A stretch of DNA of 50,538 nucleotides, from positions 1 through 50,538 of the forward strand of contig JALVEE010000012.1 in NCBI GenBank assembly GCA_027008645.1, written 5' to 3'. The notes under the pieces were generated by a model that did no database searches, was not told the DNA's origin, and saw only the letters and a program-made list of their open reading frames with translations. Position numbers and translations under genes: made by a program. Below, piece by piece: positions 1 to 50,538 of the stretch (positions within the stretch are counted from its first letter, which is position 1; the number at the start of each line of letters is the position of its first letter). This DNA comes from Saprospiraceae bacterium. GTDB lineage: Bacteria; Bacteroidota; Bacteroidia; Chitinophagales; Saprospiraceae.

Positions 1-519
1 AAAAGCAGCTAATATGGAAAGCAGTGCAGCTTTTATGGTATTGGCATCAGCATGAATATTAGGTTTGTTCAATCCGAATGTCAGGAAGTATCCCGCCATA
101 ATCGCTACCGCACCCCAATACAAAAAGTGTTTTGTGAGTTTTTCTCTCAGGAAAACAGCCGCTAAAATAATAGCAAATACAGGCTGAAGTTTTTGCAACA
201 AAACAACAACGGATAACTGATGAAAATTCACAATAAATAATGCTTTTACAATAGCGATAGTTCCCACAGCTCCACCAAAAACACTTACTGCGATCAGAGA
301 AAAAATTGCAGTTTTGTCAAGTTTACTTAGCTCCTTGTACCTTGGATAAAGAAATAAATTCATAAAAAGAAAAGGAATGGCATGCAATATAAAAACTACG
401 AATATTACATTGAGATTTGAAAGTCTTGGTGTTAATACGACACCGTCCAAGCCCCAAAGCATTGATGCTAAACTGATTATAAGAACTCCTCTGACCTTTT
501 CTTTTTTCTTTAATCTCAT
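1..519 (-). CDS. EamA/DMT-family transporter, N-terminal part (runs off the window)
   Basis: My translation of the minus strand from the ATG at 517-519 gives 173 open codons up to base 1, so the gene continues to the left. The protein begins MRLKKKEKVRGVLIISLASM and contains several hydrophobic helices. Features typical of EamA (RhaT/DMT superfamily) exporters are LWGLDGV in the first helix, a short basic loop, and the conserved stretch VVLLQKLQPVFAII followed by LREKLT at the end of the first EamA repeat. This is an inner-membrane drug/metabolite exporter of unknown substrate; the second EamA repeat would lie outside the window. A TATCTTTG -7 box lies 20 bases upstream of the ATG. Family assignment is fairly secure, the substrate is not known. 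Confidence 0.8.
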   Translation of the reverse strand, partial: MRLKKKEKVRGVLIISLASMLWGLDGVVLTPRLSNLNVIFVVFILHAIPFLFMNLFLYPRYKELSKLDKTAIFSLIAVSVFGGAVGTIAIVKALFIVNFHQLSVVVLLQKLQPVFAIILAAVFLREKLTKHFLYWGAVAIMAGYFLTFGLNKPNIHADANTIKAALLSILAAF

Positions 520-538
520 TTTTGTCTTTTAAAGGTTG

Positions 539-546
539 CAAAGATA
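539..546 (-). promoter_or_regulatory. -7 promoter box for the EamA gene
   Basis: On the minus strand this reads TATCTTTG, a perfect match to the Bacteroidota -7 element TAnnTTTG, and is followed by C. It lies 20 bases before the ATG at 519. No TTG was found at the usual upstream distance. Confidence 0.5.
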
Positions 547-712
547 CAAATACTGATAAAATAATCGGTTTTAGGGTGAAGATTTCGTTGATTCCGTTTT
601 TTTGCATTCAATATACAAGGGACTTTCCGCGTGTCGCTGAAGCTTTACCGCGTTCGCTTAAAGCTTTAGCGGTTGCAAAGCGGAGGCACACGTCCTCTTT
701 CTAAAATTTATC

Positions 713-730
713 ATCCGCCATTTGGCGGAT
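713..730. repeat. Small perfect hairpin (8-bp arms)
   Basis: ATCCGCCA-TT-TGGCGGAT is a perfect inverted repeat with a 2-base loop. There is no T-tract after it, so it is more likely a REP-like unit than a terminator. A second hairpin (GTCCC-GTGA-GGGAC, 776-789) follows about 45 bases later. Confidence 0.55.
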
Positions 731-857
731 TTCAGGAGTGATAATACCCTCGAGTAAGTCAAATACTAGGCAAAAGTCCCGTGAGGGACGGAATATTATA
801 GCCGATTGACATAAGTCATCGGTTCAAGAAACAAAGATAGTCGAATGAGTTGGGTGC

Positions 858-959
858 ATTTCATTTTTTCGCTTTCCCCTCCCTCTGCCTCTAACTCCAA
901 AAGGAGAATCAATACGCAATGCGAAAAAATGAAATATACCTGATGAGTTCCATAGGAAC
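858..959. repeat. MITE/REP-like inverted repeat cluster
   Basis: The arms ATTTCATTTTTTCGC (858-872) and GCGAAAAAATGAAAT (921-935) are perfectly complementary across a 48-base centre, which itself holds a CTCC-AAAA-GGAG mini-hairpin. Immediately beyond lies GTTCC-ATA-GGAAC (947-959). The structure is non-coding and resembles the short palindromic elements scattered in Bacteroidota spacers; the family name is not known to me. Confidence 0.5.
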
Positions 960-1214
960 GACATATAGAAAAGTATTTTTTTCAGACAAAATGCTCCTAC
1001 CTGAGTAGAGAACAAATTTACTCTAAAATATTCTTAGTGAAAATAGTAAATTAGTGCATTAGTGGCTATTTCACATAATTATTAACACACAGAAAAACAA
1101 TAAAAAGTCAATATTTGACATATTATTTTTAATTATTTTGCAATAATATTAATACTGTAATGTTTTATTAAGAATAAAATATTTTTTAACATCAATAATT
1201 AAAATCAATAAATT

Positions 1215-2390
1215 ATGAAATTGTATATCATTACATTGTTATTTTTTATTTCTATATCTGTAGTAAACGGACAGGGCATTGATTTCTATAAAGGAGATAT
1301 TGCAGGAGCAAAAGAAAAAGCAAAACTAGAAAATAAAATTATTTTTATAGATGCATACACTACCTGGTGTGGCCCCTGTAAATGGTTGACCAAAGAGATT
1401 TTTCCCCAAAAAGAGGTTGGAGATTATTTCAATGCTAATTTTGTTTCATTTAGAATGGATATGGAGAAAGGAGAAGGAATAGAATTCAGGAAAAAATATA
1501 AAATCAGGGCTTATCCTACTCTTTTATTTATTGATTCACTTGGCAATCTTGTGCATCAGGGTGTTGGAGCCATGAAAGCTGAAAAACTTATTGAATTGGG
1601 TAAAGATGCTTTAAATCCTGAGAAAAGGTTGAAAGAGTTGACAGAGCGATATGAAAATGGCGAACGGGATACTCCGTTTATACAGAAGTATCTTGAAGTG
1701 GCAAGTGGGGCATATATTGATGTAAAAGAATGTGCGGATTGGTTTTTTTATACTCAATCTGACGAAGATCTGATGACTAAAGAAAATATTGAACTTATCA
1801 CTCATTTAGTGCAAAATACAGATCACAGATGTTTTAAGTTTTTAGTAAAAAACCAGGATGAATGTCAGAAATTAACTGAAAAAGATCTTGGTAAATATAT
1901 TGAGAATGTTTTTTACCGTAAATTGTATATAGCTGAACGAAAAGATAAAGAAACTTATGAAAAAGCGAAAATAGATGTAAAAAGTTCAGGATATAAAGGA
2001 GCTGACAAATTGATGGCTAAAATTGAATTGAATAAATTGCGATATGCTAATGAAAAGGATTGGGAGAAGATAACAGCTAAAGCAAATGAATATTTCACAA
2101 AATTTGCCCCAAATGATTCTGATATGAGAAATGAGGTTGCTTGGAGTTATTATGAAAATGACGATATGCAAAATGTGAATTTGCTTAAGATTGCATTGAA
2201 ATGGGCAAAAGAATCTGTTGAACTGGATGAGAAATATATGAATACGGATACTTATGCAGCATTGTTATATAAACTTAAAATGAAAAAAGAGGCTGCAAAA
2301 GCTGCAAAAAAAGCTATTGAACTCGCTAAAAAAAGCGGAGAAGATGCAAGTGAAACCGAAAAGCTTTTGGAAAAAATAAATAAATTGTAG
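1215..2390 (+). CDS. Exported thioredoxin-like protein with helical C-terminal region
   Basis: A 391-residue protein. Residues 1-19 form a signal peptide (hydrophobic core, ending near VVNGQG). Residues about 22-140 are a thioredoxin fold with the active site WCGPCK, the following FPQKEVGDYFN helix and the cis-proline motif YPTLLF, so it should act as a disulfide reductase/isomerase in the periplasm. The remaining 250 residues are charged and helical; the last 100 (ANEYFTKFAPNDSD..., then TDTYAALLYKLKMKKEAAKA) look TPR-like. A paralogue of the same architecture lies at 12869-14050. It stands alone: menB follows about 100 bases later with its own -7 box. The domain call is firm; the redox partner is unknown. 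Confidence 0.85.
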   Translation: MKLYIITLLFFISISVVNGQGIDFYKGDIAGAKEKAKLENKIIFIDAYTTWCGPCKWLTKEIFPQKEVGDYFNANFVSFRMDMEKGEGIEFRKKYKIRAYPTLLFIDSLGNLVHQGVGAMKAEKLIELGKDALNPEKRLKELTERYENGERDTPFIQKYLEVASGAYIDVKECADWFFYTQSDEDLMTKENIELITHLVQNTDHRCFKFLVKNQDECQKLTEKDLGKYIENVFYRKLYIAERKDKETYEKAKIDVKSSGYKGADKLMAKIELNKLRYANEKDWEKITAKANEYFTKFAPNDSDMRNEVAWSYYENDDMQNVNLLKIALKWAKESVELDEKYMNTDTYAALLYKLKMKKEAAKAAKKAIELAKKSGEDASETEKLLEKINKL

Positions 2391-2399
2391 GTATCTGCC

Positions 2400-2429
2400 A
2401 GAGTAGTGTTCTATGTAAAAAAATACTCT
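2400..2429 (+). terminator. Weak stem-loop after the thioredoxin-like gene
   Basis: AGAGTA (2400-2405) pairs with TACTCT (2424-2429) across an 18-base loop, followed by TTATTATTTT. The stem is short and the loop large, so this is at best a weak terminator. Confidence 0.3.
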
Positions 2430-2459
2430 TTATTATTTTCGGGTATACAATCTTTGAAT

Positions 2460-2467
2460 TACTTTTG
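2460..2467 (+). promoter_or_regulatory. -7 promoter box for menB
   Basis: TACTTTTG matches TAnnTTTG exactly and lies 25 bases before the menB ATG. The -33 TTG is not clear. Confidence 0.4.
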
Positions 2468-2492
2468 AGTTTTAAAAACAAATAAAATTATT

Positions 2493-3308
2493 ATGAGAAA
2501 TTGGACAACAATAAAAGAATATCAGGATATATTATTTGATTTTTTCGAAGGGATTGGAAGGATCACTATCAATCGACCTGATGTGTATAATGCATTCAGA
2601 CCTGAAACAGCTAAGGAAATATATGAAGCAATGGAGATTTGCAGGGAAAGACCTGATATAGGAGTTGTGGTATTGACGGGAAAGGGTGATAAAGCATTTT
2701 GTTCAGGTGGAGATATAAATTACAAAGGAGAGGGAGGATATGTTGGTAACGACGGTGTGCCGAGACTGAATATTTTGGATGTTCACAGACTGATGAGACA
2801 TATTCCCAAGCCTGTAATCGCTGCTGTTAATGGATTTGCAATAGGAGGCGGTCATGTACTTCATGTAATTGCTGATATTTCCATTGCAAGTGAAAATGCA
2901 AGGTTTGGACAGACCGGACCTAAAGTAGGTAGTTTTGATGCAGGATTTGGTTCTTCGTATCTTGCCCGGATAGTAGGTCAGAAAAAAGCCAGGGAGATAT
3001 GGTACCTTTGTGAACAATATTCAGCAGCGGAAGCATTGGATATGGGTTTGGTCAATAAAGTAGTGCCTTTGGATGAATTGGAAAATACTTATGTGGATTG
3101 GGCAAAAAAAATGATGCGTCACAGTCCGTTAGCTTTAAGGATGATCAAAAGAGGATTCAATGCCGAACTTGACGGCCAAAGAGGAATTATGGAATTTGCA
3201 GGTGATGCTACCCTTATGTATTATCTGTTGGAAGAAGCAAAAGAAGGGAAGAATGCATTTTTGGAAAAAAGAGATCCTGATTGGAGCAAATATCCAAAGT
3301 TTCCTTAA
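2493..3308 (+). CDS. menB: 1,4-dihydroxy-2-naphthoyl-CoA synthase
   Basis: A 271-residue crotonase-fold enzyme that cyclises O-succinylbenzoyl-CoA to 1,4-dihydroxy-2-naphthoyl-CoA in menaquinone synthesis, in the cytoplasm. MenB-specific signs are the N-terminal [10 protein letters not shown], the CoA/oxyanion region AFCSGGD, the loop [40 protein letters not shown], and the C-terminal [13 protein letters not shown]. Length and motifs match full-length MenB. Other men genes are not next to it here; an IS element sits about 120 bases downstream. The enzyme implies menaquinone-based respiration, as is usual in the phylum. Very secure. Confidence 0.95.
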
Positions 3309-3638
3309 TCTGTTATCTATATGTGAGTAAATAAATACCTATTTTGTCTTATAATATATTAAAGAAGAAGCTGATTTTTTATTAGGAAATTTCTTAAATT
3401 TTGAGAGAAGTTAAAAAGGCTTTATTCTTTTCTTGACTTTGACAGTTGTTGGTGATTTTCAGGGTTTTTGCAATGATAAACCACAGAATATCAGGCGTTT
3501 GTGATTTGGTGGGTTAAAAAAGTGTAGTGGCAACTAAGTTGTTAGATAAAAGTTTTAAATATCTATAAATAGTGCTAGTACAGATGTGTACGTAAATATT
3601 TATTTTGTTACAAGTAGTATGTTTTTAATTTTTTTTTG

Positions 3639-3647
3639 TATATTTGC
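3639..3647 (+). promoter_or_regulatory. -7 promoter box of the transposase (leaderless-type spacing)
   Basis: TATATTTGC is a perfect -7 element ending only three bases before the ATG at 3651. Transcription would begin at or next to the start codon, implying a leaderless or nearly leaderless mRNA. Confidence 0.5.
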
Positions 3648-3650
3648 AAT

Positions 3651-5276
3651 ATGTTTATTAAAAAGACAAGATCAAAGAACTATACTTACCTGCAATTAGT
3701 AAAATCCTATAGAGATTCAGGGAAGGTCAAGCATGAAGTAATTGCAAATCTTGGAAGGTTTGATAATCTTTCCGGAAATCCGGAGCTAATAAAAATGGGA
3801 AAACGATTATTAGAATTGGCAGGACAGCCCAAAGAAGAGGTAGTCTTAGAAGAGCTTGAACGTCTTTACTATGGTCATATCGTTTATAAAAAGTTATGGG
3901 ATAAATTCAGATTAAGTGAGATACTTCACCGTGTTAGCAGAAATAATAAGATTACATTTGATATTGCACAGGTTGTGATGTATTTGGCAATTAGTCAACT
4001 TCTTAAGCCTAATAGCAAATATTCTTCATGGCGAGAACAAGGCAGGTATTTAGATTTACCACCTGTAGACTTACAACACATATATAGGTCATTGGATGTA
4101 TTAGCTCAACGAAAAGAGTTAATAGAAAAAGAGCTATTTAATCAACATAGGAATTTATTTAATTTGAAAGTTGATGTTGTGTTTTACGATGTAACTACAT
4201 TTCATTTTGAGAGTACAGATGAAGATATATTGAGAGCCTTTGGGTTTAGCAAAGCAGGCAAATTTAATGAAGTACAAGTAGTAATGGGCATGATGGTGGA
4301 TCAGCATGGGAGGCCGATAGGTTATGAGCTATTTGAAGGAAATTTATTTGAGGGCAAAACTATGTTGAAAGCAATAGAGATTTTAAAAGAAAAATATGAA
4401 ATCAAAAAAGTAATAATTGTTGCGGACAAAGGACTAAACAGAGGGGTGAATCTTGGCATAATAAAAGAAGCCGGATACGATTACATTGTAAGCAGCAAAC
4501 TGAAAAGTCAAACAAAAAACATCAAGAAAGAAATTTTTAATCCCCAAGATTATAAAATAACTCAAGTAGATAAAAAAACCGGAGAGGTATTATTTCAGTA
4601 TAAAATAATAAAAGACCATATTGTTAATTACCAAGATGAAAATAATAAAGAACATCAAATCAAAGACAATATAATTGTCACGTGGTCTGCAAAACGAGCC
4701 AATGCAGATATAAAAAAACGTCTCAGATTGATACAGAAGGCTACCGATATGATTAAAAACAATAAAGCCATAAGCAACAAAAAAGGTGCAAAAAAATACA
4801 TCAAAACACAAGGCAAAGAAAAAAGCATTGGTATTGATGAAGAAAGAATTAAAAATGATTCTATATGGGATGGATATTACGGGATACAATTTTCTGACCC
4901 AAATATATCACATGAAGTAATTCTTGAAAACTACAAACTCTTATGGCGAATAGAAGAATCATTTAGAATTCTAAAATCAACTATGGAAGTTCGCCCAATT
5001 TTTCACTGGACCCCACAGCGCATTAGAGGACATTTTGTCTTATGTTTTATAGCGTTTTTACTTGAAAGAAATCTTGAATTAATCCTTCATAAAAAGAAAG
5101 TTGAAAATCTGTCAGTAGAAAAAATTAAAGAAGCATTAAATACACTACAAGTTTCAAAAATCAAACTTAACGACCAAATACTTTTGCTAAAAGGAAAACA
5201 TAATGCTTTAGCTTCTGATATCCTCAAGGCTATGAATCTCAAGCCTGTTAAAAATCTGTCTCCTGCTAAAAATTAA
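3651..5276 (+). CDS. IS1634-family transposase
   Basis: A 541-residue DDE transposase if begun at the ATG at 3651 (MFIKKTRSKNYTYLQLVKSY); an in-frame TTG at 3636 overlaps the promoter box and is unlikely as a start. Catalytic landmarks of the IS4/IS1634 group are visible: first Asp in VVFYDVTTFHFES, second Asp in IIVADKGLN, and the Glu of the Y-R-E region in LLWRIEESFRILKSTMEVRP, followed by the hallmark RIRGHFVLCFIAFLLER. Length is that of a full-length family member and the frame is unbroken. It moves the element bounded by the 3431 and 5416 repeats. Confidence 0.92.
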   Translation: MFIKKTRSKNYTYLQLVKSYRDSGKVKHEVIANLGRFDNLSGNPELIKMGKRLLELAGQPKEEVVLEELERLYYGHIVYKKLWDKFRLSEILHRVSRNNKITFDIAQVVMYLAISQLLKPNSKYSSWREQGRYLDLPPVDLQHIYRSLDVLAQRKELIEKELFNQHRNLFNLKVDVVFYDVTTFHFESTDEDILRAFGFSKAGKFNEVQVVMGMMVDQHGRPIGYELFEGNLFEGKTMLKAIEILKEKYEIKKVIIVADKGLNRGVNLGIIKEAGYDYIVSSKLKSQTKNIKKEIFNPQDYKITQVDKKTGEVLFQYKIIKDHIVNYQDENNKEHQIKDNIIVTWSAKRANADIKKRLRLIQKATDMIKNNKAISNKKGAKKYIKTQGKEKSIGIDEERIKNDSIWDGYYGIQFSDPNISHEVILENYKLLWRIEESFRILKSTMEVRPIFHWTPQRIRGHFVLCFIAFLLERNLELILHKKKVENLSVEKIKEALNTLQVSKIKLNDQILLLKGKHNALASDILKAMNLKPVKNLSPAKN

Positions 5277-5485
5277 CCAGGTAAGACAGCATGACAATAT
5301 TGCAAAAACAATAACTTCAATAATAAAATTTATTGTGTAGTGGCAATTTTGCACTTTTGAAAATCGTATGTCGTTGATTATCTGAATATTATTAAATTTA
5401 ACTGTCAAAGTCAAGAGATATATCAATTATCTTCAGATCCTTGATGAAACAGAATCACAGAATTACTGGGAAAGGCATAAGATGT

Positions 5486-5560
5486 AGATTGAATTAGATT
5501 GAATTAGATTGATAGAAGATTGAATTAGATTGATAGAAGATTGAATTAGATTGAGCAGAG
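5486..5560. repeat. Short 21-bp tandem repeat
   Basis: The 21-bp unit AGATTGAATTAGATTGATAGA is repeated from 5496 (two full copies and a partial third), preceded by two further AGATTGAATT units from 5486. The tract lies between the right end of the IS and the 3' end of anmK. It is non-coding and could expand or contract by slippage. Apart from it, 5417-5601 shows nothing recognisable. Confidence 0.75.
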
Positions 5561-5601
5561 CGAAGCAATCTTATTTCCGTTAGAATCTGGATTAAAATAT
5601 A

Positions 5602-6660
5602 CTACACCACACACACTGCTCCTCCGATTGAATCGCGTGATGCACCTGTGACGGAACTCAAGACATTGTTTTCTTTATTTACTCTCAAATATCCCATATA
5701 TGCTATCATCAAAGCTTCTTTGAAATCGATGATCAGATTGTCAGGAACAATGATCTTAATTCCTTCAGATAAAGCTGTTATTCTTTTTATCAAAAAAGTA
5801 TTTTTTGCACCGCCACCGGTGATCAACACCTGTTTGTTGTTGCTGTTTCCGAGGTGTTTTTTTAGTTCATCCGCCAGAGTTTTAGCAATAAATTCCACAC
5901 CGGTTGCCATTTTATCTTCAATTGAATTATTATCATTTTCCAAAATGGGAATAAAATTGTTTTTGATAAAATTATTATCCAGTGATTTAGGGTAAATGAG
6001 ATCGAAATAATCAAAAGATAATAATTTTTTCATCACCTCATCAACGACCTTACCTTTTGATGCCATTTCACCATCTTTATCATAATCCTTGCCTGATTTT
6101 TGTGCTAAAAAATTCAATAATTGGTTAGCGGGGCTGATATCATAAGCAAATATCTCTCCTGATTTTTTTATGCTGATATTTGAAATGCCGCCTATATTTA
6201 CCAATGCCGTAAATCCGGGAAAAAGATCCCTGTCTGCAATCGGTACTACCGGTGCACCCTGACCACCAAAACCAATATCCATTGAACGAAAATCATATAT
6301 TGTAGATATACCCGAAGCAGCAGCTATAGCAGAACCATTACCAATCTGAAGTGTCATCATATTATCCGGTTCATGAAAAACAGTGTGCCCGTGTGAGGCG
6401 ATAAAATCTACCTTTTCATTTCCCAAAAACCTTTTTGATTCTTTTCCAAATAGATATCCTATATGATAATCTGCTAAAGTCAATTCCCTACCTGATAAAT
6501 GGGGAAGTGTTTTTAATTTTTCTTTCCATTCATCAGAATATTCAATAGTATCTGCCTTAAGAATTTTCCATTTAATTCCGGATTTTTCTTTTTCAAATTC
6601 ACAAAGAGCCAGATCGATTCCATCAAGGGAACTTCCGGACATAATACCTAATATTTTCAT
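5602..6660 (-). CDS. anmK: Anhydro-N-acetylmuramic acid kinase
   Basis: A 352-residue cytoplasmic enzyme that hydrolyses and phosphorylates 1,6-anhydro-MurNAc to MurNAc-6-phosphate during peptidoglycan recycling. Family motifs: MSGSSLDGIDLALCEFE at the N-terminus (ATP site), ASHGHTVFH, TLQIGNGSAIA, the DFRSMDIGFGGQGAPVVP segment, LVNIGGISNIS, YDISPANQLLNF (catalytic Asp region; the usual form is DTGPGN, so this variant is slightly divergent) and TGGGAKNTFL near the C-terminus. Length is normal. It is the last gene of a same-strand group with pdxH 54 bases upstream and a TetR regulator before that. Confident. Confidence 0.93.
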   Translation of the reverse strand: MKILGIMSGSSLDGIDLALCEFEKEKSGIKWKILKADTIEYSDEWKEKLKTLPHLSGRELTLADYHIGYLFGKESKRFLGNEKVDFIASHGHTVFHEPDNMMTLQIGNGSAIAAASGISTIYDFRSMDIGFGGQGAPVVPIADRDLFPGFTALVNIGGISNISIKKSGEIFAYDISPANQLLNFLAQKSGKDYDKDGEMASKGKVVDEVMKKLLSFDYFDLIYPKSLDNNFIKNNFIPILENDNNSIEDKMATGVEFIAKTLADELKKHLGNSNNKQVLITGGGAKNTFLIKRITALSEGIKIIVPDNLIIDFKEALMIAYMGYLRVNKENNVLSSVTGASRDSIGGAVCVV

Positions 6661-6714
6661 AATTTGAATTTTATTTCTTCAAAAAACAAAAAGCTGCTGA
6701 ACAAGGTTAATAGT

Positions 6715-7353
6715 TTATGGTGCCAGCCTGTTGATCACCCATTCTCCTTCATTGTCTTTTTCATACAAAAATCTATCGTGTAATCTGTTTTCGCCGCCCT
6801 GCCAAAATTCTATTCTTTCGGGAATTACGCGATAACCACCCCAAAAGTCAGGTAAAGGTATTTTTCCGTCCTTGAATTTTCTTTTCATCTGTTCCAGCTT
6901 GGATAGTAAAATGGATTTGGATGATATGATGCTGCTTTGAGGGCTTACCCAGGCACCTAGTTGACTACCAATGGGTCTGGACGAAAAATATTTTAGAGAT
7001 TCTGCTTTTGAAATTTTCTCTGCTTTCCCTTCAATAATCACTTGTCGCTCCAGGATCAACCAGGTAAAAAGCAATGCAACCTTAGGATTTTTTGATATTT
7101 GTTTAGATTTTTTACTATTGTAATTAGTGAAAAAAACAAACCCGCTTTCATCATAATATTTTAACAAAACAGTTCTTAAAGATGGTTGACAATCAGTTCC
7201 TGATGTTGCTAAAGCCATGGAATTGGGATCCGGTTTGATCTCTTTTAATGCAATTTTAAACCAATCATCGAATTGTTTAAACGGATTTTTATCAAGATCT
7301 TCAATTTTCAAACTAGCTTTGCCATAATTTCTCCTAATATTATGTAATTCCAT
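6715..7353 (-). CDS. pdxH: Pyridoxamine 5'-phosphate oxidase
   Basis: A 212-residue FMN enzyme that oxidises pyridoxine or pyridoxamine 5'-phosphate to PLP. Visible motifs are the FMN/substrate segment [68 protein letters not shown], and the typical C-terminus [19 protein letters not shown]...RLHDR...RLAP. Length and motif order match PdxH throughout. The start is five bases beyond the stop of the TetR gene, so the two are almost certainly co-transcribed, with anmK possibly on the same message. Confidence 0.95.
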
Positions 7354-7358
7354 ATTAT

Positions 7359-8042
7359 TTATATCTCAAAAGAATTGTTACTAATATCTATATTATTAAT
7401 TAAAACTATTTTTGCTGTCTGTAATATCAGGTTTTTTAAATCATTCATTTTTATATGAAATATTGTTGTTTCTTCATTTCCGGAAGCTGCTAAAACCTTG
7501 GAATATCCTATTACCATTGTCCAGGCGTGGAGGGATAAAAACATAGGATCAAAATCATTGATAATACTTCCGTCAGATTTACCTCTTAATATTTCCTTTG
7601 CTGATAATTTAAATATGAGATTATGAATATCCTGCATTTTTTTAAAATAAATACTTTCTTTCAATGCATCTGTAAGTTTATTTTCATCAGCAGAACGGAT
7701 AGTTGAAAAATAGTTTAATAGTGCTTCATTATATACAAAGTTTTCTGTAGAAAAATCCATGAATTTATTTAAAAGAGCCAAAGAAGATATCAATCCTGAT
7801 TCATTTTTATATTTGTCAATAACCTGATAGTATCCGTTGAGCAGTTTTTGAAATCCACGATATGTCAAAGCCATATAAAGATTCTCTTTGCTTTGAAAAT
7901 ATGTGTAAAGAGTTACTTTTGTTATTCCTGCCAATTTCGCAACTTCTTCCATCTTGGCATTTTTATACCCTACTCTGTTAAAAACTTTTTCAGCAGCAGT
8001 GATAATTGATTCCTCTTTATTGATTCTTTTTTCTTCTTTCAT
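7359..8042 (-). CDS. TetR/AcrR-family transcriptional regulator
   Basis: A 227-residue protein with an N-terminal TetR helix-turn-helix at residues about 10-55: [47 protein letters not shown], shown here in its key parts (A-x-x-x-[18 protein letters not shown]). The C-terminal 170 residues are helical and form the variable ligand-binding/dimer region. It precedes pdxH by a few bases and may regulate itself and pdxH-anmK. A 9-bp inverted repeat directly before its ATG is a candidate operator. The ligand cannot be told. Confidence 0.88.
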
Positions 8043-8072
8043 TTTTGTTTAATTATTAGTAAAACAAAAATA
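8042..8072 (-). promoter_or_regulatory. Putative TetR operator and -7 box
   Basis: TTTTTGTTT (8042-8050) and AAACAAAAA (8062-8070) are perfectly complementary around an 11-base centre, ending at the TetR start codon. On the minus strand, bases 8072-8065 read TATTTTTG, a match to TAnnTTTG, so repressor binding would cover the transcription start. The arms are A/T runs, so chance is a real alternative. Confidence 0.35.
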
Positions 8073-8082
8073 GGTAATATTT

Positions 8083-8829
8083 TTAATCCAAGGTTAAATA
8101 TTTGACATTATTTAAATAAAGACCATGAGCAGGAACACTCCAGTCTGTGTCAAGTCGTATTTGTTTTTCCAATGACTCTTTTATTTCTTCGATGGAAATT
8201 TTATCCAATCCTGCATTAATACATACTCCTACTATCATCCTTACCATCCCTCTGAGAAACCTGTCAGACTTAATATGAAATTCCAGTTCTCCATTTTCTT
8301 TTTTTATCCAAAAGCTCTCTTTTAGTACACATTTCATCGTTTTTACATCTGTATGCGTTTTGCAAAAAGGAAAAAATTCATCATATTGCATTAATAAATT
8401 TGCAACTTCTTGCATCTTATTGAAATCAGCTTTTAAAGTTAACGGGTAATAAAAACTCAAGCTATCTTTAAAAGGATCTTTAAAAGTATGGATTTTATAA
8501 ATATATGATCTTGAGACAGCATCAAACCTTGCATGAAAACCGGTAGAAACCTGCTGAATGTCTTTTAGAACTATTTCTTTAGGAAGCATTTTATTTAAAC
8601 TGTAAGTAAAGTTGTCTGTTATTTCTTCATCAAAGTCAAAATGAAATAACGAATCATACGCATGCACTCCTTTATCTGTTCTGCAACAACCAAAAACAGA
8701 AATATCACTGCCATATCTTAAAGACATTGATTTTTCTATAGTTTCTTGTATGGTATAAGCATTATTCTGTCTTTGCCAACCCGAAAAAGGAGTTCCCTTA
8801 TAAGCTAATCTTACAGCATATCTCATCAA
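8083..8829 (-). CDS. truA: tRNA pseudouridine(38-40) synthase
   Basis: A 248-residue enzyme that isomerises uridines 38-40 in the anticodon arm of many tRNAs. The catalytic Asp lies in CRTDKGVHAYDSLFHFD; other TruA marks are VRLAYKGTPFSGWQRQ at the N-terminus, FHARFDAVSRSYIYKIH, and the C-terminal FLRGMVRMIVGVCINAG. Length is normal. Two adjacent Met codons (MMRY) give start choices three bases apart. The TetR gene starts 41 bases after its stop on the same strand. Very secure. Confidence 0.95.
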   Translation of the reverse strand: MMRYAVRLAYKGTPFSGWQRQNNAYTIQETIEKSMSLRYGSDISVFGCCRTDKGVHAYDSLFHFDFDEEITDNFTYSLNKMLPKEIVLKDIQQVSTGFHARFDAVSRSYIYKIHTFKDPFKDSLSFYYPLTLKADFNKMQEVANLLMQYDEFFPFCKTHTDVKTMKCVLKESFWIKKENGELEFHIKSDRFLRGMVRMIVGVCINAGLDKISIEEIKESLEKQIRLDTDWSVPAHGLYLNNVKYLTLD

Positions 8830-8884
8830 TAAAAAATATTTTTATTATACGAAGGTAATGTTTTTAAATAAATATTCCTATTTC

Positions 8885-8915
8885 TTGGATTAAACACATT
8901 TTTACATTAAATTTG
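8885..8915 (+). promoter_or_regulatory. Promoter of the phosphatase-GHL10 gene run
   Basis: TTG (8885-8887), a 20-base spacer and TAAATTTG (8908-8915) make a textbook Bacteroidota housekeeping promoter, 21 bases before the ATG at 8937. Five genes follow with gaps of 6-22 bases, so this probably drives all of them. Confidence 0.6.
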
Positions 8916-8936
8916 ATTTTTTAAATATCTACACCC

Positions 8937-9383
8937 ATGAAGATACTTTTGGTATGTTTAGGCAATATTTGCCGGTCACCTTTAGCTGAAGGGATCATAA
9001 GAAATAAGTCCAGGCTGATGAATTTGGATATTAAGGTTGATTCCGCAGGCACAAGCGATTGGCATGTTGGGGAACCACCTGACTCAAGAGGTATAAATGT
9101 CGCTTTCGAAAATGGTATAGATATAAATAATTTAAAAGCGAGGCAATTTAAAATTAGTGATTTTGACGATTTTGATTTGATTTTGGCAATGGATAAAACA
9201 AATTATTCTGAATTATTGAACTTAGCCAGAAATTCAAATGATACAAAAAAAATCAAACTTTTTATGAATATGGCATATCCGGGTGTAAATATGGATGTTC
9301 CAGATCCTTATTATGATGGCAGATTTCAGGAAGTTTTTGAGTTATTGGATGAAGCAAGTGAAAAAATATTGGAAAAATTATAA
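8937..9383 (+). CDS. Low-molecular-weight protein-tyrosine phosphatase
   Basis: A 148-residue cytoplasmic phosphatase. The P-loop CLGNICRSPLAEG at the extreme N-terminus has the catalytic Cys and Arg (C-x5-R-S), and the general-acid Asp is in VPDPYYDG near residue 122. SAGTSDWHVGEPPDSRG is another family mark. Full length for the family. It is the first gene of a run (gap of 14 bases to the next) that goes on to exported carbohydrate- and amide-active proteins. Members of this family often act on tyrosine kinases of polysaccharide export, but no kinase is present here. Confidence 0.92.
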   Translation: MKILLVCLGNICRSPLAEGIIRNKSRLMNLDIKVDSAGTSDWHVGEPPDSRGINVAFENGIDINNLKARQFKISDFDDFDLILAMDKTNYSELLNLARNSNDTKKIKLFMNMAYPGVNMDVPDPYYDGRFQEVFELLDEASEKILEKL

Positions 9384-9397
9384 AATAAATAAAAGTT

Positions 9398-9622
9398 ATG
9401 AAAATAGTAACAGTTAAGCAGTTTGCAAATGAGATCAAAGCAAGACTTTATCATCACAAATTGGAAGAAGAAGGTATTCCCAGTATTATTGCCAATGCCA
9501 TTTCTTCTTCATTGTTCCCCATAGGTGCAGGGACTATAAGTCTTCAGGTAAAAAAAGCAGATTTTAAAAAAGCTAAAAAAATTATTAAAAAACTGGATAA
9601 ATTGTATTCAGAAGACGACTGA
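9398..9622 (+). CDS. DUF2007-type small protein
   Basis: A 74-residue soluble protein with the compact alpha/beta pattern of DUF2007 ('putative signal transducing protein') domains: KIVTVKQFANEIKARLYHHKLEEEGIPSIIAN, then SLQVKKADFKKAKKIIKKLD. The motif AnEIkArLyhhkLEeeGIps is the core of the family. The molecular role is not known. It lies 14 bases after the phosphatase and 22 before the CBM9-like gene. Confidence 0.75.
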   Translation: MKIVTVKQFANEIKARLYHHKLEEEGIPSIIANAISSSLFPIGAGTISLQVKKADFKKAKKIIKKLDKLYSEDD

Positions 9623-9644
9623 TTTACATAAACTGTGCTTTTTT

Positions 9645-10400
9645 ATGAAATTATTGCTTTGTTTATTGTTTTCATTCCTGCCTTTTATGATTCAGTCTCA
9701 ACCAATGATATATTATTGTCATAAAACCGATGATTCTATAATTATAGATGGAAAATTGTCTGAAAATATCTGGCTAATAGCTCCCTGGACAAAAACCTTT
9801 TCCGATATAACCGGAAATATCAAATTAGAACCCAAATACGGTACAAGAGTAAAAATGGTTTATAATAATGATTATTTATATATTGGTGCTGAATTATCCG
9901 AACCGCATATACGTGCAACCTTAACAAAAAGAGACGATATAATTTATAATGATAATGATTTTGAAATCTTTATAGATCCTGACGGAGACGGGAAATTATA
10001 TTATGAAATTGAGATCAATGCTTTAAATACAATTATGGATTTATTGATGACAAAACCCTATTTTCAGGGAGGAAAATATTTACTTTCAATGAATATTTCA
10101 GGATTGAAATCAAAAGTTTACATTGACGGAACCTTAAATGACCCAAGGGATATTGATAATAAATGGGTTGTCGAAATGGCTATTCCTTTAAAAGAATTAA
10201 GCGAAACATTATATAAAAGAAGAAAACCAAAATCCGGTGATATTTGGAGAATTAATTTTTCGCGTGTACATTGGGATACGATAATCAAAAACGGGAAATA
10301 TTATAAATTAAATAAACCCGAATACAATTGGGTATGGTCTCCCACGGGAGTTGTTGATATTCACAGACCGGATAAATGGGGATATTTGTTTTTTAAATAA
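9645..10400 (+). CDS. Exported carbohydrate-binding family 9-like protein
   Basis: A 251-residue protein with a signal peptide (MKLLLCLLFSFLPFMIQSQ). The rest is a single CBM9-like beta-sandwich: the opening IIDGKLSENIWLIAPWT, the strand KMVYNNDYLYIGAEL, the segment DDIIYNDNDFEIFIDPDGDGKLYYEIEIN and the closing WRINFSRVHWD...NWVWSPTG...DIHRPDKWGYLFF are all typical. Proteins of this kind bind sugars or act as exported accessory proteins of glycan breakdown. It sits 17 bases before an exported amidohydrolase and one gene before a GHL10-like lipoprotein, suggesting a shared extracytoplasmic substrate, which is inference. Confidence 0.82.
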   Translation: MKLLLCLLFSFLPFMIQSQPMIYYCHKTDDSIIIDGKLSENIWLIAPWTKTFSDITGNIKLEPKYGTRVKMVYNNDYLYIGAELSEPHIRATLTKRDDIIYNDNDFEIFIDPDGDGKLYYEIEINALNTIMDLLMTKPYFQGGKYLLSMNISGLKSKVYIDGTLNDPRDIDNKWVVEMAIPLKELSETLYKRRKPKSGDIWRINFSRVHWDTIIKNGKYYKLNKPEYNWVWSPTGVVDIHRPDKWGYLFFK

Positions 10401-10417
10401 TATAAAGAATAAAAAAT

Positions 10418-11725
10418 ATGAAAAAGTTTATTTCTCTTCTATTAGTTTTATTACCCTTAATAATATTTGGTCAAAATATTAAAGATATCAACAACTATAT
10501 ACCGGAATTAGTGAAAACATATAAATATCTTCATCAAAATCCTGAGTTGTCATTTCTGGAAACCAACACAGCAAACTTTCTTGCAGAAAAAATGAAAAGC
10601 CTGGGTTTTGAAGTTACTGAACATTTTGGAGGAACCGGGATTGTTGCAATAATGAAAAATGGAAATGGACCTAAAGTGTTAATTCGTACCGATATGGATG
10701 CTTTGCCGATTTTGGAAAAAACCGGAGTTGATTTTGCAAGTACAAAAAAGCAAATAGATATTGAAGGTGTTGAAAGGCCTGTTATGCATGCCTGTGGTCA
10801 TGATATTCACATGTCTGTCTGGCTTGGTACTGCCAAATATTTGTCAGAGCATAAAAATGAATGGTCCGGTACCATTATGATGATAGGGCAACCGGCAGAA
10901 GAAAGAGGAGGTGGATCTGATGCAATGTTAAAAGCCGGTTTGTATTCAAAATTTTTTGTTCCCGATTACGCATTAGCTTTTCATGTTAATTCCGGTTTAC
11001 CAACAGGAAAAATTTCATATTGTCCGGGATTTGCAATGGCAAATGTGGATATGGCTCAAATAACATTTACAGGTCGGGGAGGACATGGAGCTTATCCGCA
11101 AAAAACTATTGATCCAATAGTTATGACTGCACAATATATTACCGATATTCAAAATATTGTCTCACGGGAAATTTCACCGACTGATCCTGCTGTGATTACC
11201 GTTGGTTCCATTCATGGCGGAACAAAAGGAAATATAATTCCAACAGAAGTAAATCTGGAATTTACCATACGTTCTTATAAAGATGAAGTCAGAGATCATT
11301 TGCTCAGTGCATTACAACGAAAAGCAAATGCAGTAGCACTTTCATTTGGAGTTCCAAAAGAGAATTATCCTGTTTTGAAGATAAAAGATACATATACACC
11401 TGCATTGTACAATAATCCCCAACTGGTAAATCGTATCGTCAAGGGTTTTGAAAAAATATTTGGAAAAGAAAACGTGATAAAAGCAGATCCTGTCATGGGA
11501 GGAGAAGATTTTGGCAGATATGGAAAAACAAAAGAAAAAGTTCCTGTTTTTATGTATTTTCTCGGTATAGTAAATAAAGAGAAGTATGAAAAATATAAAA
11601 CAGAAAATAAAACACTTCCATCATTGCATAGCGACAAAATGATTCCTGATCCCGCACCAAGTATCAAAAACGGAATTCTTGCAATGGTAAATGCTGTAAC
11701 AAATTTGATGAATACCGGTAATTGA
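10418..11725 (+). CDS. Exported M20-family amidohydrolase
   Basis: A 435-residue metal-dependent amidohydrolase (M20D, hippurate hydrolase/IAA-amino-acid hydrolase-like) behind a signal peptide (MKKFISLLLVLLPLIIFGQ). Visible sites are YLHQNPELSF, RTDMDALPI, the metal motif MHACGHDIHMSVWLGTA, GQPAEERGGGSDAML (Glu pair), AFHVNSGLPTG, the dimerisation segment GRGGHGAYPQKTIDPIV and VMGGEDFGRYG near the C-terminus with a late SLHSDKMIPD. Complete for the family. It should cleave N-acyl amino acids or related amides in the periplasm; the true substrate is unknown. Confidence 0.9.
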   Translation: MKKFISLLLVLLPLIIFGQNIKDINNYIPELVKTYKYLHQNPELSFLETNTANFLAEKMKSLGFEVTEHFGGTGIVAIMKNGNGPKVLIRTDMDALPILEKTGVDFASTKKQIDIEGVERPVMHACGHDIHMSVWLGTAKYLSEHKNEWSGTIMMIGQPAEERGGGSDAMLKAGLYSKFFVPDYALAFHVNSGLPTGKISYCPGFAMANVDMAQITFTGRGGHGAYPQKTIDPIVMTAQYITDIQNIVSREISPTDPAVITVGSIHGGTKGNIIPTEVNLEFTIRSYKDEVRDHLLSALQRKANAVALSFGVPKENYPVLKIKDTYTPALYNNPQLVNRIVKGFEKIFGKENVIKADPVMGGEDFGRYGKTKEKVPVFMYFLGIVNKEKYEKYKTENKTLPSLHSDKMIPDPAPSIKNGILAMVNAVTNLMNTGN

Positions 11726-11731
11726 TTTTTT

Positions 11732-12796
11732 ATGAACAAATACTTCTTTGGTTTAATATTTATTCTTTTTATATCTTGTCAAACGCATCATTTTAAAGAC
11801 AAACCGTCTTTTTGGTTGTGGCTTACCATTAATAATAATTATTCTGATGGCGATATTGACAAAGCCATAAAAAAGATCAACCATGCCGGCATCAAAAATA
11901 TTATCGTAAATACAGATTCTGCCGGATTGGAAAAAATAATCAGGAAAGCAGTCAGATATAATATTGATGTTTATGCATGGTTTATTGCACTAAACAGAAA
12001 CGACCTGGCTAAAGCTCATCCGGAATGGCTGAGTGTTAATCATCAGGGAAAATCACTTGCCGAACAAAAAGCTTATGTCGATTACTACAAATTTCTTTGC
12101 CCGGCAATCCCTCAAGTCCGGGATAGTATAAAAGATAAAATCAAATCACTTTGTAAAATAAAAGAACTTAAGGGAATACATTTGGATTATATCAGATATG
12201 TAGATGCTATTTTACCTATTGGATTGTGGAATAAATACAATGTTGTTCAGGATAGGGTATATCCTCAATTTGATTATGGTTATCATCCGTATTTAAGACA
12301 AAAATATCAACAGAAATACGGTATAGATCCTTTAAAAATTAAAGATTCCGAACATGATAAACAATGGAATCAATTTCGCCTTGATCAGGTAACAGAACTT
12401 GTATTTCAAATTGATACAATAACTAAAAAATATAATAAAAAATTAACAGCAGCAGTTTTCCCTACTCCTGCAATGTCTGCAAAGATGGTTTATCAGGATT
12501 GGGGGAAATGGCCACTGGATATAGCATTCCCTATGTTGTATCATAATTTTTATAATGAAAATATCAATTGGATTGGTAAAATGGTTGAAATAGACACTTC
12601 TACTTCGCATCATGATACAAAAATAGTTGCCGGCTTTTTTGTCCCAAATTTAAAACAACCGGGCAAAATATCCAAAGCTGTCAATACTGCATTAAAAAAT
12701 GGTGCTGCCGGAATTTCCTTTTTCGGTTTAAATCCGCTTGAAGATGACACAAGATGGGAAGAGATTGCTGAAGTGATTAAACAAAACAAAAGCTAA
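11732..12796 (+). CDS. GHL10-type glycosidase-like lipoprotein
   Basis: A 354-residue protein with a lipoprotein signal (IFILFISC, Cys at residue 16). The body is a TIM barrel of the GHL10 (family-10-like glycosyl hydrolase) kind: KPSFWLWLTINNN, VYAWFIALNRNDLAKAHPEWLSVN, FLCPAIPQVRDSIKDKI, and the hallmark KGIHLDYIRYVD with its acidic residue, then DIAFPMLYHNFYNENINW and AAGISFFGLNPL. The family acts on glycans, but few members are characterised. The start is six bases after the M20 gene's stop, so translation is probably linked. Confidence 0.78.
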   Translation: MNKYFFGLIFILFISCQTHHFKDKPSFWLWLTINNNYSDGDIDKAIKKINHAGIKNIIVNTDSAGLEKIIRKAVRYNIDVYAWFIALNRNDLAKAHPEWLSVNHQGKSLAEQKAYVDYYKFLCPAIPQVRDSIKDKIKSLCKIKELKGIHLDYIRYVDAILPIGLWNKYNVVQDRVYPQFDYGYHPYLRQKYQQKYGIDPLKIKDSEHDKQWNQFRLDQVTELVFQIDTITKKYNKKLTAAVFPTPAMSAKMVYQDWGKWPLDIAFPMLYHNFYNENINWIGKMVEIDTSTSHHDTKIVAGFFVPNLKQPGKISKAVNTALKNGAAGISFFGLNPLEDDTRWEEIAEVIKQNKS

Positions 12797-12842
12797 TATA
12801 TAATTCCAATACAATTTTATTAGTATTTTAACGTATCAGGTT

Positions 12843-12850
12843 TATCTTTG
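12843..12850 (+). promoter_or_regulatory. -7 promoter box of the second thioredoxin-like gene
   Basis: TATCTTTG matches TAnnTTTG. It overlaps an in-frame TTG (12848), which excludes that codon as start and supports the ATG at 12869, giving a leader of about 15 bases. Confidence 0.55.
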
Positions 12851-12868
12851 CAAACAAAAATAAAAAAT

Positions 12869-14050
12869 ATGTTTAAAAATTTTATATTGATATTATTAAT
12901 AAATGTTTTCGTTTCAACATTGTCTTTTTCTCAGGGAATAAATTTTTTTCATGATAGCTGGGAAAAAGCTTTGGAGAAAGCTAAAGCTGAAAACAAACTT
13001 ATTTTTGTTGATGCTTATACAAAATGGTGTGGACCATGCAGAAGAATGCAAAACAATATTTTTCCTACAAAAGCAGCCGGAGATTTTTATAATAAGCATT
13101 TTATCAATATGAAAATAGATATGGAATCCCAGGAAGGAATGAAGTGGGGATTGAAATATCCTGTAGGTGCTTATCCGACATTTTTCTTTATCGCCCCCGA
13201 CGGGAAAATATCATACACTCATACCGGAGGCATGGACGCAGAAAGATTTATACAAATGGGAAAAGCCGCATTAAAATCTTATGATAAAAGTGAGGATTAT
13301 GAAAAGGAATGGGATAAAGGTAACAGGGATTATGATTTTGTATTAAAATATATTAAAGCTTTAAATTTAGCCGATAAACATACTAATAAAGTCGCTTTAC
13401 AATATTTAAGATCAAAACCCAAAATTTCCAAAGATCAAAAAGCTGTTTTACTTTATGAAGCAACCAGGGAATGTGACAGTAAGTTGTTTGAAATGATGAC
13501 TAAAAAGAAATATTTTAAAATCTTGAAAGAAATATATTCAGAACAAGAATTATCGGATAAGATATATGAAGCATGTTGGAGAACTTTTTTGAAATCTTAT
13601 GAATTTGATGTTGTGGAATTGCAGAAAGAGGCTAAAAAGAAAATGAAAAAATACAACAGAAAAAAATATAAAGAATTTGTTAGCAAAATGGAGCTTTACG
13701 ATACGGAAAAAACCGGTGATTTAAAAGCATACATCAAAGCAGCTAAAAACTATTTTAAAATATTGAATGATTCAGAAAGCAAAATTTCTTTTATCAACGA
13801 AATCTCAAAAAAATTCTATAATCAGGATAAGATTAAAAATTTAACCGAAGAATTATCTAAAAAAACATTCGAATCTGATAAAACACCTAAAACTTATATA
13901 AATTATATTAAAGTTCTTATCAATAATAAAAAATACAATGAAGCAAGAAAGCATCTTGGTAAAGCAATAAAAATGGCTGAAGATAAAAAAGATGCTGATT
14001 CCGTACGTCTGCTGAAACGATATGAACGCTATTTACAAAAGGTGAAATGA
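12869..14050 (+). CDS. Exported thioredoxin-like protein, paralogue of the gene at 1215
   Basis: A 393-residue protein beginning MFKNFILILLINVFVSTLSFSQG (signal peptide shown in key part). The thioredoxin domain spans residues about 30-140, with active site WCGPCR, NNIFPTKAAGDFYN, and cis-Pro YPTFFFI. The region following is long, Lys-rich and helical, ending in a probable TPR hairpin (TYINYIKVLINNKKYNEARKHLGKAIKMAED). Architecture and many positions match the 1215 gene, including the GINFF/GIDFY start and the GVGAMKAEKLIELGKDAL/GGMDAERFIQMGKAAL segment. Periplasmic disulfide exchange is the likely activity; partner unknown. Confidence 0.85.
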   Translation: MFKNFILILLINVFVSTLSFSQGINFFHDSWEKALEKAKAENKLIFVDAYTKWCGPCRRMQNNIFPTKAAGDFYNKHFINMKIDMESQEGMKWGLKYPVGAYPTFFFIAPDGKISYTHTGGMDAERFIQMGKAALKSYDKSEDYEKEWDKGNRDYDFVLKYIKALNLADKHTNKVALQYLRSKPKISKDQKAVLLYEATRECDSKLFEMMTKKKYFKILKEIYSEQELSDKIYEACWRTFLKSYEFDVVELQKEAKKKMKKYNRKKYKEFVSKMELYDTEKTGDLKAYIKAAKNYFKILNDSESKISFINEISKKFYNQDKIKNLTEELSKKTFESDKTPKTYINYIKVLINNKKYNEARKHLGKAIKMAEDKKDADSVRLLKRYERYLQKVK

Positions 14051-14066
14051 ACTTGGATCATTTTGA

Positions 14067-16652
14067 TTATCCACATTTTGAATGTCCGCAGGCATTACAT
14101 CTCAGGCATCCTTCAACATAGATCAAGGAACCGGCTTCACCGCAATTCTCACAAACCTCTTTTTCAACTTTTGTACCATCGGGAATAAATTTTTTCAATG
14201 CCCTTACAACACCTTTTTTCCAACTATTGATCGATTCACTCTCCACATTAAGACCGTCTATTAAATCCACAACCTTTGTTAAAGGCATACCGTGACGCAA
14301 TACTCCTGAAATCAATTTTGCATAGTTCCAATATTCTTTATTGAAAGACCGTGAAAGTCCTTCATGAGTTACTTTAAAGCCGTATTTATCTATATATTGC
14401 AGATCGTAACGACTTTTACCTTCGTTATCCTTTATTTTGATAACCCAAACTTTCTTCATCTGCTTAGGCAACATAAAAGTATCTTCCGCCAGACCTGTAA
14501 ACACTTCGTATGGTTTTCCATCCAAAAGACCAACAACAGCAATCCATTTTTCCCTGTTATTCATAAATCTTACTATTTCAGCTTCCAGTTTTCTTGGTCT
14601 TTTTGGCGAATGATTCACTTTAAAAGTACTGTTTTCATCTTCTTTTTCATCATTTGTAATCAAAACACCGGTTCTGGATCCATCTCTATAAATCGTCATT
14701 CCTTTACAACCGCTTTCCCAAGCTTCAATGTACAATTTATTAACCAAATCAACAGTAGCTGTATTTGGAAGATTGACGGTAACACTTATAGAGTGATCAA
14801 CCCATTTTTGAATTCTTCCCTGCATTCTTACTTTCTGCAACCAATCGACATCATTTGCCGTTGCTTTATGATATGGCGATTTTTCTATTATTTTTTGCAA
14901 TTCGGAATCAGGTAATTTCATAATTTCCTCAACATTATAATTATTGACCTCTAACCATGTTTTAAATTTATGATGAATCACCATATACTCTTCCCAGTGA
15001 TCTCCTTTTTCATCAATAAAAGAAGTTGTTGAATTTTTATCATTGGGATTTATTTTTTTTCTACGCCTGTATGACACATTGAATACCGGTTCTATTCCGG
15101 ATGTGGTTTGTGTCATAATACTCGTACTTCCTGTTGGCGCAATAGTAAGAAGAGCTATATTTCTTCTTCCGACTTTCGTCATTTTTTCATACAATTCGGG
15201 ATCTTGTTCTTTTATTCTGTTTATAAAAGGATTATTCTTTTCACGTTCTGCATCATATATCTCAAATGCACCCCTTTCCTCAGCCATATTCACGGAAGAT
15301 CTATATGCATTAACCGCCAAACGGGTATGAACTTTTTCAGAAAAATGTATTGCTTCATCCGTACCGTACCTGAATCCCAAAGCAGCTAACATATCTCCTT
15401 CGGCTGTAATTCCCACACCTGTTCTTCTACCTTTTAATGCTTTATCTTTTATTTTTAACCAAAGTTCTTTTTCTGTTCTTTTTATTTCTTCCGGTTCAGG
15501 GTCTTGTTCAATCTTATTCAGAATTTTATCGATTTGTTCCAATTCCAGATCGATTATATCATCCATTATTCTTTGAGCCAATCTTGCATGTTCTTCAAAT
15601 AATTCAAAATCGAATTCTGCTTTTGGTGTAAAAGGATTTTTCACATAACCATAAAGATTTATAGCTAATAACCGGCAACTATCATAAGGATTTAGAGGAA
15701 TTTCTCCACATGGATTTGTTGAAATTGTTTTAAATCCAAGATCCGCATAACAATCCGGTATTGATTCTCTGATAACCGTATCCCAAAATAAAATACCGGG
15801 TTCAGCTGATTTCCATGCATTATTAATGATTTTTTTCCAGAGGTTATTTGCATCGATGGTTTTAGTCGTTTGCGGATTATCACTGTCTATCGGGTACTGT
15901 TGTGTATAATTCTTTTTTTGAATTACCGCTTTCATGAAATCATCATCAATACGAACAGAGATATTCGCTCCTGTTATTTTACCCAGATCCAATTTAGCAT
16001 TAATAAAATCTTCTGCATCCGGATGTTTCACTGATACAGAAAGCATCAATGCTCCTCTACGTCCGCCCTGTGCAACTTCTCTGGTACTATTGGAATATCT
16101 TTCCATAAAAGGAACGATCCCGGTTGAAGTTAAAGCACTGTTTTTAACAGGAGACCCCTTGGGACGAATGTGTGAAAGATCATGACCGACACCACCCCTC
16201 CTTTTCATCAGTTGTGCCTGTTCTTCATCCATTTTTATAATTCCACCATATGAATCCGCCTCATTGCCTATCACAAAACAATTGGATAATGAAGAAATCT
16301 GAAAATCATTACCAATTCCGGACATCGGTCCTCCTTGTGGTATTATATATTTAAATTTATCTAATAGTTGAAATATTTCTTCTTCGGTTAATGGTTTGGG
16401 ATATTTATTTTCTATTCTGGCAATTTCTCTTGCAAGTCTCCTGTGCATATCAGCAGGAGTCATTTCATACAAATTGTCTTCAGAATCTTTCAGCGCATAT
16501 TTATTTAAAAAAACACCAGCCGCCATTTCATCTCCATTAAAATACTCTGTCGATGCTTTTAAAGCGGTTTGATAGTCAATTTTTTTAAGATTTGAGCCGG
16601 TTATATTTTTTAAAAGTATGTTTTTTGTTGTTGTTTCCTTCATATTATACAT
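14067..16652 (-). CDS. nrdJ: Adenosylcobalamin-dependent (class II) ribonucleotide reductase
   Basis: An 861-residue enzyme reducing ribonucleotides to deoxyribonucleotides with an AdoCbl-generated thiyl radical. Landmarks: KYIIPQGGPMSGIGND, the RRGGVGHDLSHIRPKG segment, the catalytic region NPCGEIPLNPYDSCRLLAINL (Asn, Cys, Glu), the TIAPTGSTSIMTQTTSGIEPVF phosphate loop and a C-terminal Cys-rich tail (CENC...CLRCNACGHSKCG) typical of B12-dependent forms. No classical ATP-cone is evident. It requires cobalamin, yet no B12 riboswitch is visible upstream. It converges with the thioredoxin-like gene (16-base gap). Either Met 1 or Met 4 could be the start. Confidence 0.93.
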   Translation of the reverse strand: MYNMKETTTKNILLKNITGSNLKKIDYQTALKASTEYFNGDEMAAGVFLNKYALKDSEDNLYEMTPADMHRRLAREIARIENKYPKPLTEEEIFQLLDKFKYIIPQGGPMSGIGNDFQISSLSNCFVIGNEADSYGGIIKMDEEQAQLMKRRGGVGHDLSHIRPKGSPVKNSALTSTGIVPFMERYSNSTREVAQGGRRGALMLSVSVKHPDAEDFINAKLDLGKITGANISVRIDDDFMKAVIQKKNYTQQYPIDSDNPQTTKTIDANNLWKKIINNAWKSAEPGILFWDTVIRESIPDCYADLGFKTISTNPCGEIPLNPYDSCRLLAINLYGYVKNPFTPKAEFDFELFEEHARLAQRIMDDIIDLELEQIDKILNKIEQDPEPEEIKRTEKELWLKIKDKALKGRRTGVGITAEGDMLAALGFRYGTDEAIHFSEKVHTRLAVNAYRSSVNMAEERGAFEIYDAEREKNNPFINRIKEQDPELYEKMTKVGRRNIALLTIAPTGSTSIMTQTTSGIEPVFNVSYRRRKKINPNDKNSTTSFIDEKGDHWEEYMVIHHKFKTWLEVNNYNVEEIMKLPDSELQKIIEKSPYHKATANDVDWLQKVRMQGRIQKWVDHSISVTVNLPNTATVDLVNKLYIEAWESGCKGMTIYRDGSRTGVLITNDEKEDENSTFKVNHSPKRPRKLEAEIVRFMNNREKWIAVVGLLDGKPYEVFTGLAEDTFMLPKQMKKVWVIKIKDNEGKSRYDLQYIDKYGFKVTHEGLSRSFNKEYWNYAKLISGVLRHGMPLTKVVDLIDGLNVESESINSWKKGVVRALKKFIPDGTKVEKEVCENCGEAGSLIYVEGCLRCNACGHSKCG

Positions 16653-17302
16653 TAATTAGCCCCACAAATAATTTAAAAACGGTTTTTATTTAGTCATTTT
16701 GGGTCAAAATTATCCAATCCAGGCGTAAAATTAGATGATATATTTGAATTATTTTAATATTTTAATATTTTTTTTGAAAAAAAATTAATATTAATTATCC
16801 TTCATAAAAATTTATATGACACTTCAAAACAATTTAACATTTTTTTTAATATAATTTTTTAATTTTTCGATTTTATAAATAATTAATAATTCCCGTAAAA
16901 ACACATAAGTGAATTTCGCAATTTGTTTTCCTTGACTTCAATAACTGATTTATTTATAATAATTTAGCTGATATTTTCATAGAATTTATTGTTACCGGCA
17001 AAGAAAAGCAGGATTTTTTTAAACGAAAACATGTTTTTTTCGTTTAGAGAAATATAATTTACAATTTCTTTGAGAATTTTTTGAAATTGAAATTTTTAAA
17101 CCTGAAAATTAAAAATTGTCTCAATTCATGTAGACACTATTTAAAAATTATGTACGTTTGTATTTAGTATTTATTTAAGAAAAAATCAAAAACCGGAATT
17201 TATAATTTATATTACATATATTATTATTAAAAAAGTAACTATTCAAAAGAAGCTTTTTGACTGAAAAAACACTACATGAGTGGTTATAAAAAAAATTAAA
17301 AG
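16653..17302. other. AT-rich divergent spacer between nrdJ and an outer-membrane barrel gene
   Basis: 650 bases without a credible gene. A palindrome AAACGAAAA (17021-17029)/TTTTCGTTT (17037-17045) stands alone. TACGTTTG at 17153-17160 fits a -7 box and may serve the gene at 17303, giving a leader of about 140 bases. I looked for cobalamin riboswitch boxes upstream of nrdJ and saw none. Confidence 0.5.
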
Positions 17303-18193
17303 ATGAAAAACATAAAATATATTTTAGCGATTTTTATTTTTAGTTATACTATTGCAAATGCTCAGGAATATCATATAGGTATCAAAGGAGGTGTAAACTT
17401 TTCTACAATCAAAGGACCTTCTGAGGCAGGTGTTGATGAAAAATATTCATTATCAAACGGATTTCATTTCGGTATAGAGGGCTTGTATTCAGTTAATGAT
17501 TATTTTAGTTTTGGAACAGGTATAACTTATACCCAAATCGGATCGAATTACAGTTATGAAGGTCCGGGATACTATGTCTTTCCTGATGAAAATTATTATT
17601 TAATAAAAAGTGATCATGTTACTTACAAAATGAATATTTCCAATTCTTATATAAATGTTCCTTTAAGTTTGTATTTCAGACCTGTTAAACAATTTGAATT
17701 AAAACTGGGAGGATATCTTGGTTTTCTTATCAATCCGTCAGCCACAGGAAAAATGTCTTTTGGAAATAAATTCAATCAACAGTTGAAATACAATTATTAT
17801 TCCGACAAAAAACCTTCAATATATGGTTATAACGGCGGATATTTGAGAGTAAAAACCTATGATGAAGACGGTAATGAGAAAATAAGACAAACAAGGAAAA
17901 TAGCAAATGCTTATTACCAATACAAACCCGAAGAGTATAAAGATGAAACATTTTATAATATATTGGATTATGGTATAAATGTCGGTGCTAATTATTATTT
18001 CAATTCCAGTTTATATGTCGGGCTTAATCTTCAATATGGTCTGGCTGATATAACAAATAATAAACTGGACAGATCGTTAAAATCACTTGTCGATGATGGC
18101 GATTTATATTTAAACAATACTGATCATTATATATACAGACAGGATTTTGATACCAATTATAATCTGCAGGCATCAATTGGATTCAGATTCTAA
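17303..18193 (+). CDS. PorT-like outer-membrane beta-barrel protein
   Basis: A 296-residue protein with a signal peptide (MKNIKYILAIFIFSYTIANAQ) and alternating amphipathic strands of an eight-stranded OMP_b-brl_2/PorT-type barrel: HIGIKGGVNFSTI, FHFGIEGLYSVNDYFSFGTGITYTQ, YINVPLSLYFRPVKQFELKLGGYLGFLIN, GINVGANYYFNSSLYVGLNLQYGLADI, and the terminal aromatic YNLQASIGFRF. Such barrels sit in the outer membrane; the function is usually unknown. Its last 21 bases overlap the 3' end of the convergent ABC-F gene. Confidence 0.82.
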   Translation: MKNIKYILAIFIFSYTIANAQEYHIGIKGGVNFSTIKGPSEAGVDEKYSLSNGFHFGIEGLYSVNDYFSFGTGITYTQIGSNYSYEGPGYYVFPDENYYLIKSDHVTYKMNISNSYINVPLSLYFRPVKQFELKLGGYLGFLINPSATGKMSFGNKFNQQLKYNYYSDKKPSIYGYNGGYLRVKTYDEDGNEKIRQTRKIANAYYQYKPEEYKDETFYNILDYGINVGANYYFNSSLYVGLNLQYGLADITNNKLDRSLKSLVDDGDLYLNNTDHYIYRQDFDTNYNLQASIGFRF

Positions 18194-20056
18194 ATAATCC
18201 AGTTTTTCCATCAGAAGCTCCCAATGATTTTCCAATCGGACTATTTCTTTATTCAGAGAATCCAGTTTAGCACTTAATTCCGCTATTTTACCCGGATCTT
18301 CTTCCGTATTATGTTCAAAAATACTTAATATTTTTTGTTTTTCCTCTTCTTTATTCTCTATTGATTTCAGAGTTCTGTTTATTTCATTGTTGATTTGCTT
18401 TTTTTCTTTTCTAATCAAATTTTTATCCTTAACAGATTGATTTTCCGTTGTTTTATTCTCATCAGAATTCTTTTCCTGTTTCAGAAACTGACGGTATTCA
18501 GTAAACGTTCCGTTAAAATCTTTAACTCTCCCCTTTCCAGACATAATGAAAAGATGATCGGTCAATTTATCCATAAAATATCTGTCATGTGTAATTATTA
18601 TCAGATTTCCTTTAAATCCCAAAAGATATTCTTCCAGAATATTCAATGTAATAATATCAAGATCATTTGTCGGTTCATCAAGAATAAGAAAATTTGGATT
18701 TTTCATCAATACGGTCAATAACTGAAGTCTTCTTTTTTCCCCACCGCTTAGCTGTGAAATATAAACCTGTTGATGTTTTCTTGAAAACAGGAATTTTTCA
18801 AGCAATTGTTCTGCCGTTAATTTTTTACCATTGGACATCGGCAGGTATTCTGCAATATCCCTTATCAGATCAATCACTGTTTTATCCTGATCCAAATTCA
18901 AACCCTGTTGTGCAAAATATCCGAATTGAACCGTTTCTCCGATAACCACTCTTCCTTTATCAGGCTTTAAAAGTCCTGTTATTATATTAATAAATGTAGA
19001 TTTACCCACACCATTATCTCCTACTATTCCCAGTTTTTCAAATCTTTTAAACTTATAGCTGAAATCTTCCAGGATTTTTAAATCACCGTATGATTTTTCT
19101 ATATTATAAAGTTCCAAAATCTTACCTCCCAGTCTTTTCGTTTCAATATCAATACTTATAGCATCATTGTATATAGCCTTGCTTGCTTTTTCCTTGATTT
19201 TATGTGCTCTGTCTATTCTGGATTTTGATTTTGTGCCTCGTGCTTTTGGCTGACGCCTCAACCATTCCAGTTCTTTTTTATACAGCTTTTTAAGTTTATC
19301 AATGGTTGTTGCTTCATTATGCGTCCTTTCCGCTTTCTTTTTAAGGTATTCAGAATAATTACCTGAATAAACATAAAGTTCAGCCCTGTCAAGTTCTACT
19401 ATTCTGTTGCAGGTATTTTCCAGAAAATATCTGTCGTGAGTAACCATAAAAAGAGTCAGGTTCTTTTTTCCCAAATATTCTTCCAGCCATTCTATCATAT
19501 CTACATCAAGATGGTTGGTGGGTTCATCAAGAATTACAAACTCAGGATTTTGTATTATTATCTTTGCAAGTGCAAGTCTTTTTTTCTGCCCTCCTGAGAT
19601 TTGACTTATCTTTTTATCAAGTTCGGGTATTTTTAATTTAAAAAGTATTTCTTTTATTTCATTCTCGATATTCCAGGCTTTGAGATCTTCCAATTTAGCT
19701 ATAGATTTTTCCAATTCAACATTATCGTTTTTAACCAAAGCTTCTTCATATCTTTTTATCGCTTTTATCTTCGGATCATCTGTATCAAAAATAGCATCTA
19801 TCAATGTGGATTCGTTGTCGAAATAAGGATCTTGTTTAAGAATAGCTATGGTAATATCTTTATTGACAAGAATTTTAGCATTTTCACCTTCAGGGCTTTC
19901 TTCTCCTGATATCACTCTGAGAAGAGTTGATTTTCCACTACCGTTTTTAGCTATTAAACCTATCTTATCTCCTTTATTAATACTGAGATTTATTTTATCA
20001 AAGAGAATTTTATCTCCATAGGATTTGCTTACATTTTCTAAAAGGAGGTAGTTCAT
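18173..20056 (-). CDS. ABC-F family ATPase, Uup-like
   Basis: A 627-residue soluble protein with two ABC domains. Domain 1: Walker A GLIAKNGSGKSTLL, signature ISGGQKKRLALAK, Walker B FVILDEPTNHLD. Domain 2: Walker A GIVGDNGVGKSTF, signature LSGGEKRRLQLL, Walker B FLILDEPTNDLD. The linker contains the Arg/Lys-rich P-site region ELEWLRRQPKARGTKSKSRI. The C-terminal 80 residues form a coiled coil (NRTLKSIENKEEEKQKIL..., SLNKEIVRLENHWELLMEKL), which points to Uup rather than EttA. There are no membrane helices; these proteins act on ribosomes or DNA. A TACTTTTG -7 box lies at 20082-20089 on the minus strand. Confidence 0.9.
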   Translation of the reverse strand: MNYLLLENVSKSYGDKILFDKINLSINKGDKIGLIAKNGSGKSTLLRVISGEESPEGENAKILVNKDITIAILKQDPYFDNESTLIDAIFDTDDPKIKAIKRYEEALVKNDNVELEKSIAKLEDLKAWNIENEIKEILFKLKIPELDKKISQISGGQKKRLALAKIIIQNPEFVILDEPTNHLDVDMIEWLEEYLGKKNLTLFMVTHDRYFLENTCNRIVELDRAELYVYSGNYSEYLKKKAERTHNEATTIDKLKKLYKKELEWLRRQPKARGTKSKSRIDRAHKIKEKASKAIYNDAISIDIETKRLGGKILELYNIEKSYGDLKILEDFSYKFKRFEKLGIVGDNGVGKSTFINIITGLLKPDKGRVVIGETVQFGYFAQQGLNLDQDKTVIDLIRDIAEYLPMSNGKKLTAEQLLEKFLFSRKHQQVYISQLSGGEKRRLQLLTVLMKNPNFLILDEPTNDLDIITLNILEEYLLGFKGNLIIITHDRYFMDKLTDHLFIMSGKGRVKDFNGTFTEYRQFLKQEKNSDENKTTENQSVKDKNLIRKEKKQINNEINRTLKSIENKEEEKQKILSIFEHNTEEDPGKIAELSAKLDSLNKEIVRLENHWELLMEKLDYLESESN

Positions 20057-20609
20057 ATTCCGGATTTTTCAAATTGAAATGCAAAAGTACGCAAATATTT
20101 TTACAAATGCTTATCTATCCATTCCCGGGTGTATTTCATTTTTTCCGGATTTCAAAAATTGTTTGTTTTCGTATCGATACTATATAATTGTTATTTATAT
20201 TACAAACTAACCCGCTTCTTTTTTATCCTCATCCTAATCCTCACCCTAACCCTCTCCTTTTATAAATATCACGCTCAACTTTTTACCGGAAAGGAAAAGG
20301 AGAGGGGAAATTGTATTTAGTCGTTAAAGATAACTTTTAGACGTTTATGTTTGTGATTGAACTATAGAAATACCTTAAAAAGTTAAATACCTTGCCGTTA
20401 TAACACCCTATAAAAAAGAATAAGTTGCACCACGTAAAAAATAACTTTATATAGTTTGATAAAGTGTAAATATTTAAGTTGATTATCATCATTTTGCGTT
20501 TTATTATTCGTGCATTCGTGGCTTTTAAAACCCGGTTAATTAAGTATCAAGTATATATATGCATTTATTTTTTGCGTGGCGCATTACCGAAAATAGGGGT
20601 TATATAAAA
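20057..20609. other. Repeat-bearing spacer
   Basis: No credible gene in about 550 bases. The left part holds the ABC-F promoter and a 12-bp inverted repeat at 20250-20306. Near 20505-20520 is 'cgtgcattcgtggct', which resembles the 1052-1070 spacer segment. The remainder is AT-rich with no further structure that I can support. Confidence 0.5.
20250..20306. repeat. 12-bp inverted repeat, MITE-like
   Basis: CCCTCTCCTTTT (20250-20261) and AAAAGGAGAGGG (20295-20306) are perfectly complementary with a 33-base centre. The preceding 'cctcaccctaac' tract belongs to a type of repeat seen in spacers of many bacteria, which I state from general recollection. Confidence 0.5.
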
Positions 20610-21149
20610 TTATTCATTTGAAACTTTTGAATTTGTGAGTCCGGAATTGTTTTTCATTTCTATATCAAGTGTTTTTGTTTTAGTATTTACAAATCCCATT
20701 TTAGACGAATCCAATAAAAGTTTCAAGTGATTTATTTTGGAGTTATAAATATATGAAGGTTCCAGTCCGGTGGCTGAAAGAGTCAATGAATCCCGCTCGA
20801 TATCATACAAATCGCATTTTTCTGCCGATACGCTTATGTAAACTACAGACATTGGTATTTGGACTATTACAGAGGATTTGACATTTACATATAATGATTT
20901 GCGTATCGTTATTGTATTGTAATAATCAATATATTTCACCAATAGACTATCTCCTCCTATAATTTTTGCATTGGCATCCCCATTTACAGTCAAAAACAAA
21001 CTGTCGATTTCAGGTTCTATAAACAATGTTTTTCGATTGGACTGCGATTTGTAATCTTTGGCATTCATTATCCCAATAGCAAAACTCGAAAATATCAATA
21101 CTATAATAAATAAATATACTGCCAGCAATAGTTTATTACTTGTTTTCAT
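20610..21149 (-). CDS. Membrane-anchored protein of the GntR/ABC operon
   Basis: 179 residues; not assigned to a family with confidence. One N-terminal transmembrane helix (LLLAVYLFIIVLIFSSFAIGI) precedes about 150 residues of short beta strands (DSLFLTVNGDANAKIIGGDSLLVKYID, VIVQIPMSVVYISVSAEKCDLYDI, LTLSATG, IDSSKMGF-type repeats) that suggest an exported beta-solenoid similar to DUF2807 adhesin-like domains. The ATG lies inside the last codons of the GntR gene (14-base overlap), so it is translated with it. It is likely a partner of the ABC transporter on the outer face of the membrane; this is inference from position. Confidence 0.65.
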   Translation of the reverse strand: MKTSNKLLLAVYLFIIVLIFSSFAIGIMNAKDYKSQSNRKTLFIEPEIDSLFLTVNGDANAKIIGGDSLLVKYIDYYNTITIRKSLYVNVKSSVIVQIPMSVVYISVSAEKCDLYDIERDSLTLSATGLEPSYIYNSKINHLKLLLDSSKMGFVNTKTKTLDIEMKNNSGLTNSKVSNE

Positions 21150-21513
21150 TTTGATTTGTTTTATGATTTTTATAAAGTTTTTTCAGATCTTCAATAGTGA
21201 TTCCCAATATCTCCATTGTATTGAAAATACCGGGCAATTCCTCTTTGGTAAATTCATTGTACTTTATCTCAATGGCATTTTTCAAGGCATTCTCAGCGAT
21301 AAAATATCCAATTCCTCTTTTATTAAAAATAATATCTTTGTCCTGTAAATATGCATAAGCCCGCATAACCGTATTGGGGTTGACTCCCAATTGTATGGCA
21401 AGTTCCCTTACCGACATAATTCTGTCACCGAAAATGTATTTCTCCGATATAATATTATCGAGAAAATATTCGGCTATCTGAACATAAATAGGTTTTCTAT
21501 TATTGAAATTCAT
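21136..21513 (-). CDS. Short GntR-family repressor, YtrA-type
   Basis: 125 residues when begun at the ATG at 21511-21513 (MNFNNRKPIYVQIAEYFLDNI). The winged helix is plain: KPIYVQIAEYF, GDRIMSVRELAIQLGVNPNTVMRAYAYLQDKDIIFNKRGIGYFI. The protein ends after a short helical tail (about 50 residues) without a large ligand domain, as in the YtrA subfamily, which controls ABC transporters encoded beside it. Its ATG overlaps the permease stop (ATGA). The operator candidate is at 23146-23169. Good confidence for family, moderate for subfamily. Confidence 0.88.
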   Translation of the reverse strand: MNFNNRKPIYVQIAEYFLDNIISEKYIFGDRIMSVRELAIQLGVNPNTVMRAYAYLQDKDIIFNKRGIGYFIAENALKNAIEIKYNEFTKEELPGIFNTMEILGITIEDLKKLYKNHKTNQNENK

Positions 21514-22280
21514 ATTTCTTTTTCTTTTAGTTTTAAATAACCGGCAATCCAAAATGTTATCATCAACCCGTACATCACAAGATATTTTAGTATGATTACC
21601 GGAAAGATATTTTCAGCCGGAAGCACTATTGTTCCCCCTCCCGATATTTTATTACCATTGTAGGAAAAAGCATAATTTTTCAAAAAATACAGAGAAATTA
21701 AAATTATTATACCTATCCCCAATATTGATGATATTGCTATTAGTGTAGTCTTAAAATGCGGCACTTTCCGGTATGTAGCAGCTCCAAGCAGATATAATGC
21801 ATTTAAATTAAAATATATCAAAATTAAATTGAAATAAATATCAGGATCAAAGTATAAATAAGATTGTATATAATCCGGATTGAACAAATTGAAAATATAT
21901 ACAACAGCATAATTCAATATAAAAAACATAATTGTATATAGAAATAAAAATCCGAAAGAACTCAACAACCAAAATGATAAATATTTTTCCAAAATTGAAG
22001 AAGGAAGTATTAGATAATTGACAGCTTTTTCCGTTTTTCTTAGCGCAGGAAAAGAAAATCCGGCAAAAACCACACCCAATATAAACAATCCAATATAATA
22101 ATATATCCACATTGATTTGCTTAAAATAATAATTCCGGGAGTAGAATTGATTATCTCAAGTAGCAGGAAAATCAATTCAACAAACAAGAAAATTAAAATA
22201 GTATTTAGTACAATCCTGATGTTTTCGGTGAAATCCTTTTGAATTACCAAGCCGAATCTTTTAAAATTAAATTGTAACAT
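21510..22280 (-). CDS. ABC transporter membrane subunit
   Basis: 256 residues from the ATG at 22278-22280, which overlaps the last 14 bases of the ATPase gene. Six probable transmembrane helices are visible: ILIFLFVELIFLLLEI, WIYYYIGLFILGVVFAGF, FLFLYTIMFFILNYAVVYIF, LILIYFNLNALYLLGAA, LIAISSILGIGIIILISLYF and IILKYLVMYGLMITFWIAGYL. No conserved permease motif is recognised, but position between ATPase and YtrA-type repressor, and topology, fit an ABC-2-like permease. Substrate unknown. Confidence 0.72.
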   Translation of the reverse strand: MLQFNFKRFGLVIQKDFTENIRIVLNTILIFLFVELIFLLLEIINSTPGIIILSKSMWIYYYIGLFILGVVFAGFSFPALRKTEKAVNYLILPSSILEKYLSFWLLSSFGFLFLYTIMFFILNYAVVYIFNLFNPDYIQSYLYFDPDIYFNLILIYFNLNALYLLGAATYRKVPHFKTTLIAISSILGIGIIILISLYFLKNYAFSYNGNKISGGGTIVLPAENIFPVIILKYLVMYGLMITFWIAGYLKLKEKEI

Positions 22281-23133
22281 AATTATCGCTTTTGATGTTG
22301 TTAAATGTGTTATTGATTTTTTCACTATCGTTTATTACTGCATTAAACAATAATTCCAAGTCGGGATATGTATTTTGACTGAATACATTCTTGCCAACAA
22401 TTCTGTATGTACCCAATTGCAATTCCTTATAAATAATATCACTTTCATCAATACCCAATTCTTCATTATCACCAAAAACAAGGGTTTCGGAAATATCTTT
22501 CAGATTGGCTGAAAATCTTAATTTTCCCTGATTGATAATGGATATATTGTCGATAATATCTTCAATATCTTTGACTTGATGCGTGGAAATAATAAATATC
22601 CTTTTGTCATCAACCAAACTTGCAAGTATTTTTCTAAACTGTACCTTAGACGGAATATCAAGCCCGTTTGTGGGTTCATCCATCAGTAAAACAGCAGTAT
22701 TGCAGGCAAGACCGAAAGCCAATAAAAATTTCTTTTTTTGCCCTAAGGATAGTTTGGTTATTATAGAATGACGGGCAACTTCAAATTCAGTGAGATAATA
22801 TTCAAATTGTGTATCTTGAAAATTTTGATAAAATGGAGAATACAATCGGATATACGAATCAATCGAAATCGAAGGAAAATCGAACTCCTCCGGTATAAGA
22901 AAAATTTTTGATAAATACGCCGGCAATCGTCCGCTTGAATCAACACTGTCAATCAAAATACTTCCGGCTTGAGGATATCGCAATCCCGATATCAATTTCA
23001 TCAATGTGGTTTTTCCCGAACCGTTTTTGCCCAATAATCCGTATATGGAACCGGGATTGAATTTCATTGTCAAATTTTCAAATAATTTTTTGTTTTTGGT
23101 ATAAGCAAATTCAAGGTTTTTTATCTCTATCAT
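22267..23133 (-). CDS. ABC transporter ATP-binding protein, YtrB-like
   Basis: 288 residues, one ABC domain. Walker A GLLGKNGSGKTTLMKLISG, Q-loop area, signature LSLGQKKKFLLAFGLA, Walker B AVLLMDEPTNGLD and switch His in IISTHQVKDIEDIID; the remaining 90 residues form a C-terminal extension. The signature LSLGQ (rather than LSGGQ) is common in ABC-2-type exporters. It is the first gene of the four-gene operon, with its ATG 12 bases from the operator palindrome. The organisation ATPase-permease-repressor resembles the YtrABC type of cell-envelope-stress transporter, though the B. subtilis gene order differs. Confidence 0.88.
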   Translation of the reverse strand: MIEIKNLEFAYTKNKKLFENLTMKFNPGSIYGLLGKNGSGKTTLMKLISGLRYPQAGSILIDSVDSSGRLPAYLSKIFLIPEEFDFPSISIDSYIRLYSPFYQNFQDTQFEYYLTEFEVARHSIITKLSLGQKKKFLLAFGLACNTAVLLMDEPTNGLDIPSKVQFRKILASLVDDKRIFIISTHQVKDIEDIIDNISIINQGKLRFSANLKDISETLVFGDNEELGIDESDIIYKELQLGTYRIVGKNVFSQNTYPDLELLFNAVINDSEKINNTFNNIKSDNYVTI

Positions 23134-23145
23134 AATTATTGTTTT

Positions 23146-23178
23146 AGTGTATTACTATACTAATACACTGCAAATATA
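23146..23178 (-). promoter_or_regulatory. YtrA-type operator beside a -7 promoter box
   Basis: AGTGTATTA (23146-23154) and TAATACACT (23161-23169) form a perfect 9-bp inverted repeat with a 6-base centre, i.e. AGTGTA-N12-TACACT. The known YtrA operator of Bacillus subtilis is AGTGTA-N13-TACACT, as I recall it, so the half-sites match exactly and the spacing is one base shorter. Directly upstream on the minus strand, 23178-23170 reads TATATTTGC, a perfect -7 box. Bound repressor would cover the transcription start, giving autoregulation of the whole operon. Confidence 0.72.
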
Positions 23179-23247
23179 TAAAGAAAATAATAAAAACCAA
23201 AGAAAATTAGAATTATTTTGAAAAAAAAGTATCAGTGAAAGCCGTTT

Positions 23248-24075
23248 TTACAAATATTCATCTATCCATTCCCCAAGCAAATTAATCAAAACCGGCTCTG
23301 ATTTTTTTACAGTATTCACAACATCCTGATGAGTTGTCTTTTTAATTCTTTCAGGTGGATAACATTCATTAGAGACCATAGAAAATCCCCCGACTTTAAT
23401 TCCACCGTGGACTGCAGCTATTGTTTCAAACACAGTTGACATACCTATTAAATCAGCTCCTACACGATATATCATTGTATATTCGGCAGGTGTTTCCAAA
23501 CTGGGACCCTGCAATGCTAGATAGACCCCCTCTTTGATATTATAAGATTGTCTTTTTGCTATTTTTTTTATTTGATCTCTGAATTCAGAATCATAAGCAT
23601 TGGACATATCAGGAAATCTGGGCCCAAATTCATCAATGTTTTTGCCTCTGAGTGGATGATCCGGAATCATATTAATATGATCTTTTATCAAGATAATATC
23701 TCCCGCATTAATATCAGGATTGATTCCTCCTGCAGCATTTGTCAATATAAGCTGCTTAATTCCTAAAAGCTGTAAAACCCTGATAGGGAAAGTTATTTCT
23801 TTTGCAGAATAGCCTTCATAATAATGAAATCTACCGGAAAAAAGATAGATCCCTTTACTTTTTCTTTTTCCTATAACCAGTTCTCCTTTATGATTTGCTA
23901 CCGTGCTAACCGGAAAATTGGGAATATCGGAATATCGAATAGAAATATCAATTTCATCAAAAAGATCTTCGCTGCTTAAACCGGATCCAAAAACGATGGC
24001 CAAATCAGGTGTAATTGATGTTTTTGATTGTATATATTTTTTTGATTCTTTTGCTTTTATTAATATATTTTTCAT
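23248..24075 (-). CDS. Purine nucleoside phosphorylase (trimeric type)
   Basis: 275 residues from the ATG at 24073-24075; an in-frame TTG 24 bases upstream overlaps the promoter region and is rejected. The enzyme cleaves purine nucleosides with phosphate, for salvage. Motifs: LAIVFGSGLS (phosphate site), NHKGELVIG, SGRFHYYEGYS, LILTNAAGGIN, GDIILIKDHINM, YLALQGPSLETPAEY (Glu for base binding), GADLIGMSTVFETIAAVHGGIKVGGFSMVSNECYP (Asn of the purine site, shown in key parts). The segment GMSTVFETIAAVHGG differs from the usual GMSTVPE form. Divergent from rimP. Confidence 0.9.
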   Translation of the reverse strand: MKNILIKAKESKKYIQSKTSITPDLAIVFGSGLSSEDLFDEIDISIRYSDIPNFPVSTVANHKGELVIGKRKSKGIYLFSGRFHYYEGYSAKEITFPIRVLQLLGIKQLILTNAAGGINPDINAGDIILIKDHINMIPDHPLRGKNIDEFGPRFPDMSNAYDSEFRDQIKKIAKRQSYNIKEGVYLALQGPSLETPAEYTMIYRVGADLIGMSTVFETIAAVHGGIKVGGFSMVSNECYPPERIKKTTHQDVVNTVKKSEPVLINLLGEWIDEYL

Positions 24076-24096
24076 ATTTTTTGTTTTGAAAACGGT

Positions 24097-24104
24097 CAAA
24101 ATTA
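24097..24104 (-). promoter_or_regulatory. -7 promoter box for purine nucleoside phosphorylase
   Basis: On the minus strand this reads TAATTTTG, matching TAnnTTTG, 21 bases before the ATG at 24075. It overlaps the alternative TTG start. Confidence 0.45.
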
Positions 24105-24133
24105 AAACTTTATCAATAATTTAATGATAATTT

Positions 24134-24165
24134 TTGATTAAATATTATAAAAGTAGTATATTTGC
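24134..24165 (+). promoter_or_regulatory. Promoter of rimP-nusA-infB
   Basis: TTG (24134-24136), a 20-base spacer and TATATTTGC (24157-24165) make a near-ideal promoter. Transcription would start near 24169, giving a leader of about 50 bases that is almost entirely taken up by the hairpin at 24181-24209. Confidence 0.7.
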
Positions 24166-24180
24166 AGCAGAATTATCGGG

Positions 24181-24209
24181 AGAGGGAACAGATTTGTTCC
24201 CTCTTTTTT
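24181..24209 (+). terminator. Terminator-like attenuator hairpin in the rimP leader
   Basis: AGAGGGAAC (24181-24189) and GTTCCCTCT (24196-24204) pair perfectly across a 6-base loop, and a run of T continues to 24209. This has the full shape of an intrinsic terminator, yet it lies downstream of the promoter and nine bases before the rimP start. NusA, encoded by the second gene, modulates pausing and termination at such hairpins, so feedback control of the operon is plausible. A 'rimP leader' RNA is described in the literature; I cannot confirm membership. Confidence 0.65.
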
Positions 24210-24217
24210 GTAAAATT

Positions 24218-24685
24218 ATGGCAATTATAGATAAAATAACAGAAGTAATAGAGGGAAAGCTCTCGGAAGATGGCTTTAAGGATTGTTATATTGTAGAGAT
24301 AAAAATAGATCAAAAATCCAGGATAAAAGTTTTTGTCGATTGTGATTCGGGTGTTCCGATCCGTAAATGTGTTAGTATAAGCAGAAGAATAGAACATTTT
24401 TTGGACGAAACCATGTTGTTGGGCGAAAAATATGTACTTGAAGTATCGTCACCAGGCATAGACCGGCCTTTAGTAAAAAGACAATATAAAAAAAATATTG
24501 GCAGAGATCTGAAAGTCATAATGAAAGAAGAAAATAAAAAAATCACCGGAACATTGAACTCTGTTGATGAAAATGGTATTGTTTTGGATGTAAATGATAA
24601 TAAAAGCAAGAAAAAAGTTGAAATAAATTTTGACGATATTAAAGAAGCAAAAGTAATTATAAAATTTAATAAAAATAAAAAATGA
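24218..24685 (+). CDS. rimP: Ribosome maturation factor RimP
   Basis: 155 residues from the ATG at 24218 (MAIIDKITEVIEGKL). An earlier in-frame ATG at 24134 lies within the promoter and would read through the leader hairpin, so it is rejected. RimP assists 30S subunit maturation. Family marks: the N-terminal alpha/beta domain with VFVDCDSGVPIRKCVSISRRIEHFLD, then LEVSSPGIDRPL and the C-terminal SH3-like barrel ITGTLNSVDENGIVLDV. The stop overlaps the nusA start (ATGA), which indicates coupled translation. Confidence 0.93.
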   Translation: MAIIDKITEVIEGKLSEDGFKDCYIVEIKIDQKSRIKVFVDCDSGVPIRKCVSISRRIEHFLDETMLLGEKYVLEVSSPGIDRPLVKRQYKKNIGRDLKVIMKEENKKITGTLNSVDENGIVLDVNDNKSKKKVEINFDDIKEAKVIIKFNKNKK

Positions 24686-25923
24686 ATTTAATAGAATCGT
24701 TTTCTGAATTCAAAGCCGGAAAGAATATAGACCGGCCAACTTTGGTCAGGGTTTTGGAAGATGTGTTTCGTACACTTATTAAAAAAAGGTATGGTTCAGA
24801 TGATAATTTTGAGGTTATTGTAAATACAACTAACGGTGACTTGGAATTGTGGAAAGTGAGAGAGGTGGTACCGGATGGAGAAGTCACAGATGAATTGACT
24901 CAGATTTCTTTTTCAGAGGCACAGTTGATAGATGAAGATTATGAAATTGGTGAAGAATGCTACGAAAAGATAGATGTTGAAGATTTTGGAAGAAGGGCTA
25001 TTATGGCTGCACGTCAAACATTAGTTTCAAGGATTACAGAACTGGAAAAAGAAGATATATTCAAAAAATATAAAGGAAGAATCGGAGAATTGGTTTTAGG
25101 TGAAGTTGGGCAGATAATGAAAAGAGAGCTTTTGATCATTGATGATGCTACCGGAAATGAATTGATATTACCCAGAAACGAAATGATAAAAGGAGATTTT
25201 TTCCGCAAAGGTGATATGATAAAAGCGGTTATCAGGGATGTTGAAATGAAAAATAATAGTCCTGTTATTATTATTTCGCGTACAGATAGTTCTTTCCTTG
25301 AAAAATTGATGGAACAAGAAGTTCCTGAAATAGAAGACGGATTGATTACAATAAAAAATATAGTAAGAATTCCGGGTGTTAGAGCAAAGGTAGCAGTAGA
25401 ATCTTATGATGACCGTATAGATCCCGTAGGTGCTTGTGTCGGCATGAAAGGTTCAAGGATTCATGGTATAGTCCGCGAATTAAGAAATGAAAATATCGAT
25501 ATTATCAATTTCACAAACAATACAACACTATATATCCAACGTGCATTGACACCTGCTAAAATATCCAGTATTGATCTGGATGATGAAAATAAAAAAGCAG
25601 CCGTTTATCTGAAACCCGATCAGGTATCACTTGCTATCGGCAAAAATGGTGCTAATATTAAATTAGCCAGTAAACTTACCGGTTATGAAATTGATATTTA
25701 CAGGGAAGTAGATGAAACTGTAGTTGATGATGTTGATCTGGATGAATTCAAAGATGAAATAGATGAGTGGATTATAGATCAATTTAAAAACATAGGTTGC
25801 GATACAGCAAGAAGTGTATTGGAATTGAGCAGAGAGGAATTATTGAGAAGAACAGATTTGGAAGAAGAAACAATTGATGAAGTACTAAGTATTTTACAAT
25901 CTGAGTTTGAAGAAAATCAATAA
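24682..25923 (+). CDS. nusA: Transcription termination/antitermination factor NusA
   Basis: 413 residues. N-terminal RNA-polymerase-binding domain (LIESFSEFKAGKNIDRPTLV), S1 domain (KYKGRIGELVLGEVGQIM...), KH1 with PGVRAKVAVESYD and DPVGACVGMKGSRIHGIVREL, KH2 with DQVSLAIGKNGANIKLASKLTGYEIDI, and a short acidic helix-hairpin tail (CDTARSVLELSREELLRRTDLEEETID). The long C-terminal acidic repeats of E. coli NusA are absent, as is normal in this phylum. It binds the elongation complex and pause hairpins, possibly the one in its own operon leader. Very secure. Confidence 0.96.
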   Translation: MNLIESFSEFKAGKNIDRPTLVRVLEDVFRTLIKKRYGSDDNFEVIVNTTNGDLELWKVREVVPDGEVTDELTQISFSEAQLIDEDYEIGEECYEKIDVEDFGRRAIMAARQTLVSRITELEKEDIFKKYKGRIGELVLGEVGQIMKRELLIIDDATGNELILPRNEMIKGDFFRKGDMIKAVIRDVEMKNNSPVIIISRTDSSFLEKLMEQEVPEIEDGLITIKNIVRIPGVRAKVAVESYDDRIDPVGACVGMKGSRIHGIVRELRNENIDIINFTNNTTLYIQRALTPAKISSIDLDDENKKAAVYLKPDQVSLAIGKNGANIKLASKLTGYEIDIYREVDETVVDDVDLDEFKDEIDEWIIDQFKNIGCDTARSVLELSREELLRRTDLEEETIDEVLSILQSEFEENQ

Positions 25924-25968
25924 GACTTTAATTTTAAAGTAAAATATATTAAGAATTAAATATTAAGA

Positions 25969-28701
25969 ATGCCATATAAGTTATTTAAAATAGCAAAAGA
26001 GCTGAATGTTGCAACAAGTACAATTGTAGAATATCTAAATTCTCAAGGGTATGAGGTTGAAAATAAACCTACTGCAAAAATATCTGACGAAATTCATGAA
26101 ATTTTGTTGGACAGGTTCAGCAGTGCTATGGTTGAGAAGGAAAAAGCTGAAGCCTTATTGGAAGAAAGAAGAAAAAGAAAGGAAAAGGAAGTAAAAGTCC
26201 AGGAGAAAAAAATTGAGAAAAAGTTTGTTAAAGAAGAGAAAAAAGAAGAACCTAAAAAAGAGGATATTTCAAAGAAAATCGAAGTAGAAAAGAAAGAAGA
26301 GGAGAAAAAAGAAGAAGTACCGGGAATCAAAGTGGTTGGAAAGATCGATTTGGATAAATTTAAGAAAAAGAAGAAAAAGAAAGAAGAGGAGAAAAAAGAA
26401 GAACCTAAGGAAGAGAAAAAGACAGAGGAAAAGCAAGAATCAAAAGAAGAAAAAATAATTCCTGAAAAAGAGGTTGAAAAAGAAATATCTACTCCTGAAA
26501 AGAAAGTAGAGAAAGAGGAAGTAAAAGATGATAACTTGATAAGAATGAAAACTCCCGAGTTGAGAGGATTAAAACAACTGGGAAAAATTGATCTTTCAAA
26601 ATTTGAAAAGAAAAAACCTGCTAAAGTAAAGAAAACCGAAGATAAAACTCCAAAACCTGGCGCAGCTGACAGCAGCACTAAGAGAAAGAGAAGAAGAAAA
26701 AGAAGAAAAATCAATCCCGATCAGGTTTTAAGAAACCAAAATAAGGGTAGAAACAAAAAAACAGGAGATGATGTAAAGGAAATCTCCGAAAAAGAAATAG
26801 AAGATAAAATCAAGGCTACTATTGCCAAATTAAAGACCGGTGTCAAGAGCAGGAGACAGAAGATAAGAAAGGAAAGCAAAATTAGTAAAAGAGAAAAATC
26901 AGAAACAGTAGAATCTGTAGAAAATAGTAAAGTATTGGAAGTAAGTGAATTTATCACTGTATCTGAATTGGCAAGTGTTATGAATATTCCTGTTACGGAT
27001 ATTATCATGACCTGCATGAATTTGGGCGTAATAGTTTCTATCAATCAAAGAATCGAAAAGGATATAATAGAACTTGTGACTGAAGAATATGGTTATGAAG
27101 TCAATTTTATTGCTGCTGATGAAATAGATGATTTTTCTGATGATATAGTTGATGCGGAAGAAGATTTGGAACCAAGAGCTCCAATTGTAACGGTCATGGG
27201 ACATGTTGATCACGGAAAAACTTCATTACTTGATTTTATCAGAGAGGAAAATGTAGTAAGTGGAGAAGCCGGAGGTATTACTCAGCATGTAGGTGCCTAT
27301 GAAGTTAACCTGGGTCCAGGAAAAACAATAACTTTTTTGGATACTCCCGGACACGAAGCATTTACTGCGATGAGAGCGAGAGGAGCAAAAGTTACAGATA
27401 TAGTGATAATTGTAATCGCTGCAGACGATAAGATAATGCCTCAAACAAAAGAAGCGATCAGTCACTCCCAGGCTGCAGGTGTTTCTATGATATTTGCAAT
27501 TAATAAAATAGATAAACCGGGTGCAGATCCGGAAAGGATTAAGCAGGAATTGGCATCAATGAACCTGCTGGTAGAAGAATGGGGAGGAAAATATCAATCT
27601 CAGGACATTTCAGCCAAGACAGGAGCCGGAGTAGATGAATTGTTGGAAAAAGTATTTTTGGAAGCTGAGATGTTGGAATTGAAAGCAAATCCAAACAGAT
27701 TGTCAATAGGTACGGTATTGGAAGCAACTTTGGATAAAGGAAAAGGATATGTTACCAATGTTTTGGTTCAAAATGGTTCTTTGAAGATAGGCTCAGTTAT
27801 TGTAGCAGGATCCTATTATGGAAAGATTAAAGCCATGTTTGATGATACGGGAAAAAGGATCAAAAAGGCAGGACCATCCAAACCGGTTAAAGTCCTCGGT
27901 ATGAATGGAGCAGCTCAGGCAGGAGAAAGATTCAAAGAATTTGAAAGTGAAAAAGAAGCTAAAAACATTGCAGCTAAGATTGCAATGATAACCAGAGAGC
28001 AACAAAGCCGTTCTAAGAAAAGAATTAGTCTTGAAGAAATCGGTCGAAGATTAAAAATGGATGATTTCAAAGAACTTAATTTAATTGTTAAAGCAGATAT
28101 GGACGGTACAGCGGAAGCTTTATCGGATTCACTTATAAAATTGTCAATCCCTGAATTGCAGGTAAATGTTATCCATAAAGGAGTTGGTCAAATATCTGAA
28201 TCAGATGTTTTGTTGGCATCTGCTTCAAACGGAATTATTATCGGATTTCAGGTAAGGCCATCGGGCAATGCACGTAAAATAGCAGAAAAGGAAGGTATAG
28301 ATATCAAAACCTATTCTATTATCTATGAAGCTATTGATCAGGTGAAACTTGCGATGAAAGGTATGCTCGAGCCTACTCAGGAAGAAAGAATCAAAGGATT
28401 GGTGGATGTCAGGGAAATATTTAAGATCAGTAAAGTCGGAACTATTGCCGGTTGTTATGTTCAGGAAGGTGTTATTGACAGAAATTCATATGTAAGGGTT
28501 GTCAGAAACGGAATCGTAATTTATCCTACCAAGGAAAATCAAAAAGTTTCTTTAAGTTCATTAAAGAGATTTAAAAATGATGTCAAGGAGGTTAAAGCCG
28601 GAATGGAGTGCGGTCTGATGGTAGAAAATTTCAATGACATCAAAGTTGGAGATCAGATAGAAGCATTTGAAATAATAAGTATAGAGAAAGAATTGGAATA
28701 A
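25969..28701 (+). CDS. infB: Translation initiation factor IF-2
   Basis: 910 residues. The IF2_N subdomain opens the protein ([25 protein letters not shown]), followed by a very long Lys/Glu-rich linker (residues about 50-310), a second IF2_N-like helix region ([25 protein letters not shown]), then the G domain with [12 protein letters not shown] (G1), [11 protein letters not shown] (G2), [16 protein letters not shown] (G3), NKIDKPGAD (G4) and [12 protein letters not shown] (G5). Domains II-IV follow to the initiator-tRNA-binding end. It delivers fMet-tRNA to the 30S subunit. The spacer to nusA is 45 bases. The Lys/Glu linker is low complexity but in frame. Confidence 0.97.
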
Positions 28702-28739
28702 CATCTATACTCTTTTAACAAATGTTTTAATTATAAAAT

Positions 28740-28772
28740 AGGATCAGAGTTATAAGACTTTGGTCCTTTTTT
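28740..28772 (+). terminator. Intrinsic terminator after infB
   Basis: AGGATCA (28740-28746) pairs with TGGTCCT (28761-28767, one G-U pair) and is followed by T residues to 28772. It is placed 39 bases after the infB stop, so it should end the rimP-nusA-infB message. Confidence 0.55.
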
Positions 28773-28821
28773 ATGTTTACACACTTTTTAGGAAAGTGTC
28801 ATATTTCTTAATTTTTTTTTG

Positions 28822-28829
28822 TAACTTTG
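28822..28829 (+). promoter_or_regulatory. -7 promoter box of the large adhesin-like gene
   Basis: TAACTTTG matches TAnnTTTG and lies 48 bases before the ATG at 28878. No TTG is seen at the usual distance. Confidence 0.4.
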
Positions 28830-28877
28830 ATTCGTTTTCAGGCTTCTGCGGCTTTGAAATTATAAAATATCAATATT

Positions 28878-31800
28878 ATGACTCACCTAAGAATAGCTTT
28901 TACTTTTATATTAGGATTTGCCCTTTCCACTATACTTTACTCTCAAGATGTAATACTCAAAACCCAAGCAGATGTAAATGCTTTTGATCCCAATACAACA
29001 ATGATAAGTGGTAATCTTACGATTGGAAATAGTAGTAGCTCTGATCCCATTACCGATTTATCAAACTTATCAAACCTCACTTCTATTGGTGGTTATTTAA
29101 AATTTATTTTCAATCTTAAATTAACAAATATTGATGGACTAAGTAATCTCACTTCCGTTAGTGGAAGTTTGGAGCTGTACTATAATTTAAATTTATCAAA
29201 TATTGACGGGCTAGGTAATCTCATTTCCATTGGTGGAGATTTGGAAATTTCTAATAATGATAAATTAACAAATATTGACGGACTAAGTAATCTCACTTCC
29301 GTTAATGGAAGTTTGGAGCTGTACAATAATTTAAATTTATCAAATATTGACGGGCTAGGTAATCTCATTTCCATTGGTGAAGATTTAAATATTGGAAACA
29401 ATTATATATTAACAAATCTTGATGGGCTAAATAAACTCACTTCCGTTGGGAGAGATTTGTATATTTTAAACAATCATACTTTAACAAATATTGATGGACT
29501 TGGTAATCTCACTTCCATTCGTGGATATTTAAATATTTCTTACAATGAAGCACTAACAAATCTTGACGGACTAAGTAATCTCACTTCCGTTAATTGGAAT
29601 TTAAATATTTCTTACAATAATGTACTCTCAGATTGTTGTGGTATCCAACATCTTCTTTCTACACCCGGTTCAATTGGAGGACAAATAACAATAAATAATA
29701 ATCCATCAGAATGTAGTAGTGAGGAAGAAATATTGGAGTCATGCGGAATAAATATTGATATTCTTACTTTTCCTCCTTGTATTGATGCCGACAATGGCTC
29801 TTTGCAGATTACGGTCAATATGTATGATACAATTCCTTTTTATTACAAATGGGAAAGGATAGAAGATAGTGCTATGGGTAGTGGAAGTAGTTTGGATAAT
29901 GTTTTTAATATAGAAAATCTAAAAGCAGGAACTTACAATATCACAGTCACCACACCCGCACCCGATACCGCAATAAAAACAGGAATTGTTTTGAATCAAA
30001 TACCCGGGTCTGTATTTGAGATTATAGAAATTACCACCACTAATAGCTCCAATGGTTACAACAACGGAAGCATAATGGTAAAAACCGCAGGCGGTACACC
30101 ACCATATACTTATGACTGGTCGGGAGTATCATCGGGAAGTCAAAACGGGATTACTGATGACAATTATACTATTAATAGCCTTGCGCAAGGAGAGTATTTT
30201 ATAACAGTATCCGATGATGTGGGGAATCAACAAAGTATCGCAGTATCACTACTTGACGAGACAGTTCCAGTATTTTCCTGTACCGAACCTCTTGATATTG
30301 TTATACTCAATGATGTTTCGGCTTCGGTAGATGCAACTGAATACAAAGAGTCTAAACAATTTTTTGTAGATTTCCTTAATGCTGTAAATATCGGCACAAA
30401 TGCCGATGATAGCAGGGCAGCTATTATCGAATGGTCTGATGGTGGCTCTCAGAAAATTCAAATACCCATTACCGGAGATATTGCTACTTTACAAGATTAC
30501 CCGTCTTACACCAGGGCATTTGAAGGAGGCACATCTCCACATCAGGCAATGAATTTCGGTAAAAATTATCTCGATAGTGTTGGACGAGCAGATGTAGAAA
30601 AAGTTATTATTCTTTCTACTGATGGTGAACCTAACCAGATACCTTTATCTTTGATAGCATTGGCTGATGAATTCAAAGCTGCCGGATACCATATAGTTAC
30701 AATAGCTTTTGATAATGCATTTATTTATAGCGGAACAAGAAATATATTAACCAAAGTAGCTTCTAATCCTCAGTTAGCTCCTGGAGCATCGGCGTATTCA
30801 CTTTTGGATGAAGATCTTGCTGAAAAAATAGTTAAAATCTATCTTTGTCCGATAGACCCGGGAAGTACTGCTACAGCGTATTTCAATAGAGATGGAGCAA
30901 TAGATATTCTCGATATTGTACCCATTGGTAACTGTCCGTTTCCCGATGGGGTAGAGATAAGTTTTACTATCGAGGCTTTAAGAGAATTGTCTCTGCCTGC
31001 GGGTACTCCGGTAACGTTTTATTTCAATGACCCTGAACTTTTTGGAGCAACTCCCATTTCAACCTGGATAATGCCCTGCGCTTTGGCAGCAGGAGAAATT
31101 GATACTTTTTCGGTGATATTACCCGTTAATACTGCCGGAAATATCTTTGCAGTTCTCAATGATGACGGCAGCCTATCTCCACCTATACAGTTTCCCATCA
31201 CAGATATTAAAGAACTTGCATATTCCAACAATATAGACAATCAAAGTATTTGTCTTGATGACAAAGCAACTCTTCAAGCTTTGAAATACACTACAACTCC
31301 CAAACCTGTCTGCGATACACTTGTGATATACACTATAAACGTATGCAATATCAGTGAAGTCGATGCTTTTGGTGTGGTAGTTGAAGATATTCCCCCTGAT
31401 GATTTTGTTTTAGTTGGTACTGTCTTCAATGACAACGGATGTGCTACCGCTAATAACGGGGTTTATGATATTCCCGCCGGATGTTGTATTTCTCTTACTC
31501 TTACTTATGACGCTGCCAATGCTGCCAATGGTTACTACGGAAATCAGGGAGTAAATCTTGACGGACCTTCAGGGCAGGATTATATAGATTTTGATGGAAG
31601 TACAACAACTGCCGAAGATGTGATTATTGACGGTACATTGGATTGCCCTTCGACAAATATTGAATTCACAAAGGACGTAAATATCTATCAATCTTGTGAT
31701 GATGCTTTTGTGGTTTATAAGTTTTCTATAAAAAACGAAATGAATATTCCGCTACAAGGACTTGTTTTCACGGATATTTTACCGGATCCTTGTGTCTGGG

Positions 31801-33482
31801 CTTTTGAACCGTATCTGTTAGAGGGTTTGAGCATTGGCAATAGAGATATTAATGGCAATACGGCAAGTTTTGTTATTGATGAGGTTCTACCTGACACTAT
31901 TGCAACATTTTATTTGGATGCAGCTTTGAATTTTTGGGAAATAGACGGAGTTTTATCAAACACCGCCACTCTCGAAAATGTTCCGGACCCTGATAATGGC
32001 GGATATAGAACCCTAACTTCCAATACGGTTTCTACAAATATCACAGCTACACCTGCCATCATTTTGCCGGATACGATATATGCACATATTGGGGATGAAA
32101 TAGATTTGGAAATCGATTCTGCCGATTCGATAAGTTGGACAACATCGGGAGATGGAATTTTTTCCGACAGCAGCAGCAGTAAAACGAAATATATTCCGGG
32201 AGTTCAGGATTCGATTGATCAACAAGTGTTTTTGTTTGTAACTGTAAAATCCGACTGTGGGGAAACAGGAAAAAGCATAGTAATTGTTTTTGAGCAATGT
32301 AGTTTGTCCATTACTTCGTTAAATATAGGTGATTGTGATAATAATGGTACTACATCAGATAATACTGATGATACTTATGAAGTAACCTTCAATATTTCTG
32401 CCTTAAATCCCGGTTCAAACGATACTTTTACGGTAAAAGACAGCACAAAGGAATACGGACAATTCAGCTATGATAGTGAGGGAAAGATAACGCTTCCAGC
32501 TGACGGATTGGATTATACTTTGGTATTTGAGGATAGTGAAGTACCGGATTGCAAAATTGAACAAACAGTAAGCCAAGAAAGTTGTTCGGATGAATGTTCC
32601 ATAAAAATTGACAGCATTGTTATCGGTGAATGTAATAACAACGGTACTCCATCAGACAATACTGATGATACTTATGAAATAACCTTCAATATTTCTGCCT
32701 TAAATCCCGGTTCAAACGGCACTTTTACGGTAAAAGACAGTACAAAGGAATATGGACAATTCAGCTATGATAGTGAGGGAATGATAACGCTTCCAGCTGA
32801 CGGATTGGATTATACTTTGGTATTTGAGGATAGTGAAGTACCGGATTGCTCTATACAAAAAACGGTAAGTCGGCAAAGTTGTTCGGATGAATGTTCCATA
32901 AAAATTGACAGCATTGTTATCGGTGAATGTAATGATAACGGTACTCCATCAGACAATACTGATGATACTTATGAAGTAGCCTTCAATATTTCTGCCTTAA
33001 ATCCCGGTTCAAATTCAACTTTCACGGTAAAAGATGGTACAAAGGAATATGGACAGTTCAGCTACATTAGCGATGAAAAGATAACACTTCCAGCTGACGG
33101 ATTGGAATATACTTTGGTATTTGAGGATAGTGAAGTACCGGATTGCAAAATTGAAGAAACGGTAAGCCAGGAAAGTTGTTCGGATAGTATTGTAAAAAAA
33201 CCGGTAATTGACATTCCAAATATTTTCACGCCTAATGATGATGGATACAATGACAAATGGTATGTAAAAATTTCTGATCAAGGAATAAAAATACTTTCTT
33301 GCAAAATATATGATAGGTGGGGTGAATTGGTCTATTTTTCAGAAAATGATAATAAGTTTTATTGGGATGGCCGGTTCAAAAACCGTAAAGCTACTCCGGG
33401 TGTGTATGTTTATGTCATTGAATATACCATTGATAACGGTAAAACGATAACAGTAGCAGGAGATATAACATTGATAAAGTAG
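28878..33482 (+). CDS. Large multidomain surface protein with LRR-like repeats, vWA domain and T9SS CHU_C tail
   Basis: 1534 residues. Order: signal peptide 1-23 (ILGFALSTILYSQ); leucine-rich, receptor-L-like repeats of about 24 residues at 55-255 (LTNIDGLSNLTSVNGSLEL type); two SprB-like domains at about 300-370 and 390-455 (the second with GGTPPYTYDWSG); a vWA domain at about 470-650 with the MIDAS DVSAS, the GGTSPHQAM Thr and the STDGEPN Asp; DUF11-like domains to about 1060; three tandem 99-residue repeats from 1140; and a gliding-motility/type B sorting domain from 1444 (IPNIFTPNDDGYNDKWYV, YDRWGELVY). It should be secreted by T9SS and surface-bound, as an adhesin. Substrate or partner unknown. 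Confidence 0.85.
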   Translation: MTHLRIAFTFILGFALSTILYSQDVILKTQADVNAFDPNTTMISGNLTIGNSSSSDPITDLSNLSNLTSIGGYLKFIFNLKLTNIDGLSNLTSVSGSLELYYNLNLSNIDGLGNLISIGGDLEISNNDKLTNIDGLSNLTSVNGSLELYNNLNLSNIDGLGNLISIGEDLNIGNNYILTNLDGLNKLTSVGRDLYILNNHTLTNIDGLGNLTSIRGYLNISYNEALTNLDGLSNLTSVNWNLNISYNNVLSDCCGIQHLLSTPGSIGGQITINNNPSECSSEEEILESCGINIDILTFPPCIDADNGSLQITVNMYDTIPFYYKWERIEDSAMGSGSSLDNVFNIENLKAGTYNITVTTPAPDTAIKTGIVLNQIPGSVFEIIEITTTNSSNGYNNGSIMVKTAGGTPPYTYDWSGVSSGSQNGITDDNYTINSLAQGEYFITVSDDVGNQQSIAVSLLDETVPVFSCTEPLDIVILNDVSASVDATEYKESKQFFVDFLNAVNIGTNADDSRAAIIEWSDGGSQKIQIPITGDIATLQDYPSYTRAFEGGTSPHQAMNFGKNYLDSVGRADVEKVIILSTDGEPNQIPLSLIALADEFKAAGYHIVTIAFDNAFIYSGTRNILTKVASNPQLAPGASAYSLLDEDLAEKIVKIYLCPIDPGSTATAYFNRDGAIDILDIVPIGNCPFPDGVEISFTIEALRELSLPAGTPVTFYFNDPELFGATPISTWIMPCALAAGEIDTFSVILPVNTAGNIFAVLNDDGSLSPPIQFPITDIKELAYSNNIDNQSICLDDKATLQALKYTTTPKPVCDTLVIYTINVCNISEVDAFGVVVEDIPPDDFVLVGTVFNDNGCATANNGVYDIPAGCCISLTLTYDAANAANGYYGNQGVNLDGPSGQDYIDFDGSTTTAEDVIIDGTLDCPSTNIEFTKDVNIYQSCDDAFVVYKFSIKNEMNIPLQGLVFTDILPDPCVWAFEPYLLEGLSIGNRDINGNTASFVIDEVLPDTIATFYLDAALNFWEIDGVLSNTATLENVPDPDNGGYRTLTSNTVSTNITATPAIILPDTIYAHIGDEIDLEIDSADSISWTTSGDGIFSDSSSSKTKYIPGVQDSIDQQVFLFVTVKSDCGETGKSIVIVFEQCSLSITSLNIGDCDNNGTTSDNTDDTYEVTFNISALNPGSNDTFTVKDSTKEYGQFSYDSEGKITLPADGLDYTLVFEDSEVPDCKIEQTVSQESCSDECSIKIDSIVIGECNNNGTPSDNTDDTYEITFNISALNPGSNGTFTVKDSTKEYGQFSYDSEGMITLPADGLDYTLVFEDSEVPDCSIQKTVSRQSCSDECSIKIDSIVIGECNDNGTPSDNTDDTYEVAFNISALNPGSNSTFTVKDGTKEYGQFSYISDEKITLPADGLEYTLVFEDSEVPDCKIEETVSQESCSDSIVKKPVIDIPNIFTPNDDGYNDKWYVKISDQGIKILSCKIYDRWGELVYFSENDNKFYWDGRFKNRKATPGVYVYVIEYTIDNGKTITVAGDITLIK
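29050..29640 (+). repeat. Tandem 72/144-bp repeats encoding LRR-like units
   Basis: The coding DNA repeats every 72 bases (24 residues), and alternate units are closer to each other, giving 144-bp period; for example 'aatctcacttccgtta' recurs at 29145 and 29289. Close similarity between neighbouring units implies recent duplication and possible copy-number change within the adhesin gene. Confidence 0.75.
32298..33188 (+). repeat. Three in-frame 297-bp tandem repeats
   Basis: Units start at 32298, 32595 and 32892, with an exact period of 297 bases (99 residues). Each codes for a C-S-I-K-I-D-S-I-V-I-G-E-C type opening, NTDDTYE..FNISALNPGSN, YGQFSY and GL.YTLVFEDSEVPDC. The near-identity at DNA level indicates recent amplification. 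The fold looks like an Ig-type stalk between the adhesive domains and the sorting tail. Confidence 0.9.
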
Positions 33483-33510
33483 TGAGACTATGGGTGTTTC
33501 AATTTTATTT

Positions 33511-33674
33511 GAACACAGATGACACGGATTTTACGGATATGCACGGATTTAGTTTTTGTGAAAAAATATCTTGAAATACTGATATGTGCAAGAAAAACTA
33601 TTAATTATTGCATAATTTGCACTGTTCATTGAGCAATATTTGTGATTTTTGTTGATTTTGTTGTGCGTTTGTGA
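33511..33674 (+). repeat. Intergenic repeat, copy 1 ('acacggattttacgga' family)
   Basis: This stretch begins GAACACAGATGACACGGATT, continues TTACGGATATGCACGGATTT, and ends TTGTGCGTTTGTGAT. It matches copy 2 (37113-37274) along its length with the same spacing, and its first 55 bases match copy 3 (39422-39475). It is non-coding and fills most of the spacer between two secreted-protein genes. Confidence 0.75.
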
Positions 33675-33775
33675 TTTTTTTTTGCAATATCCAAAGATAT
33701 TTGCAAGAAAAATAACAAAATAATTTTTTTATCTTTCATAGGAATATTACTTGGAAAAAATTAAAAAATATAATC

Positions 33776-36700
33776 ATGTTGTCAAAAAAAATAATCCAAT
33801 TTCTGATAATTTCGATTTTAACAAATATATTGATTTCACAAAATTTATTGAAACCTCTCAATGGTCCTTTTGGAGTTGATTTGAAAACCTTTGGACTTGA
33901 TTCTTTTAATAATTACTATATCATAGTAGATGGAAATACAAGGATTTTTAAGTCAACTGACAAAGGACAGAATTGGACAAAATTTGAAAAGGGTATTATT
34001 GACAATAGTAAAATTTCAGATAACCCAAAATTTATTTTATCTCCGGATAGTGCGCTATATCTTGTTGATTATAATGTATTATATATACTTAGACCCCGAA
34101 GTGATGCATGGGAATTAATTGAAACAGAAGCAAATAGCATTCACGACATGTCTGTCAATCCTTTAGGTGAGATTTATATTGTATCAAGCGAAGGAATATT
34201 TAAATCTTCAAATCAAGGCAATGATTTCACTCGTATCAATGATAATGTTTGGATTAACGGAAAAATTTCTACTAATGGTAATAATAAAAATTTCATTTTG
34301 GATAACTACAAAGATATTTACTCTTTTGATGATGATGGAAGCAATTTACAACAATTAGTAAATCCGGATCCATGGATTACTTATGCTGATGATCCTATAT
34401 TCTATGATAATAATTCCGGCAAATTATTTTTTGTTGGGGATTATAACTTTTGGGTTTCTGAAGATATGGGGGTTACATGGGATGCTTTATCAATAGGAGA
34501 TAATGAATGGATAGCTTTAGCTAAAATACATAATGACAAAATTTATGCGTATTCTATTGATGGTTTAATGTTTTCTTCGGCTATTAACACATTCAACTGG
34601 CAGCAAGAATTTGATTTCAGTAATTATTTTCAGGGAGGGATAAAATCATTACAATTTTCAACGGATGATAATATTTTGGTTAATTCTATAAATTCCTCCT
34701 CTGGCGGATGGTTTAGAAAATACGATTTTGCTTCCTTAGATATTGATTTTTCAACAATTGAAGAAATAAAGATAGACTTAAAACAGCCTCCCCGATATAG
34801 TATAAACAAAAACAAAAATGGTTTAATGTACATAAATATCAGCTATTTCAAACATTATTATTCATTTGATGATTTGGAGACCTTGCATGAAATATCATTA
34901 AATCAAGAAGATAAATTTCTAATCAAGGTTATTGTAGATGATGAAAACAATTTTTATGCTATTGATTCGGACTATCGTTTACTTAAATCTGAAGACCTGG
35001 GAACCAGTTGGGTTGATATAACTCCCAATATTGATTCTTCAGACAAAATCTTCACTTTAAGCATGAATCATAAGAAAGAATTATATGCTATTTCCAAAAA
35101 TAACTATCTTTTCAAATCTTCTGACAAAGGGTTCACTTGGGAAGAAAAAGGAATAGCAAATAAAGATATATCTGATTTTATTAATGGAAGGCTGTATTTT
35201 GACCATAACGGAGATATTTTCTGGACTACTTCTTATGTTTCCAGTTGGTATGTTTCTCATGATGATGGTAGTTCATGGCATGATTGCTTTGAAAAACATC
35301 GAATCTATGATATGAAAATCACATCAGATGGTACTGTTTTTGTTGATGGAAAGATTACTGATTCCTCAGGGATTAAAAATTCCGGGACATTCATATTTAA
35401 AGACAATAATTTTACTAAAGTTATTGGTCATTATTTTACTTCAATAGATAAAAACAAAGCAGAAGAAATATTTTTAACCTATAATAATATTATTAAGAGT
35501 ATTGGTGAAAATGATTTGGCTTGGACTTATTATGATAATCCATATACGAATCCTGAATATACTAGCATTATGTTGGATTCAGATCAATATTTATACGTTT
35601 TAAGTCCTCATAATACAATTTACAAATCGATTAGCCCCACTGTTGAAAAGCATTTTGTACTTGGTTATGTTTTTTATGATGAGAATGAAAATTGCCTTTA
35701 TGATAGTTCTGAAATAAAACTCGAAAACTGGGAATTGCAATTGAGCGGAGATACATTATTAAATGTTACTACTGATATCAAAGGAAAGTATTTGTTTAAT
35801 TTAGCTGATGGTGATTATAATTTGTCAATAACTATTCCAAATGATGCAAGTTGGAAAAGTTGTGTAAATAATTTTCACTTGACTCTGGAAAGTAATCAGT
35901 TTGATTCTACCTTTGTGTTGTTTCCTGTCAAAACTTTGCCAAATTGTCCGAAGATGGAAATAGAAGCTACCGCAACAGCAATCCGAAGATGTGAAAACAA
36001 TTCTTATACCATTAGTTATCAGAATATAGGACAAGACTCTTCCACTAATAATAAAATACTAATTGAATTTGATTCAATTTTGGTATTTACTAAAGCTTCA
36101 ATTCCTCCTAGTGTTAAAGATGAAAATATCATTGAATTCAAAATTAAAGATTTGGATGTAAATGAAAATGGTAATTTAGAATTAGAATTTTATTTGCCCT
36201 GCGAAGCGAAGGTAGGTCAGAGATATTGTTTGATTTCCAAAATAGTTAATGTGGATTGTGAAGATAGTGAGATTGTAAGCGATACTCTGTGTCTGACATC
36301 TATCGATCAAAGAATTTCTCTTGCAAAAACTGCCTTTATTCAGGAAGATCAAATAACTGAATTTGTAGAACCCAACAAAATGATAACTTATCGAATTGAA
36401 TTTCAAAATACAGGATTTGATACGATAAATAATATAAAAATTTTGGATACTATATCAAGTTTTTTAGATATTCAAACTTTGGATATTGTGAATTCAAGTC
36501 ATTCAAATGAATGGAAAATCATTGATGACACATTACTCGAAGTTAGCTTTGAAAACATTCTTCTTCCTGACAGCACTACAAGCAATTCTGAATCCATTGG
36601 TTTTGTTGATTTTGACATAATGCAAAAAAAAGATCTTCCTATCAATACGGTAATTGAAAATCAAGGTTGGATAGAATTTAGTAGTCATTATCCCAAAAAT

Positions 36701-37006
36701 AAGACAAATTTGCTAGTTTTAATGGTTAAAAAACCAGATGGTACTGAAGATATATGCGATACCTTTAATATAAATGTTTTCCCTCAACCGTTTTCAACTA
36801 AAGCAAAGATAAATATAACTGATTATAACTTAAGTGAACCGGTTTTATTTGAGGTTTACAATAGTTTAGGTAAAAAAATACATTCAGAAATTGTCAAGTC
36901 TGCAGAATTTGATTTTTATAGAAACCATTTACCAAGCGGCATTTATTATCTAACTATTCGTGGCAGAAATCAATTATTTGGAAGTAAGAAACTTATAATT
37001 CAATAA
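33776..37006 (+). CDS. T9SS-secreted protein with Asp-box repeats and SdrD_B-like domain
   Basis: 1076 residues. Signal peptide 1-22 (IIQFLIISILTNILISQ). Residues about 30-620 contain at least six Asp-box/BNR motifs of the form S-x-D-x-G-x-x-W (KSTDKGQNW, VSEDMGVTW, KSEDLGTSW, KSSDKGFTW, VSHDDGSSW), so a sialidase- or sortilin-like beta propeller is likely; no catalytic sialidase residues can be claimed. An SdrD_B-like domain follows near 628 (GYVFYDENENCLYDSSE), then DUF11-like sandwiches to about 980, and a type A sorting domain from about 998 (NVFPQPFSTKAKINI ... LPSGIYYLTIRG ... KKLIIQ). Secreted and surface-anchored. Confidence 0.82.
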   Translation: MLSKKIIQFLIISILTNILISQNLLKPLNGPFGVDLKTFGLDSFNNYYIIVDGNTRIFKSTDKGQNWTKFEKGIIDNSKISDNPKFILSPDSALYLVDYNVLYILRPRSDAWELIETEANSIHDMSVNPLGEIYIVSSEGIFKSSNQGNDFTRINDNVWINGKISTNGNNKNFILDNYKDIYSFDDDGSNLQQLVNPDPWITYADDPIFYDNNSGKLFFVGDYNFWVSEDMGVTWDALSIGDNEWIALAKIHNDKIYAYSIDGLMFSSAINTFNWQQEFDFSNYFQGGIKSLQFSTDDNILVNSINSSSGGWFRKYDFASLDIDFSTIEEIKIDLKQPPRYSINKNKNGLMYINISYFKHYYSFDDLETLHEISLNQEDKFLIKVIVDDENNFYAIDSDYRLLKSEDLGTSWVDITPNIDSSDKIFTLSMNHKKELYAISKNNYLFKSSDKGFTWEEKGIANKDISDFINGRLYFDHNGDIFWTTSYVSSWYVSHDDGSSWHDCFEKHRIYDMKITSDGTVFVDGKITDSSGIKNSGTFIFKDNNFTKVIGHYFTSIDKNKAEEIFLTYNNIIKSIGENDLAWTYYDNPYTNPEYTSIMLDSDQYLYVLSPHNTIYKSISPTVEKHFVLGYVFYDENENCLYDSSEIKLENWELQLSGDTLLNVTTDIKGKYLFNLADGDYNLSITIPNDASWKSCVNNFHLTLESNQFDSTFVLFPVKTLPNCPKMEIEATATAIRRCENNSYTISYQNIGQDSSTNNKILIEFDSILVFTKASIPPSVKDENIIEFKIKDLDVNENGNLELEFYLPCEAKVGQRYCLISKIVNVDCEDSEIVSDTLCLTSIDQRISLAKTAFIQEDQITEFVEPNKMITYRIEFQNTGFDTINNIKILDTISSFLDIQTLDIVNSSHSNEWKIIDDTLLEVSFENILLPDSTTSNSESIGFVDFDIMQKKDLPINTVIENQGWIEFSSHYPKNKTNLLVLMVKKPDGTEDICDTFNINVFPQPFSTKAKINITDYNLSEPVLFEVYNSLGKKIHSEIVKSAEFDFYRNHLPSGIYYLTIRGRNQLFGSKKLIIQ

Positions 37007-37112
37007 TGTAACTATACCAATTTAATTTTAAAATATCACTTATGTTCCGGTTTATTTTTCTTTCATTTCATAGAATTCGATATATTTCTTTCAAATAAGG
37101 TATATTATTTTT

Positions 37113-37274
37113 GAACACGAATGACACTAATTTTACGGATAGGTACGGATTTAGTTATTGCTAAAAACAAGGTTGAAATACTAATATTTGAAAAAAAACT
37201 ATCAATTATCATATTAATTGCACTATTCATTGAGCATTATTTTGATTTTTGTTGATTCTGTTGTGCGTTTGTGA
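37113..37274 (+). repeat. Intergenic repeat, copy 2
   Basis: Same element as at 33511-33674 with matched spacing: GAACACGAATGACACTAATT, TTACGGATAGGTACGGATTT, then 'tgcactattcattgagca' and TTGTGCGTTTGTGAT. The distal end runs straight into the AAA ATPase promoter; the -33 TTG of that promoter lies inside the repeat. Confidence 0.75.
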
Positions 37275-37282
37275 TATCTTTG
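37252..37282 (+). promoter_or_regulatory. Promoter of the AAA ATPase gene, partly built from the repeat
   Basis: TTG (37252-37254), a 20-base spacer and TATCTTTG (37275-37282) fit the consensus promoter. The first part belongs to the intergenic repeat. In copy 1 the same position reads T-rich without TA, so only this copy appears functional here. Confidence 0.6.
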
Positions 37283-37302
37283 CTAAAAAGTTATGGCGTA
37301 TA

Positions 37303-38472
37303 ATGAAAACACTTTATCAGAAATTTGAAACACTTTTGCGATATACTTCGACAGATTTCAAACGCTATTTGTACGATAAAGTATCCTGGAATAGTCGAAT
37401 GACAGGTATTATCGGTGCACGCGGAGTTGGAAAAACGACAATGATCTTGCAATATATCAAAGAAAATTTAGATACCGAAAAAGCTTTATATGTATCTGCC
37501 GATGATTTATATTTTAGTGAAAACAGGCTTATCGAATTAGCGGATGAATTTTATAAAAATAACGGAGAATATTTGTTTATTGATGAGATACATAAGTACT
37601 CCGATTGGTCACGAGAATTAAAAAATATTTACGACTCATTTCCCGAATTGAAAATTGTATTCACGGGTTCTTCTATTCTTGATATAATTCGGGGGTCTGC
37701 GGATTTAAGTCGCCGAGCAATTATTTACAAATTACACGGACTTTCTTTTAGGGAATATTTAAAATTATTTCATAATTATGAAACAGAAGTTTATTCATTG
37801 AAACAAATAATCCAAAATAAAGTAAAACTTTCAAATATAAAACATCCGCTACCATTATTCAAAGACTATTTGAAACGAGGTTATTATCCTTTTGGACTTG
37901 AAGACGAGATGAATTTGCATTTGGGACAAATAATAATTCAAACATTGGAAACGGATATTCCTCAATATGCAAATCTTAATGTCGGGACAAGTCGAAAGTT
38001 GAAACGATTGCTTTCCGTTATTGCGGAAAGTGCACCTTTCAAGCCTAATTTCTCCAAAATAGCGAAAATAATCAGAGTAAGTAGAAATTCATTAGATGAT
38101 TATTTTTTTTATATAGAAAAAGCAGGGCTAATAGCACAGTTACGTGACGAGACCCAGAGTATTAGAGGTTTGGGAAAAGTTGAGAAAGTATATTTGGATA
38201 ATACAAATATTATCTATAATCTTGGTGGAGATTGTTCAAATATAGGGAATATACGTGAAACGTTCTTCTTCAATCAAATGCGGGTAAACCACGACGTAAT
38301 ATCGTCTAAAAATGCTGATTTTGTAATTGATAAATATACTTTTGAAATAGGAGGAAAGAATAAAGGGCAAAAACAAATAGAGAAAGATGGCAAATCATTT
38401 ATTGTAAAAGATGATATTGAGTTTGGCTATCTCAATGTAATACCACTTTGGGCTTTCGGGTTTAATTATTAA
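37303..38472 (+). CDS. AAA_14/DUF4143 family ATPase
   Basis: 389 residues from the ATG at 37303 (MKTLYQKFETLLRYTS); an in-frame TTG at 37249 falls within the promoter and is rejected. Residues about 25-150 are a P-loop ATPase of the AAA_14 type: Walker A GARGVGKTTMI, Walker B YLFIDEIHKY, sensor FTGSSILDI, and RRAIIYKLHGLSFREYL. Residues about 190-340 match the DUF4143 region (winged-helix part SKIAKIIRVSRNSLDDYFFYIEKAGLI, nuclease-fold-like end). Function unknown; such genes are common, often strain-variable, in Bacteroidota. Codon use is like that of its neighbours. Confidence 0.88.
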   Translation: MKTLYQKFETLLRYTSTDFKRYLYDKVSWNSRMTGIIGARGVGKTTMILQYIKENLDTEKALYVSADDLYFSENRLIELADEFYKNNGEYLFIDEIHKYSDWSRELKNIYDSFPELKIVFTGSSILDIIRGSADLSRRAIIYKLHGLSFREYLKLFHNYETEVYSLKQIIQNKVKLSNIKHPLPLFKDYLKRGYYPFGLEDEMNLHLGQIIIQTLETDIPQYANLNVGTSRKLKRLLSVIAESAPFKPNFSKIAKIIRVSRNSLDDYFFYIEKAGLIAQLRDETQSIRGLGKVEKVYLDNTNIIYNLGGDCSNIGNIRETFFFNQMRVNHDVISSKNADFVIDKYTFEIGGKNKGQKQIEKDGKSFIVKDDIEFGYLNVIPLWAFGFNY

Positions 38473-38515
38473 AAACAGAATAATGGGGAAATTTAATCAA
38501 AATAAAACAATTAAT

Positions 38516-39346
38516 ATGAATAAATATATTCTTTTTATACTAATCACATTTCTTATCTCTGCAAAAGGAATTACTCAAAACTGGTCTATTGAATCCGATA
38601 TTTCGATGGAAAGATATTACTTATTGAAAGGGAAAATAGATGATAAATATACCATCACGATGTATTTGGAAGAAGGAGATTCATTATGTGGAGATAATAC
38701 AACATCTGATCGATGGAGAGATGCTACATTAGTAGGATGGTATTTTTACGACAAATTAAAAATTAAAATACCATTAATAGGTTCCGATTACCGTACAGAT
38801 CCTCATATAGCTTTGTTTGTTTTAAAAAACTATCTTGATTCTTTTGATTATAAAAATTGTACAGCAAAAGATTTCAAAGAAAAGTTTTTTAATGATAAAA
38901 ATCGTGACTTAACCAAATTAAATTGGAGGCAAAAAGATAAAGCTACTTATTTAACCAATATGAAAATGATACATAATTACAGCCTGGAAACCAACGCTGA
39001 ATTAATAATTAAAATAAGAGATGTAGAAATAAAAAGGATAAATATCTCCCAAAAAACCGGCTTGAAATATATTATAGAATTATATGATATTGATCCAAAG
39101 AAATTACCGGATGGTTTATATATAACTTTTTCATTTGCTGAACGTTCTAATCCGGGTGGAGCCTTTTCGGGATACTGTGGTTGCGGATATGAACAATATC
39201 TGGGTTATGTACATTTTGACAATCAACTTAATATTAAAAAATTTGATTTTAAAAAAGTTGATAGTTGTATTGATTATGAGTCGATTGAGTTCTATAAGGT
39301 TATTAAAGGCAAACCTGAATTAGGGCTGATAGAAACAGAAGAATAA
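38516..39346 (+). CDS. Exported protein of unknown function
   Basis: 276 residues from the ATG at 38516 (MNKYILFILITFLISAKGITQ, a clear signal peptide); an ATG 33 bases earlier would add a polar tail before the signal and is less likely. I do not recognise the family. The N-terminal part reads ISMERYYLLKGKIDDKYTITMYLEEGD...GWYFYDKLKIKIPLIG, a beta-rich pattern also seen in proteins that describe a 'ligand-response' type fold; the C-terminal part has a small Cys-rich spot (GYCGCGYEQYLGYVHF). It lies 43 bases after the ATPase gene and may share its message. Confidence 0.7.
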   Translation: MNKYILFILITFLISAKGITQNWSIESDISMERYYLLKGKIDDKYTITMYLEEGDSLCGDNTTSDRWRDATLVGWYFYDKLKIKIPLIGSDYRTDPHIALFVLKNYLDSFDYKNCTAKDFKEKFFNDKNRDLTKLNWRQKDKATYLTNMKMIHNYSLETNAELIIKIRDVEIKRINISQKTGLKYIIELYDIDPKKLPDGLYITFSFAERSNPGGAFSGYCGCGYEQYLGYVHFDNQLNIKKFDFKKVDSCIDYESIEFYKVIKGKPELGLIETEE

Positions 39347-39421
39347 ATGTAACAATAAGACTCATTAAGCACAATATCCTTAACTATTCTTAACTTCTAA
39401 ACGGTTTATTAAATATTTTTG

Positions 39422-39475
39422 GAACACGGATAACACGGATTTTACGGATAAGCGCGGATTTAGTTATTGTGACAA
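39422..39475 (+). repeat. Intergenic repeat, copy 3 (partial)
   Basis: GAACACGGATAACACGGATT, then TTACGGATAAGCGCGGATTT and AGTTATTGTGA. It matches the first 55 bases of copies 1 and 2, after which similarity stops. It lies in the 400-base spacer that also holds the MITE-like element. Confidence 0.7.
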
Positions 39476-39571
39476 TAAGTTAATTCTATTAACCGAAATT
39501 TTATGTTAAAGTTGGTAGCATTTTAGAAATAGTTAGCATCAATTAACTATATTTACTGCACACTTTTTAAT

Positions 39572-39733
39572 GTAACTAATCAGATAGGGTGCTTTTGAAA
39601 TGAAAAAAATCTATTTTTTTCCAGATAAGGCTTATTTTTTAAAGGCATAGTGGTGCTACATCAAAAAAAAAGAGCTGAAATATGGTGAAAAAAGAGGTTT
39701 TTTCAACCAAAATGACTTTACCTGATTAGTTAC
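39572..39733. mobile_element. 162-bp MITE-like element with 12-bp terminal inverted repeats
   Basis: GTAACTAATCAG (39572-39583) and CTGATTAGTTAC (39722-39733) are perfect inverted termini, with weaker complementarity for about 25 bases further inward. Outside them, TTTTTAAT (39564-39571) and TTTTAAAT (39734-39741) agree at seven of eight bases, like an aged 8-bp target duplication. Ends starting GTAA with 8-bp duplications are typical of the IS66 group, so it may be a relative; this is inference. No open frame is inside. Confidence 0.5.
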
Positions 39734-39748
39734 TTTTAAATTATTACT

Positions 39749-42700
39749 ATGAAATTTCTTATTAGCCTTGCATTTATTTTGTTTTCCTTTAGTTATATCA
39801 TTAGTCAAACTACAATATCGAGTGGGCGATTAAGCATTACCGTGGAAAATCTCGGTAACGGAGCTAAAGTAACACATATCAAAGACAATAGTACAGAGAC
39901 ATTGAATACTTCAACAACATCTGAGTTTTTCACTCTCACTATCCGAAATACAAACAATAGCAATGATTATAATATAAATTCTTTTTCCGGTTGGAATAAC
40001 GTAAATATATCGAGTACATCATCCAATTGCACTATCCAATTCAGCAATCCTGCAAGTGGCAATTTGCCTGCATCTCTCACAGCTACGGTCACAATCAACA
40101 CAAATGATGCAAAATCAGATTGGGACTTGTCAGTCGCAGGTCTTGATGCAAACCATTCGTTGATGGATGCAATATTTCCTAAACTGAATATAGAAACAAG
40201 CGGTAATGATACTATTATGTTACCATATTATTCAGGGAAATTGGTCTCAAATCCCGGTTCCGGTATAGATTATTCCGGTTTATATCCGAGAGGTTGGACG
40301 GCATCAATGCAATTTGAAGCATATTACAATGCTCAACGGGCAATGTATTTCGGTTTTCACGATCCGGGTGCCACCTTAAAAACTTTTGTTGTAAATGCTC
40401 AAAACGGAGGAGTCGAAATTGAATGCCAATACCCTTCTCCTGATAAAACCATAGCAGGCAATAATTGGTCATTGCCGGGTGTATTTGAACTGGATGCTTT
40501 TGACGGGGATTGGTATGATGCCTCGATCATTTACAAAGATTGGGCATCAAATAATGCGAATTATTGGCCTGCGTTGAATACTGAAAAAGTTTCGAGATTG
40601 CACGAAATAGGGGAAATCGGTGCCTGGTCATATAGTTATGTTAGTGACGGAGATATGAATTTAATAAAAACGTTAATCGAAACCTTTGCAAATTTTATGG
40701 AAGTTCCGGTCGGGGTGCACTTAAATGAATGGAATTATAAAGATTTTGATGATGATTACCCCGATTACTTTCCTGAAAGGAGCGGTTTTTCCACGATGAT
40801 TAACGATGTCCAAACCAATAATGATGTTTATGCCGTACCTTATATAAACGGTCGCCTTTTTGATACGGATTTGCCCGGATACGATGTTGATGGATTGCCT
40901 TATGCTACGAAGAAACCCGATGGCTCGATTTATTCTCAAAATTTTAATAACAATACATTTGCCGTAATGTGCCCGACACAAACACATTGGCAGGATACAT
41001 TGATAGATGCTGCCGATCAATTGACTGACAGAATAGGAACTTACGGTGTTTATATTGATCAGGTAACGGCAGCCGGTCCTAAAGAATGTATGGATAATAC
41101 ACACGGACATAGTCTTGGCGGAGGAAATTTTTGGCGTGAAGGATACAATGAAATGTTTGAAAGGATTCATAACAAAATACCATCCGGAAGATTTATTAAC
41201 TCCGAAAGCGGATGTGATTTTTTAGCCGATGAAGTAGATGGATTTTTGGTAGAAGGCTGGACAACTACAGGGCAAGTACCTGCTTTTTCAGTTGTTTATG
41301 CAGGCAGAAATATAATGTTTGGTACCAAAACAGGTACCAGTCATTATGGTGACCAACAATTTTATGCAAAACTTGCAATGGGTTTTATTTTCGGTTTTCA
41401 ACCGGGAAGACAAAGTTCCTGGTTGTTTATGAATCTTGCCAATGCATCACCAACTAAAAAAATGGCTGCAAATTATATCAAAAGATTGGGTAAGATGAGG
41501 TATAAATTGCGAAAATTTATGTCCTATGGCAAGATGCTTCACCCTTTGAACCTAACGGGGGAAATACCTTATTTGACTTATACGATATATGATTATGGAA
41601 CCCCTGAAACAGCAACAAGACCTGCTGTACAAAATTCGGTTTGGCAAAATGGGGATAGTGTCGTTGTATTGTTGGTGAATGCATCACTGCCCGATGTTCC
41701 AAATGTAATTGATGATAGTCTTAGCGTTTCGTTTAGTTTCAACGGTGCAGATTACGGTTTAACAGGGGCTTTGGCTGTAACGGAGTTGACGGATACATCG
41801 GAAAGTAGAACCGTATATTTGCCCAATACTTTCAATCAAATAGTAAATATCAGATCTATCAGTCCAAAAGCATATTTGATTAGACCGGCATCGGATTTAG
41901 GCAATATATATTACGTTTCTACTACAGGAAATGACGCAAATTCAGGCACAAGTGAAGCCTTGGCTTGGAGAACAATTAGTTATGCTGCATCAAGTTCCAG
42001 TCCTGTGCAAGCTGGGGATATTGTCTATATCAAAGCCGGTAATTATGGTGCTGAAAATATTGATTTCCAAAAATCGGGAACAGCAGTATTGCCTATACTT
42101 TTTGAAGGATATCAAAATACTCCCGGTGATAATCCCAACACCAATCATTCTTTTGGAGATGCGCTTGATGCGACAGTAATGCCGTTGCTTGACGGTGGTG
42201 ACAGAACAACCGCAGGAGGAGCATTTGAGTATAATAATAATTATTTTGTTTCGCTAAGAAACATTCAGATTACAAATTACAATTACGGTATTTACACCTA
42301 CGGCTCTTCAAATTTAACCTTTGATAATATCATAATATCCGAATTGGGTGATGTAAATGATTCTTATGATGGTACGGGATTAAGTATAAACGCAGACAAC
42401 AATGGCGACTTTGGTGAATACAACACAGTAAAGAATTGTTTTGTGGAAAACGCTGCTGCAGAAGGGTATTCTTTTGACGGAAATTATAATACAATTGAAA
42501 ATAGTAAAGTGTATTGTGATGAAGATACGGATAGTGCTGCGATGGATTATTATATTGTTTTTGGAGGTAATTACAATAAAATAGAAAACTGCTATGCGGA
42601 AAGAATAGGAGTTTTGGATCACGACGGACACGGTATCGGATTTAAGGGAAATTGCGAATACAATACGGTAAAAAACAGTACAGCCAAGAATCTCGGAGGT

Positions 42701-43585
42701 GGATTTTATGTCAGGCACAGAGCTTGTAAATTCAATACTTTTGAGAACTGCAAGGCATATGACTTGTATGGATTTGCTATAAGAGACGGTGCTAGCTATA
42801 ATACTTTCAGAAATTGTGAGGCTATCGACAACGAAAGTGCTGTTCTGTTTTATGATACCGATGAAGATGGAGGAGCACAATATACAGGCAGAAATAATAT
42901 TTTTGAAAATTGTATTTTCCGTAATACGAGTGAAAATGTTATAGACTTTTTTTATTATGAATTGGAATCCATTTGCGATAGCAATATATTTCAAAACTGT
43001 GTGATTGACAGTGGTGATTATTTATTCAATTGCGACAGAAGCAATCAGGACAATAAATTGGTGAATTGCATAGTGACTAATGTCAATAATTACTCACGTA
43101 CTGCATATCATCAGGACAACAGTTATACGCTAAATGTAATATTAGAAAACACGGACTTTTACAATAACGGATTCGCAGCACCTTCGGGAACTAATATAAC
43201 TACCTTTGATCCCAATTTTGTAGATGTTGCCAATCACGATTATCACCTTCAGAGCACTTCCCAATGTATCAATGCCGGCAATAACTATGAGAGCCCTGAT
43301 GCAGACAAAGAAGGCAATCCGCGTCCATTGATGGATACGGTAGATTTGGGAGTATATGAATTCGGTATTTATTGGACGGGATTCAAGGGCAATCATTGGA
43401 GAAATGCCGCTAATTGGTCAAACAATCAGATACCGACATCAGCCAACAAAGTGACGATTCCTTCACCAAAATATTATTATAATAGACCGGAAGTACACGA
43501 CAATTCACAGGTAAAAACCCTGTATCTGTTTGGCAACGGACAGATGATGATAAAAGATAATGTGGTTTTTGATGTGTTGGAGTGA
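39749..43585 (+). CDS. DUF6259-like glycosidase domain fused to a right-handed beta-helix
   Basis: 1278 residues. Signal peptide 1-19 (FISLAFILFSFSYIISQ type). Residues about 20-700 resemble DUF6259 proteins: a beta-sandwich (SGRLSITVENLGNGAKVTHI) followed by a TIM-barrel-like part with WSYSYVSDGD, VGVHLNEWNYKDFDDDYPDYFP, TYGVYIDQVTA (candidate nucleophile Asp) and RFINSESGCDFL (candidate Glu); catalytic roles are inference. Residues about 720-1190 form a beta-helix with the leader YYVSTTGNDANSGTSEALAWRTI and repeats N-x-F-x-N-C. The last 80 residues hold the module GNHWRNAANWSNNQIPTSANKVTIP. No T9SS sorting domain is visible. Probably acts on extracellular polysaccharide. Confidence 0.78.
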   Translation: MKFLISLAFILFSFSYIISQTTISSGRLSITVENLGNGAKVTHIKDNSTETLNTSTTSEFFTLTIRNTNNSNDYNINSFSGWNNVNISSTSSNCTIQFSNPASGNLPASLTATVTINTNDAKSDWDLSVAGLDANHSLMDAIFPKLNIETSGNDTIMLPYYSGKLVSNPGSGIDYSGLYPRGWTASMQFEAYYNAQRAMYFGFHDPGATLKTFVVNAQNGGVEIECQYPSPDKTIAGNNWSLPGVFELDAFDGDWYDASIIYKDWASNNANYWPALNTEKVSRLHEIGEIGAWSYSYVSDGDMNLIKTLIETFANFMEVPVGVHLNEWNYKDFDDDYPDYFPERSGFSTMINDVQTNNDVYAVPYINGRLFDTDLPGYDVDGLPYATKKPDGSIYSQNFNNNTFAVMCPTQTHWQDTLIDAADQLTDRIGTYGVYIDQVTAAGPKECMDNTHGHSLGGGNFWREGYNEMFERIHNKIPSGRFINSESGCDFLADEVDGFLVEGWTTTGQVPAFSVVYAGRNIMFGTKTGTSHYGDQQFYAKLAMGFIFGFQPGRQSSWLFMNLANASPTKKMAANYIKRLGKMRYKLRKFMSYGKMLHPLNLTGEIPYLTYTIYDYGTPETATRPAVQNSVWQNGDSVVVLLVNASLPDVPNVIDDSLSVSFSFNGADYGLTGALAVTELTDTSESRTVYLPNTFNQIVNIRSISPKAYLIRPASDLGNIYYVSTTGNDANSGTSEALAWRTISYAASSSSPVQAGDIVYIKAGNYGAENIDFQKSGTAVLPILFEGYQNTPGDNPNTNHSFGDALDATVMPLLDGGDRTTAGGAFEYNNNYFVSLRNIQITNYNYGIYTYGSSNLTFDNIIISELGDVNDSYDGTGLSINADNNGDFGEYNTVKNCFVENAAAEGYSFDGNYNTIENSKVYCDEDTDSAAMDYYIVFGGNYNKIENCYAERIGVLDHDGHGIGFKGNCEYNTVKNSTAKNLGGGFYVRHRACKFNTFENCKAYDLYGFAIRDGASYNTFRNCEAIDNESAVLFYDTDEDGGAQYTGRNNIFENCIFRNTSENVIDFFYYELESICDSNIFQNCVIDSGDYLFNCDRSNQDNKLVNCIVTNVNNYSRTAYHQDNSYTLNVILENTDFYNNGFAAPSGTNITTFDPNFVDVANHDYHLQSTSQCINAGNNYESPDADKEGNPRPLMDTVDLGVYEFGIYWTGFKGNHWRNAANWSNNQIPTSANKVTIPSPKYYYNRPEVHDNSQVKTLYLFGNGQMMIKDNVVFDVLE

Positions 43586-43693
43586 TTAATTGAAAATCAT
43601 TTTTAAAACTTTTTAAACATCTTCTTCATATACACTTATGTAGCTACAAAGGTCAAAAGAAAGAAATGATAACAATTTATAAAAAATAAAATC

Positions 43694-45451
43694 ATGAAAA
43701 AGCTTATATTAATTATATTATTGTTAAAAGTATTTTCAAGTAATGCTCAGATTAATTATTTTGTTACGCTTTCAGGAAATGATAATAATAGTGGAACAAG
43801 TGAAACAGATTCTTGGCGAACCATTAGCTATGCTCTTTCTGAGGCAAGTCCGGTTGAAGCCGGTGATACTGTTTTTGTAAAAGCCGGATATTACACGGAT
43901 GAAAATATTAAAATTGAAAAAAATGGTACAAAAACCAAACCAATTGTAGTACAAGGTTATAAATCTATTCCCAGAGATAATCCGGATTTTATTTTTGATT
44001 ACGGCGATAAATTTGATTCAATTTTAATGCCTTTACTGGATGGCCTTAATAGATCAACGGGTATTGGAATAGATGTAAACGGTTCAAAAAATATCACCTT
44101 TAATAACTTGCAGATAACAAATTATGAATATGGTATAATGGATCATACGGAAACTTATGATTTGAATACAACACTCAACAATATCTATATAACTAACATC
44201 GGAGATACTTTAGATTCATATTCGGGAAAAGCCATTGAATTCTATTCATCAAATAATGAAATTAACAATTGTGTTGTAGTAAATGCCAGTGCTCAAGGAA
44301 TTTTGGTAGAAGGCGATTATAATAAAATATTCAATTGTAAGATTTATTGTGATGATAGTACTTCCGTACAAGCCGCTATGGATTATTATATAGTTATTTA
44401 TTTCGGAAGCAATAATACTGTTGAAAATTGTTATGTTGAAAGAATAGGAGATTTACCTCATTACGGACATGGAATAGGCGTCAAAGGAGATTGTGAAAAT
44501 AATTTGATAAAAAATTGTATAGCAGTCAATTTCAGAGATGAAGCATTTTATGTAAGGCACCGGGGTTCCCGTTACAATACATTCCAAAATTGTAAAGCAA
44601 TCGGTGTCACCATTGATGCTGCCGGATTTATAGTTAGAGATGGGGCAAGTGATAATTTATTCAACAATTGCTGGGTTGATAGTTGCAAAAGGGGATTTAT
44701 GTTTTACGATTCGACTGAAGATGATGATGCTCAATATTGCGGGAGAAATAATATTTTTAATAATTGTATAGTGACCAACACGGAAATAGGTATTGATTTT
44801 AACGATTACGAATTGGATTCGGATGTGGATTCCAATATATTTTACAATTGTATTTTTTATTCAGGTACAACACTTGTCAATGTAGAGAGAAATAATTTTG
44901 AAAATAAAATGATCAATTGTATTGTCTCGGGTTATCAAAACCTAAAAATGGAATCAAACGGATACAGTTTGTCTTTTGATTTCAATTACTGTGATTTTTA
45001 TAATAATGGATTTGAAACTCCGTCAGGAATAGGAAATATTTCGGATAATCCTATGTTTGAAGATGCAATAAATAGTGATTTTCATTTGACTTCGACAAGT
45101 CCCTGTATTGATGCCGGAACGGATGCGGGAGCTCCGGTAATAGATTATGACGGCAATTTAAGACCGCAAGGGAATGGATTTGACATAGGTGCTTTTGAAT
45201 ATTTGACACCGTCATCTATTGCAAATACCGTCGAAAGCGAATATATAATTTCTCCCAATCCTACAGAGGGGAGAATTTACATTCACGATAGTTTCCAAAA
45301 TAAAGGCTATCATATATATTCATCAACCGGATTGCTTGTGAAAAAAGGAATAATTGAAACAAATGAACTCAATTTATCATGTTTAAACCCTGGAATTTAT
45401 TTCCTCGTAATAGGTAATAATATAAATATGAAAAAAATAATTAAAATTTAA
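43694..45451 (+). CDS. Right-handed beta-helix protein with T9SS type A sorting domain
   Basis: 585 residues, signal peptide MKKLILIILLLKVFSSNAQ. It is a clear paralogue of the C-terminal half of the preceding gene: YFVTLSGNDNNSGTSETDSWRTISY, AMDYYIV, HYGHGIGVKGDCENNLIKNC, FYVRHRGSRYNTFQNCKA, VRDGASDNLFNNC, FYDSTEDDDAQYCGRNNIFNNC, and the choice-of-anchor ending STSPCIDAGTDAG...DIGAFEYL. The final 75 residues are a Por-type sorting signal (SPNPTEGRIYI ... LNPGIYFLVIGN ... KKIIKI). Beta-helices of this kind are common in polysaccharide lyases and epimerases; no lyase activity can be proved. It follows the DUF6259 gene by about 108 bases. Confidence 0.83.
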   Translation: MKKLILIILLLKVFSSNAQINYFVTLSGNDNNSGTSETDSWRTISYALSEASPVEAGDTVFVKAGYYTDENIKIEKNGTKTKPIVVQGYKSIPRDNPDFIFDYGDKFDSILMPLLDGLNRSTGIGIDVNGSKNITFNNLQITNYEYGIMDHTETYDLNTTLNNIYITNIGDTLDSYSGKAIEFYSSNNEINNCVVVNASAQGILVEGDYNKIFNCKIYCDDSTSVQAAMDYYIVIYFGSNNTVENCYVERIGDLPHYGHGIGVKGDCENNLIKNCIAVNFRDEAFYVRHRGSRYNTFQNCKAIGVTIDAAGFIVRDGASDNLFNNCWVDSCKRGFMFYDSTEDDDAQYCGRNNIFNNCIVTNTEIGIDFNDYELDSDVDSNIFYNCIFYSGTTLVNVERNNFENKMINCIVSGYQNLKMESNGYSLSFDFNYCDFYNNGFETPSGIGNISDNPMFEDAINSDFHLTSTSPCIDAGTDAGAPVIDYDGNLRPQGNGFDIGAFEYLTPSSIANTVESEYIISPNPTEGRIYIHDSFQNKGYHIYSSTGLLVKKGIIETNELNLSCLNPGIYFLVIGNNINMKKIIKI

Positions 45452-45592
45452 TGCTCAACGATTATTGAATAATAAAAATTTTACTGGATTTTTTCTGTAT
45501 AATATTAGTGATAAAGTATCGGAAAATTAAAAAAATAAATTATGTTGCAATATTATTTTATCAAATCTTATCAGATAGAAAAACGCAAAATA

Positions 45593-48500
45593 ATGACAAC
45601 TTCAAAGTACATTAAACTATTTGTTATAAATTTCTTTATTTTTTTTCTTACTTACAATATCAAAGCACAAACACCTCCGATTGTTTATGTCGCAGGTGAC
45701 GGAACGGGTGATTATAATTGTGACGGTGTAAGTGATCAAGTACAAATCAATCAAGCTTTGGATTATGTCGCTGCAAATGCGGGTTTTACCACGGTTTATC
45801 TGAAAGGCGAGTTTACTTATATTATCGATGAGCCTGTATTAATGACAAGCAATACTATACTCACCGGAGATTCTACCGCAACGATTAGATTGAAAGATAG
45901 TGTAGGATGGAATACACTATATAAGCCGTTAATAAGCCAAAAAAATCATACCGGTTGGGATGCCTGGGGAGTGGAAGGTGATAGTATTTCCAATGTTGAG
46001 ATTTATGGTTTTAATATAGATGGAGGTGATCAAGCCGAACCTGCCGGACAAGGATATATAGCTTTGATTCATTTTCGTTTTCCATATAATATTTCCATTT
46101 ATAATATGCATTTACTTAATAGCCGTTGGGATATTGTCCGCCTTTCTGCATCTGACCTGACTTCAACCCACTCCAATGTTTACAATAATAAAATTGAATA
46201 TTCAGGCCACGAGGGAATTTGTTATGTTGGACTTTCAAATTTTGATGTTTATAATAATGAAATATTTCATACAAGAACAAATTGCGGAATAAGATTAAAA
46301 GACTGCGATACTTTTGATATTCATAATAATATCATCGGAAATAATCTAACAAAAACACCGGGCGGATATACAGGAATATTAGTAGAAAATCAACACAAAC
46401 CTCATACAGGACAAACAGAGATCTATGAGAATATTATTTATGGAAAAAACGGTGGAATACATATTGGCAGTCAACAAAACCACGCTACTTACCCTATTGA
46501 TTCAAGGATAAACGTACGCGTTCATCATAATAAAATTTTTAAAACCCGGGATACGGATGATGGTTCGGGATTTGTATTAGATGCAGGAATTAAAATAGGG
46601 GGATTTCAAAATACCATAATTGAACACAATGTAATTGAAGAAGGCTCAACAGATGCGATTGTATATGAAGGAAATTTAGGAGGCAGTTCCGGTTATGAAA
46701 CCACAGTTAGAAATAATATTATCTTAAATAATGACGGTTACGCTATCAATAATAAAGAACCTTCCATAAACACTTTCATTTTGAATAATAATATTATTTT
46801 TAATAATACCGGAGGCGATTACAATAATGCTTCATCTACTACGGATATTTATTCCGATCCGTTATTTGCCGGTGCTCACCTCCCTTTGAATCAATGGTAT
46901 CATATTGTTGCAACTTATGATAATAGTACGGAGACTTTCAAGATATATGTGGACGGGGAAGAACATACAAGCAAGAAAATTCCGGGATTCGGAACTATTG
47001 GAACAAATACAAGATATTTGTTTCTCGGTGGATATAGAGCTGCTGCATATTGGTTTAAGGGGAAAATGGATGAACTTGCTATTTGGAACCGGGCGTTGAC
47101 AATAACCGAGGTAAATGTTTTGTACAATGACGGTTTGCCTGACGATATTATGGGAAGTAGTATAAAAACGGGAATGCAAGCTTATTTCAAAATGGAAAAT
47201 AATTGGAATGATAGTAGTGGGAATAATTACAATGCCATAGACAGTACCGCAAGTTTTGCAACAGAAGCATTCAATGGTAATTATGCAGGACTTTTTGATG
47301 GAATTGACGATTACGTACTATATCCGAATACTTTATCAACTTCCGACGGTTTATCTATTTCGGTTTGGGTTAATATTGGTTTAAGTACCGAATCTGAACA
47401 AAGCATACTCAATAAAGGAAAACAAGAAAGTAACAATCATATTTGGTTATATATTAAAAATGATTGCTTAATCTTTGAATTGGGCAATGGATCTGATAGA
47501 GAATCGATAGCAGCACATATCCTAAATCCCTGGGATATGGATTATCACGTAAAATCCAAAACCGGCCGATGGGACAAAAACAAATGGGTCAAAGATGATG
47601 TTTTTAGCCCTTGTATCGACGGAGGATATCCCGCTTCGGATTTTTCCAAAGAAACAATGCCTAACGGAGATACTGTCAATATCGGAGTTTACGGCAATAC
47701 TGCCGAAGCCTCCAAAAGTGCTACTCATAATTACTATGTTTCTCCATCAGGAAATAATGCCAATTCAGGGTTATCCATCGCTGATGCTTGGGAAACAATC
47801 GCTTATGCAGCTTCTTCTGCGAGTCCTGTCCTTGCCGGTGATACGGTATTTATCATTCAAGGCAATTATAACGAAAGGGTATTGGTGGAAAAATCGGGTA
47901 CATTCGGCACAAATATCGTCTTTACAAACTATCAAAATGATGAGGTTACAGTAGATGGAACCGGAATTTCGTGGGGCAATTCCTGGAACGGATTGATTGA
48001 CATATCGAATAGAAAATATGTGGATATATCGGGATTGAATGTCAAAAACTCTGATTATGGAGGTATTTGGGTAGAAGATTGCGATACTATTGTGATTAAA
48101 AACAATAAAACTTATAATACCTATTCGAGTGGTATCGGTGTTTGGAACAGCAATAATGTCCGGGTCGAAAACAATGAAGTGGAACTTGCTTGTAATGACG
48201 GCGAACAAGAATGTATTTCGATTGCCAATTCACATAATTGCGATATACTGAAAAATCTTGTTCACGACAATGGTCCGGGAACAAATGGAGGTGAAGGCAT
48301 TGACGTAAAACAAGGTTCTCACGATGTCAGAGTTTATCAAAATACCGTACATCATCTTAACGAACGTATAGGTATTTACGTTGATGCTTGGGATCAACAT
48401 ACATACAATATAGATGTATTTAACAATACAGTACACCATTGTGGTAATAATGGATTCAATGCCCAAACGGAGATGGGAGGACTACTCGAAAATGTGCGGT

Positions 48501-49213
48501 TTTATAACAATATCTCATATTTTAATAAATGGGACGGGATAGCTCTGGGTAGTGTTACAGCCGATCCGAATGTAACCGTTACTCCGGTTAAACACGTAAA
48601 AGTAATAAACAATACTTGTTACAAAAACGGTTCTTATCAGAGTGGATGGGGATATGGTATTTTAGTAAATAACGATGATTTGCAAGATGTATTGATCAGA
48701 AATAATATCTGTAGCAGGAATAGTGCACAAATCGCAATTGAAAATATAGACACAATTTCGCAAGTGGATCACAATCTCATTTTCGGATACAATGACGCTG
48801 CAAGTTGTGTATATGGAGCAGATTCGGTAATAGGAGATCCTTTATTTGTTGACACAGTGACTTTTGATTTTCATTTGCAAGACAATTCACCGGCAATTGA
48901 AGCGGGAATATACTTGGATTCCATCTCTTTTGACAGGGATAGCATACCGCGTTCGCTATTGGCAAAACCCGACATCGGTGCTTATGAATACGGTATTTAT
49001 TGGATAGGGCAGGTTAATAATGATTGGAATGAACCGGGTAATTGGTCCAACAATCAAGTTCCCTCTTCGACAGACAAGGTGACAATTCCACCGCCTGAGT
49101 ATTACAAATATCGCTTGGAAGTCAATGTCAATTCGCAAATAAAAGCAATATACATTAATAAAAATGCAAAGATGCTAATAAAAGAAAATGTAGGATTTGA
49201 TGTGGAGGAATGA
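45593..49213 (+). CDS. Double beta-helix secreted protein with LamG insertion
   Basis: 1206 residues from the ATG at 45593 (MTTSKYIKLFVINFFIFFL signal). An ATG at 45542 would add 17 polar residues and lies beside a weak -7-like TATGTTGC, so it is less likely. Residues about 33-425: pectate-lyase-like beta-helix (GDGTGDYNCDGVSDQVQINQ, many H-N-N-x-I). Residues about 429-643: LamG-type sandwich in permuted order. Residues 644-710: remnant of a choice-of-anchor Q end (DYHVKSKTGRW, SPCIDGG, NIGVYGNTAEAS). Residues 713-1130: second helix starting YYVSPSGNNANSGLSIADAW. The end shares the NWSNNQVP module with the 39749 gene. No sorting domain is visible. Confidence 0.78.
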   Translation: MTTSKYIKLFVINFFIFFLTYNIKAQTPPIVYVAGDGTGDYNCDGVSDQVQINQALDYVAANAGFTTVYLKGEFTYIIDEPVLMTSNTILTGDSTATIRLKDSVGWNTLYKPLISQKNHTGWDAWGVEGDSISNVEIYGFNIDGGDQAEPAGQGYIALIHFRFPYNISIYNMHLLNSRWDIVRLSASDLTSTHSNVYNNKIEYSGHEGICYVGLSNFDVYNNEIFHTRTNCGIRLKDCDTFDIHNNIIGNNLTKTPGGYTGILVENQHKPHTGQTEIYENIIYGKNGGIHIGSQQNHATYPIDSRINVRVHHNKIFKTRDTDDGSGFVLDAGIKIGGFQNTIIEHNVIEEGSTDAIVYEGNLGGSSGYETTVRNNIILNNDGYAINNKEPSINTFILNNNIIFNNTGGDYNNASSTTDIYSDPLFAGAHLPLNQWYHIVATYDNSTETFKIYVDGEEHTSKKIPGFGTIGTNTRYLFLGGYRAAAYWFKGKMDELAIWNRALTITEVNVLYNDGLPDDIMGSSIKTGMQAYFKMENNWNDSSGNNYNAIDSTASFATEAFNGNYAGLFDGIDDYVLYPNTLSTSDGLSISVWVNIGLSTESEQSILNKGKQESNNHIWLYIKNDCLIFELGNGSDRESIAAHILNPWDMDYHVKSKTGRWDKNKWVKDDVFSPCIDGGYPASDFSKETMPNGDTVNIGVYGNTAEASKSATHNYYVSPSGNNANSGLSIADAWETIAYAASSASPVLAGDTVFIIQGNYNERVLVEKSGTFGTNIVFTNYQNDEVTVDGTGISWGNSWNGLIDISNRKYVDISGLNVKNSDYGGIWVEDCDTIVIKNNKTYNTYSSGIGVWNSNNVRVENNEVELACNDGEQECISIANSHNCDILKNLVHDNGPGTNGGEGIDVKQGSHDVRVYQNTVHHLNERIGIYVDAWDQHTYNIDVFNNTVHHCGNNGFNAQTEMGGLLENVRFYNNISYFNKWDGIALGSVTADPNVTVTPVKHVKVINNTCYKNGSYQSGWGYGILVNNDDLQDVLIRNNICSRNSAQIAIENIDTISQVDHNLIFGYNDAASCVYGADSVIGDPLFVDTVTFDFHLQDNSPAIEAGIYLDSISFDRDSIPRSLLAKPDIGAYEYGIYWIGQVNNDWNEPGNWSNNQVPSSTDKVTIPPPEYYKYRLEVNVNSQIKAIYINKNAKMLIKENVGFDVEE
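46877..47521 (+). other. LamG-like module inserted in circularly permuted order
   Basis: The host protein reads ...DPLFAGA, breaks into HLPLNQWYHIVATYDN (second half of a LamG domain, to AIWNRALTITEVNVLYNDG), then YFKMENNWNDSSGNNYNA (first half of a LamG domain, to ELGNGSDRESIAAHI), and resumes with NPWDMDYHVKSKTGRW. Joining the two outer ends restores a normal choice-of-anchor Q domain, while joining the end of the insert to its start restores a normal LamG (AAHI + LPLNQWYHI). The insert is about 645 bases, the size of one LamG domain. Confidence 0.6.
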
Positions 49214-49325
49214 ATCCGTAAAGTGGAATTTTATTTTAAGATTTTTTTGGAAAGTGTGGGATAAAGGGATATATTTGTACAGTATATTATGGAGTTATAG
49301 CCAATTAGGATTAAAAAAACAGAAT

Positions 49326-49583
49326 ATGAATAGTATTATTTTCTTTTTTCTCATAATTCTTGTAGTAATTGGAAATGTATTATGGTATACAATTAAATCA
49401 ATTTTATCGGAGAATGGTTATAAAGTGAATTATTGGTATGGACATTTTAAAGACATCCCCAATTTTAAAAATTTAATAAACAAAACGAACAATCCAAGTG
49501 AGAAAGCCAAATACTCTAAAATATACTGGGGACTAATAATTACATTAATACTTTTCATTTCAATGGGAATTGCGATACTATAG
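49326..49583 (+). CDS. Small membrane protein of unknown function
   Basis: 85 residues from the ATG at 49326 (MNSIIFFFLIILVVIGNVLW). An upstream in-frame start at 49197 would overlap the previous gene and adds a non-conserved extension, so it is rejected. Two transmembrane helices (IIFFFLIILVVIGNVLWYTI and YWGLIITLILFISMGIAIL) flank a charged 35-residue loop (YWYGHFKDIPNFKNLINKT). No family recognised. Confidence 0.6.
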   Translation: MNSIIFFFLIILVVIGNVLWYTIKSILSENGYKVNYWYGHFKDIPNFKNLINKTNNPSEKAKYSKIYWGLIITLILFISMGIAIL

Positions 49584-49658
49584 ATACAATATATGGAGTG
49601 ACTGATACAATAATAACAGAGAGTTAAAACCGTTTCTGAAAAAATAGAAATATCCAAA

Positions 49659-50276
49659 ATGAAATGGTACGATAAAATAGCAAAATCCTATGATTTTTTT
49701 ACTACTTTGCTATATAAAAAAGCAAGAAAAGAGCTTATTAAAAATTTGGAAATAAAAAAAGGTGACAGGGTTTTTATTATTGCTTGCGGAACCGGACAAA
49801 ATTTTAAAATAATTGAAGAAAAAATCAGAAATGCAGGTGAAATAATCGCCCTTGATTATTCAAAAGAGATGCTTAAAATCGCTCAAAAAAGAATAAAAAA
49901 GAATAATTGGGAAAATATAAAGCTGATTAATGCAGATGCGAGAGATTTAAACAGAAAATTTTTGCTTGATAAAGATATAAATGCCGATTTTGATATTTTA
50001 ATTGGAGAACTTGCCTTTTCTGTAATTCCGGATTGGAAAAAAGTTATGAAAACATCTGCTTCATTACTAAAAGAAAATGCTAAAATAGGATTGCTGGATT
50101 GGTATAGAGAAAAAAATGATTGGCTAACAAAGATTGTCGATTACCTTGCTGATGCGGAAACAAACAGAAATACAATAAAATATGCAGAAAAAATATTTTC
50201 TGAATTTTCCGTCAAAGATAAATTCTTCTTTAATAATGTATATATCGGAACAGGTGAAAATATAAAAAGGACGTAA
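49659..50276 (+). CDS. Class I SAM-dependent methyltransferase
   Basis: 205 residues. The Rossmann-type SAM site is plain: KKGDRVFIIACGTGQNFKII (motif I, with acidic end weak), EIIALDYSKEMLKIAQKRIK (motif II Asp), NIKLINADARDL (motif III) and DFDILIGELAFSVIPDWKKVM. The N-terminus (MKWYDKIAKSYDFFTTLLY) is like UbiE/MenG-type and related small-molecule methyltransferases. Substrate unknown. The next gene starts at the base following its stop codon, so the two are probably co-transcribed. Confidence 0.85.
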   Translation: MKWYDKIAKSYDFFTTLLYKKARKELIKNLEIKKGDRVFIIACGTGQNFKIIEEKIRNAGEIIALDYSKEMLKIAQKRIKKNNWENIKLINADARDLNRKFLLDKDINADFDILIGELAFSVIPDWKKVMKTSASLLKENAKIGLLDWYREKNDWLTKIVDYLADAETNRNTIKYAEKIFSEFSVKDKFFFNNVYIGTGENIKRT

Positions 50277-50538
50277 ATGAAAATAATTATTACAATCGGA
50301 ATTTTTATAGCTTTTTTTCAGTTTCTTTTATTGCAAAACAAAAAAGGAAAGTCTTTGCCTGACAAAGTTTTATCTTTTTGGATGCTTGTTATCGCATTTC
50401 ATTTATTGAGCTATTATTTACACTTAAATGGTTATTGGATAAAATATCCTCATTTGATTGGATTGACTGTCCCTTTTCCTCTTTTTTATGGTCCTTTATT
50501 GTATTTATATACGGCTTATTCTATTAAAAAAGATAATC
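50277..50538 (+). CDS. Membrane-anchored AraC-type regulator, N-terminal part (runs off the window)
   Basis: I translated 87 codons from the ATG at 50277 to the edge: MKIIITIGIFIAFFQFLLLQ, then KKGKSLPDKVLSFWMLVIAFHLLSYY and VPFPLFYGPLLYLYTAYSIKKDN. Several hydrophobic helices and the motif FPLFYGPLLYLY are typical of the membrane domain in front of an AraC helix-turn-helix in Bacteroidota. The DNA-binding part would be beyond the edge, so the identification rests on this region alone. Confidence 0.6.
   Translation, partial: MKIIITIGIFIAFFQFLLLQNKKGKSLPDKVLSFWMLVIAFHLLSYYLHLNGYWIKYPHLIGLTVPFPLFYGPLLYLYTAYSIKKDN

Follow-up and report, generated by a model that had tools for sequence, protein, structure and literature searches.

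The gene considered here raises the question of how a LamG domain whose second half precedes its first half came to lie within another protein domain that is split around it, and whether such a module is a single domain at all. The window analyzed is a stretch of 50,538 nucleotides, which is contig 12 of the 366 contigs of the draft genome of a Saprospiraceae bacterium. Pfam searches of the open reading frame at 45542-49213 returned Disaggr_assoc (PF08480; 116.7 bits for the host domain against a cut-off of 22.6), Beta_helix regions and two stretches of Laminin_G_3 (PF13385), and the parts of the gene are listed in Table 1. An earlier note on this DNA had named the split host domain a choice-of-anchor domain, and it is actually Disaggr_assoc; the NCBI choice-of-anchor Q model (NF041518) matched residues 1106-1150 only, where the second beta-helix ends, and not the split site.

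Table 1. Parts of the gene and of the encoded protein, in positions of the window; the insert boundaries are uncertain by a few residues at the ends
Feature	Positions	Strand	Details
Open reading frame	45542..49213	+	1223 aa; hydrophobic N-terminus, two beta-helices, LamG insert, C-terminal module
Host part 1	45671..46870	+	Residues 44-443; right-handed beta-helix, ends ...SDPLFA; includes PF08480 positions 4-162
Insert (complete circularly permuted LamG)	46871..47524	+	Residues 444-661; 218 aa, 654 bp, in frame
LamG C-half	46880..47146	+	NQWYHIVATYD...MDELAIWNRALT...LYNDG; PF13385 about 73/76-150
Linker, old C-terminus to old N-terminus	47147..47179	+	11 residues by custom LamG profile
LamG N-half	47180..47524	+	AYFKMENNWNDSSGN...FDGIDDYV...FELGNGS; PF13385 1-65
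Host part 2	47525..47719	+	Residues 662-726; NPWDMDYHVKSKTGRW...SPCIDGG...NIGVYGNTAEASKS; PF08480 positions 160-194 and tail
Second beta-helix (PF13229)	47720..48991	+	Its end is the choice-of-anchor Q match, residues 1106-1150
C-terminal module	48989..49210	+	About 70 aa; common to many proteins of the same genus

The two stretches of PF13385 bear out the claim that the second LamG half comes before the first, with the 5' piece corresponding to profile positions 73-150 (73.8 bits) and the 3' piece to positions 1-65 (23.5 bits). Since the N-half alone scored below the Pfam cut-off of 27.6 bits, its assignment is based on its position, its conservation and a re-ordering test. In the natural order the insert scored 88.6 bits in two stretches (same cut-off), and with its halves re-ordered it gave one match that covered profile positions 1-150 of 151 at 100 bits. 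Two independent partial LamG domains were rejected because the pieces jointly form one full PF13385 domain; both halves are present in the insert, and the normal linear order was not found there. The solved structure of a canonical LamG domain, 4qvs, was also matched by the insert halves in swapped order, with the second stretch being weak alone (6.5 bits). A custom LamG profile of 206 positions, made from 30 canonical domains with seeds chosen by similarity to the re-ordered insert, matched the window protein at positions 75-202 and then at positions 3-108. LamG matches reaching upstream into the host (custom-profile stretch 75-107) were discarded as spill-over, the same host stretch being present in relatives without LamG. 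By this profile the C-half came first in all seven genes that carry the insert (one of them, L089, was added in a later batch), and the reversed order occurred in none of 43 other LamG open reading frames (34 and 9 later), some of which are partial or cut by the end of the locus. The FDGIDDYV motif of the window is incomplete in one copy in a congeneric genome (G002 C513) and in another genome of the family (G003). We confirmed that the insert is a complete LamG domain in which the C-half comes first, followed by the linker and then by the N-half. Annotation with linear profiles misreports such modules as "two partial LamG domains."

The host domain is likewise whole once the insert is taken out. 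PF08480 matches 46415-46876 (positions 4-162) and resumes at 47522-47626 (positions 160-194), so that the host rejoins at 162|160 and, as with the LamG re-ordered to 1-150 at 100 bits, the joins restore normal domains, as had been proposed. Relatives without LamG have short loops that read like DPLFA-DPAGG-DYHL (another example is DPLFADPAGGDYHL), and the window has DPLFA, 218 residues and then NPWDM-DYHV. We placed the insert at about 46871-47524 because these short-loop relatives show the uninterrupted host loop; the interval first proposed, 46877-47521, was within 6 bases of this. Compared with the short-loop relatives, no loss of host residues in the window is required. With the loop taken to run from the DPLF-type motif to the YH/LH motif, loops were compared in 20 host genes, namely those surfacing in the searches with recognizable motifs (the motif was widened before the final count). 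Seven of them, including the window, had loops of 221-227 residues, all with the permuted LamG, and the other 13 had no LamG at the site, with loops of 6-18 residues (n = 11) or of 44 and 50 residues (n = 2). The two intermediate loops belong to a Chloroflexota gene (L098) and to G004 (L053, G004 C100) and have similar ends, LGA..AWQ(I/V)YH. The 50-residue loop of G004 was considered as a possible LamG remnant and gave no LamG match. PF08480 matches in L077, L078, L081 and L084 cross the site with continuous profile coordinates, and those in L082, L083, L085 and L086 stop short of it, as does that in L088 (own genome, contig 6, profile 3-83). Insert-free relatives exist, and therefore the LamG at this site arose by insertion; the permuted LamG is confirmed as inserted into the split PF08480 domain. 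A target-site duplication was rejected, since A-H occurs at both ends of the insert in the window only and is absent in G002 C484 and others.

Some other proteins combined similar parts differently. In three host-like genes (L073, L096 and L097) the loop was 18 residues long and a canonical LamG lay farther along the protein, so that this type of host is also combined with LamG in the usual manner. In the window's own genome, one protein (L001, G000 C246) had a pectate-lyase-like helix, a canonical LamG and a beta-helix in a row, not nested.

The permuted insert was found at the same site in seven genes of six genomes (Saprospiraceae, gammaproteobacterial and Anaerolineae metagenome-assembled genomes [MAGs]), which are named in their records for three phyla; all carriers are draft assemblies. 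Within the window's family, 3 of 298 genomes carried it: the window's own, G002, which is of the same genus and has two copies, and G003. In a draw from the phylum, 5 of 395 genomes matched, and these were the window's own and four with two or three canonical LamGs per protein. A scan for exact peptide words in 84,980 species genomes gave eight loci, of which three were permuted carriers: L044 (in G002), L045 (in a MAG named Alcanivoracaceae) and L046 (in a MAG named Anaerolineae). The order of L045 had 11 matching genomes out of 240, two with the permuted insert, eight with the host tail only and one with LamG only; the second carrier there was G1209 (L089), in which the sequence ends just after the insert. 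In the class of L046, 14 of 239 genomes matched, namely the carrier itself, two with the host without an insert (L098 and L099) and 11 with LamG only (LamG order was checked in seven of these 11). This distribution is a lower bound, since the peptide-word scan overlooks diverged copies such as the second copy of G002.

As a full explanation, we consider it probable that the gene encodes a secreted beta-helix of the PF08480 kind with a nested permuted LamG that derives from the insertion of a single array unit. One unit cut out of phase from a tandem LamG array, consisting of a C-half, the inter-unit linker and the N-half of the next unit, would have entered the DPLFA/DPAxxDYHL loop once and would have been kept as a binding module tethered by two strands, and horizontal transfer would then have carried the gene between phyla. 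In the seven carriers, 10-14 residues separate the C-half from the N-half (custom profile). Neighboring LamG pairs in other proteins had joints of 1-19 residues in 20 of 36 cases, which makes the earlier note's suggestion of a tandem-array unit as the source plausible; the joints of at least 21 residues in the other 16 pairs count against it. Close pairs were present in L010, L021, L051, L061, L062, L063, L065, L067, L100, L101, L103 and L104. The linker of a LamG array on a viral contig, LYNEGLPSNLNSHSAYSNLVSWWQL, resembled that of the window, LYNDGLPDDIMGSSIKTGMQAYFKM (LYNEGLPSNL versus LYNDGLPDDI), and, carriers aside, the proteins that best matched the permuted sequence in one contiguous stretch were tandem arrays, at about 32% identity. 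The short joints, the array-like linker and the array matches fit the insertion of a single unit taken out of phase from such an array. Among these arrays, the best being about 32% identical, no source array was identified. A source in the own genome (G000) was rejected, as none of the six LamG places other than this gene's two was close. The nearest canonical row in the LamG tree was a single Carboxylicivirga LamG on a long branch.

The same product could have arisen in place if a normal LamG had been inserted and tandemly duplicated and the outer halves had then been lost, which we consider unlikely. This is the classical path of "permutation by duplication," as described in the part of a review available to us (PMC3320104), and it yields an identical end product. 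However, a normal-order or double LamG was found in the loop in none of the 20 host genes examined, and the path requires two extra deletions with matching ends. No evolutionary intermediate was seen among these genes for either array-unit insertion or permutation in place; since the product is the same, ranking array-unit insertion above permutation in place is a matter of judgment.

Structure prediction of the insert alone gave a model with a mean pLDDT of 70.2 and a pTM of 0.74, with values below 50 where the N-half begins (model residues 131-156); the underlying alignment included eight array rows, a possible bias. The best structural match of this model was 1ajo (Z of 10.0, rmsd of 3.2, 146 aligned residues and 9% identity), and 47 of the 50 structural rows listed were concanavalin-A-type lectins, at Z of 5.7-6.3, a range (Z below 8) that may reflect merely a common arrangement. 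Concanavalin-A-type lectins have the permuted order of concanavalin A. The canonical LamG 4qvs aligned to the model over 95 residues, on the C-half side. That a structure is missing from these rows does not count against its similarity. A Foldseek search with the insert model gave no match at an E value of 0.001 or less, the best being 0.027, to 1ajo. The whole-protein model, from a four-sequence alignment, had a mean pLDDT of 54.2, with nearly all of the insert below 50. The modeling supports, without establishing, that the insert folds as a closed jelly roll, in which the chain would enter and exit via the loop before the NQWYH strand and the original ends would be joined by the short linker. 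That a folded permuted LamG would be unusual, as had been stated, holds for LamG and not for the wider fold, as permuted concanavalin-A-like jelly rolls are known (PMC3320104, as far as available).

It is quite improbable that the halves do not form one domain, either because each swaps with the half of another chain or because they are two unrelated fragments. The absence of confidence in the insert fold in the full-length model and the sub-cut-off Pfam score of the N-half would agree with such a reading, but the pieces jointly make one full LamG profile, both halves are conserved together in seven genes, and the insert-alone model, with its pTM of 0.74, matches permuted jelly rolls.

The degree of divergence among the carriers bears on the age of the insertion. 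Identities to the window in host N part and insert, respectively, were 89 and 92% for the first copy of G002, 62 and 48% for its second copy, 60 and 62% for G003, 57 and 58% for L045, 61 and 61% for L046 and 44 and 44% for L089. Host and insert have kept pace in their divergence in all but the second copy of G002, and the same site and the same permutation point were kept down to 43-44% identity. Between the window and G002, the insert had a dN of 0.038 and a dS of 0.206 and the host N part had a dN of 0.056 and a dS of 0.298; the dN/dS of about 0.18 indicates purifying selection. In a quick tree of 60 LamG domains, from which L089 was left out, the six re-ordered copies formed a clade with an SH-aLRT of 99, and in the host tree the six carriers grouped against G004 and Methanomethylovorans hollandica with modest support (74/88). 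Related genes in distant bacteria have the same arrangement, so that the permuted insert looks like a settled, functional architecture instead of a recent accident. On these comparisons, one old insertion, selectively kept and spread between phyla by horizontal transfer, is most likely. With both diverged carriers and insert-free relatives available, one can test in what order the events occurred and what advantage the permutation gives. One carrier, L052 (G002 C513), was a mosaic, with a second beta-helix 95% identical to that of the window and a LamG insert 48% identical, which suggests that paralogues have recombined or that the insert has changed faster.

A recent insertion, perhaps via a circular DNA intermediate, was the reading of the earlier note. 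The host does read on when its flanks are compared with short-loop relatives, but the shared site and permutation point in seven genes, down to 43-44% identity, the similar G+C contents of insert and host N part in the window (0.357 versus 0.350) and the finding that the region matches no other DNA of its own genome make a recent event highly improbable. Recency was to be judged by whether homologues share the order; order and site were the same in all seven insert-bearing homologues, from three named phyla, so the claim failed among insert carriers, the other relatives having no insert. No support was found for the circular intermediate. An assembly or binning artefact is barely conceivable, since, although the carriers are all drafts, the contigs of the distant ones are short (7.7 and 9.1 kb) and L089 is cut by the sequence end just past the insert, there are seven diverged open reading frames with purifying selection, and the G+C contents of the distant carrier genes are near those of the contigs on which they lie (0.539 against 0.575 and 0.402 against 0.380).

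The host model (construct residues 1-399) aligned to a module of the mannuronan C5-epimerase AlgE6 (Z of 36.0, rmsd of 2.5, 331 aligned residues and 18% identity) and further to alginate epimerase/lyases, polygalacturonases, phage tailspikes and an adhesin. Because the matches include tailspikes and an adhesin besides polysaccharide enzymes, the fold leaves the function unfixed. Among the 20 host genes, a GH(E/D)(G/A) motif was present in 10 and an RT(N/D) motif in 9; all seven carriers, G004 and M. hollandica had both, L098 had GH(E/D)(G/A) alone, and the remaining 10 (one of which, L073, is cut) had neither. The host is likely an enzyme, and it probably acts on a uronate-type polysaccharide. 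Disaggregatase cleaves a uronic-acid bond in methanochondroitin, an activity characterized in M. mazei only, according to the part of the source available (PMC12369344). The likeliest predicted role of the insert is carbohydrate binding, as a module that two strands would tether to the end of the helix, beside what would be the polysaccharide groove. LamG domains are usually binding modules. It is possible, and we put it forward tentatively, that the loop closing the PF08480 helix naturally takes up accessory modules, either short ones of about 45-50 residues or the permuted LamG of 220 residues, and that permutation was selected as the sole topology giving a two-strand tether with the binding face over the polysaccharide groove. 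If true, the inter-phylum family would be a natural series of enzyme-lectin fusions.

Two adjoining beta-helix proteins are encoded next to the gene at 39749-45451, one with DUF6259 and the other with a type IX sorting tail, and they suggest a gene cluster related to polysaccharides. Among the 15 open reading frames of the window scanned with Pfam, a part of its total, there was no SusC/SusD pair. The C-terminal module of about 70 residues, IYW.G...W....NWS...P.....V.IP..., also ends the open reading frame at 39749-43585 and many congeneric and some family proteins. Its sole Pfam match was Amnionless, below the cut-off, and the module may have a sorting or anchoring function of a kind not yet recorded.

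Among known systems, the PF08480 protein of M. hollandica (WP_015313984) has the same host domain, with 36% identity in the host N part, but has a 12-residue loop without LamG at the site. Canonical LamG domains (PF13385), such as that of the S-layer protein 4qvs, are matched by both halves, the second weakly, and the order of the halves is reversed here. The best structural match of the insert model, 1ajo, is a circularly permuted beta-glucanase, cpA16M-127, which we take to be a laboratory construct; it is permuted as the insert is, but it is a glucanase of 9% identity. Concanavalin A, compared with favin, is another circularly permuted jelly roll of the concanavalin-A-like type, but it is permuted after translation and has no host domain, whereas here the gene itself is permuted (PMC3320104, in the part available). 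In the open-access literature, to the extent that its texts were available, we found one paper that names PF08480 and no earlier account of a circularly permuted LamG: the terms "laminin" and "LamG" are absent from the available part of CIRPIN (PMC12667903), as are "laminin," "lectin" and "concanavalin" from that of a survey of domain insertions (PMC13114784). The same part of the survey separates insertion from permutation, and here the two are combined in one module. The closest precedent is the swaposin, the plant-specific insert of plant aspartic proteinases, which is a saposin in circularly permuted form (Ponting and Russell 1995, cited in the available part of PMC3320104). In both cases a whole half-swapped domain is nested in another protein, its host halves rejoin around it, and its source family also occurs in tandem repeats (prosaposin for the swaposin). 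However, the swaposin has the all-alpha saposin fold and a plant protease as its host, and the module described here is a LamG of the beta jelly-roll type hosted by a bacterial beta-helix. The swaposin is the textbook natural case of a nested circular permutant at the level of the gene, and the present locus adds an example from bacteria whose lectin-like fold is very common; it is of interest to the fields of protein topology and carbohydrate-active proteins.
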